From positions 1 to 52,546 of the forward strand of contig JAKSLI010000019.1 in assembly GCA_024401305.1 (NCBI GenBank): 52,546 nucleotides of DNA, read 5' to 3'. Position numbers and translations under genes: made by a program. Shown piece by piece: positions 1-52,546 of the stretch; the stretch's first letter is position 1; each line of letters begins with the position of its first letter. The notes under the pieces were generated by a model that was not told the origin of the DNA, searched no databases, and worked only from the letters and a program-made list of their open reading frames with translations. The DNA is from Bacteroidaceae bacterium (GTDB lineage Bacteria; Bacteroidota; Bacteroidia; Bacteroidales; Bacteroidaceae).

Positions 1-64
1 TTTGAAAAAATTAAATTTTAACTCGTCCCTAATTTTTAGTGGACACTAATGATAACTAGTTATT

Positions 65-379
65 ATGCACTATGTACATAACATTGTAATCTACGACAAT
101 CACACAGATTGGTTTGATTGTGGTGATATTTCTTGCCAAATTTGTTCATGTCGTAAGCATTTGGACAAAGATACCAATGATGGAATATATGGATATATTT
201 CATTAGAACTTGAATCTCCATACGCTGACGCTGAAAATGTGGATATTTTAGGAGCACGCATTCTATGTAAAACAGAAAAAGACTATCATGAAGCATACAA
301 TAGATGCTGTGAGGCCATTATGAATCATCCAAAGGTAATTGATTTAAGAGGCCTTGATGCCGAATTAGAAGAAGAATAA
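65..379 (+). CDS. Small Cys-rich hypothetical protein, 104 aa
   Basis: I do not recognise this family. The product is short and acidic, with a Cys cluster near the N-terminus (Cys19, Cys24, Cys27, Cys29) that could bind metal, and a second Cys pair near residue 82. It has no signal peptide or membrane segment, so a cytoplasmic location is inferred. The start follows a 12-base perfect palindrome (52-63). The next gene on this strand is a mini leucine-rich-repeat ORF about 130 bases downstream behind its own promoter-like cassette, so this gene probably belongs to a separate transcript. It could be a real accessory gene or the end of a larger module cut by the window edge. Confidence 0.5.
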   Translation: MHYVHNIVIYDNHTDWFDCGDISCQICSCRKHLDKDTNDGIYGYISLELESPYADAENVDILGARILCKTEKDYHEAYNRCCEAIMNHPKVIDLRGLDAELEEE

Positions 380-430
380 GACTTGGGGAACTTCTTGGCA
401 TATAATATAGGCTTTCAATAAACTTGTTTT

Positions 431-488
431 TTCCAGCAAGGGTTGCCAGAAGTGAGTTGTCTTGGAAAATGTTCATACCTTTGTCGCC
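431..488 (+). promoter_or_regulatory. Promoter cassette, copy 1 of a ~58-bp direct repeat
   Basis: This stretch matches 2213-2270 at about 52 of 58 positions. It includes a perfect TAnnTTTG box (TACCTTTG, 476-483), the -7 element of Bacteroidetes promoters. A canonical TTTG -33 box is not clear; TTG at 457-459 is slightly close. The box ends 29 bases before the ATG at 512, exactly the spacing seen in copy 2. A short GCAA/TTGC inverted repeat (437-447) lies inside. Confidence 0.6.
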
Positions 489-511
489 GAAAACAAACAA
501 ATAAGATATAC

Positions 512-673
512 ATGGTTATGGTTAATACAAGCGTGTATGTCCCAGACCATATCGAGTCCGTAGGAATACTCGCCTTTGATGAATGCCCCAACCTCAAAAT
601 CATCCGCGTCAATAACCTTGAACTCCTGAATGCAAGCGGACTTGGCGAGAATGTGATTGTGATAACGGAGTAA
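512..673 (+). CDS. Mini BspA-type leucine-rich-repeat protein, 53 aa
   Basis: The product resembles only the last repeat and cap of BspA-like leucine-rich-repeat proteins: a V-P-x-x-I-E-S-V-G start, an F-D-E-C-P-N-L-K repeat turn, then a tail LLNASGLGENVIVI. That tail parallels LLNKAGLEGKVKIV at the end of the 223-residue repeat protein at 3142-3813. There is no signal peptide. The ATG at 512 is chosen because it sits 29 bases behind the TAnnTTTG box of the upstream cassette, as in the gene at 2294. It may be a decayed remnant of a larger repeat gene that has kept a promoter, or a true micro-protein. Confidence 0.5.
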   Translation: MVMVNTSVYVPDHIESVGILAFDECPNLKIIRVNNLELLNASGLGENVIVITE

Positions 674-689
674 TGTTAAGACTCATATT

Positions 690-995
690 ATGAGCAGAAG
701 CAAATTACGTAATAAATTCATGCGTTCCAAGTGGAAAGGTCATTCTTTCTTTGCCTCAAAGGCAGATGAGCCTGTTCGTAATGTGCACAGACAAGATGAA
801 GCACCTAAGAACTGGCCTTCTCGCTATATTACTCAGCGAATAGGAGCTTGCAAGGTTGCCTGGCTTCAGGAATCAACCAACTTCGGTGGTCATAGCATAC
901 CAAAGGGCGGTCACCGCAAAGTAAGCGGCATCGTTCGTGCTAAGGTTCGCGAAGAGGTAAGAAAAGTACTTGAGGAAAACATGAGTGACAATTAA
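690..995 (+). CDS. Basic hypothetical protein, 101 aa, first of a coupled trio
   Basis: No family recognised. The protein is strongly basic at both ends and has no signal peptide or membrane segment. The C-terminal third (Val-Arg-Ala-Lys-Val-Arg-Glu-Glu pattern) looks like an amphipathic helix. Its stop codon overlaps the next start (TAATG at 993-997), and that ORF in turn overlaps the metallopeptidase-like gene, so the three appear translationally coupled. The position suggests a partner or regulator of the peptidase-like protein, but this is inference from gene order only. Confidence 0.5.
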   Translation: MSRSKLRNKFMRSKWKGHSFFASKADEPVRNVHRQDEAPKNWPSRYITQRIGACKVAWLQESTNFGGHSIPKGGHRKVSGIVRAKVREEVRKVLEENMSDN

Positions 996-1099
996 TGATA
1001 CCAGATTTTACAAAACTTTATTGTAGATGGAAGGCCGGTGAAGTTCGCGAAGAAGACGCAATGCCGCCATTTCCCAAACCTAAAAACTATTGGATATGA
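995..1099 (+). CDS. 34-aa ORF bridging two genes by overlapping stops and starts
   Basis: This small ORF begins MIPDFTKLYCRW and ends PKPKNYWI. Its ATG overlaps the stop of the upstream gene (TAATG), and its TGA overlaps the ATG of the metallopeptidase-like gene (ATGA at 1096-1099). Such overlaps at both ends are unlikely for a random ORF and suggest it is translated. No homologue is recognised. It has no membrane segment and ends in aromatic residues. Confidence 0.45.
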   Translation: MIPDFTKLYCRWKAGEVREEDAMPPFPKPKNYWI

Positions 1100-2187
1100 C
1101 TATTATTGATGACAAAAATCTATTAACAGACGAGCAAAAAGAACTACTATTGAATAGTGCATCGCCTGAATTTAAGTTGGGTGGCTACAAATCACTCGCA
1201 GACATACTGAATAATCTGGGTGTTACTGTGCACATCTTACCAGGAATAGTAGAACGCAGTACCGCATGCTTAGATGCTGCAAAAGAGTTTTGGGAGAAGA
1301 AACTCAAGTCTCAAAAGGAAAGTGAGATAGCACGCAGGAACCTTGAGGTAATATCTGCTGAATTACAAGCAGTTAGTTGCGAATATCTCCGTGGATGCTA
1401 TATTCATGAACAAAAGAAAATATTGCTTTACCCCGAAGAGATGAAGACGGAGTACGATGGTGAACGCATGAACGAGTTACTTGTTTCAACTCTTGCTCAT
1501 GAGACAATGCATGCCTACTTCAGTCGTCCTCACCATGATTGTTTTCCATATGCCTATTTCGTAGAAGAGCCGCTAGCAGAATTTGGGATGTTGCTTTATT
1601 TGCAGGAAACAAGAATGCCTGATATTCTTGATTGGGCAAAAAAAGATGTTGCAAAAAAGCGAAGTTGCTATCGCTATGGCGCAACATTGTTTAAACAGTA
1701 TTGCATGTGGAATCCGTTCCTTCGCAAATATTTAGAAGAATACAAATATAACATTAATGAATATGAAATGCTGGATGTTGCAGCTGGAGAATCCGCTATC
1801 GGATTACCATATCCTGTTCCAAGTAAATTGAGGGAAATCGCAATACCACATACAAGCGTTGGAGGGCGTTTTTGTTTTGATGCAACATCCTCATGGCGTT
1901 CTAATGGAAAAAGTCTATATTTCAGAATACCTTTAGCTATTGCAAATGATCTGAATTTTAGGGCATCATATAAATCTAAAGATAGAATACATATTACTTT
2001 CAAGGACAAAAGTGGTGGCGTTTATTTTATTGGTGATGCTTCTATTGTGAGTTTAGACTCAACACCACGTATTAGTGTTATAGGAGGATCAATAGGGTTA
2101 TATCGTGTTAAATTAGGAGTGAATGACTATACTTCCTATTCTTTTTACGAAGTAAGTTCTAACGAATGGATAGCTAGAGAACTATAA
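1096..2187 (+). CDS. Putative HExxH zinc metallopeptidase, 363 aa
   Basis: The protein carries an HETMH motif at residues 135-139, inside a hydrophobic helix (S-T-L-A-H-E-T-M-H-A-Y-F). Glutamates follow about 20 residues later (E157, E158, E162 in VEEPLAEFGM). This is the arrangement of a gluzincin-type zinc peptidase, with two His ligands, a catalytic Glu and a downstream Glu ligand. There is no signal peptide, so it is probably cytoplasmic. The C-terminal 140 residues look like a beta-rich domain of unknown function. ATG 1096 is preferred over an in-frame TTG at 1090 because it makes a 4-base ATGA overlap with the upstream small ORF. The substrate is unknown, and the exact family is not assigned. 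Confidence 0.6.
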   Translation: MTIIDDKNLLTDEQKELLLNSASPEFKLGGYKSLADILNNLGVTVHILPGIVERSTACLDAAKEFWEKKLKSQKESEIARRNLEVISAELQAVSCEYLRGCYIHEQKKILLYPEEMKTEYDGERMNELLVSTLAHETMHAYFSRPHHDCFPYAYFVEEPLAEFGMLLYLQETRMPDILDWAKKDVAKKRSCYRYGATLFKQYCMWNPFLRKYLEEYKYNINEYEMLDVAAGESAIGLPYPVPSKLREIAIPHTSVGGRFCFDATSSWRSNGKSLYFRIPLAIANDLNFRASYKSKDRIHITFKDKSGGVYFIGDASIVSLDSTPRISVIGGSIGLYRVKLGVNDYTSYSFYEVSSNEWIAREL

Positions 2188-2212
2188 TTTTAACTCTAAG
2201 CATTTCCCACTT

Positions 2213-2270
2213 TTCTAGCAAGGGTTGCCAGAAGTGAATTGTCTCGGAAAAAGTTCTTACCTTTGCCGCC
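2213..2270 (+). promoter_or_regulatory. Promoter cassette, copy 2 of a ~58-bp direct repeat
   Basis: This copy matches 431-488 with about six differences and has the same TACCTTTG -7 box (2258-2265). That box lies 29 bases before the ATG at 2294. The two copies drive unrelated ORFs, so the promoter rather than the gene seems to have been duplicated. Confidence 0.6.
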
Positions 2271-2293
2271 AGTAAAACAAAACTAACTGAACA

Positions 2294-3082
2294 ATGGAAG
2301 AAAAAAAGACAAGATTTGTGGTCTATAGTGATGACTACTACGGAAATGGCGGACGCAAGATTCTTGGTCATGTCAACACCCTTGCAGAAGGTCAGGAACT
2401 GCTGGTTAATAAGTGGAAGAAGAACCATCGAAACCTTGATGACTGCGAAAAGGAGATTCAGGAGATTCTTTCGCACACTGAAGAAGAACTTGTGGGCAGA
2501 GACGAACTGACATTGTATGGCAGCAACTGCTACTTCCAAGAAGGTATCGCCAAAGTGCCGGGATATGTGGACGAGGAAAGTAAGGTGGCACAGGAGATCA
2601 CACTGGGCGAGATACTGAAGCGTGAACTTGCAGAGGTGGGTAACCGTAAGTGGAAAATGGAAATCTGCAAAACGAAAGAAAAATTCTTTTTGCAGATTGA
2701 AGGCCAGGATAAGGTTCCTGTAGGCACTAAGTACGAGCACATCGTAGGACTGCCGACGCATCATGTTGATGAGTTCATGGTGTACTCGTATATGGGTGAT
2801 TTGACAATCTCGGAAAAGACTTTCCCTGATGTTGAGTGGGACAAGGTTTCTGTCGAAGAGGTGGACTTCATGCTGAGAGAATACTTCCTCACTCGCAACA
2901 AGTTCTATTCAGAAGAGGATGCCATCAACAGTCTTCCTTTTGAGTTAGTGCTTGACAAGAGTTATGGTGGTCCTCATTCCATTGAGCCGTACGACAAGTA
3001 TGGTTACCACATAGAGGGCATCAGTGCATATTCTGGCTCGTACGGCAATAGTCAAGGAGTGTTCATTCATATAAAAAAATGA
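2294..3082 (+). CDS. Hypothetical protein, 262 aa
   Basis: No family recognised. It is a soluble, acidic and aromatic-rich protein without signal peptide or membrane segments. The N-terminus (F-V-V-Y-S-D-D-Y-Y) and the C-terminus (G-Y-H-I-E-G-I-S-A-Y-S-G-S-Y-G-N-S) look like edge strands of an alpha/beta fold. The start is supported by the upstream cassette, whose TAnnTTTG box ends 29 bases before the ATG. The next gene begins 59 bases downstream on the same strand, so this may head the run that continues to 8458. An immunity-type or adaptor role would fit the company it keeps but cannot be shown. Confidence 0.55.
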   Translation: MEEKKTRFVVYSDDYYGNGGRKILGHVNTLAEGQELLVNKWKKNHRNLDDCEKEIQEILSHTEEELVGRDELTLYGSNCYFQEGIAKVPGYVDEESKVAQEITLGEILKRELAEVGNRKWKMEICKTKEKFFLQIEGQDKVPVGTKYEHIVGLPTHHVDEFMVYSYMGDLTISEKTFPDVEWDKVSVEEVDFMLREYFLTRNKFYSEEDAINSLPFELVLDKSYGGPHSIEPYDKYGYHIEGISAYSGSYGNSQGVFIHIKK

Positions 3083-3141
3083 ATGCATGTTGAAGACTGG
3101 AGAAACGTTGTTAATAAGATTTAATACAAACTGTTACGAAT

Positions 3142-3813
3142 ATGGCAAAGGGATATGAACTGCATGACGGCAAGCCTATTTTCATAGCTTCGGACAGTAA
3201 GCGGTTGAAGGTGGCAGTATCTAAATACAAGGGCGAGATCGCACCACCGTATGTGGTGAAGATATCGCCACGGACGAAGAAGATACGCAAGGAGGCGTTT
3301 ATGGACGACAAAACCGTAGGCGTTGTGTTGCTGCATGAAGAGGTGAAGGAGATTGGCAAGTTCGCCTTCGCTGGATGCAAGAAAATGATAGAGATCGTGA
3401 TGAACGACTCTCTGGAGGTGATTGGTTTCGGCGCCTTTGAGGATTGCTATGCCCTCACAGAAGTTCAGATCCCCGACTCAGTAACAAAGATAAGGGATGC
3501 CGCATTCAATAATTGTCAGAATCTGACTAAAGTGAAGCTCCCGTCTTCTCTGACAAGGATCCCTAAATGGATGTTTGAATGCTGCCCACATCTTGCAAGT
3601 ATCGTTATTCCTGACTCGGTGACGAGTATCGGTTATTCGGCATTCTATGGTTGCAATAGCATGACAAACATTGATGTTCCATCGTCTGTGAGAAAGATAG
3701 AAGACGAAGCTTTGTCGAGATGCCGGCGGCTGAAAACGGTTAGAATAGACATTCCCAAACTGCTAAATAAGGCAGGCTTGGAGGGGAAAGTGAAAATTGT
3801 AACGAATAATTAA
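3142..3813 (+). CDS. BspA-type leucine-rich-repeat protein without signal peptide, 223 aa
   Basis: About five BspA/LRR_5-type repeats of roughly 23 residues run from about residue 70 to 205. They show the pattern [I/V]-P-[D/S]-S-[V/L]-T-x-I-x-x-x-A-F-x-x-C-x-x-L, for example IPDSVTKIRDAAFNNCQNL and IPDSVTSIGYSAFYGCNSM. BspA proteins are usually secreted and bind host or bacterial surfaces; this one has no signal peptide and starts MAKGYELHDG, so a cytoplasmic recognition role is more likely. Its C-terminal cap matches the 53-residue ORF at 512. It is followed after 20 bases by the membrane peptide gene, consistent with an operon. Confidence 0.75.
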   Translation: MAKGYELHDGKPIFIASDSKRLKVAVSKYKGEIAPPYVVKISPRTKKIRKEAFMDDKTVGVVLLHEEVKEIGKFAFAGCKKMIEIVMNDSLEVIGFGAFEDCYALTEVQIPDSVTKIRDAAFNNCQNLTKVKLPSSLTRIPKWMFECCPHLASIVIPDSVTSIGYSAFYGCNSMTNIDVPSSVRKIEDEALSRCRRLKTVRIDIPKLLNKAGLEGKVKIVTNN

Positions 3814-3833
3814 CAAATCATACGATAAATATT

Positions 3834-3986
3834 ATGAAAATATTAGCAATTATAGGAACTGCAGTTGGCACATTGGTGTTTGCATTCCTCTTCGACCGTA
3901 TCTGTATGAAGATTGACCGCTTCTTCAGAAAGAAGAAAGATGGACACACCATCGAAGATTTCAGAGATATTGTTGATAAAATATAA
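3834..3986 (+). CDS. Small single-span membrane peptide, 50 aa
   Basis: The ORF encodes MKILAIIGTAVGTLVFAFLF followed by a charged tail (DRICMKIDRFFRKKKDGHT and an acidic end). The first 20 residues form one hydrophobic segment with no lipobox or obvious cleavage site, so it is probably an N-terminally anchored inner-membrane peptide with a basic cytoplasmic tail. It fits between the repeat-protein gene (20 bases upstream) and the next gene (12 bases downstream), which supports it being real. Its function is unknown. Small membrane peptides next to soluble accessory genes can be toxins or anchors, but nothing here decides this. Confidence 0.5.
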   Translation: MKILAIIGTAVGTLVFAFLFDRICMKIDRFFRKKKDGHTIEDFRDIVDKI

Positions 3987-3998
3987 TTACCACTCAAG

Positions 3999-4397
3999 AT
4001 GAATACAGACAAAGATTTGATTACCATTGGTCAGCTGATCGAAGACCTTGCTGAGTTTGAAGAAGAGTGTTCTGATTGGGACGTGGTGTGCTGGACTCCT
4101 GATGGAGAGCCTTGTTACATCAACGAGGTGGAACCTGACGAGGACGGCGACCTGTGCCTCAGCCTTGACGAGGACTATAGTGAGACATACGATGTGGAAT
4201 CACTCATAGAGGTGCTCGGAGAGTACGGCGATGACACTCCCGTGTATGTGGCTGCGCGTGGTCTTTACCTTAACATTGAAGCGAAGGCAGACTCGACAAT
4301 CTTCAAGGAGGATTGCGATGAGGCGAGCGACATTGATATAGTGGCTTGTCGTGGTAGTATCTTTGGTGAGTATGAATGTGACGATAACAAAGAATAA
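3999..4397 (+). CDS. Very acidic hypothetical protein, 132 aa
   Basis: No family recognised. The protein is dominated by Asp and Glu, including runs such as EVEPDEDGD and SLDEDYSE, with hydrophobic strands between (VYVAARGLYLNIEA). It has no signal peptide. The high negative charge recalls immunity proteins, nucleic-acid mimics or histone-like decoys, but no diagnostic motif is visible. It lies 12 bases after the membrane peptide gene and 8 bases before the SUMF1-type gene, so it is almost certainly in one transcription unit with them. Confidence 0.55.
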   Translation: MNTDKDLITIGQLIEDLAEFEEECSDWDVVCWTPDGEPCYINEVEPDEDGDLCLSLDEDYSETYDVESLIEVLGEYGDDTPVYVAARGLYLNIEAKADSTIFKEDCDEASDIDIVACRGSIFGEYECDDNKE

Positions 4398-4405
4398 GAA
4401 TTATT

Positions 4406-5641
4406 ATGGAAAAGAAATTTGATCTGTGCAGTTTGCTCAAAGACTGCTCTGTTGAGGAAGACATTGATGGCAACTTGATCTTCAACGTCAATGGCGTTGA
4501 GTTCAAGATGATAAAGGTGGAGGCTGGTACTTTCATGATGGGTGCTGCAGCCAACCAGTTGGAAGATGCTAACGAGGAACGAGAACTGCCCGCTCATCAA
4601 GTGACAATCAGCAACGACTACTACATCAGTGAAACTCCTGTCACATGGGAACTATGGCAAGCTGTTGGTGAGGAGTATGATGATGATGAGACAATGCAAG
4701 AACCAATAATGGCTTATGATTGGTATGATACATATAAGTTCATCAGCGAGTTGAATGAAATTACAGGCAAACAGTTCCGTCTCCCAACAGAGGCAGAATG
4801 GGAGTTTGCCGCTCGTGGTGGCAATAAGAGCAAAGGTTATAAGTATAGCGGTAGTGATAATGTTGATGAAGTAGCTTGGTATGCTGGCAATTCCTACGAC
4901 AATCGCAATCCTAATCCTGAAGCAAATACTCATCCTGTCAAGTTGAAGAAGCCGAATGAACTTGGCTTATATGACATGAGTGGCAATATGTGGGAGCAAT
5001 GCCACGATGGGTATGCAAAATACTCTGCTGAAGCGCAAATCGATCCTGTGGGCGACCCTGATAGTGAAATGAAAGTGTTGCGTGGCGGCTGTAATGCAAT
5101 GTCTAACAAATGTTGCCGCACATCGCATCGCCTCTTCATTGAAGCAAAAGGTGACGATGATAACATCGATATCTATGACAATACAACCTATCGTCTCGTT
5201 TTGTCTCCGTTCATGCCAGAGGATATTCCTACTTCATTCAATGGTGAAGAAGATACAGATGACATAGATGACGATGAACTGACAATCGAGAGTCGCGAGG
5301 AAATGGTAGGGGTGCCCTTGGCAGGAATACCTTTCTATGACTTTGATTTGAGAATCACACCAGAGGAAGCCGAGAAATTGGATGGCGAGATAGAGGTCGC
5401 GTTCTATACCGGCGGTCCCTATTTTGCCAGTCGCGATGCCGCGGTGCAATGGACGGGGGCGTTGGATGTTGATAATTTGACACTAAACTTGTACACCCCC
5501 CTATATGAGTATCACGATGCACTCTATCGCCTTTGGGAAGAGAACGACTATGGGCATAACTTCAAGGACTTCGTCATCGAGGTGTTCGATATGAAGATCG
5601 CAGAAGGCAAAGTTGCGATACTTATTGAATTGGGTTCCTAA
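4406..5641 (+). CDS. SUMF1/FGE-sulfatase-fold protein with acidic C-terminal extension, 411 aa
   Basis: Residues about 30-275 carry the formylglycine-generating-enzyme fold: VEAGTFMMGA at the start, SETPVTWELWQ, then FRLPTEAEWEFAARGG, then LYDMSGNMWEQC, then VLRGGCNAMSNKCCRTSHRL. These are the standard SUMF1 landmarks. Cys residues occur near the C-terminal FGE cysteine region, but whether the true catalytic pair is conserved is unclear. In Bacteroidetes the fold is often used for binding rather than sulfatase activation. The last ~120 residues (after an Asp-rich linker) are an extra domain not recognised. There is no signal peptide, unlike many secreted members. No sulfatase gene is nearby, so an activating role is not supported by context. 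Confidence 0.75.
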   Translation: MEKKFDLCSLLKDCSVEEDIDGNLIFNVNGVEFKMIKVEAGTFMMGAAANQLEDANEERELPAHQVTISNDYYISETPVTWELWQAVGEEYDDDETMQEPIMAYDWYDTYKFISELNEITGKQFRLPTEAEWEFAARGGNKSKGYKYSGSDNVDEVAWYAGNSYDNRNPNPEANTHPVKLKKPNELGLYDMSGNMWEQCHDGYAKYSAEAQIDPVGDPDSEMKVLRGGCNAMSNKCCRTSHRLFIEAKGDDDNIDIYDNTTYRLVLSPFMPEDIPTSFNGEEDTDDIDDDELTIESREEMVGVPLAGIPFYDFDLRITPEEAEKLDGEIEVAFYTGGPYFASRDAAVQWTGALDVDNLTLNLYTPLYEYHDALYRLWEENDYGHNFKDFVIEVFDMKIAEGKVAILIELGS

Positions 5642-5668
5642 GGGTAAATCCTATACATTTATATTATA

Positions 5669-7510
5669 ATGGCAAAACATAACATATTCAAAAACAAGCG
5701 TGGTGCCAACATAGAGATTGGCAAGATACGCCCGAATACATACAACGAATACTGCGGTTGCACGGTTGATATTCAGATTTTTGTATATAACCGTACCATG
5801 AACCGCAGATGCAAGTTCTGGCTTGTGGACTATGACACGAGTTGGAGTGGAGATGATCTGCTCAGCGGTCTTTACGAATCCGAGTTGGAGAACAACGAGG
5901 ATTTCAATGAGGAGATGGAACTCAGCAACGTCTATTCCGAGGAGGAAATGGAAGAGTATGTATGGGATGCTATTATGAGTGAGTGGGAATTCTATCCAGA
6001 AGATTGTCCCTTCATCGACTGCATCAACCCGATTGAAGATGCTTTGAAGACAATGGCTGAGCAGGTGTTCAAGGACAGCGGAGATGTCAATGACCCAGAA
6101 ATCGATGCATTTCTCGTCTCGCCAGCCTATTGTTGGGGCGAACTCGAAGAGAAAGACCTGATAGACTATGATGCTATGCCCGATGACGATGACTTTTCTG
6201 TGGAGGATTTCGAAAAAGAAGATAAGATGGACGAGACGGAATCAGACAGGCCGATGGACGAGGCTATAGAACGTGCCATTGCATATTGCAAGGAGCATGA
6301 CACCCGATGCCTTGCGCTTCCGTATGCCATTTGTAAGGCTATGTGCGAGACGAGTTTTGTCTTGCCACGTGCAATCTTTGTCCAACTTAATTCAATATTT
6401 CAGACGACAGACTGGGAGTCGGAGAAAGCAGCTGCTGCTGGTCTGCTGAAGCTTCGATCTGATCTGTTGGAGGCATTAAAGAAGTCGCGATGGGTGGATG
6501 TTGACAATCGTCATTACAAACGATATGAGTATTGTGGCGATATCATAGACGAAAGAAACAGAACGTGGCGAAAACTGATAACGCTGTTGGAGTCAATGTG
6601 CAATGTCCGTTCGCATGATGTGAATCACAATTATGTATATGGGCCAGACATATCTGCCGACATACACCTACTGAAAGAAGAACATCATGTGGTCATGCCA
6701 CACAAGATTCTCTACGATTTCCTTGTGGACAAAAAGCAGAAGGAGGAATACTCTAAGCAGATTTTCCGTAAATACTCTTCATATTATGACGACGAAGAAT
6801 ATGTCAGATCACGTCTTGCATTTATCCGTAATGACGTATTCGCTGAGATTGATAACCGCATGGAAGTAGGATGTCTGAAGGATGTGTTCGACGCAGACAT
6901 TATTCTGAAAGAATACGAAGGCGAGACATTCGTACAGCAGATTCTTGACAGCGAATCTGCTGACGACACCTATGAGGAATATGAAGAGGGAATCGTCATT
7001 TCGCATGGCATACGTTACTATTGTACCGATTACGAATACACCTATACAAGAGATGGCTGGATTGCAGAGAATCCTGGTTTGCTCTATGTTGAGCCGAACA
7101 ATGAGCGAATGTATAAAGGAAAAGTGTGCATTCCTTCTCATGTGACATTACACGGCAAGTCATATCCTGTGAGCAAGATATCATCCGGTGCATTTGACGA
7201 CTGCGAAAAAGTTACGGAGATAATCATTGAGAATGGTGTGAGTCGCATAGCTTGTGACTTCAATGATTGTCAGTCTCTGCGTTCCATTACCATCCCAGCC
7301 AGTGTGACACAAATGCCTGAAGATTGTTTTGCAGACTGCGATGGTTTGCAAGAGATAAATGTGGCAAAAGACAATCCGCGATATTGCGTTGTGAATAAAA
7401 CGCTCTACGAGGTGCAGGAAAATGGCGAAAAAAGAGAGTTGTATCACCTCAAGAAGCCTGATAATAAAATCATAAAGCGAGGCACCATTGCAGAGCGCTT
7501 GGTCAACTAA
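5669..7510 (+). CDS. Large acidic protein with C-terminal BspA-type repeats, 613 aa
   Basis: The first ~450 residues are not recognised. They are acidic, with Asp/Glu-rich stretches such as YDAMPDDDDFSVEDFEKED near residues 170-190, and a helical middle (about 200-420). Residues about 490-580 contain two or three degenerate BspA-type repeats (KISSGAFDDCEKVTEIIIEN, then SITIPASVTQMPEDCFADCD). No signal peptide or membrane segment is present, so the repeats probably act inside the cell. It starts 27 bases after the SUMF1-type gene and looks co-transcribed with it. The gap after it (159 bases) is the longest in this run. Confidence 0.65.
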   Translation: MAKHNIFKNKRGANIEIGKIRPNTYNEYCGCTVDIQIFVYNRTMNRRCKFWLVDYDTSWSGDDLLSGLYESELENNEDFNEEMELSNVYSEEEMEEYVWDAIMSEWEFYPEDCPFIDCINPIEDALKTMAEQVFKDSGDVNDPEIDAFLVSPAYCWGELEEKDLIDYDAMPDDDDFSVEDFEKEDKMDETESDRPMDEAIERAIAYCKEHDTRCLALPYAICKAMCETSFVLPRAIFVQLNSIFQTTDWESEKAAAAGLLKLRSDLLEALKKSRWVDVDNRHYKRYEYCGDIIDERNRTWRKLITLLESMCNVRSHDVNHNYVYGPDISADIHLLKEEHHVVMPHKILYDFLVDKKQKEEYSKQIFRKYSSYYDDEEYVRSRLAFIRNDVFAEIDNRMEVGCLKDVFDADIILKEYEGETFVQQILDSESADDTYEEYEEGIVISHGIRYYCTDYEYTYTRDGWIAENPGLLYVEPNNERMYKGKVCIPSHVTLHGKSYPVSKISSGAFDDCEKVTEIIIENGVSRIACDFNDCQSLRSITIPASVTQMPEDCFADCDGLQEINVAKDNPRYCVVNKTLYEVQENGEKRELYHLKKPDNKIIKRGTIAERLVN

Positions 7511-7669
7511 TAGCCACAGGTAACATCATTTACAGTGAATGGAATATTTCTAGAGAGACTCATGGTAGATGGACATATCATTGCTCGTCATTTATGACAG
7601 GGCTTTAATGTGTTTGGCAAGAAGATCACTACAAATTGTAAAATTTAATAACAAGATAACTGCATAATT

Positions 7670-8458
7670 ATGAGCTTAATACAAAAAATTACTCATATCT
7701 CCGTGACGGGAACTAAAAGAAACGTCACCCAGATGCTGAATGCTGCCATTCGCAATGCCGGCACAGGAAACATCATCGTTGATGGCGATGACATTGAGAC
7801 CATCAATCAGAAAGTGATGGAAGAGGACGGACGCAACGGACTCCGAATCGCATTGCCAGACTTGCTTGACGAGATACACATGCAGGATTCTCTTCTCATC
7901 GAAAAGAAGAAAAAATTTGAGGACCTTGCAGATAGCGACGATGACGAAGTTAAAGACTTTCTGGAAATAAGCTCCAACGACAGGATGATTGACATCCTGA
8001 ACGTAGAAGAGAACGATGCAAACTGTTCTGTAGAGTTTAATCTCAACGAATGGGAAGAATGCAAATACTTCGACTGGCTGTCTTGGGAGGATATTGCACG
8101 TCTGTATGATTGTTGCGTCTATATTGATGAAGAACTGTATAGAAATGGGCAGCATTGGATGTTCTGTGGTTCTGAAGTCCTTGAACCCAATGATGGCGAG
8201 ATTAAAAAGACAAGCATAGATCCAGAATTGGATTTAGATGCGTTCAATGATGCCTTCAACAAACTCATCGCACTCAACCCTGAGCGATACCGTCTATTGA
8301 AGATACGCTACTTAGAAGATAAGATTGAATGCCTTCGTAACGAAATTGAGCACGAACAAGTTCTCCTTGCTGGCGTGATTTCCCCAACACCTTGCAAGGC
8401 AGAAAAAAATGAGAACGAAGAAAGCGTTCAGCAGAGCGATGACGATTTACCATTTTGA
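7670..8458 (+). CDS. Hypothetical protein with SSB-like acidic C-terminal tail, 262 aa
   Basis: The body of the protein is not recognised and shows no OB-fold signature of single-stranded DNA-binding protein. It ends ESVQQSDDDLPF, after a polar linker. In SSB proteins the C-terminal tip D-D-D-[I/L]-P-F docks onto repair and replication partners such as RecO, PriA, RecQ or exonuclease I. An identical tip on a non-SSB protein suggests it recruits, or competes for, the same partners; this is inference. The N-terminal 60 residues look alpha/beta, the centre is acidic, and a predicted coiled helix (IRYLEDKIECLRNEIEHEQ) precedes the tail. It is the last gene of the accessory run. Confidence 0.6.
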   Translation: MSLIQKITHISVTGTKRNVTQMLNAAIRNAGTGNIIVDGDDIETINQKVMEEDGRNGLRIALPDLLDEIHMQDSLLIEKKKKFEDLADSDDDEVKDFLEISSNDRMIDILNVEENDANCSVEFNLNEWEECKYFDWLSWEDIARLYDCCVYIDEELYRNGQHWMFCGSEVLEPNDGEIKKTSIDPELDLDAFNDAFNKLIALNPERYRLLKIRYLEDKIECLRNEIEHEQVLLAGVISPTPCKAEKNENEESVQQSDDDLPF

Positions 8459-8465
8459 TACGAAT

Positions 8466-8492
8466 GTAGAATTCTAGTAGTCTACCTTTTTT
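8466..8492 (+). terminator. Weak terminator-like hairpin after the accessory run
   Basis: GTAGA (8466-8470) pairs with TCTAC (8481-8485), followed by a run of six T (8487-8492). The stem is only five base pairs, so it is a weak candidate, but it falls just after the last accessory gene. Confidence 0.25.
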
Positions 8493-8525
8493 CCTGCTCA
8501 TAGGAATGTTTTTCGCTATTATTTG

Positions 8526-8555
8526 TTTGTATGTTAAAATAAAATGTTAACTTTG
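8526..8555 (+). promoter_or_regulatory. Bacteroidetes-type promoter for the DUF3857 pair
   Basis: TTTG (8526-8529), 18 bases, then TAACTTTG (8548-8555) match the -33 and -7 boxes. A start near 8560 would leave a leader of about 155 bases before the gene at 8719. Confidence 0.65.
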
Positions 8556-8718
8556 CCACAGATTTTGTAAACACAAAGATTCCTTAACCATCATGTAACA
8601 TGAAAGTGCGCAGGTTGGGTGATTTGTGATGGAATGGAGAAATGACTCTAACCAGAATGCAAATATCATTTAGAAATGAAAAAAATGAATGGCAAACCAT
8701 AAATAACCATAAAGAACA

Positions 8719-10749
8719 ATGAAACTGATGATGAAAAGCATAATCGGGCTCTTGCTTTTGATGAGTACTGGTATTCAGCTTTGGGCACAGAAGCCTACTA
8801 CGGCAGTGGGGCTTCCTGTGGTAAACATGAAGATGGGAAAGCCTACGATGGAAGAGATGACGATGGAATCTTGCCCCTTTGATGCGGAAGCGGATGCGGT
8901 GGTGCTGATGCAGACATGCGATGTGAGGTATGTGATGGCTACAATGTACGACCTTTCCGTGGTGTATGACTACAAGATGCGCATCAAGATCCTTACAGAC
9001 GAAGGCAAGAAGTATGGCGATTTCACCATACCATTCTATTCAAATGCTGAGAATCTACAGATAGAAGAGGAGGAGTTCAGCGAATTCTCGGCAGCGTCCT
9101 ACAACCTGAACGAGAAGGGAAAGATAGTCTCCACGAAACTTGCCCAGCAGCACATACGCGATGAGCGTGTGGACAATCGCCACAAGGTACGCAAGTTCAG
9201 TGTGCCACAGGTGCAGAAGGGCAGTATCGTTGAGGTGCGCTATCAGCTGCGTAGCCAACGATTCTTCTTCATCTACGACTATGATATGCAGCGAGACATT
9301 CCTGTCGCCTACGAGAAATGCTTCATGGAGATACCGGCTGTGTTGCAGTTTAATGTGGAAGCGCCGGTGAAGCGACAGAACGTGTGGACCAATGTATCCG
9401 GCAGTTACATACAGATAGAGAACTCCGATCCGAAGCGTCCGCAACGCTGTAATGCCAACTGCTACACAATAGAGGCTGCTCAGATGCCAGCTCTCAAGGA
9501 TGTCAATTATGTATGGAATGTTGACGACTATGCTGCCAAGGTGGTGTGCGACCTGAAGACCATGCAGTTTCCGCAAACCGCAAAGCGCAACTACGGCATG
9601 ACATGGGAGCAGGCAGACAGGCTAATCCTTGATCAAGACCAGATAGGCACTAAGCTGAACGACAAGAGCAAGTTCCGCGAAGAACTTGCTGCCAGCGGAA
9701 TATCTGCAATAGCTGACGAGAAGGAACGCATTGGTGCCGCCGTATTGTTCCTGGCATCGCGTGTGGCTTGGAATGGAAAGTACAACAACCTTCCCGATTA
9801 TGCCAACGCCATAGTAAAGAAAAAGAGTGGCAGTTCAGCCGATGTCAACCTTATGTTGATAAATGTGCTCAACGACTTGGGCTTCACTTCATATCCCGTC
9901 TATCTTAGCACTCGCCGCCATGGTCGCCTTCCTATCCATCCGTCTGCCAACGCCTTCAACACATTCGTCGTTGCTGTGGAAACAACAAACGGCTTGGTCT
10001 ATGTGGACGGCACAGACCCTTACGGCGCTGTCAATGTGCTCAATCCTAATCTCTATGTCGCCCAAGCACGCAAGATAGGCATGAAGGTTAGTGGCTCGTG
10101 GGTTGACCTCACGAAGCTGGCACAACACAAGACGGCATATCTCTCATCTATTTCGCTCTCTGCCGATGGCACGGTGACTGGCGAACTGTCTGCAAAATAC
10201 AGCAAGAACTCTGCACGAGAACTGAAAGCCGACTACCACAACGCAAAGGACAGTGTGGCCTACGTTCAGTCACTTCAGGAGAAGTATGGCATAACAATCA
10301 GCTCCATGCAGCTGACGGGGCAAAAACAATATGGCGATGAGGTGAAGAATACTGTGAAGTTCCAGAAGGCGGCAGAAGCTACCGATGACCACATCTATGT
10401 AAGCCCTTTCGTGTTCAATCCTATGGGCGAGTCGCCTTTCAAGGATGAAACTCGCGAGCTGCCTGTGGAAATGCCTTATCCTGTCAGTCTAAGCTATTTT
10501 GTGGATGTCAATATACCTGACGGTTACGCCGTTGAAGAGACTCCTAAAGACTTTGAGGTCACTGTTCCTGACCGCTCTCTGACGGTGAAGATGACATGCA
10601 AGAACGCTGATGACAAGGTCAGCATAACCTATAGTTTTGTGAGCAAGAAGATGTACCATGAGGCTGAAGCCTACACGGCAATAAAGAAAGTTTACGACAT
10701 GGCTTGCCAGAGCATGGGAGACATGATCGTGCTGAAGAAGAAATTATGA
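8719..10749 (+). CDS. Secreted DUF3857/transglutaminase-like protein, degenerate active site, 676 aa
   Basis: A signal peptide (MMKSIIGLLLLMSTGIQLWA, cleavage after AQ near residue 24) is followed by a DUF3857-type beta domain and a transglutaminase-like domain around residues 330-435. The catalytic positions are changed. Where active members read G-D-C-K-D, this protein reads G-S-S-A-D (371-375), so Cys is Ser373; the His position in the next strand is Thr415 (NAFNTFVV); the Asp-type position survives (Asp430 in YVDGTDP). The domain is therefore probably structural or binding. The C-terminal 240 residues are a further beta-rich domain. It overlaps the next gene by 4 bases (ATGA), so the two are coupled and likely work together in the periplasm or at the cell surface. 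Confidence 0.8.
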   Translation: MKLMMKSIIGLLLLMSTGIQLWAQKPTTAVGLPVVNMKMGKPTMEEMTMESCPFDAEADAVVLMQTCDVRYVMATMYDLSVVYDYKMRIKILTDEGKKYGDFTIPFYSNAENLQIEEEEFSEFSAASYNLNEKGKIVSTKLAQQHIRDERVDNRHKVRKFSVPQVQKGSIVEVRYQLRSQRFFFIYDYDMQRDIPVAYEKCFMEIPAVLQFNVEAPVKRQNVWTNVSGSYIQIENSDPKRPQRCNANCYTIEAAQMPALKDVNYVWNVDDYAAKVVCDLKTMQFPQTAKRNYGMTWEQADRLILDQDQIGTKLNDKSKFREELAASGISAIADEKERIGAAVLFLASRVAWNGKYNNLPDYANAIVKKKSGSSADVNLMLINVLNDLGFTSYPVYLSTRRHGRLPIHPSANAFNTFVVAVETTNGLVYVDGTDPYGAVNVLNPNLYVAQARKIGMKVSGSWVDLTKLAQHKTAYLSSISLSADGTVTGELSAKYSKNSARELKADYHNAKDSVAYVQSLQEKYGITISSMQLTGQKQYGDEVKNTVKFQKAAEATDDHIYVSPFVFNPMGESPFKDETRELPVEMPYPVSLSYFVDVNIPDGYAVEETPKDFEVTVPDRSLTVKMTCKNADDKVSITYSFVSKKMYHEAEAYTAIKKVYDMACQSMGDMIVLKKKL

Positions 10750-12617
10750 AGCGTGTTCTTGTACTCTGTCTGTGGCTTGCGCTTTGCGCTTCAACCTATG
10801 CACAGAAAGCCGATGTCACGGTGCTCTTGGACAGCACTTCGGTCAATGTGGAAAACATTGGCTACTATACCAGTGTGCATCATCAAAAGTTCATCCTGAA
10901 CAACTCCAATCGTGCCGATCTGGCGAATATCGTCATCGGGATGAACCAGAATACGGAGCTTGCGAAGTTTGAATATGTGATGACCGACCTTTCAGGGCGT
11001 GTGCTTCGCAGCGTGAAGAAAAGCGAACTGCAACGCTTTGAGTATTCACAAGAGTTGGCTACCGACTTCTACCGTCTGATGGCAGAGGTTACGCCACCTT
11101 CATATCCAGTGGTTATCACAAGGACGGAGAAGATTGTCCGAAACGGAAATGTGCTGGATTATCCTTACTTCTTTCCCCAAAAAGGATATGGCATAACGGT
11201 TCAGAAAGCTGTGTATCAGATAGAATGGCCTGAGGACAAAGTGACTGTTAGACATAAGGGTATGAACATTGCCACGAAACCTTCCGTTTGGCAGGTGGGC
11301 AACAAGAAAAGGCTTCGCTATGCCTTGGAGGGAATGCAACCTGTGGCGCGTATGCCGTATGCTTTGGATATGGACGAGCGAATGCCGTTTGTGATGTTTG
11401 CGCCGGAAGAGATACGCTCTCACGGCTCTACGGGCAGTATGGATTCTTGGACTTCATTTGGCAGTTGGCAGTATGGCTTGGCCAAAGACCGACAGTTGCT
11501 GCCCGAGTCGCATCTGAACAAGATTCGCGCTTTGGTGGCTGATTGCCATACAGAGCGTGCGAAGATTGCTCGGCTTTACGACTTCTTGGGGCAGAATACA
11601 CGCTATGTTGCCGTGGAACTTGGCATTGGTGGCTATCAGCCAGAAGCAGCGCATACGGTAATGCAAATGGGCTTTGGCGACTGCAAGGGACTGAGCAACT
11701 ATATGCACTCAATGCTGAAGGCGATAGGCATTGAGAGCCGATTGGCAGCAATTGGAACTGATGAACCGAATCTTATTCCAGGCTTTGCAAATGCCAACCA
11801 ACTCGACCACATGATCCTGGCAGTCTTGCTGGAGCAAGGGAAGGATACGCTGTGGATGGAATGTACTAACCCGAAACTTCCTGCGGGATATGTACATAAC
11901 CACATCTCTGGGCATGATGCCTTGATGTTGGAGGCAGACGGAGGGCGTATAGTCAAGTTGCCTGAGTACGCAGATAGCTTGAACCTTCGTCATTCATGGA
12001 TTTCCGTCACTCTCCGTTCGGATGCTTCGGCAGATGTGTTCGTAAACGAAGCTTTCCATTGTCACAGGTATGCAGAAGCTTTTGCTCTGCTTGGCAAGAA
12101 AGAACAGGAACAGAGAACGACCGTTGCGTCATGGTACAAGCTACCGAATACGTCGTTTGGTGCAATCTCGGTCAGCGATGTGAGCAAGCCTTTTGAAGTG
12201 CCACGACTAAACACGCATCTGGAAGGTGTGTGCACCAAATACGTCAATCTTACAGGGCGACGGATGTTCGTGCCCCTTTGCCCTCTATACAAGGACTTTT
12301 CTCCAATGGTCATATCGGACACATTGCTCTCTCAGCACCTCCCGATGAAGATTAGTCATGGCTATAGGGATTCTGCGGAGATTAGGATAAGGATTCCCGA
12401 GGGCTGTTCTGTGGAATCATTGCCTGCACAGATAGATGTGGAAGACGAATTCGGTTCTTTCCATTTTCGGGTAACGCAGGAGTCGGAAGGCTTGCTGGTA
12501 TCTTATGCTCTGGATATGCGTCGAGGTGTGTATAAACCTGCGTCACGCCAGCATCTTCTTGAGATGCAGAGGAAAATCCTAAAGGCATACAACGCTCGCG
12601 TAGTGTTGGTGAAGTAA
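10746..12617 (+). CDS. Secreted DUF3857/transglutaminase-like protein, intact Cys and His, 623 aa
   Basis: The protein starts MKRVLVLCLWLALCASTYAQ, a signal peptide cleaved near residue 20. A DUF3857-type N-terminal domain is followed by a transglutaminase-like domain with GFGDCKGL (Cys313) and QLDHMILAV (His355). The third residue is Glu372 in WMECTNP, where many members have Asp. It is therefore a likely active partner to the degenerate upstream paralogue. The start at 10746 is chosen because it gives a signal peptide at the N-terminus and a 4-base ATGA overlap with the upstream stop; a longer frame from 10704 would bury the signal peptide. Family members are thought to act on proteins or cell-wall-linked peptides, but the substrate is unknown. 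Confidence 0.8.
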   Translation: MKRVLVLCLWLALCASTYAQKADVTVLLDSTSVNVENIGYYTSVHHQKFILNNSNRADLANIVIGMNQNTELAKFEYVMTDLSGRVLRSVKKSELQRFEYSQELATDFYRLMAEVTPPSYPVVITRTEKIVRNGNVLDYPYFFPQKGYGITVQKAVYQIEWPEDKVTVRHKGMNIATKPSVWQVGNKKRLRYALEGMQPVARMPYALDMDERMPFVMFAPEEIRSHGSTGSMDSWTSFGSWQYGLAKDRQLLPESHLNKIRALVADCHTERAKIARLYDFLGQNTRYVAVELGIGGYQPEAAHTVMQMGFGDCKGLSNYMHSMLKAIGIESRLAAIGTDEPNLIPGFANANQLDHMILAVLLEQGKDTLWMECTNPKLPAGYVHNHISGHDALMLEADGGRIVKLPEYADSLNLRHSWISVTLRSDASADVFVNEAFHCHRYAEAFALLGKKEQEQRTTVASWYKLPNTSFGAISVSDVSKPFEVPRLNTHLEGVCTKYVNLTGRRMFVPLCPLYKDFSPMVISDTLLSQHLPMKISHGYRDSAEIRIRIPEGCSVESLPAQIDVEDEFGSFHFRVTQESEGLLVSYALDMRRGVYKPASRQHLLEMQRKILKAYNARVVLVK

Positions 12618-12691
12618 GGCTTCCGATAACCATTAGCCTTTGGCCTCTTGTTGAACCCCACGAAACTTGAATTACAAACTATTAACCTAAT

Positions 12692-14161
12692 ATGATTCTA
12701 ATGAAAAAGTCAATTCTTACAATGTTGGCTTGTACTTTCGCTACATTGGCGATGGCACAGGCGAAACCGATTCTTACCATTGAAGGTGGTAAGGTTCAGG
12801 GTGTTAGTACGGACATCGAGGGCGTTACAGTGTATCGCGGCATTCCTTATGCTGCTGCTCCTATCGGTGATCTGAGATGGAAAGCTCCTCAGCCAGTGGT
12901 GGCTTGGGAAGGCGTGAAGGTGGCTGACAAGTTCGGTCATCCTGGCTATCAGTCGGTGCATTATCCTGGCGGCTATACCACTGAGTGGGGCTATGGCGAC
13001 GAATCGCCTTACAGCGAGGACTGTCTATACCTCAATGTGTGGACACCTGCTGGCGCGAAGGCTGGTCAGAAGCTTCCTGTGGCGCTCTGGATTCACGGTG
13101 GCGGCTACCGCGAGGGTTGGGGCTCTGAGCCTGAGTTCGATGCGCAGGAATGGGCTGCAAAGGGTGTTATCCTCGTGAGCATTAACTATCGTCTCGGCGT
13201 GTTCGGCTTCCTCTCTCATCCGGAACTTTCGGCTGAAAGTCCACAGAAGGTGTCGGGCAACTACGGTATTCTCGACCAGATAGAATCGCTCAAGTGGATA
13301 AAGAAGAACATCGCGCAGTTTGGCGGTGATGTAGACAATGTAACAATCTTCGGTCAGAGTGCTGGTGGCGGTAGTGTGAGAACTCTCTGTGAGTCGCCTC
13401 TTGCCCGTGGTCTTTTCCACAAGGCTATCATCATGAGTGCCGGTGGTCTTGCTCCTGCCGCTGCTGGCAGAGGAATGGGCATGACTCTCGAAGGTGCTGA
13501 ACAGATGAACAAGAAGATCCTTGACTGGGCTGGCATCAACACGCTTGAGAAGATGCGCAGGGCTTCTACTGAGACTGTCCACACCGTAGGCACACACTAT
13601 TCTGCCGTTACAGGCGAACAGGCTCGCATGCCTCTCTCTCCAATCGTTGATGGCTATGTATGCAAGAAGAGCTTCGACGAAGCTGCTGTTGACGGTTCGC
13701 TGGCTGATGTTCCTTATATGATTGGCTTCACAATGAACGACCTCGGCTTTGTGGCAAACGGTATTCCTGAGTTCTGCTACAACCGCGAGGAGGTAGGACA
13801 TCACCCTGTTTGGGCTTACGAATTTGCGCGTCCATTGCCAACAGACGGCAGACCGAATGTGCTGAAGGGTGCGTTCCACTCGGCAGATCTCTGGTATGTG
13901 TTCAAGTCGCTGAAGCACTGCTGGCGACCATGGGCAAAGGGCGACTGGGATCTCTCAGAGCGTATGCTTACAGCTTGGACAAACTTCGCGAAGTATGGCA
14001 ATCCTAACGGCAATGTGAAGAAGGGCGAATGGACTCCTTGCACTAAGAAGAACAACAACATCATGCTCTTCAAGCTTGATGCTCAAGACAAGGACGCTTC
14101 TTGCATGGGACAGCCTATCAAGGTTGAGGCGCAGCCTTGGGCGAATGCGGATAAGAAGTAA
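12692..14161 (+). CDS. Secreted type-B carboxylesterase (COesterase family), 489 aa
   Basis: A signal peptide (KKSILTMLACTFATLAMAQA) is followed by an alpha/beta-hydrolase of the carboxylesterase B family: YRGIPYAAAPIGDLRW, SEDCLYLNVW, the oxyanion loop HGGGYREG, then the nucleophile elbow FGQSAGGGS with Ser223. The likely catalytic His is in KGAFHSADLWYVF near residue 399. The acid is less clear: the usual DEG loop reads FTMNDLGF here. Length is near the family norm. A second ATG at 12701 gives a tidier signal peptide and may be the true start. It hydrolyses carboxylic esters, possibly acetyl or feruloyl esters of plant glycans; the actual substrate is unknown. It is not overlapped with the DUF3857 pair (74-base gap) and no promoter box was clear. 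Confidence 0.85.
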   Translation: MILMKKSILTMLACTFATLAMAQAKPILTIEGGKVQGVSTDIEGVTVYRGIPYAAAPIGDLRWKAPQPVVAWEGVKVADKFGHPGYQSVHYPGGYTTEWGYGDESPYSEDCLYLNVWTPAGAKAGQKLPVALWIHGGGYREGWGSEPEFDAQEWAAKGVILVSINYRLGVFGFLSHPELSAESPQKVSGNYGILDQIESLKWIKKNIAQFGGDVDNVTIFGQSAGGGSVRTLCESPLARGLFHKAIIMSAGGLAPAAAGRGMGMTLEGAEQMNKKILDWAGINTLEKMRRASTETVHTVGTHYSAVTGEQARMPLSPIVDGYVCKKSFDEAAVDGSLADVPYMIGFTMNDLGFVANGIPEFCYNREEVGHHPVWAYEFARPLPTDGRPNVLKGAFHSADLWYVFKSLKHCWRPWAKGDWDLSERMLTAWTNFAKYGNPNGNVKKGEWTPCTKKNNNIMLFKLDAQDKDASCMGQPIKVEAQPWANADKK

Positions 14162-14188
14162 AAGTTCAAGTTTCGTGAGCGAAACTAG

Positions 14189-14220
14189 AGGCTAATGGCT
14201 AATAGCTAATGGTGAATGGC
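14189..14220. repeat. Period-7 degenerate tandem tract
   Basis: Units GCTAATG, GCTAATA, GCTAATG, GTGAATG follow each other in strict seven-base register just after the esterase stop. Similar seven-base tracts with other words occur at 17511, 17565, 18774, 18851 and 32284. Confidence 0.6.
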
Positions 14221-14233
14221 ATCGTTAGCAAAA

Positions 14234-14273
14234 AAATGTAGGGCGAGGATTTCGAAATCCCCGCCCTACATTT
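14234..14273 (-). terminator. Strong terminator for the DJ-1/PfpI end of the minus-strand train
   Basis: A 12-bp stem (14234-14245 with 14262-14273, AAATGTAGGGCG with its complement) continues through the palindrome GGATTTCGAAATCC. On the minus strand it is followed by a run of seven T. It may also stop transcripts coming from the esterase on the other strand. Confidence 0.75.
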
Positions 14274-14324
14274 GTTGTATGGATTTATGTGGGATTATAG
14301 TAATAAGTTCCCGTGTGTTTTTTA

Positions 14325-14885
14325 TTATTCTTCTGACATAAGATGCTTGAAGCGCATGCCTTCTGCGAGGGCTTCTGCTGTGGCATCGTCCTTGAGGAGT
14401 CGGACAAGTTCGTAAGCGAATGGAAGTGCTGCGGCAGGACCTTCGCCTGTTGTGATGTTGCCGTCTGTTACGAAGACATCGCCATTATAGTCTGCTCCGT
14501 CGAGGATTCCTTCAAAGCCAGGATAGCATGTGGCGCGATGACCACTGAGAATGCCGAGCTTGCCGAGAACGAAAGGTGCTGCGCAGATGGCTGCGATACG
14601 ACCGCCACGCATGTTCTGCTTGACAAGAGCTTCCTTCAGAGACTCGCAGTTGTCGAGATTCTCTGCTCCAGGCATACCGCCAGGAAGGAAGAGAAGGTCT
14701 GCATCGTCGTAGTTGTTGTCGGCAAGGAGTGTGTCTGCAAGCATTGTTACGCCATGTGCAGAGGTAACCTCCTTTGTCTCGTTGATACTAACTGTAGTGA
14801 CTTCGAGTCCTGCTCTGCGCAAGACATCAACTGGTGCAAGGGCTTCTACATCCTCAAAGCCGTTTGCGAGAAAAGTGTAAATCAT
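14325..14885 (-). CDS. DJ-1/PfpI family protein, 186 aa
   Basis: This is a compact DJ-1-type alpha/beta protein: MIYTFLANGFEDVEALAPVD at the start, LLFLPGGMPGAENL in the middle, and the nucleophile elbow AAICAAPFVLG with the conserved Cys. The Glu that pairs with that Cys is in GFEDVE. The length fits the family. The ATG at 14885 is preferred; an earlier in-frame ATG at 14900 would add MGGRI, encoded by a G/C-rich repeat. Family members include chaperones, glyoxalases and peptidase-like stress proteins; this one is closest in pattern to the bacterial YajL/ThiJ group. It has its own TAnnTTTG box upstream and a terminator downstream. Confidence 0.85.
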   Translation of the reverse strand: MIYTFLANGFEDVEALAPVDVLRRAGLEVTTVSINETKEVTSAHGVTMLADTLLADNNYDDADLLFLPGGMPGAENLDNCESLKEALVKQNMRGGRIAAICAAPFVLGKLGILSGHRATCYPGFEGILDGADYNGDVFVTDGNITTGEGPAAALPFAYELVRLLKDDATAEALAEGMRFKHLMSEE

Positions 14886-14890
14886 AATGC

Positions 14891-14920
14891 GACCCCCCAT
14901 CCCCCCAAGGGGGAGTTTTT
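14891..14920 (-). repeat. G/C-rich palindromic intergenic repeat, copy A
   Basis: The sequence reads CCCCCC-AT-CCCCCC-AA-GGGGG-AG then a T run. It is inverted relative to copy B (15081-15108), and the two bracket the DJ-1 to nadK spacer. Confidence 0.7.
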
Positions 14921-15068
14921 GATTGTTATGGGGATAAATTTTTAAAAGTTATTCAAGTTCTACAAGTAGAATAAATATAGGTGATAATATACTTTTTGGC
15001 ACGGAATGATTCATAAATCAAGATTTGTGCCTAATGGTATATTGTTTCCAAAAAAATCAATCAGACTG

Positions 15069-15076
15069 CAAAGGTA
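15069..15076 (-). promoter_or_regulatory. -7 box for the DJ-1/PfpI gene
   Basis: The minus strand reads TACCTTTG here. The -33 region would fall in palindrome copy B, and no TTTG was found at the usual distance. The leader to 14885 would be about 175 bases. Confidence 0.4.
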
Positions 15077-15080
15077 TCAA

Positions 15081-15108
15081 AAGTTCCCCCTTGGGGGGTT
15101 AGGGGGTC
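15081..15108 (+). repeat. G/C-rich palindromic intergenic repeat, copy B
   Basis: AAGTT-CCCCC-TT-GGGGGG-TTA-GGGGG-TC, the inverse of copy A. It lies between the nadK stop (15114) and the -7 box of the DJ-1 gene. Confidence 0.7.
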
Positions 15109-15113
15109 GGTCT

Positions 15114-16040
15114 CTACCCCCTTTGGTCTAAGCCCCAGAGCATTTTGTCTCGGAGCACGTTAAAGTATTTGCGTGAATGACGCTTAACGATCATTGTCTT
15201 ATAGGCTGCCTTCTTTATTGTAAGGCGCACTTCGTCGTTGAGTGACTCTGAACGACCGTCGATTGCCACGAGGTAGTTGTGTGAACGGCTTTCAATGGAA
15301 AGCTCTATGACGGAAGTGTCGTTGACAACGATTGGGCGTGTATTCAAAGAATGTGGCGCTACCGGTGTGAGGCAAAGCACATTTGTGGTTGGCGCGATGA
15401 TAGGTCCGCCGTTGGAGAGCGAGTATGCCGTAGAACCAGTAGGCGTAGAGATTATCAAACCGTCGGCTTGGTATGTCATGAGATATTCGCCATCGATATA
15501 GCAACGGATGGAAATCATGGACGCCGTGTCACGCTTCAGGACAGCGATGTCGTTGAGAGCGTAAGGCGAAGCGAGTGGGGAAGGGGTTGATACCTTTATC
15601 ACTGCATGTTCCTCAACAGCATATTTCCCTTTGTAGAGGTCGTCGATAACGGACTCCATCTCTGCTGGCGACACATCGGCAAGGAAACCAAGACGACCGA
15701 AATTCACTCCGACGATAGGTGTCTGATTGGCTCCCACCATCTCTGCAACGCGAAGCAAAGTGCCGTCACCACCGAGAGAGAAGGCGAAGTCGGCATCGAA
15801 ATCGTTGCCAGTGAAGGTGCGATCAACGGTGATATCGAGCTTCTGACCGTCAGTGAGGAACTTATGGAAGTCTTCCTCCATGACAATCTCCGCATTATGC
15901 TTCTGCAGACAAGCAAGGAGTTTCTGTATGCTCACAGACTTCTTTGCCTGATGAACATTTCCGAATATTGCGAAACGCTTCTTCAACCCCCCATCCCCCG
16001 AAGGGGGTGTTTTTATATGTTTTTGAGGACTGTTAATCAT
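15114..16040 (-). CDS. nadK: NAD kinase, 308 aa from the first ATG
   Basis: NAD kinase phosphorylates NAD to NADP in the cytoplasm. The phosphate-binding motif SLGGDGTLL (GGDG at 90-93) is present, with NFGRLGFLADVS and the TPTGSTAYSLSNGGPI motif. The N-terminus is odd. The conserved fold begins RFAIFGN near residue 22, and the preceding KTPPSGDGGLKK is encoded by palindrome copy C. The true start may be the TTG at 15986, just before Lys-Lys-Arg-Phe, or the ATG at 16040 if the repeat has been taken into the gene. It follows rseP on the same strand with an 83-base spacer holding copy D. Confidence 0.9.
   Translation of the reverse strand: MINSPQKHIKTPPSGDGGLKKRFAIFGNVHQAKKSVSIQKLLACLQKHNAEIVMEEDFHKFLTDGQKLDITVDRTFTGNDFDADFAFSLGGDGTLLRVAEMVGANQTPIVGVNFGRLGFLADVSPAEMESVIDDLYKGKYAVEEHAVIKVSTPSPLASPYALNDIAVLKRDTASMISIRCYIDGEYLMTYQADGLIISTPTGSTAYSLSNGGPIIAPTTNVLCLTPVAPHSLNTRPIVVNDTSVIELSIESRSHNYLVAIDGRSESLNDEVRLTIKKAAYKTMIVKRHSRKYFNVLRDKMLWGLDQRG
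15985..16014 (-). repeat. G/C-rich palindromic repeat, copy C, inside the 5' end of nadK
   Basis: AACCCCCC-AT-CCCCC-GAA-GGGGG-TG followed by T-rich sequence, in the same orientation as copy A. It encodes Pro-Pro-Ser-Gly-Asp-Gly-Gly of the nadK reading frame and is inverted relative to copy D. Confidence 0.7.
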
Positions 16041-16092
16041 ATTGGTTATTTACTGATTTAGAATTTACATCTCCCCCCAAAAAAGAACTATT

Positions 16093-16122
16093 AAAAGTTC
16101 CCCCTTGGGGGGCTAGGGGGTC
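16093..16122 (+). repeat. G/C-rich palindromic repeat, copy D
   Basis: AAAAGTT-CCCCC-TT-GGGGGG-CTA-GGGGG-TC, nearly identical to copy B. It ends two bases from the rseP stop codon (16124-16126). Confidence 0.7.
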
Positions 16123-16123
16123 A

Positions 16124-17506
16124 TTACATAATTCCCAACGCACGGAGGATATCGGCGAAGTTCGCCCATATCATGAGTGCGAAGATGAAGCCGAAGCCGA
16201 GATATTCTGCTATGACGAGGAACTTCTCCGAAGGCTCTTTGCCAGTTATCATCTCATAGATGAGGAAGAGTACATGCCCGCCGTCGAGAGCTGGGATAGG
16301 AAGGATGTTCATGAAGGCGAGGACGATGCTGAGGAATGCTGTCATAAGCCAGAATTTATACCAGTTCCAAGTCTCAGGGAAGAGTCCTCCGAGTGTTCCG
16401 AAACCACCAACCGACTTTGCACCATCGGCAGACGCAAGGTACTGCATATCACTTACATAGCCACCAAGAATGTTCAATCCGTATTTGATGCCGGCAGGGA
16501 AACTTTCCAAGAAACTGTACTCTACATTTGTTGGTTCATAGAGTGCTTGGTATGGTTTGTATGCGACACCCATCTTGAGATCTTCTGTGAGTGTAAGATG
16601 AAGTGTGTCGAGGACTGCCGAATCCTTTGCATTTGCGTGCTGAACAACGAGAGCTATGTTACGAGCAGTAAGGCTATCCTTTGAAGATTTTGCTGTTTCA
16701 AGAATGTCTGAACGTACGGCGAGAGCAAAGTTCACATCGTTGAAAGTCTTTGTTGCAGTGCTGTCAACGGCAACGATCTTGTCGCCAGCAAGCATACCTG
16801 CCTTTGCAGCGGGACCATCAGCAAAGACGCTGTCAACAACATTTGGAGTTACAGGATCCATGTAGCGTGGAGTTTCCTTAAGCATTGTGAGCAGTGATGT
16901 TTCAGGCTTGTGGACAGTAACCTGTTTGCCATCGCGTATAACGATGACATTCTCAGCCTTTGCTACAGCGCGGTAAACATCAACATCGAAACGCTCAAAC
17001 TCCTCTTCGTCAGTGCCAATGATGATATCGCCGTCCTTGAAACCGTGCTTCTTTGCCTCATCGTTGAACTGCATACCGTTGGTCATGCTTTGTGGTGCGA
17101 TGTAGGAATCACCCCATGTGTACATGATCATTGAATAGATGAAGAGAGCTGTTATGAAGTTCATAAGCACACCGCCAATCATTACGAAAAGGCGTTGCCA
17201 TGCTGGCTTTGCACGGAACTCCCAATCTTGCATTGGCTGCTGAAGTTGTTGAGTATCAAACGATTCGTCAACCATACCAGCTATCTTGCAATAACCGCCA
17301 AGAGGAATCCAACCGATACCGAATTCCGTGTCAGAATTCTTTGGCTTGAACTTGAAGAGAGAGAACTTCCAGTCGAAAAAGAGATAGAACTTCTCGACGC
17401 GTATTCCAAAAAGACGGGCAAAAGCGAAGTGTCCGCCCTCGTGAAGAATTACGAGAAGAGATATTGAGAGTATGAGCTGAAGAGCTTTAATGAGGAATAT
17501 TGCCAT
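16124..17506 (-). CDS. rseP: RseP-type site-2 membrane metalloprotease, 460 aa
   Basis: This inner-membrane zinc protease cleaves substrates within the bilayer, including anti-sigma factors and leftover signal peptides. The first transmembrane helix carries the HEGGH motif at residues 22-26. The second half of the active site is the late motif NILPIPALDGGHVLF, where Asp is the third zinc ligand. One or two PDZ-type regions lie between (for example FGDGDIIIGTD-like and DGPAAKAGMLAGDKIVAV near residues 230-250). The length is normal. In Bacteroidetes it is typically next to dxr, as here: dxr is 79 bases upstream. That spacer holds period-7 tracts. Confidence 0.92.
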   Translation of the reverse strand: MAIFLIKALQLILSISLLVILHEGGHFAFARLFGIRVEKFYLFFDWKFSLFKFKPKNSDTEFGIGWIPLGGYCKIAGMVDESFDTQQLQQPMQDWEFRAKPAWQRLFVMIGGVLMNFITALFIYSMIMYTWGDSYIAPQSMTNGMQFNDEAKKHGFKDGDIIIGTDEEEFERFDVDVYRAVAKAENVIVIRDGKQVTVHKPETSLLTMLKETPRYMDPVTPNVVDSVFADGPAAKAGMLAGDKIVAVDSTATKTFNDVNFALAVRSDILETAKSSKDSLTARNIALVVQHANAKDSAVLDTLHLTLTEDLKMGVAYKPYQALYEPTNVEYSFLESFPAGIKYGLNILGGYVSDMQYLASADGAKSVGGFGTLGGLFPETWNWYKFWLMTAFLSIVLAFMNILPIPALDGGHVLFLIYEMITGKEPSEKFLVIAEYLGFGFIFALMIWANFADILRALGIM

Positions 17507-17510
17507 TGAA

Positions 17511-17550
17511 TTAAGTAATAAGTATTAAGTAATAAGTATTTAAGTATGAT
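17511..17550. repeat. Period-7 degenerate tandem tract
   Basis: Units AGTAATA, AGTATTA, AGTAATA, AGTATTT, AAGTATG run in seven-base register in the dxr-rseP spacer. Confidence 0.6.
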
Positions 17551-17564
17551 TACTTTTGCTATCT

Positions 17565-17580
17565 GCCATTAGCCATTAGC
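17565..17580. repeat. Short period-7 tract
   Basis: GCCATTA occurs twice in tandem, then GC. It abuts a hairpin across the dxr stop codon (TTTGCTC, loop ATCG, GAGCAAA at 17581-17598). Confidence 0.5.
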
Positions 17581-17585
17581 TTTGC

Positions 17586-18737
17586 TCATCGGAGCAAATT
17601 TGTGGCTATCTGGCGTGCTTCTTTGTCTGAGTTAAAGTATTGTTCAAGTGTTGGGGTTTTGATGAATGTGGCTGTTTGCATAGTCTTTTCAATGATCTCT
17701 GCAATCTGTGGGAACGAGCAACGGTCTTCAAGGAAGGCGCGGTTTACCACTTCGTTGGCAGCATTCATTATGCAGCAGGCATTGCCACCCATCTTTATCG
17801 CTTCGAAAGCAAGGGCAAGACAACGGAACTTCTTCAGGTCTGGTTCAAAGAACTCCAGTGTCTGCTTGAACGGATCAAGGCGTTCGCCATTGAGATAGAT
17901 GCGGTCAGGATATGTGAAAGCATATTGGATTGGCATTCGCATGTCTGGAACTCCGAGCTGTGCCTTTATCGAACCATCCACGAACTGCACAGCACTATGT
18001 ACGATAGACTGCGGATGAACAAGCACCTGAATGCGTTCTGCTGGTATGCCGAAAAGCCATTTTGCTTCAATAACCTCAAAGCCTTTGTTCATCATCGTAG
18101 CAGAATCAATGGTGATCTTCGCTCCCATGTCCCAAGTAGGATGGCGGAGAGCATCAGCTTTCGTTACCTTCTGGATTTCTTCCATTGACATCTTGCGGAA
18201 CGGACCACCGGAAGCTGTAAGAAGAATCTTCTCCACACCATTGTCGCCTTCGCCAGCAAGCGACTGATAGATGGCAGAGTGTTCGCTGTCAACAGGAATG
18301 ATTGGAGCGCGATACTCATTAGCCAACTGACAGATGAGTTCACCGGCAACAACGAGAGTTTCCTTGTTTGCAAGAGCGATCTTCTTGTGAGCCTTGATGG
18401 CGTGGATAGTAGGAGATAGTCCTGCGAAGCCAACCATTGCGGTAAGAACGATGTCTATTGGCGAAGCTTCTACAATGTCATCAAGCGCCTTTGCACCGGC
18501 ATAAACCTTGATGTCTGGGCAATCTGAAAGGAGTTCCTTAAGGCGTTCGTAGTGAGCTTCGTTTGCGATGACTACAGCGTCAGGATTATATTTGTGAGCC
18601 TGCTCTGCGAGTAAATCCACTTGGTTGTTGGCAGTAAGGCAATAAACCTCAAAAAGGTCTGGATGCTGTGAAATGACATCCAATGCCTGAGTACCAATGG
18701 AACCTGTGGAACCGAGTATGGCGATTTGCTTTTTCAT
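17586..18737 (-). CDS. dxr: 1-deoxy-D-xylulose 5-phosphate reductoisomerase, 383 aa
   Basis: This enzyme converts DXP to MEP with NADPH and a divalent metal, the first committed step of the non-mevalonate isoprenoid pathway. It shows the NADPH loop GSTGSIGTQAL at residues 9-19, the metal site VDSEHSAIYQ, ASGGPFR, the flexible-loop HPTWDMG, DSATMMNKG.EVIEA and HPQSIVHS. The length is standard. It sits between rimM and rseP in a typical Bacteroidetes order. A 7-bp hairpin spans its stop codon, and an unusual inverted repeat tract lies between it and rimM. Confidence 0.95.
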   Translation of the reverse strand: MKKQIAILGSTGSIGTQALDVISQHPDLFEVYCLTANNQVDLLAEQAHKYNPDAVVIANEAHYERLKELLSDCPDIKVYAGAKALDDIVEASPIDIVLTAMVGFAGLSPTIHAIKAHKKIALANKETLVVAGELICQLANEYRAPIIPVDSEHSAIYQSLAGEGDNGVEKILLTASGGPFRKMSMEEIQKVTKADALRHPTWDMGAKITIDSATMMNKGFEVIEAKWLFGIPAERIQVLVHPQSIVHSAVQFVDGSIKAQLGVPDMRMPIQYAFTYPDRIYLNGERLDPFKQTLEFFEPDLKKFRCLALAFEAIKMGGNACCIMNAANEVVNRAFLEDRCSFPQIAEIIEKTMQTATFIKTPTLEQYFNSDKEARQIATNLLR

Positions 18738-18773
18738 ACAATTAATTTAATTCAAATTTCGCTTTGCTCATTT

Positions 18774-18807
18774 GAGGCTAAAGGCTAAAGGCTTAAAGCT
18801 AAAGGCC
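18774..18807. repeat. Period-7 tract, left arm of an inverted pair
   Basis: GGCTAAA-type units (GGCTAAA, GGCTAAA, GGCTTAAA, GCTAAA) lie 5' of the complementary tract at 18851-18881. Together they could form a long hairpin between rimM and dxr. Confidence 0.6.
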
Positions 18808-18850
18808 TTCTCCATAGTCCAAAGAGCGAACAAAAATCCCGTTGGCAAAA

Positions 18851-18881
18851 GCCTTTACCCTTTAGCCTTTAGCCTTTACCC
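18851..18881. repeat. Period-7 tract, right arm of an inverted pair
   Basis: Units GCCTTTA, CCCTTTA, GCCTTTA, GCCTTTA are in exact seven-base register and complementary to the left arm. A second hairpin CGCAGC-TT-GCTGCG (18883-18896) lies beside the rimM stop. Confidence 0.6.
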
Positions 18882-18898
18882 TCGCAGCTTGCTGCGAA

Positions 18899-19387
18899 CT
18901 ATATTAGTCCTTCGGGAAGGTTCATCTTGATTGTTCTGTTCTCGTGGTCAATATCTTCAATCCATTCGTCGGCAACAGGAATGAGAATGTCACCGATTTC
19001 AAAGAGGTAATTCTCAGTGGAAGTGTCGATGTTGTCAATCTTTCCTATGTTATTCTTTCCAGCGAGTATTGAATAACCGACGAGCATGTCCCAAGAATAG
19101 TGGTCTGAGTTTTCTGCGGCTTGGCGTGGAAAATAGACCTCGCAGTTGGTAATTGTCTGCGCTTGTTCCTTTGAGTTGATGTCCTCAAACTTTACAAGTG
19201 CCGTTTCACCACTCTTGAAGCGATATTCTTCCATATAGAAGGGAACGAGAAGTCCGTCGATGAGAAGCATCAGATATTCTGCGTCTGTCTGGTCAAACAC
19301 ATCGTCAGAGAACATCATCTGCACCTCGCCGTTGATGCCGTGAGGGCGACCTATCTTTCCTATCTTATAGAAATCAGTTAGATTCAT
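18899..19387 (-). CDS. rimM: Ribosome maturation factor RimM, 162 aa
   Basis: RimM binds ribosomal protein S19 and assists 30S head assembly. The N-terminal RimM domain begins FYKIGKIGRPHGINGEVQ, the family signature. A PRC-barrel domain starts near residue 97 (SWDMLVGYSILAG). The length is slightly short but within the normal range. It begins 21 bases after murA ends and is probably co-transcribed with it. Confidence 0.9.
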   Translation of the reverse strand: MNLTDFYKIGKIGRPHGINGEVQMMFSDDVFDQTDAEYLMLLIDGLLVPFYMEEYRFKSGETALVKFEDINSKEQAQTITNCEVYFPRQAAENSDHYSWDMLVGYSILAGKNNIGKIDNIDTSTENYLFEIGDILIPVADEWIEDIDHENRTIKMNLPEGLI

Positions 19388-19408
19388 TTACAGAATTTTA
19401 GTGGGATT

Positions 19409-20728
19409 TTAATCCGTTACACGAGTTATTCTTGCTCCAAGTGCGTTAAGGCGACCTTCGATGTTCTCGTAACCGCGGTCAATCTGCGCAATGTTGGCAA
19501 TCGTTGATGTTCCTTCTGCGCTCAATGCTGCGATGAGAAGGGCGATTCCGGCACGAATGTCAGGAGAAGTCATGCGCTGAGCACGGAGACGCTTTTGGTG
19601 GTCATGGCCAACAACAACGGCGCGGTGTGGATCGCAAAGGATGATCTGTGCGCCCATATCGATGAGTTTGTCAACGAAGAATAAGCGACTTTCGAACATC
19701 TTCTGATGGAAAAGCACCGAACCACGAGCCTGAGTGGCAACAACAAGAAGCACGGAGATGAGGTCTGGTGTAAGTCCTGGCCATGGAGCATCGGAGATTG
19801 TCATGATTGTGCCGTCGATGAACGATTCCACGAGATAATAGTGCTGTTCTGGGATAAAGAGGTCATCGTCAACTTCCTCAATGCGAATGCCAAGACGGCG
19901 GAATGCATCTATGATAAGTCCGAGGTTCTCAATAGAGCAACCTTCAATCTTTATGCCCTTTCCAACCATTGCTGCCATGCCGATGAATGAACCAACCTCG
20001 ATCATGTCTGGGAGAACAGTGTGCTCTGTGCCATGAAGACTTTCCACGCCTTCGATGGTGAGAAGGTTTGAAGCAATGCCGGAAATCTTTGCTCCCATAG
20101 AGTTGAGCATCTTGCAAAGCTGCTGAATATATGGTTCGCAAGCAGCATTGTAGATTGTAGTCGTGCCTTCAGCGAGAGCGGCAGCCATAATGATGTTGGC
20201 AGTTCCTGTTACGGATGCTTCGTCAAGCAGCATGTAAGTACCCTTGAGGCGACCTTCCTTTGTGGTGTGAATCTCGAATGTGTCGTTCTCGTCATTGTGA
20301 GAGAATGATGCTCCAAGATTCTTGAAACCGAGAAAATGCGTGTCAAGGCGACGGCGACCGATCTTGTCACCACCAGGTTTTGCCACAACAGCCTTGCCGA
20401 AACGGGTGAGCAGCGGACCAATCATCAGCACACTACCGCGAAGAGCCGAGCACTTCTTTACGAATTCAGGGCTGGAAAGGTAGTTGATGTTGATGTTCTT
20501 TGCGCAGAAACGATATGTGTTTGGGGCAAGCATTTCTGCTTCTACGCCCATGTCGCGCAGAAGGTTTATGAGATTGTTGATGTCAAGGATGTTTGGAATA
20601 TTGTTGACAACAACAGGTTCTTCTGTAAGCAATGTGGCACAGATAATCTGCAGAGCCTCGTTCTTTGCGCCCTGCGGTTTGATTGTGCCTTGCAGCGGAT
20701 GACCGCCTTCTATTATGAATGATTGCAT
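19409..20728 (-). CDS. murA: UDP-N-acetylglucosamine 1-carboxyvinyltransferase with Cys-to-Asp active site, 439 aa
   Basis: MurA adds enolpyruvate from PEP to UDP-GlcNAc, the first step of peptidoglycan synthesis. Lys22 and Asn23 (GAKNEAL) are conserved, as is the C-terminal DRGYENIEGRL region. The mobile-loop residue that is Cys115 in E. coli is Asp121 here (AKPGGDKIGRRRLD). Fosfomycin works by alkylating that Cys, and Asp variants are active but intrinsically insensitive in other bacteria; this predicts natural fosfomycin resistance. The start ATG overlaps the upstream DUF4290 stop by one base (TAATG), indicating translational coupling. Confidence 0.95.
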   Translation of the reverse strand: MQSFIIEGGHPLQGTIKPQGAKNEALQIICATLLTEEPVVVNNIPNILDINNLINLLRDMGVEAEMLAPNTYRFCAKNININYLSSPEFVKKCSALRGSVLMIGPLLTRFGKAVVAKPGGDKIGRRRLDTHFLGFKNLGASFSHNDENDTFEIHTTKEGRLKGTYMLLDEASVTGTANIIMAAALAEGTTTIYNAACEPYIQQLCKMLNSMGAKISGIASNLLTIEGVESLHGTEHTVLPDMIEVGSFIGMAAMVGKGIKIEGCSIENLGLIIDAFRRLGIRIEEVDDDLFIPEQHYYLVESFIDGTIMTISDAPWPGLTPDLISVLLVVATQARGSVLFHQKMFESRLFFVDKLIDMGAQIILCDPHRAVVVGHDHQKRLRAQRMTSPDIRAGIALLIAALSAEGTSTIANIAQIDRGYENIEGRLNALGARITRVTD

Positions 20729-21333
20729 TATTTCTTCTTTTTCTTCTTCTTGTTCTTTGTTGACTGCTTTTCCATTTGAATGACTGTGCGATCGAAACGG
20801 AATGTTGAAGGATTGAGTTGCACTCTTCCGTCCGTGAATCGTTCTATGTCATGGAAAACACTTTCCTCGCGTGCATTGGAGTGACCGTATTCAAGAAGCA
20901 TTCGGCGCATCTGGTTTGCAGTGCTGCGTGCCAGTTCATCGCGTTCCTCTCCTTCAGGCATTGTCGCAAGAACCTCACACACTTCATGAAGGTGCTTGCC
21001 ATAATGACGTACAGGAATTCGCTCGTGAGGGTATGGCAATGGCTGAGGCTTGGTGTTGATATCCTTGGCTTCCTCGACATTGTAAGGATAGTCAATGTCA
21101 AGCTGGAAATTGCTTATTATAGCGAGATGGTTCCATAGCTTGTGCTGGAAATCAGGGCTGCTCTTGTCTTCGCTTGACATTGTGCTCATCGTCTTGATGA
21201 TTTTCTCTGCGGCAGCCTGGCGCAAAGCCTTGTCCTCTATGGTAAGAGCGTGCTTGACCATGTCCTGAACAATACGGCCGTATTCAGGAAGCATGAGGTG
21301 AGAACGCTGTGTATTGTAATCTAATCCTTGCAT
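20728..21333 (-). CDS. DUF4290 family protein, 201 aa
   Basis: It has the features I associate with the Bacteroidetes-specific DUF4290 family: MQGLDYNTQRSHLMLPEYGR at the start, an ERIPVRHYGKHLHE centre, and NQMRRMLLEYGH followed by a basic tail of consecutive Lys. It is a cytoplasmic, mostly helical protein of unknown function. It is coupled by TAATG overlaps to tsaB upstream and murA downstream, so its level is tied to theirs. The Lys-rich end suggests nucleic-acid or ribosome contact, which is only a guess. Confidence 0.8.
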   Translation of the reverse strand: MQGLDYNTQRSHLMLPEYGRIVQDMVKHALTIEDKALRQAAAEKIIKTMSTMSSEDKSSPDFQHKLWNHLAIISNFQLDIDYPYNVEEAKDINTKPQPLPYPHERIPVRHYGKHLHEVCEVLATMPEGEERDELARSTANQMRRMLLEYGHSNAREESVFHDIERFTDGRVQLNPSTFRFDRTVIQMEKQSTKNKKKKKKK

Positions 21334-22025
21334 TATACTTTCTTTTTAGGTTTTCCTGCGACGAAATCTTTCAAGTAGAATGGCACGAAATAAGCCACAT
21401 CCTCTATCTGATTCTTACGAAGACGCATCTCGGCAAGAGGTGCCATGTAGCGTGCAAGAGGTTCAATGCCGTCAAGGAAATGTGCATTTGGATGCGTTAT
21501 CACTTCCTTGCATTTCGCGCTTCCTTCGCCCAAGAAATAAACTGGCTGTTTGTCAAGCAGTTCCTTGTAGGTGTCGGCATCAACGATGTCTGGCTGGCAA
21601 GGGCGTACAACTTTCAACGAACGGTCGTAAACCTCTGCATAAACCTCCATTCTGCGCGCATCAATCATTGAGCAGAAAAGAGCATCTTCGGGGATTTCGT
21701 CGTGATAGAGTAGGGGAGCAACAGTCTGGAGCTGCAATGTAGGAATGCTGATGAGCGGAATGTCCTTGCCATAGGCAATGCCTTTTGCCATGGAAACTCC
21801 TATTCGCAGACCTGTGTAAGAACCAGGACCACTGCTTACTGCTACACAATCAGGAGTAAGATCGCGTAGTTCCATATAAGAGAATGCCTCGTCGATGAAA
21901 GTTCCGAGACGTTCAGCATGGTTAGGACCTGTTCTGTCTATTTTTTCCAATACGCACTCTCCGTCGCGAGTTACGGCAACGGAACAAATGCCAGTACTGG
22001 TTTCAATACTTAGTACTAACGACAT
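21333..22025 (-). CDS. tsaB: tRNA threonylcarbamoyladenosine biosynthesis protein TsaB, 230 aa
   Basis: TsaB is the non-catalytic ASKHA-fold partner of TsaD and TsaE in making t6A37 of ANN-decoding tRNAs. The N-terminus VLSIETSTGICSVAV and the motif SSGPGSYTGLRIGVSMAKG are typical. The length is normal. It heads the train tsaB-DUF4290-murA, with the next gene overlapping its stop by one base. A minus-strand TAACTTTG box lies about 65 bases upstream. The leader contains a GCGAAC/GTTCGC hairpin (22036-22055). Confidence 0.92.
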   Translation of the reverse strand: MSLVLSIETSTGICSVAVTRDGECVLEKIDRTGPNHAERLGTFIDEAFSYMELRDLTPDCVAVSSGPGSYTGLRIGVSMAKGIAYGKDIPLISIPTLQLQTVAPLLYHDEIPEDALFCSMIDARRMEVYAEVYDRSLKVVRPCQPDIVDADTYKELLDKQPVYFLGEGSAKCKEVITHPNAHFLDGIEPLARYMAPLAEMRLRKNQIEDVAYFVPFYLKDFVAGKPKKKV

Positions 22026-22089
22026 TAATTTGAAGGCGAACTGTTTGTTGTTCGCAGTTATTGTTTATAAAAATTGCAATTTATGGGCG

Positions 22090-22097
22090 CAAAGTTA
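22090..22097 (-). promoter_or_regulatory. -7 box for the tsaB-DUF4290-murA train
   Basis: The minus strand reads TAACTTTG. A -33 TTTG at the usual distance was not clear. Confidence 0.5.
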
Positions 22098-22194
22098 CGA
22101 TTTTTTTATTATAAAAGTCTTTTTGTGCGGATATTTTCTTACGATTATTGTTTTGTTATGTGCAAAAACAATCTTTACAGTATATAAAAACAAC

Positions 22195-22224
22195 AAGAGG
22201 ATGCACCTTTCGGAGCATCCTCTT
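22195..22224 (-). terminator. Terminator after susD
   Basis: AAGAGGATGC (22195-22204) pairs with GCATCCTCTT (22215-22224) around a 10-base loop. On the minus strand it is followed by a T-rich stretch. Confidence 0.65.
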
Positions 22225-22256
22225 TACTATTTATGTTCGCTAAGCGAAACTTCTGA

Positions 22257-24224
22257 TTAATAACCAGGGTTCTGGAAAGCAGCCTTTTCCTCAGCAGTCA
22301 TCTGGAGAGCATCGAGCTGACCCTGTGGAATTGGACGGAGATAGTAGTGCTTCTTGATGTCACGCTTAATCTCCTTAGGCTCACGACCGTTAGCATCGCT
22401 GATGTGGTAAACACTTGCAAGCTTATCCCAAGTCTGAGTACGAACGAGGTCGAACCAACGATAGCCTTCACCCCAGTACTCGCGGAGACGCTCGTCGAGG
22501 ATGTAGTCGATAGTGATTTCTCTTGGAGTAGAAGCCTTCATCTCTGCGCTGAGGTCCTTAGTGACCTTAAGCTCTGGATAGCCTGTGTTGCTTACGAGGT
22601 AAGTGTAGTCGTTGAAACGAGTCTTCCACTTTCCTGCACGCTCGCGAATCTTGAGAATGTTATCGTATGCAGCCTTATTGTCGCCAAGCTTAACAGCAGC
22701 CTCTGCAGCTACGAAGTAGAATTCAGAGAACTTAGCGATAACGAATGGACGTGGTGAAGAACCGTTAGGGTTACCAAGCTCAGTAGCCTCCTTGCGGTCA
22801 GTACGGTGACCGATGTGCTTCCATACGCCTGGGTATGACTGACGGCTAGACTCGGTAATGTTGATTACGAATTCTGGATGACCTTCGAGAACACCAGCAT
22901 TGATGTTACCATTAGCTGCTGTATAGACAACCTTAGAATCTTCGTAACCGTTAGGAAGGAACTGGAGGAATACCTCGCCGTTCTTGATTTCAGCACCATT
23001 TGCACCCTTAACGTATGTATTAGCGTTACCACCCTTAGCCATGTTCACGCGGTACTGGTATGTGAATGTACCATCCCAGCGAGAGTCAACGTCAACATTA
23101 GTGAACTTCTTGAGTGCGTCTGGGATAGGAGCCATACGAGTCCAAGGACGACCGAGAGCCTGACAAGCCTCACGGAGAACAGGGTTACCATTTGAACCGT
23201 CTGCGAATTCGCCACGCATGTCACCACAGTAGTTCCACTGAGTGAACCAACCTGCGAAGTTTTCAGGAGCACCACCGTTACCCCAACCGAGACCGCCACC
23301 ATTGAACTGGTCGCTGTTTACAGTGTGGTCAGCCCAAAGGAGCCACTCGTTGTTACGGTCGTTCTGCCAGAAGTTTACGTCGTAGAAAGTTTCCTGGAGA
23401 CCATAACGGTGATTGCCTTCATTTTCGTCAATGGCAGTCTTAGCCACTTGGTAAGCCTTCTGGAAGTAAGTCTGAGCCTGACCCTTATCGCGGTTAGAAG
23501 TAGCAGGATAAGTATCAATGCCATTTGGATTCTCAAGCCACCATGCGTATGTAAGGTATGCCTTAGCAAGGTAGAGACGAGCAGTAGTCTTAGTAACAGC
23601 ACCGATTACACGTGGAGCGTCTGGAAGTTCGTTAACAGCCTCCTCAAGATCCTTGAATACAGCCTTAGTGTAAACCTCGTCAACAGTGTTACGCTTAGAT
23701 GTACGCTGTGAGCTGGCATTTGGCATAAGTTCACCACTACCAAGGTCGAGTGGCACACCACCGAATGTCTGTACAAGGTTGAAATAGTAGAAGCCACGGA
23801 AGAACTTAGCTTCAGCAACGAGGCTTGGAGCAATACCTACCTTGGAAGCGTTCTCAATTACAGAACTTGCAGTGTTGATTTCTGTGAAAGCAGTGCCCCA
23901 AAGAGCGTCTGAACGTACAGATGTTGAAGAAAGGTTTCCAACACCAGACATATCGATATCCTTCTGGTTACCGTCTGCAGAGTGGCCGTATGTGTACTCG
24001 TCAGTACCAGCCTCACAAGAAGTGAAGTAGTAAGCCTGACCATAGAGATTACGGAGGTGAGCGTAAAGTGAAGTAAGACCACCCTTCACACCATCCTCTG
24101 TTGTAAAGTATGTTGGGTCGTAGCCAGTTCTTGGCTGCTCGTCGAGCACGTCGCTACAAGATGTTGTTACCAACGCACCTGCAGCCATAAGACCCATGAA
24201 AGAATATTTTATGAAATTTTTCAT
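22257..24224 (-). CDS. SusD/RagB family nutrient-binding lipoprotein, 655 aa
   Basis: This is a surface lipoprotein that captures a glycan or peptide and lids the partner SusC channel. The signal peptide ends in a lipobox (ALVTTSC, Cys23). SusD landmarks follow: AEAKFFRGFYYFNLVQTFGGVPL (helical TPR core, given here as its pattern), FVIAKFSEFYFVAAEAAVKLG-type late helices, and the C-terminal DERLREYWGEGYRWFDLVR region. It starts 12 bases after susC, the usual pairing. No glycoside hydrolase, sigma/anti-sigma pair or hybrid sensor is beside it, so the ligand cannot be predicted from context. Confidence 0.93.
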   Translation of the reverse strand: MKNFIKYSFMGLMAAGALVTTSCSDVLDEQPRTGYDPTYFTTEDGVKGGLTSLYAHLRNLYGQAYYFTSCEAGTDEYTYGHSADGNQKDIDMSGVGNLSSTSVRSDALWGTAFTEINTASSVIENASKVGIAPSLVAEAKFFRGFYYFNLVQTFGGVPLDLGSGELMPNASSQRTSKRNTVDEVYTKAVFKDLEEAVNELPDAPRVIGAVTKTTARLYLAKAYLTYAWWLENPNGIDTYPATSNRDKGQAQTYFQKAYQVAKTAIDENEGNHRYGLQETFYDVNFWQNDRNNEWLLWADHTVNSDQFNGGGLGWGNGGAPENFAGWFTQWNYCGDMRGEFADGSNGNPVLREACQALGRPWTRMAPIPDALKKFTNVDVDSRWDGTFTYQYRVNMAKGGNANTYVKGANGAEIKNGEVFLQFLPNGYEDSKVVYTAANGNINAGVLEGHPEFVINITESSRQSYPGVWKHIGHRTDRKEATELGNPNGSSPRPFVIAKFSEFYFVAAEAAVKLGDNKAAYDNILKIRERAGKWKTRFNDYTYLVSNTGYPELKVTKDLSAEMKASTPREITIDYILDERLREYWGEGYRWFDLVRTQTWDKLASVYHISDANGREPKEIKRDIKKHYYLRPIPQGQLDALQMTAEEKAAFQNPGY

Positions 24225-24236
24225 TGTGTTCTCTTT

Positions 24237-27200
24237 TTACTTGATTGTTACGATTGCGATACGGTTAGCGTGGTTTGTATCAGCACCCTTAGCCTCAACG
24301 CGAGTTACGTTTACGCCACGAGACTTGAGGTATGAAGCAACTGCATCAGCACGCTGCTGTGAGAGTGTTGCGTTTACATCAGCAGGACCTTCTGGAGAAG
24401 CGTAAGCAACGATTTCTACTGACTGACCAGCCTTGATGCCGTCGAGCTCTGCCTTGTTAACGATTTCTGAAGAAGAAAGTGGGAATGTTACGATGTAAGT
24501 GCTCTGAACGCCTTCAGTCTTAACAACTTCCTTGACTACTTCCTTAACAACAGGCTTCTCTACGATCTTCTCAACAACCTTTTCTACAACCTGAGTAGCT
24601 GCTGCACGCTTAGCTGCTTTTACCTTACCGCCACCGAGAGTTACGTTAAGACCGAGAAGGTAGTTGCGAGTGCAAGGAGCGTTTGTACCAACAACAGGAA
24701 GAGCGTGACCGCCAATCTGAGTTGCGTGGAACTGGCCCTGGTTAGACATAGAGTTTGGCTCTGGATCGAGACCGCTCTCGCTCCAATATGGAGAGTAGAT
24801 GATGAATGGGTTCTGAACTGTAGCGTAGAGACGGAGGTTCTCAATACCAGCAGTCTTCATCCACTTGCCAGAGAAGTTATAGCCGAGAGAGATTGTACGA
24901 ATCTTAACGTAGCTACCATCGAAGATACCGAGTGTAGAACCATACTTAGGGTTATCACCAGACTGGATACCACCTGGCTTTGGATACTTAGCACCCTTGT
25001 TGTCCTCTGTCCAGTAATCAACATCTACCTGACCACGACGACCAGTGAGCATATTGAGGTAACCAGATGAACCGTAGAGAGTAGAGATGAGCTTACCGCC
25101 ACACTGGAATGCACCGATTACGTTGAGGTCGAAGCCCTTGTAAGCAACGCGAGTGTTGAAACCACCTACGAAGTTAGGCTCGAGGCTGATGATCTGACGG
25201 TCGTTTGGACCGATAGCCTGAAGCTCACCCTTATCGTTGTATCTCTTCTCATACTTAACCTTGATCATACCTTCGTTACCACCTGGCTCGAGAGTCTGGA
25301 AGTCTGCCCAGTCTGGATCGTCTGAGTTCCAGAGACCAACCTTTTCATAGTCATAGAGAACATCGATTGGATGACCTACGAACCAACCGTTAGCCTCGTC
25401 CTTCTCGCTACCGTCAGCAAGTGCAACGAGCTTGTTGCGATTCAAAGCGAGGTTCACGCCAGCTTCCCATGTCCAACCATTCTTGTTGTTGATGATTACA
25501 CCGTTGAGTGTAGCTTCAAGACCCTTGTTCTGAGTCTTACCGATGTTAGCAGTATAGCTGCCTACACCTGATGTAGAAGGGAGAGAAACGTTGAGGAGGA
25601 TGTCGTTAGTGTTCTGGATATAGTACTCAACAGTACCGCTCAAGCGACCCTTGAAGAGAGAGAAGTCAATACCGAAGTTGTAAGTCTCACTGTACTCCCA
25701 ACCAAGTTCTGGGTTAGGAAGCTTAGTGATGTAGTAACCTGTCTCGTATGAAGGAGTACCGAGGTCACCGAAGTTGTAAGGAGATGTAGAGAGGTTACCG
25801 AGAGTAGTGTATGGAGAGATAGCCTGGTTAGCTGTCTGACCGTAACCTGCGCGGAGCTTCAAGTTGTCAACAACTTCCTGGTTCTGCATAAATGCTTCCT
25901 TAGCAATGTTCCAACCGATAGATACAGCTGGGTAAGTGTGCCACTGGTGGCCCTTAGCAAGGCGTGAAGAAGCGTCTGAACGAACAGCTGCAGAAATCAT
26001 GTAACGATCATCATAGTTGTACATGAGACGACCCATCCATGACATGAGACCTGCCTGCCAGTAGTTCTGCCAGCTTGGGTTAACAGCAACATCTTGCTTG
26101 CCAGCACCGATGTTCCAATACTGGAAGTACTCAGGTACACCGCGGCTGCCCATGTGGTTTGTAGAATAGCGAGTCTGCTCAACAGAGTAGAGACCTACAG
26201 CACTGATGTTGTGCTTGCCAAATGACTTGTCGTAAGAGAGGATGTTCTCAACAGCGTAGTTCTTGTACTCGCTCTGCTGCATTGATGCAGAGTTGAGCTC
26301 AGTAGCGTTGACAGTGTTGATACCTGTGCCAGTGAAACCACCGACCTTGTTGCCACGATAGTTGAGACCGAGGTTGAGACGATACTTCAAACCGTCAATA
26401 CCAGGGAAGTAGATCTCACCGAATACTGTGTTGTAAGTAGCGAGAGTATTGTTGTGCTGGAGCCAAGTGTCCTTGTTGTCCTCGATTCTGTCGCGAGTGA
26501 TGAACCAAACATCGTCAGAAGACATACGAGCGATACGGCCTGTAGGGTCAGCGAGGTTGTTTGGATCTACGAGTGGAGTCATCTGGAGAATACCATACAT
26601 ACCGAGGTGCATACCGTTGCGCTGGTTGTAAGTATTTGTTGAAGAGAGACCCAGCTTGAAGATTTCACCAACCTTCTGCTCAATGTTAGCACGGAGAGTG
26701 ATACGGTCGAAAGACTGTGTAGGGATAACACCTTCATCGCGGTTGTAGCTACCACCGAAGCTGTAAGTACCTGTGCTTGAACCACCAGAAACAGTTACGT
26801 TGTGGCTGTGAGAAAGACCATTCTTGTAGAAGAGGTCCTGCCAGTCAGTATCGTTGCCTTCATGCTCGTCAATACCGTTGCCGAACTTGCCAGCGAGCTT
26901 ACGCATTTCTGTGTACTTCTCGCCCTTCATCATTGGGAATGGGTTGAAGAGAGTCTTGAGAGATACATAGCCATTGTATGTAACCTTTGCAGGCATTTCC
27001 ATGTGGCCCTTGTTAGTAGTGATGATGATGACACCGTTAGCACCACGAGAACCGTAGATAGCTGTTGCAGAAGCATCCTTCAAGATGTCGAGAGACTTGA
27101 TGTCTGAAGGGTTGATGTCAGAAAGGTTGCCGAGGAATGGAATACCGTCAAGCACGATGAGTGGGTCGTTAGAAGCAGAGAGTGAACGCTGACCACGGAT

Positions 27201-27725
27201 ACGGATCTGCATTTCAGCACCTGGCTGAGAGTTTGTCTGCTGCATGTCAACACCAGCAATACGGTTCTGGAGAGCCTGAGTGATGTTTGAAGAAGGGTTC
27301 TCCATCAACTTCTCTGAACTTACAGAAGCAACAGAACCTGTTACAGCCTCTTTGCGCTGAGTACCGTAACCGATAACTACTACCTCATCAAGAGCTTGGT
27401 CTTCAGAGTCAAGTGAAATAACTAGGTTGTTTCCTGCTACTCGTACAGTCTTTGTAACGAAGCCAATGTAAGAAACAACGAGAGTCTGACCATCCTTAGC
27501 CTCAATAGAGAACTTTCCGTCATAGTCAGTGATAACACCGGAGTTCTGAACTCCCTGAATTGCTACTGTTGCACCGATAAGAGGCTCGTTGTCTGCTGAG
27601 GCAACAACCTTACCGTAAACAGTCTTTGCATTAAGAGCGCCCCAACTTACGGTAAGCAGCATCATAGCAATGAATGCCACTTTTCCAAAGAAGGATGTCT
27701 TAATCCTTTGAGAAAGGTTTCCCAT
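24237..27725 (-). CDS. SusC/RagA TonB-linked outer-membrane protein fused to an OmpA-like C-terminal domain, 1162 aa
   Basis: It is a TonB-dependent importer working with the adjacent SusD. After a signal peptide comes a carboxypeptidase-D-like regulatory domain (about 33-110), a TonB box region (DEVVVIGYGTQRKEAVTG), a plug with the SusC signature (LDILKDASATAIYGSRGANG) and a 22-strand barrel ending near residue 1034 (NYLLGLNVTLGG). Normally the protein ends there. Here the frame continues through a repeated VVEK/VVKE linker (about 1044-1072) into an OmpA-like domain (about 1075-1162) with NATLSQQRADAVASYL and a terminal NRIAIVTIK. That domain normally binds peptidoglycan in the periplasm. 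The reading frame is continuous with no stop. Confidence 0.93.
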   Translation of the reverse strand: MGNLSQRIKTSFFGKVAFIAMMLLTVSWGALNAKTVYGKVVASADNEPLIGATVAIQGVQNSGVITDYDGKFSIEAKDGQTLVVSYIGFVTKTVRVAGNNLVISLDSEDQALDEVVVIGYGTQRKEAVTGSVASVSSEKLMENPSSNITQALQNRIAGVDMQQTNSQPGAEMQIRIRGQRSLSASNDPLIVLDGIPFLGNLSDINPSDIKSLDILKDASATAIYGSRGANGVIIITTNKGHMEMPAKVTYNGYVSLKTLFNPFPMMKGEKYTEMRKLAGKFGNGIDEHEGNDTDWQDLFYKNGLSHSHNVTVSGGSSTGTYSFGGSYNRDEGVIPTQSFDRITLRANIEQKVGEIFKLGLSSTNTYNQRNGMHLGMYGILQMTPLVDPNNLADPTGRIARMSSDDVWFITRDRIEDNKDTWLQHNNTLATYNTVFGEIYFPGIDGLKYRLNLGLNYRGNKVGGFTGTGINTVNATELNSASMQQSEYKNYAVENILSYDKSFGKHNISAVGLYSVEQTRYSTNHMGSRGVPEYFQYWNIGAGKQDVAVNPSWQNYWQAGLMSWMGRLMYNYDDRYMISAAVRSDASSRLAKGHQWHTYPAVSIGWNIAKEAFMQNQEVVDNLKLRAGYGQTANQAISPYTTLGNLSTSPYNFGDLGTPSYETGYYITKLPNPELGWEYSETYNFGIDFSLFKGRLSGTVEYYIQNTNDILLNVSLPSTSGVGSYTANIGKTQNKGLEATLNGVIINNKNGWTWEAGVNLALNRNKLVALADGSEKDEANGWFVGHPIDVLYDYEKVGLWNSDDPDWADFQTLEPGGNEGMIKVKYEKRYNDKGELQAIGPNDRQIISLEPNFVGGFNTRVAYKGFDLNVIGAFQCGGKLISTLYGSSGYLNMLTGRRGQVDVDYWTEDNKGAKYPKPGGIQSGDNPKYGSTLGIFDGSYVKIRTISLGYNFSGKWMKTAGIENLRLYATVQNPFIIYSPYWSESGLDPEPNSMSNQGQFHATQIGGHALPVVGTNAPCTRNYLLGLNVTLGGGKVKAAKRAAATQVVEKVVEKIVEKPVVKEVVKEVVKTEGVQSTYIVTFPLSSSEIVNKAELDGIKAGQSVEIVAYASPEGPADVNATLSQQRADAVASYLKSRGVNVTRVEAKGADTNHANRIAIVTIK
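24240..24623 (-). other. OmpA-like extension and VVEK/VVKE linker encoded at the 3' end of susC
   Basis: This is the part coding for residues about 1035-1162. The linker repeats VVEK, IVEK and VVKE as in OmpA proteins of Prevotella and Porphyromonas. The following domain keeps the OmpA_C helix L-S-x-x-R-A-x-x-V-x-x-Y-L-x-x-x-G-V and the terminal N-R-[I/V]-A-I strand. The Arg that contacts diaminopimelate in OmpA is present (LSQQR). The partner Asp position, in the loop before it, appears as Ser in AYASPEG, so peptidoglycan binding is plausible but unproven. Confidence 0.8.
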
Positions 27726-27836
27726 AAATAAAACAATTTTAGGTTAATAATTATTAAGTTTGATATTAGTGTTGTCTAGGTTTGCTGCTTGTTCATGTTG
27801 CATCTCGAAACTGCATAGGGTTATAAATTCCCGCCG

Positions 27837-27844
27837 CAAAGTTA
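27837..27844 (-). promoter_or_regulatory. -7 box for susC-susD
   Basis: The minus strand reads TAACTTTG about 112 bases before the susC start. The upstream stretch is A/T-rich with only a weak -33. The leader would be about 105 bases. Confidence 0.55.
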
Positions 27845-27939
27845 AAAAATTATACTATTAAAAAGTTAAAAATGTATAAAAAAGATGATGAAAGGCTTTG
27901 TACACTTGTTTTATATAGGTTTTTTGGACAGATACGAAT

Positions 27940-27976
27940 AAAGCCTCAGCAATTCCAGTCGTTTTGCTGAGGCTTT
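27940..27976 (-). terminator. Terminator after trpS
   Basis: AAAGCCTCAGCAA (27940-27952) pairs perfectly with its complement (27964-27976). The stem is 13 bp with an 11-base loop. Confidence 0.75.
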
Positions 27977-28008
27977 TATATTATTATAATAATGTGTTGC
28001 GTTTTTCC

Positions 28009-29094
28009 TTATTTCTTGTACTTGTCGATGTGCTGCTGGATGAGTTCTGCATCGTCGAAGTAGTTTATCTTCATTGCTGCGCGAACCTCGTCCATTGTCT
28101 GCATGGCAACCTTGCGTGCTTCCTCTGAACCCTTCTTGAGGATCTCGTAAACGGCAGGGATGTTCTGCTCGAGTTCGTGACGACGCTGGCGGATTGGATC
28201 GAGGCGCTTGTTGAGAACCTTGATGAGGAACTTCTTGCACTTCATGTCGCCGAGACCGCCGCGAGTGTAGTGATCCTTTACTTCTTGGAGGTTCTTGTAT
28301 TCTGGCCAGAACTCCTCAAAGTCAGAATCTTCGCAGAATGCGTCGAGATAAGTGAACACGCAGTTGCCTTCCACATGACCAGGGTCGTCGATGTTTATGT
28401 GAGTTGGGTCGGTGTACATTGACTTGACCTTCTTCTCCATCTCCTTTGGGTCGTCAGAAAGGTAGATGCAGTTGCCGAGACTCTTTGACATCTTTGCCTT
28501 ACCGTCTGTTCCTGGAAGACGCTTGCAGCTGTCGTTCTCTGGAAGCATGATCTGTGGCTCAACGAGAACCTCGCCGTAAGTGTTGTTGAAACGGTTCACG
28601 AGTTCGTTTGTCTGCTCGAGCATTGGACGCTGGTCTTCACCTACAGGCACAACATTTGCCTTGAACAAAGTGATGTCAGCTGCCTGAGAGATAGGATAGC
28701 AGAAGAAACCAACAGGGATGGATGCCTCGAAATTGCGCATTGCAATCTCTGTCTTTACTGTAGGGTTGCGCTGCAAACGGCTTACAGTAACGAGGTTTGA
28801 GAGGTATTGTGTAAGTTCCGCGAGTTCTGGAATCTGGCTCTGGATGAAGATTGTTACCTTCTCTGGGTCAAGACCGCAAGAAAGGTAGTCGAGAGCAACT
28901 TCTATAATGTTCTGGCGAATCTTCTCCGGATTGTCAGCATTGTCTGTAAGTGCCTGCACGTCAGCAATGAACACGAACATCTTGTCGTAGTTGCCTTCGT
29001 TCTGGAGCTCTACGCGACGGCGGAGTGAGCCAACGTAGTGTCCAAGGTGCAGTTTGCCGGTAGGACGGTCGCCTGTAAGAATTATTTTAGACAT
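28009..29094 (-). CDS. trpS: Tryptophanyl-tRNA synthetase, 361 aa
   Basis: This class Ic synthetase charges tRNA-Trp. The ATP-binding HIGH motif appears as HLGH at residues 16-19 after [10 protein letters not shown], and KMSKS lies at 201-205. [14 protein letters not shown] and [11 protein letters not shown] are the usual tryptophan-site landmarks. The length is slightly above the ~330 residues of many bacterial enzymes, consistent with the Bacteroidetes form. It follows gyrB by 70 bases and may share its transcript; a GC-rich hairpin lies in the spacer. Confidence 0.95.
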
Positions 29095-29131
29095 AGTCGT
29101 CGTTTAGTTTTTTTCTTTTTGGGAATGATAA

Positions 29132-29151
29132 CCCGACGTTGACACGTCGGG
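29132..29151 (-). terminator. Hairpin between gyrB and trpS
   Basis: CCCGACG (29132-29138) pairs with CGTCGGG (29145-29151). The minus strand lacks an immediate T run, so it may be a weak terminator or processing site. Confidence 0.35.
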
Positions 29152-29164
29152 CACTGTGGCTTCT

Positions 29165-31144
29165 TTATGCGTCGATGTTAGCGTAAGTGGCGTTTGCTTC
29201 AATGAATGCGCGGCGTGGCTCAACGTCATCGCCCATGAGCATTGAGAAGATTTCGTCAGCTGCTGCTGCGTCCTCGATGGTAACCTGCTTGAGAACGCGA
29301 GTTGCAGGGTCCATAGTTGTCTCCCAAAGCTGCTCTGCATTCATTTCACCAAGACCCTTGTAGCGCTGAGTATGGAGTGCCTTGTCGTCTTCACCTGTTG
29401 CATACTTCTGGATGAACTCAAGACGAGCCTGCTCTGTATAGCAATACTCCTTGACCTTATTCTTCCATGAGCAGAGATAGAGAGGTGGAGTTGCGATGTA
29501 AAGGTGACCTTCGCGGATGAGCTCTGGCATGTAGCGGAAGAAGAGAGTCATGATGAGCGTAGCGATGTGAGAACCATCGACATCGGCATCGGTCATGATA
29601 ATGATCTTGTCATAGCGGAGCTTCTCGATGTTTGCTGCCTGTCCATCTTCCTCGTCAACGCCGAAGCGTACGCCGATACTCTGGATGATGTTCATTACAG
29701 ACTCTGATTCGAACACCTTGTGGCGCATAACCTTCTCCACATTGAGGATCTTACCACGGAGAGGAAGGATGGCCTGGGTGTAGCGGTCGCGGCCTTGCTT
29801 TGCAGAACCGCCCGCAGAGTCACCCTCGACGATGAATATCTCGCAATTCTTTGGATCCTTGTTTGAACAGTCGGCAAGCTTACCTGGCAGACCAACGCTT
29901 GTGAATGCACTCTGGCGCTGTACACTCTTGCGGGCACGCTCAGCAGCCTGACGGGCAGCAGCTGCAAGGATGAACTTGTCGCAGATAGCCTCTGCCTGTA
30001 CTGGGTGCTCCTCAAGATAATATGAGAGCGCCTCGCTTACAGCCTGGTAAACGGCAGGACGAACCTCTGAGTTTCCGAGCTTTGTCTTTGTCTGGCCTTC
30101 AAACTGTGGCTCAGCAACCTTGATGGAGATAACGGCAGTAAGACCTTCGCGGAAGTCGTCGCTCTTGATGTCCACCTTAGCCTTCTCCATCTTCTTGGCA
30201 ATCTTCTGGTTGTTCTCAGCATACTTCTTGAGAGTGTTGCCGAGAGCTGTACGGAAACCAACGAGGTGAGTACCACCTTCGTATGTGTTGATGTTGTTTA
30301 CGTATGAGTGGATGTGCTCAGAATAATCGCGGTTGTAAGTGAAAGCAACATCAACAGGGATGCCCTGGCTTTCAGTCTTTATGCAGATTGTCTCGAAATC
30401 GTCTGTGAGCTTCTGGCGGTGCTTGTCAACATACGCAACGAATTCCTTCAGACCGTCCTTTGCATGGAAAGTCTGTTCGCGAAGCTTACCTTCCTCGTCT
30501 GGGCGCATGTCCTTGAGGTTGATGGTGATGCCTGCGTTGAGGAAAGCGAGCTCACGCATACGGTTTGCCACAATGTCCCACTTGTATGTGGTAGTAGTGA
30601 ATATCTCTGGGTCTGGCCAGAACTGCTGGCGAGTACCGCGCTTGTCTGTATTGCCGACAACCTCAACTGGGTAAAGAGGCTTACCCTTCTCGTATTCCTG
30701 CTGATAGATTCTGCCATCGCGGAACACCTGTGACTTCATGTGATATGACAGAGCATTCACACAACTCACACCTACACCGTGCAAACCACCAGATACCTTG
30801 TAAGAACCCTTGTCGAACTTACCTCCGGCATGAAGCACTGTCATAACGACTTCAAGAGCCGACTTGTGGAGTTTTGGATGCTCATCTACAGGAATACCAC
30901 GACCGTCGTCTTCTACGGTGATGGAATTGTCTTCGTTGATTGTAACGTCAATGTGCGTACAGTATCCTGCCATAGCTTCGTCGATGGAGTTATCTACCGT
31001 CTCATTTACGAGGTGGTGGAGACCCTTCTCTGAGATGTCGCCGATGTACATTGCAGGACGCTTGCGAACAGCTTCAAGACCTTCGAGGACCTGAATATTC
31101 GCGCCGGTATAGTTCTTGCTTTCTGGATTTGGATTTTGTTCCAT
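29165..31144 (-). CDS. gyrB: DNA gyrase subunit B, 659 aa
   Basis: GyrB is the ATPase and TOPRIM subunit of gyrase, which introduces negative supercoils. The GHKL ATPase motifs are present (NETVDNSIDEA, DDGRGIPVDEH, GGLHGVGVSCVNALS), then the TOPRIM motifs EGDSAGGSA and DADVDGSHI, and the C-terminal QRYKGLGEMNAEQLW. The length (about 650) is the short gyrase form without the enterobacterial insertion. ParE was considered; the QRYKGLGEMN context and the start EGLEAVRKRPAMYIG fit GyrB. A TACATTTG box and a leader hairpin (31179-31201) precede it. Confidence 0.93.
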   Translation of the reverse strand: MEQNPNPESKNYTGANIQVLEGLEAVRKRPAMYIGDISEKGLHHLVNETVDNSIDEAMAGYCTHIDVTINEDNSITVEDDGRGIPVDEHPKLHKSALEVVMTVLHAGGKFDKGSYKVSGGLHGVGVSCVNALSYHMKSQVFRDGRIYQQEYEKGKPLYPVEVVGNTDKRGTRQQFWPDPEIFTTTTYKWDIVANRMRELAFLNAGITINLKDMRPDEEGKLREQTFHAKDGLKEFVAYVDKHRQKLTDDFETICIKTESQGIPVDVAFTYNRDYSEHIHSYVNNINTYEGGTHLVGFRTALGNTLKKYAENNQKIAKKMEKAKVDIKSDDFREGLTAVISIKVAEPQFEGQTKTKLGNSEVRPAVYQAVSEALSYYLEEHPVQAEAICDKFILAAAARQAAERARKSVQRQSAFTSVGLPGKLADCSNKDPKNCEIFIVEGDSAGGSAKQGRDRYTQAILPLRGKILNVEKVMRHKVFESESVMNIIQSIGVRFGVDEEDGQAANIEKLRYDKIIIMTDADVDGSHIATLIMTLFFRYMPELIREGHLYIATPPLYLCSWKNKVKEYCYTEQARLEFIQKYATGEDDKALHTQRYKGLGEMNAEQLWETTMDPATRVLKQVTIEDAAAADEIFSMLMGDDVEPRRAFIEANATYANIDA

Positions 31145-31178
31145 TATCTTGTGTTATTTTAATCTATGATTAAACGTC

Positions 31179-31201
31179 TTTAGGCAAAGTTTGCGCCTAA
31201 A
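31179..31201 (-). promoter_or_regulatory. Leader hairpin upstream of gyrB
   Basis: TTTAGGC (31179-31185) pairs with GCCTAAA (31195-31201), just downstream of the gyrB -7 box in the direction of transcription, so it would lie at the very 5' end of the mRNA. Confidence 0.35.
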
Positions 31202-31207
31202 ACGATG

Positions 31208-31215
31208 CAAATGTA
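31208..31215 (-). promoter_or_regulatory. -7 box for gyrB
   Basis: The minus strand reads TACATTTG, giving a leader of about 55-60 bases. Confidence 0.5.
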
Positions 31216-31332
31216 CGAAAAAGATTTTGAAAAAAAAGAAAAAGCAGGAAATATTTCGGTCTTTCTTGCCTTATATATATATTAATGTGTAAAATGTTTG
31301 CGAATGTGGATTGGAAATGTCTGCGAAAAGAC

Positions 31333-32007
31333 TTAAAAAAGCTCGCGTAGCACATCCAGTGACTTCATCTCCGGGAAGCCTGGGATATGCAGCCTGTAGT
31401 AGCGGATGATATGGTCAACGATCGTGTTTCGTTGGTCCTTGCTCAATTTGAAAAGGTGCATCGTGCCGAAATTCATGCGCATTAGCGTGACGATTCCTGC
31501 AGAGTCGGCTTTGTCGAGGTGGTCGCGATGTACAGGCTTCATTCCGGTGAACTGCGCTTCACGCAGGTCGAAGTACATGCCTTCGCGATAATCGTTGGTG
31601 TCGGGAGCGAAACCGAGAAACGCTGCCAGATGCATCATCAGTACGAGATGGAAGTTTGCGAACGAGCCTTCCACGATGTCGAGCCATTCCAGCGATTTGC
31701 GCAGGTAGTCATATAACGGACGGTTGGTCGGTTCGTTGCGGGTGGCATAGCGCAGGAACTCGGCAATGAAGAAGCTTATCGACAGCTTGAAAGGATCATA
31801 GAGCATGTTCTTGTATCCGAAAGCAATGTCTGCGCTGAGCAACTTCGACTTGGGACCGTCGAAAACGATGTTTACCACCGTCAGAGGCTGAATGCGCTTG
31901 TTGGTTACAAACGACATCCTTCCATGCTCGCGAGTGAACATCTCAAGCATGAATTTCTTGTCCTTAAAAGGGAAGGAATATATTATTATAGCCTCTGTTT
32001 TCTGCAT
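31333..32007 (-). CDS. recO: DNA repair protein RecO, 224 aa
   Basis: RecO works with RecR and RecF to load RecA onto SSB-coated DNA and to anneal strands. The N-terminal OB-fold region begins KTEAIIIYSFPFKDKKFMLE and runs through HGRMSFV; the C-terminal helical domain ends HIPGFPEMKSLDVLRELF, a strongly conserved Bacteroidetes RecO ending. The four-Cys zinc motif found in some RecO proteins is absent. It is divergent from the tRNA-Glu gene. A TAATTTTG box lies 8 bases upstream of the start. Confidence 0.9.
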   Translation of the reverse strand: MQKTEAIIIYSFPFKDKKFMLEMFTREHGRMSFVTNKRIQPLTVVNIVFDGPKSKLLSADIAFGYKNMLYDPFKLSISFFIAEFLRYATRNEPTNRPLYDYLRKSLEWLDIVEGSFANFHLVLMMHLAAFLGFAPDTNDYREGMYFDLREAQFTGMKPVHRDHLDKADSAGIVTLMRMNFGTMHLFKLSKDQRNTIVDHIIRYYRLHIPGFPEMKSLDVLRELF

Positions 32008-32014
32008 TTCGGTG

Positions 32015-32022
32015 CAAAATTA
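32015..32022 (-). promoter_or_regulatory. -7 box for recO
   Basis: The minus strand reads TAATTTTG close to the recO ATG, implying a very short leader. Confidence 0.4.
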
Positions 32023-32063
32023 GATAATTTTAATCAAATTTGAATAACTTTTCCGAAAAAATA

Positions 32064-32095
32064 TTTGTGGGGTTGACCGAAAGTATATACCTTTG
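32064..32095 (+). promoter_or_regulatory. Promoter for tRNA-Glu
   Basis: TTTG (32064-32067), 20 bases, TACCTTTG (32088-32095). The mature tRNA begins 20 bases later. Confidence 0.65.
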
Positions 32096-32114
32096 CACCC
32101 GCTAACCAAGCGAT

Positions 32115-32186
32115 GGTCCCTTCGTCTATCGGTTAGGACGAGAGATTTTCATTCTCTAAAGAGGAGTTCGACTCTCCTAGGGACTA
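32115..32186 (+). tRNA. tRNA-Glu (anticodon TTC)
   Basis: The acceptor stem GGTCCCT pairs with AGGGACT (one G-T pair). The anticodon arm is AGAGA, loop TTTTCAT, TCTCT with anticodon TTC. The T arm GAGGAGTTCGACTCTCC has the TTCGA loop. No CCA is encoded. It decodes GAA and GAG. Confidence 0.95.
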
Positions 32187-32222
32187 CAAAGACAACAATC
32201 GCATTGCAATGCGTGGGAAACG

Positions 32223-32250
32223 GCTGCTCCGACCAGAGCGGCTTATTTTT
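32223..32250 (+). terminator. Hairpin after tRNA-Glu
   Basis: GCTGCTC (32223-32229) pairs with GAGCGGC (32236-32242), with one G-T pair, followed by a T-rich run. Confidence 0.5.
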
Positions 32251-32283
32251 TAGCCAGAAAGTGCCATGGTGCAAGCGATGTCT

Positions 32284-32323
32284 TAACTTTAAACATTACA
32301 CGTTAAACTTTAAACATTAAAAA
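32284..32323. repeat. Period-7 degenerate tandem tract upstream of rpsT
   Basis: Units TAACTTT/AAACATT/ACACGTT/AAACTTT/AAACATT sit in exact seven-base register, ending just before the rpsT ATG. The tract would form part of the rpsT leader. Confidence 0.6.
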
Positions 32324-32329
32324 AGAATT

Positions 32330-32581
32330 ATGGCAAACCACAAGTCTTCTCTTAAGAGAATTCGTCAGACAAAGGTAAAGACAGCTCACAACAAGTACTA
32401 CGGCAAGACAATGCGTAACGCTGTTCGTAAGCTCCGCGCAATGACTAACAAGGATGAGGCTGTTGCTCTCTATCCAAAGGTACAGAAGATGCTTGACAAG
32501 CTCGCTAAGAACAACACTATCCACAAGAACAAGGCAGCTAACATCAAGTCTTCACTCTGCGCACACATCGCAAAGCTCTAA
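32330..32581 (+). CDS. rpsT: 30S ribosomal protein S20, 83 aa
   Basis: S20 is a small basic three-helix protein that binds 16S rRNA early in 30S assembly. The start [20 protein letters not shown] and the end [17 protein letters not shown] are typical. The length is normal. Codon use is strongly biased, as expected for a ribosomal gene. No separate promoter was found, so it may be read from the tRNA-Glu promoter or from within the repeat tract. A good terminator follows. Confidence 0.95.
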
Positions 32582-32624
32582 TATGAGTTTTGAACTACGA
32601 AAATCTTCATAACTTGAAACTATA

Positions 32625-32660
32625 AAAGGTTGTTTTTCGAAAGAAATACAGCCTTTTTTT
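32625..32660 (+). terminator. Terminator after rpsT
   Basis: AAAGGTTGT (32625-32633) pairs with ACAGCCTTT (32648-32656), followed by a run of seven T. Confidence 0.8.
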
Positions 32661-32678
32661 GTTTTTCTGTGAAATAGT

Positions 32679-32709
32679 TTTGCCGAAAGATTTATTTTGC
32701 CTACTTTTG
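32679..32709 (+). promoter_or_regulatory. Promoter for the NusG/UpxY-like gene
   Basis: TTTG (32679-32682), 19 bases, TACTTTTG (32702-32709). The leader is short, about 15 bases. Confidence 0.65.
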
Positions 32710-32728
32710 CAGAAATTATTTTATTGAA

Positions 32729-33301
32729 ATGTCAACACCAATTAACAATAATACAATTGACCGTGATGCTGTACGCTGGTATGTGATGCGCTGCCATAGC
32801 ATGGCTCATAATAAGGTGCGCCGTTTACTGGAGGCTAAGCAGATGGAATTCTATGTGCCAGAGACCATGCAAATGGTTGTTGAGAAGGGTAAGAAGGTGA
32901 AGAAGCTTGTGCCAGTTTTCAGGGACATGTTTTTCGTTCGTGCCTCTTACAACGACATGGATCTGAGCATAAAGAAAGATGGCATTCCGCTGATTTTCTA
33001 TTTTTCCCACACTTCTCACATCCAGAACGACGCGCTTTGGGTGAGGGATGGCGAGATGAAATCGTTCATGAGGGCATTGGATTGTGTGGATAATAATCCA
33101 ACAGTTCGTCCGTTCGGCGAAATCAATTTCAAGAAAGGCGACCATATTCGCGTTGTTGACGGACAACTTGAAGGCATTGAAGGCTACTTCTTGCAACTTC
33201 GCCGCGGACAGCGCAAGCAGTTGGTCATCACTCTTTCAAATCTCATGACCGTAAACCTCGCAATAGGCAAGGACGATTTGATAGAAATCCTGCCTGAATA
33301 A
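32729..33301 (+). CDS. NusG-like (UpxY-type) transcription antitermination protein, 190 aa
   Basis: A NusG N-terminal domain (RWYVMRCHSMAHNKVRRLL, then VPVFRDMFFVRAS) is followed by a KOW-type domain near residue 135 (KKGDHIRVVDGQLEGIEGYF). NusG paralogues of this size in Bacteroidales, the UpxY group, prevent early termination in capsule or other long operons and usually lie first in the operon they control. Here the gene has its own promoter and is closed by a perfect 13-bp terminator, with no polysaccharide genes downstream. It therefore must act in trans, or it has lost its target operon. The main nusG gene is not in this window. Confidence 0.8.
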   Translation: MSTPINNNTIDRDAVRWYVMRCHSMAHNKVRRLLEAKQMEFYVPETMQMVVEKGKKVKKLVPVFRDMFFVRASYNDMDLSIKKDGIPLIFYFSHTSHIQNDALWVRDGEMKSFMRALDCVDNNPTVRPFGEINFKKGDHIRVVDGQLEGIEGYFLQLRRGQRKQLVITLSNLMTVNLAIGKDDLIEILPE

Positions 33302-33415
33302 GGAGCGGAAAGGATTGATACTATTTTGTCATTCCGAGGGGTGTTTTTCGTAACTCTATGGATTACGGATAAAAATTCAGCGGAAAACGACTAAAAACTC
33401 ATAGACTTTTTACCA

Positions 33416-33457
33416 AAAACTCATAGAGATTTTATGCAAAACTCTATGAGTTTTTTT
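33416..33457 (+). terminator. Terminator after the NusG-like gene
   Basis: A perfect 13-bp stem (33416-33428 with 33442-33454) with a 13-base loop, then T residues. The stem word CTCATAG recurs just upstream at 33398, a partial duplication. Confidence 0.8.
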
Positions 33458-33493
33458 GTGCTATCCTAACATATTGAAAACCAAAGGCATACA

Positions 33494-33526
33494 AAAAGCG
33501 TGCATTCGTGATGAATGCACGCTTTT
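33494..33526 (-). terminator. Terminator after the BI-1 family gene
   Basis: A perfect 14-bp stem (33494-33507 with 33513-33526) with a 5-base loop. It has A/T runs on both sides, so it can work in both directions. Confidence 0.8.
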
Positions 33527-33583
33527 CCGTTGATACTATTTTGTCAGAATCGTTGCTTTTTTGACGGCTTCTTCCTGTTTTTA

Positions 33584-34297
33584 TTAATCTCTTCTGCCAA
33601 AGATGCGGAGGAGATAGAGGAAGAGGTTGATGAAGTCGAGATAGAGAGTGAGCGAACCGAGCACGGCATATTTCTGCACATCTGGGTTGTACTCATCTGC
33701 ATTCATGAACAGTTCCTTGATCTTCTGAGTGTCGTAAGCTGTCAGTCCAACGAAGACAAGCACACCAATATAGCTGATGATGGTTGCCATCAAAGTCGAA
33801 CCAACGAAGATGTTTACGATTGTTGCGATGATCAATCCGATGAGAGCCATGATGAGATAGCGTCCCATGCCAGAAAGATCCTTGCTAGTCTTATAGCCTA
33901 CGATAGACATTGCGCCGAAAGTGCCGGCAGTGATGAAGAATGTTGAGGCGATAGATTCCATCGTGTAAATGATGAAAATGCTTGCCATCGTCACACCGTT
34001 TACCACTGAATATAGGATGAAGAGTAGGGTAGCAGTAGTGAGCGACATCTTGCGGATGCCTGCACTAAGCCACATTACCAAACCGAATTCAGCAAAGATC
34101 ATTCCCCAGAAGAGGATAGGGTTGCCAAAAACAGCGGCAAGGATTGCAGGACTGTTTGCCACGAGCCATGATGTCATGCCAGTGATGGCAAGTGCAAGTG
34201 TCATCCAGATGTAAACCTTCTTCATCAAAGCAGGGAAACTGCGCTCTATCACAGCTTCCCGCTCGTTAATCATTCTTTCCAATTGTGAGTATTCCAT
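33584..34297 (-). CDS. Bax inhibitor-1/YccA family membrane protein, 237 aa
   Basis: This is a seven-helix inner-membrane protein of the BI-1 (TMBIM) family, members of which act as pH-gated calcium leak channels or modulate the FtsH protease. Hydrophobic segments run from about residue 27 to 235, and the C-terminal UPF0005 signature is present (LTAYDTQKIKELF). The start MEYSQLERM at 34297 is chosen over an in-frame TTG at 34309. It lies 43 bases after the glycine-zipper lipoprotein gene and is probably co-transcribed with it. Confidence 0.88.
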   Translation of the reverse strand: MEYSQLERMINEREAVIERSFPALMKKVYIWMTLALAITGMTSWLVANSPAILAAVFGNPILFWGMIFAEFGLVMWLSAGIRKMSLTTATLLFILYSVVNGVTMASIFIIYTMESIASTFFITAGTFGAMSIVGYKTSKDLSGMGRYLIMALIGLIIATIVNIFVGSTLMATIISYIGVLVFVGLTAYDTQKIKELFMNADEYNPDVQKYAVLGSLTLYLDFINLFLYLLRIFGRRD

Positions 34298-34340
34298 ATA
34301 ATTATTCAATTTTTAATCTGGGGATAGCCCATTAGCGAAA

Positions 34341-34877
34341 CTATTTCATCTCGATGCGGTCGTCGCCAGAGTTTGTCTCGTCGTAGCCGCCATCGTTTTG
34401 GTAGTCGCTTGCGCTTCTCTGTTGGTTGAGGTTGGCATTGTTGCCCGGAGCGTATTGCACTCTGTTGTAGTTAGAGCCATTGCCGCCACCGTTGTAATAG
34501 ACATCATCGCCACGGCGTGCCTTCAGATATTCGCTGTTTCTGCGGATGTAAGCGCTGTTTGAGCTGCGTCTGCTGCCGCTGCGCCATGTGCGACGCTGTG
34601 CCTGACGCTCGTCGTATCTGCCCTGAGCGTATGCTGCCTGTTGGTCGTGACGCTCTTGGTCGGCTGCTGCGCCCATCACTGCACCTACTGCAGCGCCGCC
34701 AGCCATGCCGACAATTGTGCCGAGGTCTGAACCACGATGGCCACCAGTGATGCCGCCGATAGCAGAACCGAGAAGTCCACCGATAGATGCACCGGCGTAA
34801 GCACCAGAACCTGTGTAAGTGCCGCAACTGCAAACTGTGAGTGCAGCAATCATTATCATGATAAGATTCTTTTTCAT
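34341..34877 (-). CDS. Glycine-zipper lipoprotein, 178 aa
   Basis: The signal peptide MKKNLIMIMIAALTVCSC ends in a lipobox-like V-C-S-C, so it is probably an envelope lipoprotein. Residues about 25-75 form a glycine zipper (GASIGGLLGSAIGGITGG, then GTIVGMAGGAAVGAVMG), a pattern that packs membrane helices together. The rest is polar, with Gln/Arg-rich and Asn/Gly-rich low-complexity stretches. The function is unknown; related proteins stabilise the outer membrane. Two TAnnTTTG-type boxes lie upstream on the minus strand. Confidence 0.75.
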   Translation of the reverse strand: MKKNLIMIMIAALTVCSCGTYTGSGAYAGASIGGLLGSAIGGITGGHRGSDLGTIVGMAGGAAVGAVMGAAADQERHDQQAAYAQGRYDERQAQRRTWRSGSRRSSNSAYIRRNSEYLKARRGDDVYYNGGGNGSNYNRVQYAPGNNANLNQQRSASDYQNDGGYDETNSGDDRIEMK

Positions 34878-34927
34878 AGTTTCTATGTTTTAGTTTGTTT
34901 ATACTGCTTTGTTTGTTTTTACGGATG

Positions 34928-34958
34928 CAAAGGTAAGCAGTTTCACGCTGCAAAGATA
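34928..34958 (-). promoter_or_regulatory. Two candidate -7 boxes for the lipoprotein-BI-1 unit
   Basis: The minus strand reads TACCTTTG (34928-34935) and TATCTTTG (34951-34958). No clear -33 box was found for either. A hairpin AATAGGG/CCCTATT (34978-34995) lies further upstream. Confidence 0.4.
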
Positions 34959-35071
34959 GTAAAATTTCCTACATCGCAATAGGGTTTTCCCTATTTTGTT
35001 CAAATTTAACATTAAAAGTGTGCTTTTGAAAGGCGTATTGTCTGCTGATATTGGATTTTGCATGAGAATAA

Positions 35072-35103
35072 TTTGCCGTTTCGTTCAAAAAACTGTAAAT
35101 TTG
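35072..35103 (+). promoter_or_regulatory. Promoter for the OPT transporter
   Basis: TTTG (35072-35075), 20 bases, TAAATTTG (35096-35103), giving a leader of about 20 bases. Confidence 0.65.
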
Positions 35104-35129
35104 CAGCGTAATTAAATAATTAATGTACA

Positions 35130-37121
35130 ATGAAAACATCATTACCAGAGAACGCCTTCACGGAACTGAAGGAAGGCGAAGAGTATGAACCGCTGATGGA
35201 AGCTGGCAAGAGCTATGCGGAAGTCAATGTGTGGTCGGTAACTTGGGGAATCCTGATGGCTGTGCTTTTCAGTGCTGCCGCAGCTTACCTCGGTTTGAAG
35301 GTTGGTCAGGTCTTTGAGGCTGCCATCCCTATTGCAATCATTGCCGTTGGAGTTTCAAGTGCCACAAAGCGCAAGGGTGCTCTTGGCGAGAATGTCATCA
35401 TCCAGAGCATCGGAGCATGTTCCGGTGTTGTCGTAGCAGGTGCAATATTCACATTGCCAGCACTTTACATCATCCAAGCAAAGTATCCGGAAGTGACAGT
35501 AAACTTCTTCCAAGTGTTCTTCTCTTCTTTGCTTGGCGGTATTCTTGGCATACTTTTCCTCATTCCTTTCCGCAAGTATTTCGTCAAGGACATGCATGGA
35601 AAATATCCTTTCCCGGAAGCTACAGCCACCACTCAGGTACTTGTTTCTGGCGAGAAGGGCGGTTCGCAGGCTAAGCCTCTGCTCATCGCAGGACTCGTTG
35701 GTGGTATCTACGACTTCCTCGTTTCTACTTTCGGCACTTGGGCTGAGACATTCACTACTCGTGCCATTGCCGGCGGTGCGTATGTTGCCGAAAAGGCGAA
35801 GCTCGTGTTCGGCATTAACACAGGTGCTGCCGTGCTTGGTCTTGGCTACATCGTGGGATTGAAATATGCTGCAATCATCTGTGCCGGATCAGCCTTGATA
35901 TGGTTTGTTGTAGTGCCAGTAATGCCATTGCTTGGCGACCAACTTCTTGAAGTCCTAAATCCGACATTCTCAGCAGCAGCTGATGGAAGTGTTCAGGCTA
36001 TGGCACCAGAAGTGATCTTCAAGACCTTCGCACGCCACATCGGTATCGGTGGTATTGCGATGGCTGGTTTGATTGGCATCATAAAACAGTGGAGCATTAT
36101 CAAAGGTTCTGTTTCGCTTGCTGCTCGCGAACTCAAGGGCGGCAAGGGCGAGAAGGTGGAAGTGTCTCGCACTCAGCGTGATATCTCCATGAAAATTGTT
36201 GCCTTTGGCGTAATCTTTGCACTTGTAGCAACATTCATTTTCTTCTATACAGGTGTCGTTGAATTCAATCTCTTGCATGCTGTTGTCGGCATTCTTGTTA
36301 TTGGCATCATCGCATTCCTCTTCACTACTGTTGCTGCCAATGCAATCGCGATTGTCGGTTCAAACCCTGTGTCTGGTATGACGCTGATGACTCTTATCCT
36401 TGCTTCCGTAATCATGGTGGCTGTTGGCTTGAACGGTTCAGCGGGTATGGTTGCAGCGCTCATCATGGGTGGCGTGGTTTGTACAGCGCTTTCTACTGCT
36501 GGCGGCTTCATCACAGACCTCAAAATCGGTTATTGGCTTGGCACAACACCGGCAAAGCAGGAAACATGGAAGTTCCTCGGCATACTCGTCAGCGCAGCTA
36601 CTGTTGGTGGGGTGATGATCATTCTTAACAAGACTTACGGTTTTGTTGGTGAGAATGCTCTCGTAGCACCACAGGCAAACGCGATGGCTGCTGTTATCGA
36701 ACCGCTGATGAGTGGCACTGGCGCACCTTGGGCTCTCTATGGCATCGGCGCTCTTCTTGCATTGATACTCAACTTCTGCAAGGTACCTGCACTCGCAGTA
36801 GCTCTCGGTATGTTCATCCCAATGGAACTCAATGCACCACTTCTTGTGGGAGGTGCTATCAACTGGTTCGTGACAACACGCTCAAAGGATGCTGAAGTGA
36901 ACAATGCTCGTGGTGAACTCGGTACACTCATTGCCAGCGGTTTCATTGCCGGTGGTGCTTTGATGGGCGTTGTTTCTGCAGGCTTGAAGTTTGCGGGTTT
37001 CGAATTCGACAGCTCCGCTTGGCTTGCAAATCCACTCAGTGAAATACTCTCTCTCGGTGCATATCTCCTCCTCATCTGCTACTTCATCATAGCAACGAGA
37101 ATAAAGCCAGGAAAGAATTAA
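35130..37121 (+). CDS. OPT family oligopeptide/metal-chelate transporter, 663 aa
   Basis: This is an inner-membrane secondary transporter of the OPT superfamily, with about 14-16 hydrophobic segments spread over the whole length. Landmarks are the short cytoplasmic N-terminus (LPENAFTELKEGEEYEPL), IQSIGACSGVVVAGAIFTLP, GKYPFPEATATTQVL and the loop GSNPVSGMTLMTLI. Bacterial members take up oligopeptides or iron/nickel chelates; which one is not visible here. The gene is alone, with its own promoter and a hairpin terminator. Confidence 0.92.
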   Translation: MKTSLPENAFTELKEGEEYEPLMEAGKSYAEVNVWSVTWGILMAVLFSAAAAYLGLKVGQVFEAAIPIAIIAVGVSSATKRKGALGENVIIQSIGACSGVVVAGAIFTLPALYIIQAKYPEVTVNFFQVFFSSLLGGILGILFLIPFRKYFVKDMHGKYPFPEATATTQVLVSGEKGGSQAKPLLIAGLVGGIYDFLVSTFGTWAETFTTRAIAGGAYVAEKAKLVFGINTGAAVLGLGYIVGLKYAAIICAGSALIWFVVVPVMPLLGDQLLEVLNPTFSAAADGSVQAMAPEVIFKTFARHIGIGGIAMAGLIGIIKQWSIIKGSVSLAARELKGGKGEKVEVSRTQRDISMKIVAFGVIFALVATFIFFYTGVVEFNLLHAVVGILVIGIIAFLFTTVAANAIAIVGSNPVSGMTLMTLILASVIMVAVGLNGSAGMVAALIMGGVVCTALSTAGGFITDLKIGYWLGTTPAKQETWKFLGILVSAATVGGVMIILNKTYGFVGENALVAPQANAMAAVIEPLMSGTGAPWALYGIGALLALILNFCKVPALAVALGMFIPMELNAPLLVGGAINWFVTTRSKDAEVNNARGELGTLIASGFIAGGALMGVVSAGLKFAGFEFDSSAWLANPLSEILSLGAYLLLICYFIIATRIKPGKN

Positions 37122-37146
37122 AGGATAAAAAATAGCTATAAGAAGT

Positions 37147-37183
37147 AGGAGGCAAGTGCTGATATGCAAAGCACTTGCCTCCT
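37147..37183. terminator. Perfect hairpin between convergent OPT and AraC-type genes
   Basis: AGGAGGCAAGTGCT (37147-37160) pairs perfectly with 37170-37183. Neither side has a long T run, but the position between convergent genes suits a bidirectional terminator. Confidence 0.6.
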
Positions 37184-37222
37184 GTTACTTTCTTCCCTTC
37201 ATGCGAATGTATGGCATAATTG

Positions 37223-38371
37223 TTATTTGCTATGCTCAATTTGGTTCTCGGAACTGTGTACCTCCTCACCAATACAAGCGTCTTGACTTTTTTGTGCGTA
37301 TTCTTTCGGCGTTATTCCAGTAATTTTCTTAAATGTACGCGTGAAGTTGGAGCGGTCGCCTATACCTACCATTTCGGCAATGGCATCATAGGAATACTCG
37401 GGATGTTCCCTCAGAATACTGCAGGCGTATTCTATGCGCAAATTTGTACGCCACTGGCGAAAGTCCATCTGGTATTTCTGACTGAAATATGCTCGTAAGG
37501 TGGTGATGCTCACTCCCAGCGATTGGGCAAATTTCTCCGATACGAGGTCGTTCTTCACGAATCCTCGTTCTTCAACCCACTTCTGTAGATTAGCTTCCAA
37601 TTTTTCAAAGTCCATCACCTTCTTGACATCGACATTGCTATTGCTATTATTGCCTGACTCATATACCTTGTGTACCAAATGGGCCGTACCGCCGCAATAG
37701 TTCACGAAGCTGATCACCACATAACTGTAGAAGAAAGCCGCCAGAAGCATCCAAATGTCGTAAATAACTGTTGGCATGAAGGGAGCTATGGCGGCTGTCA
37801 CACCTAGAATGGTTACGGCAATGAAGAAGTGCTTTATCCATGCATAGCGGCTCTCGCTATATTCATCGGTCTTGGAGTCTGTATTGTTCACACATTTGTT
37901 GTACTCGCTATAAAAGATTGACTGATAGCTTACAATTAACGAAAGGTATGCTATGCACGCAACGATGGCAATTGGCATGAAATGCTTTCTCCATAGCAAC
38001 AATCCCAGTATCAGTAATGTGGCGTAGGCAGCAATACACGCAATATTAATCCACACCCATCGACGACCTATCCATACTGGATTAACAAAAGTAATGCCGG
38101 TGCAAGCGAAAAGCATAGATTGTATTCCTGCGCTAATCAGTGTGCTGGTGACAATAATGTCGGTGGAAGGCGGCAACTGCAGAAAGAGGGTCTTGCAACA
38201 AGACAATCCCACAACCAGGAACACCAGGCTCAGATACATTTTGCACCGGCGCAGATATTTCCATATTGGTGCTTTGGGAGAATGTATCAAAGTCATCAGG
38301 ATTGCCGATGTGAGAAACGAGAACATTGCAATGCTGTTAGCTATATAATGGAAGTTGGGGATTTCTATCAT
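37223..38371 (-). CDS. AraC-type regulator with N-terminal membrane domain, 382 aa
   Basis: Residues 1-225 hold about six or seven hydrophobic segments. Residues about 260-365 hold two AraC-type helix-turn-helix motifs (VSEKFAQSLGVSITTLRAYF, then YSYDAIAEMVGIGDRSNFTR with KKITGITPKEYAQK). Membrane-tethered AraC proteins are common in Bacteroidetes and are thought to sense an envelope signal. It is divergent from the secreted-protein gene at 38578 across 206 bases, so that gene is its likely target. A TAATTTTG box lies only 5 bases from the first ATG, so either the mRNA is leaderless or Met16 (38326) is the real start. Confidence 0.85.
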   Translation of the reverse strand: MIEIPNFHYIANSIAMFSFLTSAILMTLIHSPKAPIWKYLRRCKMYLSLVFLVVGLSCCKTLFLQLPPSTDIIVTSTLISAGIQSMLFACTGITFVNPVWIGRRWVWINIACIAAYATLLILGLLLWRKHFMPIAIVACIAYLSLIVSYQSIFYSEYNKCVNNTDSKTDEYSESRYAWIKHFFIAVTILGVTAAIAPFMPTVIYDIWMLLAAFFYSYVVISFVNYCGGTAHLVHKVYESGNNSNSNVDVKKVMDFEKLEANLQKWVEERGFVKNDLVSEKFAQSLGVSITTLRAYFSQKYQMDFRQWRTNLRIEYACSILREHPEYSYDAIAEMVGIGDRSNFTRTFKKITGITPKEYAQKSQDACIGEEVHSSENQIEHSK

Positions 38372-38375
38372 GTTG

Positions 38376-38383
38376 CAAAATTA
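38376..38383 (-). promoter_or_regulatory. -7 box for the AraC-type gene
   Basis: The minus strand reads TAATTTTG, almost touching the first start codon. Confidence 0.4.
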
Positions 38384-38511
38384 CAGTATTATTCTCTTTT
38401 TCCATTCATTTTAGAGCATAAAATGCATCAAAACAGCAGAAAACAATGGAAAAACAACAAAATACCACACAAAATACAACTCCGATATCCCATAATTCCC
38501 GTAATTTTGCA

Positions 38512-38519
38512 TCGCCACT
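38512..38519 (+). promoter_or_regulatory. -7 box for the secreted repeat protein
   Basis: TAATTTTG; no TTTG at the usual -33 distance, which fits a promoter needing an activator such as the divergent AraC-type protein. Confidence 0.45.
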
Positions 38520-38577
38520 CTTTTGTGGATATTCCAGATTATACCAATTACACCTATTTATCTGATTTTTATTTATT

Positions 38578-40809
38578 ATGGAAGGAAAAAGATTTTTACT
38601 AATGCTCATCGTGGCGATAGTCAGCCAAGGAGCTTGGGCGCAGGGGCAATATGTCCAAGAACTTAAAGTCGGTGAGAATTTGGTCAATATTGCCGCAAAC
38701 AGCTTTAGACCTAATAGTTATGGTTGGTTTAATGAAGATGAGGCTTTCCAGTATTTCCTTTTTGAAGCACCATGTGATGGTGCCCTGACCGTAGAGGATG
38801 TGACAGGAACTCCGGATCAGCAACTTGCTATGTATGTCATTGAAACAAACAATGTCAGCTCCGATGATGTCCCTACATCTATGTATGTTCCTGAAGTTGA
38901 AAAGGGTACAACCTATCATATTGGTCTCCGTGAATTCAATGGCAACGCTCTGCAGAATGTTAAGATTCGCATTGGAATAGAGTGCCTTAACCATAATTTC
39001 AACGAGTGTGGTATTTGTCAGAATGAAGGCTGCACCAAGCAGATTCGCGTTCTCACAGACGGACAGAACAAGGATGTGATCTGCTCTTATCCTAGCGAAC
39101 GATACCTGTTTATACCAGAAACTTCTGGAAAGTTGAAAATCAGCGCAAGAAATGAAGCTGATGAGATTATTAATGTCAAATATTCATTGTATGACGAGGA
39201 CGGTTCTCTGGTTTATCAAAACTATGTAGCTAGTGCTCCTATGCGGAAGGCTGCAAGAAACAAAGGCTGTTCTGTAGAAGCTGGTAAGAAGTATTTCTTG
39301 GATTTCTCACAGTACAATAGCGGCACTTATGATATTTTGCTTGAAGTAGAAGAGGAACTTCCTCCAGTGGAACTCAATGACACACAAAGCAATGAGGTGA
39401 GCTTCCCTGTAGGCTACGAGCAACTTTCTGGATTTAAGTATACTGTCAAAGAGAAAGGCGGTCTCACTGTTTCCATAGACACAAATGCAGAAATCGTATA
39501 TGCAGATATCATACCATGGGATGAATGGTTGCAGATACAGGATGAGATGAATGGAGACTCCCCAGCAAGTGCACCTCGAAAGGCTGCAGGTGTTAGTGGG
39601 AATGAATCTTTGGTGCTTTCTAAGGTTGTTGATCCAGGAGAATATGCTATCTTTATTGTCACTACAACGAATGAAGAGACTTCAGCTGAGATTTCTCTTA
39701 ATCTGACAACAGAAGGAGCAACAACTCTTTCGATTGGAGACAACTGGATAGAAATTGCTGGAGATGATAATGAAGACTGGAACGAGGAGTCAGAAGATGC
39801 TTATACCCTCTTCCCATTTGTCCCTGCCAAGGATGGAGTCCTCATTGTTGAATCTAAGGGTAGTGAAGACACAGTTGGTGCTCTCTTTGATGCAGATAAT
39901 AATTTCATAAAGTCTGGTGATGACGAAGGTGAAGACTATAACTTTAAGTTTTCTGTAGTCGTCGAAGGAGGAAAAAACTATCATATTGGTATTCGAGAGT
40001 ATGATGGTGAGTCATTGCCTTTGTATCTTATCAATGTAAGTTTGAATGAACTACAACAAATCGACAAGACTCTTGAACTCTTTTCTGAAGAAGAAGGTGA
40101 GATTGCGCTTGGCAATGCACTTGAGAATTATTGGGGCGAAGACAAATGGGAAGATCTATTTAGTGTAAATGGAGTGACATACAAGCGCAATGCAACAACA
40201 AGCAAGTGGGGCACAGTAGTTCTTCCTTATCAACTTGAGAGCAATGAAAAGGTTGCATACTATGAGTTGACAACAGTTGATCTCCCAAATGGCATTCTTG
40301 AGTTTACAAAAGTTGATTTTGTGAAGCCTAATACTCCTACAGTCTACCGAATTATAGAAGGTAATCAGTATGATGCTTCAGTCAGTGGTGAGGTGTTAAT
40401 TGAAATTCCTCAAGAATGGGGATACATCTGGGGACCGACAAAGGCAAATGATTGGTCAATGGAAGGATGGTACTATGACACAACTATTAATACACAGAAT
40501 TACCGAAGTGAGGTTATGTACATTAGTGACGATAAGTTCTGGCATGCAACAGGTACATTGCACATGAAACCGTATCGCGCATATTTCTATACCTTTAACT
40601 GGCCTGCAGATGCTGCAAAAGCGATGAGCATTTCGTTCATAGATGATGATTCGGTTACTACCATAGAGTCTGTAATGGGAGAGAATGGCGAATTCACGGA
40701 TATTGAAGCCATCTACGACCTTTATGGACGCAAGATTGAAACAATGAAGCATGGTGTGAATATCATCCGCACTTCTAATGGCAAGATTCGTAAGTTCATC
40801 AAGAAGTAA
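38578..40809 (+). CDS. Secreted protein with repeated beta domains and sorting-type C-terminus, 743 aa
   Basis: A signal peptide (FLLMLIVAIVSQGAWAQ, cleaved near 22) precedes about four related beta domains resembling bacterial pre-peptidase C-terminal domains, at about 28-135, 150-258, 265-378 and 383-490. The first and last share the clear motif K-G-T-T-Y-H-I-G-L-R-E-F-N-G (110-122) and G-G-K-N-Y-H-I-G-I-R-E-Y-D-G (464-477). The 500-680 region is an unrecognised beta domain. The end (AIYDLYGRKIETMKHGVNII) looks like a type IX secretion or surface-attachment tail. The word SAP-(M)-RKAA occurs twice (219-226 and 331-337), possible Arg/Lys processing sites. No enzyme motif was found; a carbohydrate-binding or adhesive role is inferred. 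Confidence 0.75.
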   Translation: MEGKRFLLMLIVAIVSQGAWAQGQYVQELKVGENLVNIAANSFRPNSYGWFNEDEAFQYFLFEAPCDGALTVEDVTGTPDQQLAMYVIETNNVSSDDVPTSMYVPEVEKGTTYHIGLREFNGNALQNVKIRIGIECLNHNFNECGICQNEGCTKQIRVLTDGQNKDVICSYPSERYLFIPETSGKLKISARNEADEIINVKYSLYDEDGSLVYQNYVASAPMRKAARNKGCSVEAGKKYFLDFSQYNSGTYDILLEVEEELPPVELNDTQSNEVSFPVGYEQLSGFKYTVKEKGGLTVSIDTNAEIVYADIIPWDEWLQIQDEMNGDSPASAPRKAAGVSGNESLVLSKVVDPGEYAIFIVTTTNEETSAEISLNLTTEGATTLSIGDNWIEIAGDDNEDWNEESEDAYTLFPFVPAKDGVLIVESKGSEDTVGALFDADNNFIKSGDDEGEDYNFKFSVVVEGGKNYHIGIREYDGESLPLYLINVSLNELQQIDKTLELFSEEEGEIALGNALENYWGEDKWEDLFSVNGVTYKRNATTSKWGTVVLPYQLESNEKVAYYELTTVDLPNGILEFTKVDFVKPNTPTVYRIIEGNQYDASVSGEVLIEIPQEWGYIWGPTKANDWSMEGWYYDTTINTQNYRSEVMYISDDKFWHATGTLHMKPYRAYFYTFNWPADAAKAMSISFIDDDSVTTIESVMGENGEFTDIEAIYDLYGRKIETMKHGVNIIRTSNGKIRKFIKK

Positions 40810-40831
40810 AAACTCGTAAACTCATTGGATT

Positions 40832-41029
40832 ATGAATAAGAAAGAATATAAAAAACCTATTGCAAAGCAGATTATTATCGCCAACGAATTACTGTTCACT
40901 GACAGTGTTGGTGAATCGTGTGATCCAAATGTTGCAACAGCAACATTAAATTATATGGGTGACGATAACGGTAATGCTGAAGCTGAGTCAAAACGCAACC
41001 ACTGGGTGTGGGATGACGAAGAAGAGTAG
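40832..41029 (+). CDS. Small peptide of the Bacteroidales W-D-D-[D/E] type, 65 aa
   Basis: The sequence starts MNKKEYKKPIAKQIIIANEL and ends HWVWDDEEE. Many Bacteroidales carry small ORFs of this build: a basic N-terminus, a short hydrophobic I-I-I-x-x-E-L-L centre, then an acidic end with W-D-D-[D/E]. Their role is unknown; they have been suggested to be secreted or modified peptides. It follows the secreted repeat protein by 22 bases and should share its transcript and the control of the AraC-type regulator. No modifying enzyme is next to it. Confidence 0.6.
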   Translation: MNKKEYKKPIAKQIIIANELLFTDSVGESCDPNVATATLNYMGDDNGNAEAESKRNHWVWDDEEE

Positions 41030-41071
41030 TCGTGAATGATTAAAAAGATAAAGGCTGCAATGGCTTAAAAA

Positions 41072-41118
41072 AATCTGGCGCAAATCCCAATTGTTGATGT
41101 CGGGATTTGCGCCAGATT
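41072..41118 (-). terminator. Terminator after pdxJ
   Basis: A perfect 17-bp stem (41072-41088 with 41102-41118) with a 13-base loop. On the minus strand it is followed by a run of T. It also lies downstream of the 65-residue peptide gene on the plus strand. Confidence 0.8.
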
Positions 41119-41172
41119 ATGTTTTGATGTGGAGTGAGTGTATTTCTCTCCTTTGTTATAATGCGACAAAGG

Positions 41173-41883
41173 TTACAGACACTCGATATACTGGCGGATT
41201 GTTTCCTTCAAGCCTAAGTATAGTGCGTCGCAAACCAATGCGTGACCGATGCTTACCTCGTCTGTCCATGGGATAAGCTGGCAATAGTATTTCAGGTTCT
41301 CGAGACTGAGATCGTGGCCTGCATTGAGACCGAGACCAACCTCACGAGCCTTTTCTGCTGCCTTGATGAACGGAGCGATAGCAGCTTCTGGGTCAGTAGG
41401 GTAGAGGGAAGCGTATGGCTCTGTATAAAGCTCGACACGGTCTGCACCAGCAGCCTTGGCACCTTCCACCATCTCTGCGTCTGGATCTACGAATATGCTT
41501 GTGCGGATGCCTGCCTGCTTGAATGTGCGGCAGATGTCAGTAAGGAACTGCGCGTTTGCGATAGTGTCCCAACCGTGGTTGCTTGTTATCTGGTCGTGGG
41601 AATCTGGAACAAGGGTAACCTGCGTAGGCTTCACCTCAAGAACGAGCTCTGTGAAAGAGTCAATCGGATTTCCTTCAATGTTGAACTCTGTAGTGATGAT
41701 AGGCTTTATGTCGCGAACATCCTGGTAACGGATATGGCGCTCGTCGGGACGAGGGTGTACAGTGATGCCGTGAGCTCCAAACTGTTGGCAGTCGATGGCA
41801 CACTTCACTACATCAGGGTTGTTGCCGCCACGAGCATTGCGGATAGTGGCGATTTTATTTATGTTTACGCTAAGTTTAGTCAT
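41173..41883 (-). CDS. pdxJ: Pyridoxine 5'-phosphate synthase, 236 aa
   Basis: PdxJ condenses 1-deoxyxylulose 5-phosphate and 3-amino-2-oxopropyl phosphate to pyridoxine 5'-phosphate, the closing step of DXP-dependent vitamin B6 synthesis. The TIM-barrel landmarks [37 protein letters not shown] and [12 protein letters not shown] are all present. The length is standard. It starts 3 bases after the M18 aminopeptidase stop and shares its promoter. Confidence 0.95.
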
Positions 41884-41886
41884 ATA

Positions 41887-43161
41887 TTAAATGTTATAGA
41901 ATTCTGTGAACGCTTTGATGCAATAGATGTGGTCGGCTACGCTGCCGGTCTCGCGAACGGAGTGCATTGCCCAGATAGGGTTTCCCATATCAACGCCGCG
42001 AAGAGGAATTTGGGATGTGAGAATGTTTCCGAGAGTGCTGCCTCCTGCTACGTCGCTGTGGTTTACGAATGTCTGGTAAGGCACCTCTGCTTTCTCGCAA
42101 ACGGTCTTGAAAACGGCTGCTGAATCTGCATCGGAAGAGTATTTCTGCGATGCGTTGAACTTTATTACTGGTCCTCTGCCCATCAGTGGATGGTTTGTTG
42201 GATCGTATTTTTCTCCGTAGTTCGGATGGTAGCCGTGAGCGTTATCGGCAGAAATCATGAACGAATGTTCTACGGCACGATAGAAGTTCTCGCCACTGCC
42301 AGCGATGCGCTTGAGCATGTTGCGAAGCACTGGTGATGCTGCTCCTTGCTTTGTGCCGCTGCCGGTCTCCTCGTTGTCGAAGATTGCCATCACCTGAGTC
42401 TCGTCAGAAGTGTTGGCTGCAAGCATTGCCTCAAGTGCTGCGTGAACCATTGAAAGGTCATCAAGACGACCTGCGGAAATGAGTTCGTTGTGAATTCCGA
42501 CGAGACATGCTGGTGTGATGTCATAGAGATATAGGTCGAAATCCAGAATGTCCTCTGCCTTTACATTGAGTTCGCTGCAGATGATGTTTATGAGAACATT
42601 GCCGCTTTCGAGATGGTTTGTTATCATGCCCATGATAGGCATCATGTCCTTCTGGCGACTGAGTTTCACTCCATCGTTAACCTGGCGGTTGAAATGGATT
42701 GCGAGATTTGGAATCGTGAGCAGCGGACGCTTCACGTTAAGCAATGCTGTCTTCGGATGAAGTGCATTCTCGCTACGAAGTATCACGCGACCTGCTATTG
42801 ACAATGGACGATCAAACCAAGTTGAAAGGATTGGGCCGCCGTAAACTTCTGTATTCAAGCGCACCACGCCGCCTTCAGAAATGATTTCGCCACGAGGCTT
42901 GATGCGGAAAGTAGGAGAGTCACAATGAGCACAGATCAGTTTGTAACCAACCTCTTCCACGGGTTTGTTGCCGACGCGGAAAGCATAGAGCGACGAGTCG
43001 TTTTTCGTTATGTAATAGCAGTCTCCTGCCTTCATCTCAGGCCATTTGTCGCCCGCATCGAGTTTCTTGAAACCTGCCGCGTCAAGCTTCTTGATTATGG
43101 TATCGACTGCCAAGAAGTTTACTGGCGAGTCGTTGAGGAATTCCAATAAGTTTTTTACCAT
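41887..43161 (-). CDS. apeB: M18 family aspartyl-type aminopeptidase, 424 aa
   Basis: This is a cytoplasmic di-zinc aminopeptidase of the M18 family. Metal-site motifs are in order: ICAHCDSPTFRIKP (His ligand), RLDDLSMV (bridging Asp), FDNEETGSGTKQGA (catalytic Glu and Glu ligand), HPNYGEKYD and VNHSDVAGGSTLG (C-terminal His ligand). The length fits the family (about 430). The apeB symbol is the usual name for bacterial members; substrate preference for acidic or other N-termini is not visible. A good promoter precedes it and pdxJ follows in the same transcript. Confidence 0.9.
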   Translation of the reverse strand: MVKNLLEFLNDSPVNFLAVDTIIKKLDAAGFKKLDAGDKWPEMKAGDCYYITKNDSSLYAFRVGNKPVEEVGYKLICAHCDSPTFRIKPRGEIISEGGVVRLNTEVYGGPILSTWFDRPLSIAGRVILRSENALHPKTALLNVKRPLLTIPNLAIHFNRQVNDGVKLSRQKDMMPIMGMITNHLESGNVLINIICSELNVKAEDILDFDLYLYDITPACLVGIHNELISAGRLDDLSMVHAALEAMLAANTSDETQVMAIFDNEETGSGTKQGAASPVLRNMLKRIAGSGENFYRAVEHSFMISADNAHGYHPNYGEKYDPTNHPLMGRGPVIKFNASQKYSSDADSAAVFKTVCEKAEVPYQTFVNHSDVAGGSTLGNILTSQIPLRGVDMGNPIWAMHSVRETGSVADHIYCIKAFTEFYNI

Positions 43162-43199
43162 CGGTGTAATCAGAGGGTTCTATGTTGATTTTTACGCTG

Positions 43200-43231
43200 C
43201 AAATGTAAAAAATAATCTTAAAACACGCAAA
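43200..43231 (-). promoter_or_regulatory. Promoter for the M18 peptidase-pdxJ unit
   Basis: On the minus strand: TTTG (43231-43228), 20 bases, TACATTTG (43207-43200). The leader is about 35 bases. Confidence 0.65.
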
Positions 43232-43354
43232 CTTTTTGCCTAAAATACTCTCTTTCAGTATTTTATTTGCAAAAAACGGTTAATCTTAATTAAGAAATTG
43301 AGTAAAAGAGATAGTTATTGCATTGATTATCATGCAGTTTTCATGAAAAGTTCG

Positions 43355-43401
43355 TAATTTTGCAGTCCGAATCCGCATAATCGTGAAGGTTATGCACGAT
43401 T
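43355..43401 (+). promoter_or_regulatory. -7 box and leader hairpin for the infA-rplQ cluster
   Basis: TAATTTTG (43355-43362) is followed by a 7-bp hairpin AATCGTG/CACGATT (43379-43385 with 43395-43401) in the leader. A canonical -33 is not clear. The hairpin could be a protein or ribosome regulatory site. Confidence 0.5.
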
Positions 43402-43447
43402 GTCGTGTGAATATACTGCACTTACACATTAATTATATATATAATAT

Positions 43448-43666
43448 ATGGCAAAACAATCTGCTATTGAGCAAGATGGTACAATTGTAGAAGCATTGTC
43501 AAATGCAATGTTCAAGGTTGAACTTGAGAATGGCTGCCCAATCACAGCTCATATCTCTGGCAAAATGCGTATGCACTATATCAAGATTCTTCCTGGCGAT
43601 AAAGTGAAGGTGGAGATGTCTCCATACGATCTTACGAAGGGCAGAATTTGTTTCCGATACAAATAA
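43448..43666 (+). CDS. infA: Translation initiation factor IF-1, 72 aa
   Basis: IF-1 is a single OB-fold that binds the 30S A-site during initiation. The whole 72-residue sequence fits: [19 protein letters not shown] at the start, [17 protein letters not shown] in the middle and the end [11 protein letters not shown]. It heads this ribosomal cluster with a long leader. In many Bacteroidetes the secY and map genes lie just upstream, but here the upstream neighbour is the divergent M18 peptidase gene. Confidence 0.97.
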
Positions 43667-43692
43667 TAAACCAAAATTATTATAAATCTCTT

Positions 43693-43809
43693 ATGAAAAC
43701 AAGAGCATCTGTTAAACCACGTACTCCAGACTGCAAGTTGGTTCGCCGCGGTGGTCGTTTGTACGTAATCAACAAGAAGAACCCTAAGTACAAGCAACGT
43801 CAGGGTTAA
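43693..43809 (+). CDS. rpmJ: 50S ribosomal protein L36, 38 aa
   Basis: The 38-residue product [20 protein letters not shown]... ends [12 protein letters not shown], the usual L36 build. The canonical Zn ligand set is only partly present: a single Cys remains, so this is the zinc-independent form. It lies 26 bases after infA and 49 bases before rpsM in the usual order. Confidence 0.95.
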
Positions 43810-43858
43810 TCTTGAACAAAATTCATTTATTTACATTTTTTAATTATTAACTAACAAC

Positions 43859-44239
43859 ATGGCAATAAGAATTGTTGGAGTAGATTTGCCCCAGAATAAG
43901 CGTGGCGAAATCGCATTGACTTATATCTACGGTATAGGTCGAAGTAGTTCAGCAAAGATATTGGATAAAGCCGGCGTTAACCGCGACACTAAGGTGTGCG
44001 ATTGGACTGACGATGAGGCTGCTAAGATCCGTGAAATTATCGGCGCTGAATTCAAGGTTGAAGGTGATCTCCGTTCTGAGATCCAAATGAATATCAAGCG
44101 ACTGATGGATATTGGTTGCTATCGTGGAGTTCGTCATCGTAACGGTCTTCCTGTTCGTGGTCAGAGCACTAAGAACAATGCTCGTACTCGTAAGGGTAGA
44201 AAGAAGACAGTTGCTAATAAGAAGAAGGCTACTAAATAA
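43859..44239 (+). CDS. rpsM: 30S ribosomal protein S13, 126 aa
   Basis: S13 sits at the 30S head and contacts the 50S subunit and P-site tRNA. Landmarks: [31 protein letters not shown], the helical [17 protein letters not shown] and the basic tail [13 protein letters not shown]. The length is normal. It is followed by rpsK after 10 bases. Confidence 0.97.
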
Positions 44240-44249
44240 TAATTGAGTC

Positions 44250-44636
44250 ATGGCAAAGAAAACTACTACAAAGAAAAGAAATGTCAAAGTTGACGCTATT
44301 GGACAGCTTCATGTTCACAGCTCATTCAACAATGTAATTGTATCTTTGGCAAACAGCGAGGGTCAGGTTATTTCTTGGTCTTCAGCAGGTAAGATGGGAT
44401 TCCGTGGCTCTAAGAAGAACACTCCTTACGCAGCTCAGATGGCAGCTGAGGATTGTGCAAAGGTAGCTTTTGACCTCGGTCTCCGCAAGGTTAAGGCATA
44501 CGTTAAGGGTCCAGGTAATGGTCGTGAATCAGCAATCCGTGCATGCCACTCATGTGGTATCGAAGTAATGGAGATCGTTGACGTTACTCCACTTCCACAC
44601 AACGGTTGCCGTCCTCCAAAGCGTCGTAAGGTATAA
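44250..44636 (+). CDS. rpsK: 30S ribosomal protein S11, 128 aa
   Basis: S11 is part of the 30S platform near the Shine-Dalgarno region of mRNA. Landmarks: [38 protein letters not shown] and the end [19 protein letters not shown] hairpin separates it from rpsD. Confidence 0.97.
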
Positions 44637-44651
44637 TCTTATAATTCCGAT

Positions 44652-44672
44652 GGCGGAAAGTTCTTTTCCGCC
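44652..44672 (+). promoter_or_regulatory. Hairpin in the rpsK-rpsD spacer, candidate S4 control element
   Basis: GGCGGAAA (44652-44659) pairs perfectly with TTTCCGCC (44665-44672), ending 20 bases before the rpsD ATG. No T run follows, so it is not a terminator. S4 is a known translational autoregulator in other bacteria, which makes this position notable. Confidence 0.4.
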
Positions 44673-44692
44673 TCGAAAAAATTATTTATAAA

Positions 44693-45298
44693 ATGGCTAA
44701 ATATACAGGTCCGAAATCAAAAATCGCGCGTCGTTTTGGTGAACCAATCTTCGGCGCAGACAAAGTTTTGTCCAGAAGAAACTTCCCTCCTGGACAGCAT
44801 GGCAATAATCGTCGTCGCAAGATGTCTGAATATGGTGTCATGTTGGCAGAGAAGCAGAAAGCCAAGTACACTTACGGTGTACTCGAGCGCCAGTTCCGTA
44901 ATCTCTTTGAAAAGGCTGCAAAGGCTGACGGTATCACCGGTGAGGTTCTCCTCCAGCTCCTTGAGTCACGCCTTGACAATGTAGTTTATCGTCTTGGTAT
45001 CGCTCCAACCCGTGCTGCAGCTCGTCAGCTTGTAAACCACAAGCACATCGTAGTTGATGGCCAGGTAGTTAACATTCCTTCATATTCTGTAAAGGCAGGT
45101 CAGGTAGTAGGTGTACGCGAGAAGTCTAAGAGCCTCGAAGTTGTTGAAGCTTCACTCGCAGGTAAGGCACACGCTAACACTCCTTGGCTTGAGTGGGACG
45201 AGCAGACAAAGAGCGGTAAGTTCCTTCACCGTCCTGAGCGTTCTGACATCAATGAGAACATCAAGGAACAGTTAATCGTAGAATTGTACTCTAAATAA
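44693..45298 (+). CDS. rpsD: 30S ribosomal protein S4, 201 aa
   Basis: S4 nucleates 30S assembly and in several bacteria represses its own operon. Landmarks: [20 protein letters not shown], the conserved [17 protein letters not shown] and the S4 RNA-binding domain [19 protein letters not shown]. The length is standard. It overlaps nothing; rpoA follows after 11 bases. Confidence 0.97.
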
Positions 45299-45309
45299 TC
45301 ATTGAACTA

Positions 45310-46293
45310 ATGGCGATATTAGCATTTCAAAAACCTGACAAAGTCGTAATGTTGGAGGCTAACGATAAGGTTGGAAAGTTTGAGTTCCGTCCTCTCGAGC
45401 CTGGCTTTGGCGTTACCGTAGGTAATGCATTGCGACGCATCCTTCTCTCATCTCTCGAGGGTTTCGCAATCAACACTGTAAAGATTGAAGGTGTTGAACA
45501 CGAGTTTGCCTCTGTAGTAGGTGTGCGTGAAGATGTCACCAACATTATCTTGAACCTCAAGCAAGTGAGATTCAAGCAAATCGTAGAAGAATTCGAGAAC
45601 GAGAAAGTTAGTGTGACTGTCGAGAACACTACTGAGTTCAAGGCTGGCGACATCAACAAGTACCTGACTGGATTTGAAGTGTTAAACCCTGAATTGGTGA
45701 TTTGTCATTTAGATTCAAAGGCATCGCTGCAGATTGACCTCACGATCAACAAGGGACGTGGTTATGTTCCTGCTGATGAAAACCGTGAATACTGTACAGA
45801 TGTAAATGTACTTCCTATCGATTCTATTTACACCCCAATCCGTAACGTTAAATACAGCGTTGAGCCTTACCGCGTAGAGCAGAAGACTGACTACGACAAG
45901 CTCAACCTCGAAGTAACAACGGACGGTTCCATTAGTCCAAAGGACGCTATCAAAGAAGCAGCAAAGATCTTGATTTATCACTTCATGCTCTTCTCTGATG
46001 AAAAGATTACTCTTGAAAACATCGACACTGACATCAATCAGGAGTTCGACGAAGAGATTCTTCACATGCGTCAGCTGCTTAAGACTCGCCTCGTAGATAT
46101 GAACCTCTCTGTACGTGCACTCAACTGCCTCAAGGCTGCTGATGTTGACACTCTCGGAGATCTTGTTCAGTACAACAAGGCTGACCTCCTTAAGTTCCGT
46201 AACTTTGGTAAGAAATCGCTTTCTGAGCTTGATGATTTGCTCGAGAGTCTGAATCTTTCTTTTGGAACTGACATTTCAGTTTACAAGCTTTAA
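45310..46293 (+). CDS. rpoA: DNA-directed RNA polymerase subunit alpha, 327 aa
   Basis: The alpha subunit dimerises to nucleate RNA polymerase assembly. The N-terminal domain shows [20 protein letters not shown] and the dimerisation region, with the usual insert; the C-terminal domain (about 255-320) has the two helix-hairpin-helix motifs ([17 protein letters not shown] and [19 protein letters not shown]) that bind UP elements and activators. The length is normal. Confidence 0.97.
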
Positions 46294-46320
46294 TCTACGC
46301 GTAGCGTAAGGAGAAGCAAT

Positions 46321-46343
46321 GGCTAAAGGATAATCCTTAAGCC
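46321..46343 (+). promoter_or_regulatory. Hairpin in the rpoA-rplQ spacer
   Basis: GGCT and AAGGA (46321-46330) pair with TCCTT and AGCC (46334-46343) around a 3-base loop, with one A-A mismatch. It ends 18 bases before rplQ and may tune its translation. Confidence 0.35.
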
Positions 46344-46361
46344 ACAAAAACAAAAACAAAA

Positions 46362-46844
46362 ATGAGACATAACAAGAAATTCAATCACCTCAGTCGTACT
46401 GCATCTCACCGTGGTGCTATGCTTTCAAACATGGCTATCTCGTTGATTATGCACAAAAGAATCACTACGACTGTAGCTAAGGCAAAGGAACTCAAGAAGT
46501 TCGTTGAGCCACTTATCACTCGCTGCAAGCAGGATACAACATCTAACCGTCGTGTAGTTTTCCGTTATCTCCAGAACAAGGAGGCCGTTAAGGAACTCTT
46601 TGGTGAGATTTCAAACAAGGTAGGCGACCGTCCAGGTGGTTACACTCGTATCATTAAGCTCGGCTTCCGTCAGGGCGATACTGCAGATATCTGCTTCATC
46701 GAACTCGTTGACTTTGATGAGAACATGGCTAAGACTGCTAAGTCTGCTGCTAAGAAGACTCGTCGTAGTCGTGGTGGTAAGAAGGCTGAAGCTGCTGAGG
46801 TTGCTGCAGAAGCACCAGCAGAAGAAGCAACTGCTGAAGCATAA
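46362..46844 (+). CDS. rplQ: 50S ribosomal protein L17, 160 aa
   Basis: L17 lies near the peptide exit tunnel. The core matches: [40 protein letters not shown] and [20 protein letters not shown]. The last ~40 residues are an Ala/Glu-rich extension ([18 protein letters not shown]) typical of Bacteroidetes L17. It ends the cluster and is followed by a strong terminator. Confidence 0.96.
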
Positions 46845-46868
46845 TTTGAGAATTTTCTCATTAAATAG

Positions 46869-46900
46869 ACTCCATTTCTTTACGGAAATGGAGTTTTTTT
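46869..46900 (+). terminator. Terminator after rplQ
   Basis: ACTCCATTTC (46869-46878) pairs perfectly with GAAATGGAGT (46885-46894), followed by a run of seven T. Confidence 0.85.
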
Positions 46901-46964
46901 ATGCCCTTTTTCCTTTGTTTTTTACTTTTCTTCAGTCCTTTTCGTGCTTTTGTTCCATTTTTCT

Positions 46965-46995
46965 TTTGAGTAGTTGATAATAATTTGTAATTTTG
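46965..46995 (+). promoter_or_regulatory. Promoter for the GH9 gene
   Basis: TTTG (46965-46968), 19 bases, TAATTTTG (46988-46995), giving a leader of about 80 bases. Confidence 0.65.
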
Positions 46996-47082
46996 TAGCG
47001 AATAATGCTAACACTAACCCGATAGTGTTGTAGATTATAGCTATCATTTAGACTAATAACTTATCACTTATACCAATAACTT

Positions 47083-48834
47083 ATGAAGAAGTATTTGTAT
47101 TTAACTTTGCTCTTTTGTGCGATAACCCTTAGTAGCTTTGCCCAAGACGCAGTCATTCACATCAATCAACTCGGTTTCTATCCTTATCAAGAGAAGGTGG
47201 CTGTTGTAGAAGGTAAGGTTAAATTCCTGAAGAAGTTCAATGTGACAAACAGCGCAGGAAATGTTGTACTCAAGGGAATGATCTCAAAATGTCCGATAGC
47301 TACTTCAAGTTTCTGTTCAAACCAAGCCTATCGAATTGACATGTCGTCAATCATTCGTCCAGGCGAATATACACTGAATATTGACAAGACATCAACAAAG
47401 TTCGTTGTAAAGAAGGATGTTCTTGACGATCTGTGCAAGGCAGGCATCAAGGCATATTACTATCAGCGTGCAGGAATGCCGATAGAGGAGAAGTATGCAG
47501 GCAAATGGAATCGTCCTGCTGCCCACATGGATACAGAAGTTCTCGTACATGCATCAGCAGCAACAAGCAAGCGTCCTGAAGGTACAGTCATCTCTTCTCC
47601 TAAGGGATGGTATGACGCTGGCGACTACAACAAGTACATCGTAAACTCTGGTTTTACAATCGGTCAGATGCTTAACATCTATCCTTTGGTAGAGGAATAT
47701 CTCAAGAATCAGGATCTCAATATCCCAGAGTCAGGAAATGATGTGCCAGATATCCTTGACGAGATCTATTACAATCTTGAATGGATGCTCACAATGCAGG
47801 ATACAGACGGCGGTCTCTATCATAAGTTGACAACACCTAATTTCGAAGGTTTTGTAATGCCAAAAGAGTGCAAACAGACTCGTTATGTAGTGCAGAAATC
47901 AACATGCGCAACACTCGATTTCGCTGCAACTATGGCAATGGCATCACGCATCTACGCACCATATCAGGCTCAGTTCCCTGGTTTCACAAAGAAAGCCCTT
48001 GAAGCAGCAAAGAAAGCATATCTTTGGGCGTTGAAGAATCCTAATGTTTATTATCAGCAGAACGAGATGAACAAGAAGTTCTCTCCAAAGGTTAATACCG
48101 GAACTTACGGCGATATGAGCGCAAAGGACGAGTTCTTCTGGGCAGCTGTAGAACTCTATTTCGCAACAAAGAATGATGATTTCCTTAAGGAAGCAAACTC
48201 TTACAAGCCAAGCAAGTTCTCTGTTCCTACATGGGGCGATGTTGCTTCACTCGGTATTACATCATGGATAATGAACTATAACATAGGTGCAATGTCAAGA
48301 ACACCAGAGACTGTCCTCATGGAAGAATATGCAAATGACATGCTCATTGGCTGGGCTGATGAATACATCAAAAAGACTGAAGGCTCAATGTTCTTCGCTC
48401 CTTTCGGCAACAAGGCATCTGATTTCCATTGGGCAAGTATGGCAGAAGGTGCAGCAACTGAAGCAATCCTTCTCATCCAAGCATATGTTGCAACAAAGGA
48501 CAAGAAATATCTCATCAACGCACGCCGCAATGCTGACTACATGTTGGGACGCAACCCATTGGATTACTGCTACATAACAGGCTTTGGCAAGAAGAGTCCG
48601 ATGAATCCTCACCACCGTGTTTCTGCTTCTGACGGCATTGAAGAACCAATTCCGGGACTTCTCGTTGGTGGTCCAAATGCAACTGCAAACGAAGGCAACT
48701 ACTATCAGTCAGAGCAGCCTGACAAGCGCTATGCCGATAATCAGGGCTCTTATACTACCAATGAAGTTGCCATCAACTGGAACTCAGCACTCGTTGCTCT
48801 CACAGCAGCTCTCCAAACTCTTCAGGACTATTAA
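47083..48834 (+). CDS. Secreted glycoside hydrolase family 9 protein, 583 aa
   Basis: A signal peptide (MKKYLYLTLLFCAITLSSFAQ) precedes an N-terminal Ig-like CelD_N domain (about 23-110) and a GH9 (alpha/alpha)6 barrel (about 115-580). The catalytic base pair is in GWYDAGDYNKYIV (Asp178, Asp181). The sugar-binding HHR motif is NPHHRVSASDG, and the acid is the Glu in YTTNEVAINWNSALV. GH9 enzymes are endo- or exo-beta-1,4-glucanases, and the CelD_N architecture is common in endoglucanases and in beta-glucosidase-type members. There is no lipobox, so it is periplasmic or secreted. No PUL genes adjoin it. Confidence 0.92.
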   Translation: MKKYLYLTLLFCAITLSSFAQDAVIHINQLGFYPYQEKVAVVEGKVKFLKKFNVTNSAGNVVLKGMISKCPIATSSFCSNQAYRIDMSSIIRPGEYTLNIDKTSTKFVVKKDVLDDLCKAGIKAYYYQRAGMPIEEKYAGKWNRPAAHMDTEVLVHASAATSKRPEGTVISSPKGWYDAGDYNKYIVNSGFTIGQMLNIYPLVEEYLKNQDLNIPESGNDVPDILDEIYYNLEWMLTMQDTDGGLYHKLTTPNFEGFVMPKECKQTRYVVQKSTCATLDFAATMAMASRIYAPYQAQFPGFTKKALEAAKKAYLWALKNPNVYYQQNEMNKKFSPKVNTGTYGDMSAKDEFFWAAVELYFATKNDDFLKEANSYKPSKFSVPTWGDVASLGITSWIMNYNIGAMSRTPETVLMEEYANDMLIGWADEYIKKTEGSMFFAPFGNKASDFHWASMAEGAATEAILLIQAYVATKDKKYLINARRNADYMLGRNPLDYCYITGFGKKSPMNPHHRVSASDGIEEPIPGLLVGGPNATANEGNYYQSEQPDKRYADNQGSYTTNEVAINWNSALVALTAALQTLQDY

Positions 48835-48873
48835 TATTTTGCCTTAACACATAAACATAACCTTAAATAACAA

Positions 48874-49524
48874 ATGAAGAAACTGTTTTTTCTCTTTGCT
48901 GCAACAGTAGCCTTTGGCATGGCAGCTTGTGGCGACAAGACGGAAGCAAACGCGGAAGGTGCGGATACTGCCGACACTATCATCGAAGAAGTGGCTGTAA
49001 GTAGCATCGGCGCACCTGGTCTTGTTGACGATTCCACATTCATCGGAATTATTGGCGAAGGCACTTCAATGCATAACTTGGTGCTTATCAGCAGTTCCGA
49101 TGATGGTCAGGACACAACGGCCTTCATCATGGGCGAAGGTGTTGACAAGACTAACCTTCACGATATTATCGAAGGAAGTCCATGCCAGGTAGTGTTCACG
49201 GGAAGTCTTACAGACAAGCCTCGCATCACATACATCGAGACGCCACTCACCTACAAGAATGCAATAGGCAAGTGGACATGCGATGACCCGGACAATGCTG
49301 GCAAGAAGATGAGCTTCGAATTGTTGCCAATGGGTAAGGTAGAGTTGACAAACTGGAGAAAAGCCCGCATCCTGTCATGGTCATTGTATAACGACGACAC
49401 AAAAGAGATTACCCTCGTTGTGGCTAAGAACGATGGCGAAGAAGAGGAAGTTAATGCAACAATCCTTGAAGGCGATAAAACGCTGACTATCGAGAACGAT
49501 CCAGGCGTTTATGTGAAGGAATAA
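48874..49524 (+). CDS. Lipoprotein with lipocalin-like C-terminal region, 216 aa
   Basis: The signal peptide ends in a lipobox (FGMAACGD, Cys19), so it is an envelope lipoprotein. An acidic low-complexity stretch follows (ANAEGADTADTIIEE). Residues about 125-216 (AIGKWTCDDPDNAGKKMSFE, then a beta-rich end) resemble lipocalin-like domains of Bacteroidetes; this is a weak pattern call. It follows the GH9 gene by 39 bases and may be co-transcribed. Its 3' end overlaps the convergent DUF445 gene by 16 bases. Confidence 0.7.
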   Translation: MKKLFFLFAATVAFGMAACGDKTEANAEGADTADTIIEEVAVSSIGAPGLVDDSTFIGIIGEGTSMHNLVLISSSDDGQDTTAFIMGEGVDKTNLHDIIEGSPCQVVFTGSLTDKPRITYIETPLTYKNAIGKWTCDDPDNAGKKMSFELLPMGKVELTNWRKARILSWSLYNDDTKEITLVVAKNDGEEEEVNATILEGDKTLTIENDPGVYVKE

Positions 49525-50462
49525 AGGTTCACGCAGCCCATGATTGTACCAAGCAGGGCACCGAGCCAGACTATAGCGCTGAGCTCCTTGTCCATGACAT
49601 CGAAAATCAATTGCTCCGTTTCTTCCATTTCCATCTCGTTTATGCGTTCCTCTATTATCACCGGAATGTTGATGCTTTTTAGGATGCGTGGCAGATGGTC
49701 GCTGATGATAGTGCGATAGAAAGATGTTGCCGACTGCTTGAACTGCGCGAAATGTTCCTCCTTACCTTCCAGTAGTGTACACATCGGTAGCGACATGAAG
49801 TTGTTTGCTTCCGACGAAATAAGATTGCCTACAATGTCAGTTCCATTATCCGAAAGGATGGAGTTGATGTTGTGGGCAATGAATTTTTTTGCCGGTTTCT
49901 GGATAAGTTTTGCCAAAGCCACCCAGATTGTTCCGTCGAAGAATTTTCTCACCAATGACGGCATATCAATGTCCAGTCCGTCAACCTTCAGCTTGTCCGT
50001 CATGTGCTGCACGACGATGTCGGCAATCTTGTCTCCAAGATTACTTTCGCTCAGTCGTTTGCCTATCTGTTCAGACGCTTCGTCCGATATGCTGCTGACA
50101 GCCAACTTCAGTTCCTCTTCCGAGATATAATGGCAGAGAAACTGTTGCAGCGTTTCCTCATTGTTCTTTTGTGTGTTGAAGAAGCTGTCTATGGAAGTCT
50201 GTATCTTGCCTATCATGTCATCGCTCAACAGATATTTGCTTAGCACTTCCTCGTTCATCAGATTGTCGCTGATAGCTTCGCCGATGGATTTCGCTATTCG
50301 TCCCTTCTCCTTCGGGATAATGCCAGGAGTGAACGGCAGTTTGTGGCCGAACAAGTACTTTGGCTTGTGCGGACGAAACAGCATTTTTATTGCGAGCGCA
50401 TTGGTTATGTAGCCAATAACTCCGCCCACCACAGGGGCTACGATATATTGATATTCTATCAT
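49509..50462 (-). CDS. DUF445 family membrane protein, 317 aa
   Basis: This matches the DUF445 (YheB-like) pattern: an N-terminal membrane segment VAPVVGGVIGYITNALAIKM followed by LFRPHKPKYLFGHKLPFTPGIIPKEKGRIA, a long amphipathic middle, and a C-terminal membrane segment (IVWLGALLGTIMGCVNLYSF). It probably forms a hairpin-anchored inner-membrane protein with a large cytoplasmic or periplasmic loop. The function is unknown. A TATCTTTG box lies about 30 bases upstream on the minus strand; tex is divergent. Confidence 0.85.
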   Translation of the reverse strand: MIEYQYIVAPVVGGVIGYITNALAIKMLFRPHKPKYLFGHKLPFTPGIIPKEKGRIAKSIGEAISDNLMNEEVLSKYLLSDDMIGKIQTSIDSFFNTQKNNEETLQQFLCHYISEEELKLAVSSISDEASEQIGKRLSESNLGDKIADIVVQHMTDKLKVDGLDIDMPSLVRKFFDGTIWVALAKLIQKPAKKFIAHNINSILSDNGTDIVGNLISSEANNFMSLPMCTLLEGKEEHFAQFKQSATSFYRTIISDHLPRILKSINIPVIIEERINEMEMEETEQLIFDVMDKELSAIVWLGALLGTIMGCVNLYSFT

Positions 50463-50492
50463 GTCGTGTTGTATATTTTCTTATTACATCGG

Positions 50493-50500
50493 CAAAGATA
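50493..50500 (-). promoter_or_regulatory. -7 box for the DUF445 gene
   Basis: The minus strand reads TATCTTTG, about 31 bases before the start. Confidence 0.45.
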
Positions 50501-50542
50501 CAACTTTTTTGCCATTTCCGCCATGTTTATCGTTTTTTTGCT

Positions 50543-50550
50543 TACATTTG
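50543..50550 (+). promoter_or_regulatory. -7 box for tex
   Basis: TACATTTG; the upstream T-rich region lacks a well-spaced TTTG. The leader is about 50 bases. Confidence 0.45.
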
Positions 50551-50606
50551 CAGTCTAAATGATGCAGATAAACTGCAAATGCATGGTAAAGAATAACAGA
50601 TAAACT

Positions 50607-52546
50607 ATGATTTCAAAGATAATATCAACTCGTCTCGGCTTAAGGGAGTCGCAAGTGAAAGCTGTGCTGCAACTCCTTGACGAAGGCGCAACAATACCTT
50701 TCATTGCCCGTTATCGCAAGGAGATGACCGGCAGTCTTGACGAGGTTGCCATAAGCAACATCTCGCAGCAGTCAGACAAAATCAAAGAACTCCAGAAGCG
50801 CAAGGAAACAGTCCTGAAAACCATTGATGAGCAAGGCAAACTCACACCAGAACTCCAGAAGCGCATAGAGGAATGTTGGGATTCCACGGAACTTGAGGAC
50901 ATCTACCTTCCTTTCAAACCAAAGCGCAGGACAAAGGCGCAGGTGGCACGCGAGAATGGACTGGAACCTCTCGCTATGATAATCCTTCAGGAACGCATTG
51001 GCAGTGATGCCGAACTGGAGCGCAACGCCGGTAAGTTTGTGAAGGGCAATGTGAAGTCTGTTGACGATGCTCTTCAGGGAGCGCGCGACATCATTGCAGA
51101 GAATGTCAGTGAAGACGAAAAATGCCGCAATGCCGTTCGACGCGAGTTCAACTACACAGCCACTATCACATCCAAAGTGGTGAAAGGCAAGGAGATGGAG
51201 GGCGATAAGTTCAAGGATTATTTCAATTTCTCGGAACCACTAAAGCGCTGTTCTTCACATCGTTTGCTTGCCATGCGTCGTGGTGAGCGTGAGGGATTCC
51301 TAAAGGTTTCTATCAGTCCTGACGACGAACTTGCAGAAGATAAGTTGCTTCGTCTTCGTGTGCGTCGTTCCGGTGCTGCAAGCGATCAGATAGAGAAAGC
51401 ATGCCTTGATGCTTACAAGCGCTTGCTGAAACCTTCCATCGAGAACGAATACGCAGCCCTGAGCAAGGAAAAGGCTGATACGGAGGCCATCGCAGTCTTT
51501 GCCAACGGACTCCGCCAACTGCTCATGGCATCGCCTCTCGGACAGAAGCGCGTTATGGGCATTGACCCTGGTTTCCGCACCGGTTGCAAGGTTGTGTGTC
51601 TTGACTCTCACGGAATGTTGCTGTATCATGATGTAATCTTTCCTCATCCTCCTGTAAATAAGGCTGTTGAGGCAGGTGCAAGAATACAGCAACTTGCCAA
51701 GAAATACGCCATTGAAGCCGTTTCTATAGGCAATGGAACTGCCGGTCGCGAGACGGAAGATTTCGTTCGTGGCTTGAATCTTTCCACAGCAAATGGCAGT
51801 CCTGTTGAGATATATTCCGTAAACGAAGACGGCGCTTCCGTTTATTCCGCATCAAAGATTGCTCGCGAGGAGTTTCCGAACGAGGATGTTACCGTTCGCG
51901 GTGCTGTGAGCATTGCCCGCAGATTGATGGATCCGCTTGCAGAACTTGTGAAGATAGACTCGAAGAGCATTGGGGTGGGGCAGTATCAGCACGATGTTGA
52001 CCAGACAGCTCTTAAGCAGCAACTTGACCAGACTGTCGTTTCGTGCGTGAATCTCGTAGGCGTTGATGTCAACACCGCTTCAAAGCATCTGCTTACATAT
52101 ATCTCGGGACTTGGACCAACTCTTGCGCAGAACATCATTGATTATCGCACTGAGCACGGTGGCTTCAAGACCCGTCGCGAACTCCTGAAGGTGAAGCGAA
52201 TGGGCGAGAAGGCGTTTGAGCAGTGTGCCGGATTCCTTCGCGTATCGGGTGGCAAGAATCCTCTCGACAATTCTTCCGTCCACCCCGAGAGCTATCCTGT
52301 CGTGGAGCGCATGGCAAAAGACCTTAGCACTGATGTGGCTACGCTCATGAAGGATGCCAACCTTCGCAGCAAGATTGACATTAATAATTATAAGGATGTC
52401 GGTCAAGAGACGCTGAAAGACATCCTGAAGGAACTCGAGAAACCGGGTCGTGATCCACGCGAACCGCTGAAAGCCTTCTCTTTCGACTCTCGCGTTCATT
52501 CGCCGGAAGACCTCATGATAGGCATGCGCTTGCCGGGCATCGTTAC
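50607..52546 (+). CDS. tex: Tex-family RNA-binding transcription accessory protein, 5' part (646 codons)
   Basis: Tex proteins bind RNA and act in transcription and stress; the full length is about 700-790 residues. The N-terminal region reads GATIPFIARYRKEMTGSLDE, a Tex hallmark. The YqgF-like RNase-H fold begins VMGIDPGFRTGCKVVCLD near residue 313, with VSIGNGTAGRETE. The helix-hairpin-helix region is LTYISGLGPTLAQNIIDYR and TRRELLKVKRMGEKAFEQCAG. The window ends at RLPGIV, just where the S1 RNA-binding domain starts, so the gene is cut by the window edge. The ATG at 50607 is used because it follows the TAnnTTTG box and begins the conserved MISKIISTRL. Confidence 0.92.
   Translation, partial: MISKIISTRLGLRESQVKAVLQLLDEGATIPFIARYRKEMTGSLDEVAISNISQQSDKIKELQKRKETVLKTIDEQGKLTPELQKRIEECWDSTELEDIYLPFKPKRRTKAQVARENGLEPLAMIILQERIGSDAELERNAGKFVKGNVKSVDDALQGARDIIAENVSEDEKCRNAVRREFNYTATITSKVVKGKEMEGDKFKDYFNFSEPLKRCSSHRLLAMRRGEREGFLKVSISPDDELAEDKLLRLRVRRSGAASDQIEKACLDAYKRLLKPSIENEYAALSKEKADTEAIAVFANGLRQLLMASPLGQKRVMGIDPGFRTGCKVVCLDSHGMLLYHDVIFPHPPVNKAVEAGARIQQLAKKYAIEAVSIGNGTAGRETEDFVRGLNLSTANGSPVEIYSVNEDGASVYSASKIAREEFPNEDVTVRGAVSIARRLMDPLAELVKIDSKSIGVGQYQHDVDQTALKQQLDQTVVSCVNLVGVDVNTASKHLLTYISGLGPTLAQNIIDYRTEHGGFKTRRELLKVKRMGEKAFEQCAGFLRVSGGKNPLDNSSVHPESYPVVERMAKDLSTDVATLMKDANLRSKIDINNYKDVGQETLKDILKELEKPGRDPREPLKAFSFDSRVHSPEDLMIGMRLPGIV

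Follow-up and report, generated by a model that had tools for sequence, protein, structure and literature searches.

A SusC/RagA transporter gene with an OmpA-like tail in a Bacteroidaceae bacterium, and the gain, loss and copying of such tails among TonB-dependent transporters

In gut and rumen Bacteroidota, glycans enter mainly through SusCD importers. The way in which surface enzymes, SusD and TonB come together depends in part on whether these importers are mobile or stationary in the membrane. One gene (positions 24237-27725, minus strand) of the window, by which we mean the whole 52,546-nucleotide stretch of Bacteroidaceae DNA analysed here, raises the question of what an OmpA-like domain is doing at the end of a SusC protein. 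The answer that we consider fairly probable is that its product is the SusC of a SusCD pair, putatively pinned to the cell wall by an OmpA-like domain that follows a complete barrel.

The fusion gene and the fold of its tail

The gene is a single unbroken frame of 1162 amino acids, in which domain searches with Pfam and TIGR04056 bore out the fusion of a SusC and an OmpA-like domain proposed in the original prediction. Behind a putative signal peptide, recognized by eye, the protein has a CarboxypepD_reg-like N-terminal domain (residues 37-117, positions 27375-27617, minus strand as for all segments of this gene; CarbopepD_reg_2, PF13715, 57.8 bits), a Plug domain (residues 125-232, 27030-27353; PF07715, 71.6 bits) and a beta-barrel of about residues 247-1030 (24636-26987), delimited by the end of the TIGR04056 match and the strands in the structure model, with the Pfam TonB_dep_Rec barrel at residues 399-972. 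The SusC profile TIGR04056 matched residues 35-1030 with 805.3 bits (cut-off 368.25), and the SusC/RagA signature TIGR04057 scored 61 bits (cut-off 46.2). In the structure model, the last barrel strand lies at about residues 1019-1030 (24636-24671); it is followed by a low-confidence, probably disordered linker that begins with GGGKVKAAK and continues with VVEK/VVKE repeats (residues 1031-1074, 24504-24635; pLDDT below 50 at residues 1034-1074), and then by a shortened OmpA-like domain (residues 1075-1162, 24240-24503). The repeats, the LSQQRADAV helix and the NRIAI strand noticed earlier are all present in the translation, and so is the tail itself, although its length, first put at about 128 residues, is 132 when counted from the end of the TIGR04056 match at residue 1030.

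Adjoining the gene downstream is that of a SusD-family partner lipoprotein of 655 amino acids (22257-24224, minus strand; PF07980, 86.9 bits; PF14322, 66.9 bits), and the two would form a SusCD pair with a putative role in glycan import. Judged by eye, the genes around the pair resemble housekeeping genes (murA-, trpS- and gyrB-like), and no glycan enzyme was seen directly beside it. Fusion with the gene just downstream is excluded by the presence of susD there. The earlier suggestion that a downstream ompA gene had been fused to susC also lacks support for this gene in that the nearest relatives of the tail are those of two other SusC genes of the same genome. Elsewhere in the window, a 743-amino-acid protein (38578-40806) had zero Pfam matches at E 0.001.

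Several lines of evidence make the OmpA domain more than a chance resemblance. Specifically, Pfam OmpA (PF00691) matched residues 1100-1148 with 31.9 bits against a gathering cut-off of 27.2, the match spanning only positions 31-81 of the 98 in the profile; a sequence match in the PDB was to YiaD (E 9.9e-7); two other SusC proteins of the genome carry paralogous tails; and the tail is predicted to adopt an OmpA-like beta-alpha-beta-alpha-beta-beta fold with a shortened helix 1, whose top matches in a structure search were OmpA/Pal peptidoglycan-binding domains. The full-length model was of modest confidence (mean pLDDT 60.8). The fold predicted for the tail speaks against its consisting of barrel strands and agrees with the original expectation of an OmpA domain behind a complete barrel. 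In TonB-dependent transporters the last barrel strand finishes on the periplasmic side, and by this family topology the tail would lie in the periplasm.

Thus, the protein resembles known SusC/RagA proteins (TIGR04056, TIGR04057) in its first 1030 residues and in having SusD next door, but extends beyond the last barrel strand, at which the other 13 SusC proteins of the genome over the cut-off stop. The tail, in turn, resembles the OmpA C-terminal domain and Pal (PF00691) in fold, in the motif Asn and Arg and in its linker-borne place behind a barrel, but has a shorter helix 1 and a Ser in place of the diaminopimelate-binding Asp; moreover, the barrel that bears it is a TonB-dependent transporter, whereas the OmpA barrel is small.

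Copying, gain and loss of the tail

The genome (115 contigs, 86% complete) has 16 SusC proteins scoring over the family cut-off, three of them tailed: C27, which is that of the window, C29 and C31. Their bodies are only 30-31% identical but their tails 75-83%, and similarity between the DNA sequences begins behind the last barrel strand, at the linker, and stops at the stop codon. Since the same kind of junction recurs in three SusC genes here and in other genomes, the possibility that two genes were joined through an error in sequencing or assembly, a sequencing error being one of the refutations that the original prediction had named, is refuted by independent copies and has next to no probability. 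In a DNA tree of 19 tails of this kind, designated A, the three form one clade (99/97), as they do in a wider tail tree (99/96) and in the protein version (93/91). Constraining the C29 tail to join the tails carried by relatives of its body was rejected with DNA (p-AU 8.1e-6, in a test made after the wider tail tree had been seen) and gave an AU p of 0.027 with protein. As the C29 tail groups with the window and C31 tails and not with those of its body relatives, tails have passed from one SusC gene to another within a genome, presumably because the 3' end was converted or copied. One ancient fusion inherited together with the body is ruled out, because the body and tail trees disagree; a quick body tree of 34 SusC proteins contains eight changes of the label 'fused', at least five of them forced by starred branches. 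In addition, G440, a genome of another genus, has three A-type tails. Two of these are sisters (91/89), but the third, located where a contig ends, falls with those from the window's genome (98/97), so that tails do not simply cluster by genome. The dN/dS values among the tails of the window SusC, C29 and C31 (0.114/0.709, 0.162/0.639 and 0.185/0.497) indicate purifying selection on the tail.

A search of 200 genomes from the genus gave 46 further loci that match the window SusC at E = 0 with 56-69% identity. Two of these are cut off before the barrel end; in all 44 that reach it, the alignments and frames leave no room for a tail, and each of the 29 read in sequence closes in a strand with a final Phe, followed by a stop codon. 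The gene neighbourhood differed in all four relatives looked at, and the SusCD pair was kept together. As loss in all 44 relatives would take many events, a recent gain is favoured over loss, and the count of tail-less relatives suggests that the window tail was probably gained recently. For C31, the closest relatives (G133, G135 and G022, 80-81% identical) stop tail-less, and none other among the matches listed passes residue 1099 of 1221.

The relatives of C29 include proteins with a tail (73-78% identity, eight genomes, one in two pieces) and proteins without (75-79%; G042, G532 and G528), and matches short of the barrel end were found in G036, G517, G102 and G496. In the tail-less SusC of G042 (L164, G042:C17), AAP, another stop and YID come after the stop codon; this looks like a linker remnant and marks the case as a loss of the tail. 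A quick body tree of the C29 family has 12 rows with tail A, seven with tail C and 19 with none, and needs six tail changes, forced by starred branches; the tree includes four tail A rows (L008, L009, L010 and L012) from a separate set of 15 fused loci and omits pieces from G103, G133 and G140, the last two of which end tail-less. Being patchy and lost in some relatives, the tail is dispensable. Transporter genes gain and lose the OmpA tails as a cassette and copy them from one another, and outer-membrane transporters can thus acquire and swap domains by recombination at the barrel end. It might be argued that such recombination carries the tail along as a nearly neutral passenger, merely tolerated behind the barrel, as the patchy gain and loss and the decayed linker remnant in G042 would allow; we consider this improbable, as the tail is under purifying selection and different OmpA tails have been gained at the same place.

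Kinds of tail and their distribution

The OmpA tails on SusC are of distinct kinds, namely A, B, C and a fourth. Tail A and the stand-alone OmpA-like proteins found in Prevotella and Bacteroidaceae share one clade (100/99), whereas tail B and the single tail C included in the wider tail tree fall apart from this clade. The stand-alone proteins, of about 350-410 amino acids, have a VVEK linker and a shortened SPEG domain like those of tail A, but, unlike the window protein, their N-terminal part gave no SusC match; such a stand-alone gene is a likely source in the first origin of tail A. Three tandem OmpA-family proteins of 400-409 amino acids with nearly identical OmpA ends are encoded at L076:3277-7256 (G000:C57). 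SusC-like proteins of about 1300 amino acids with yet another OmpA-like tail were observed at L209 (G498:C22) and L210 (G110:C33).

A survey of SusC proteins for C-terminal OmpA domains, proposed along with the original prediction, was made here on samples and, with all tails taken together, found the fusion in no fewer than 31 of 200 genomes sampled from the genus, a lower bound in that the profile search for tail A covered 150 genomes and a figure that takes the 200 genomes of the window SusC, C29, C31 and tail C searches as the same set. Tail A was found on SusC in nine of the 200. Strong matches in the sweep for tail C (E under 1e-57) numbered 29, comprising, by body similarity, 23 SusC proteins in 21 genomes, two of which were additionally scored with TIGR04056, and six Oar-like TonB-dependent receptors. 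One genome, G119, carries both tails. In a family-level sample of 349 genomes, A-type tails occurred in long frames only in G000 and G440. Tail B was found on six SusC proteins of Bacteroidales MAGs, two of them incomplete, and an order-level sweep for it in 393 genomes, with a few candidates scored in each, revealed no frame of more than 900 amino acids among the matches listed. Thirteen of 15 fused loci in one set came, by their titles, from ruminant MAGs, RUG being read as rumen, which we take to be its meaning; no habitat enrichment is claimed, since most of the stand-alone relatives likewise come from ruminant MAGs.

In the tail C tree, the tails of C29-type SusC proteins fall in two places, and SusC and Oar-like tails share common clades (97/96 and 95/97), suggesting that tail C crosses transporter families. 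The six Oar-like receptors of Prevotella (PF25183, presumably the family of Oar-like TonB-dependent receptors) thus resemble SusC in carrying tail C but differ in barrel family. Among six pairs of C tails that sit on different bodies within one genome, four equalled or exceeded the best different-genome pair, by 0 to 3 points, and two were no more alike than different-genome pairs. Oar-like relatives with the same tail C as SusC were seen at L190, L192, L194, L195, L198 and L199, and Prevotella receptors with PF25183 and an OmpA domain at the end at L068:3699-7535 and L069:3415-7218. The SusC bodies of L013 and L064 are 47% identical and bear different tails (A and C, respectively, 24% identical).

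Putative function of the tail

In Acinetobacter baumannii OmpA, the binding site is reported to comprise D271, which binds diaminopimelate, and R286 (PMC6572160). In an alignment to YiaD, the position of this Asp is Ser in all 19 A-type fused tails, the pocket motif being AYASPEG in tail A and GYTDSTG in YiaD. The set of 19 omits G512 and G540, with the same protein ends as L014 and L015, and L011, with the same protein end as G119; L029 was not included, and G500, missed by the pattern, proved on reading to have Ser as well. Among 22 stand-alone mini domains, nine had been picked by the SPEG motif itself and are therefore uninformative on this point, but Ser was likewise present in all 13 A-like domains chosen without regard to the motif. 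The Asp is also absent from four of 14 other stand-alone domains and from three other proteins of the window's genome, indicating that Ser is not peculiar to tail A. An OmpA-like motif without Asp, GAASAEG, was also seen in open frames of 822 and 802 amino acids (L148 and L149; G000:C21 and C33). In the LSxxRA helix, the Arg that we equate with R286 is R1125 in the window protein, is invariant in 16 aligned rows and is kept in all 19 fused A tails. The motif Asn is kept as well. In tails B and C, the Asp is kept (6/6 and 8/8 read, respectively).

The likeliest putative function of the tail is tethering to peptidoglycan, since binding to the wall is what OmpA domains attached at one and the same site would most simply have in common. 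The OmpA-like domain would reach down into the periplasm on its flexible linker of about 40 residues and hold peptidoglycan, or something bound to peptidoglycan, and would thereby keep the SusCD complex at the wall, preventing it from drifting through the outer membrane or being shed in vesicles; we infer both the ligand and the effect on mobility. Such tethering is likely for tails B and C and, on balance, probable for tail A, which may not bind as OmpA does because of its Ser in place of Asp and its shortened helix 1. These two changes, the former shared by every fused A tail and A-like stand-alone domain counted above, may alternatively indicate a periplasmic docking domain for a protein, in which the OmpA fold was kept and the pocket changed; this is rather unlikely, however, in view of the retained motif Arg, Asn and fold, and of tails B and C, which occupy the same place on SusC and keep the Asp in 14 of 14 cases.

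If tethering is preferred, the tail might still serve the envelope rather than the importer, with an abundant SusC acting as an extra membrane-to-wall tether. A parallel exists in OmpM of diderm Firmicutes, which reportedly combines an uptake channel with a wall tether in one protein, as proposed here, but is a trimeric general-diffusion porin and not a TonB-dependent transporter (PMC10628300). For the SusC proteins, a role of this kind is very improbable, as other OmpA-family proteins are present in the genome and most of its SusC proteins over the cut-off (13 of 16) have no tail.

The gain, loss and copying of tails suggests, with anchoring of the importer as the preferred reading, that the cell wall holds some of the importers in place. 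More broadly, it is conceivable, if somewhat doubtful, that in Prevotella and other Bacteroidales recombination swaps OmpA-like anchors on the ends of TonB-dependent transporters, both SusC and Oar-like, and so lets a cell set, for each importer and in each strain, which uptake complexes are fixed to the wall, cassette A using its altered pocket for another wall part or a wall-bound protein. Both parts of the protein belong to known families, and it is their union, its recurrence and the mobility of the tail that seem new: searches of the open-licence literature of PubMed Central turned up no title that links an OmpA tail to SusC or any other TonB-dependent transporter and nothing on Sus mobility, and the part of PMC4319957 consulted contains nothing on a SusC-OmpA fusion. 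Natural pairs of tailed and tail-less SusC proteins, such as C31 with its 80-81% identical relatives and the members of the C29 family, make anchoring testable by comparison. The tailed proteins probably serve different substrates, as C29-type SusC genes adjoin GH92 (G103 and G047) or GH28 (G119 and G031) genes and C31 adjoins an SGBP-B-like protein.
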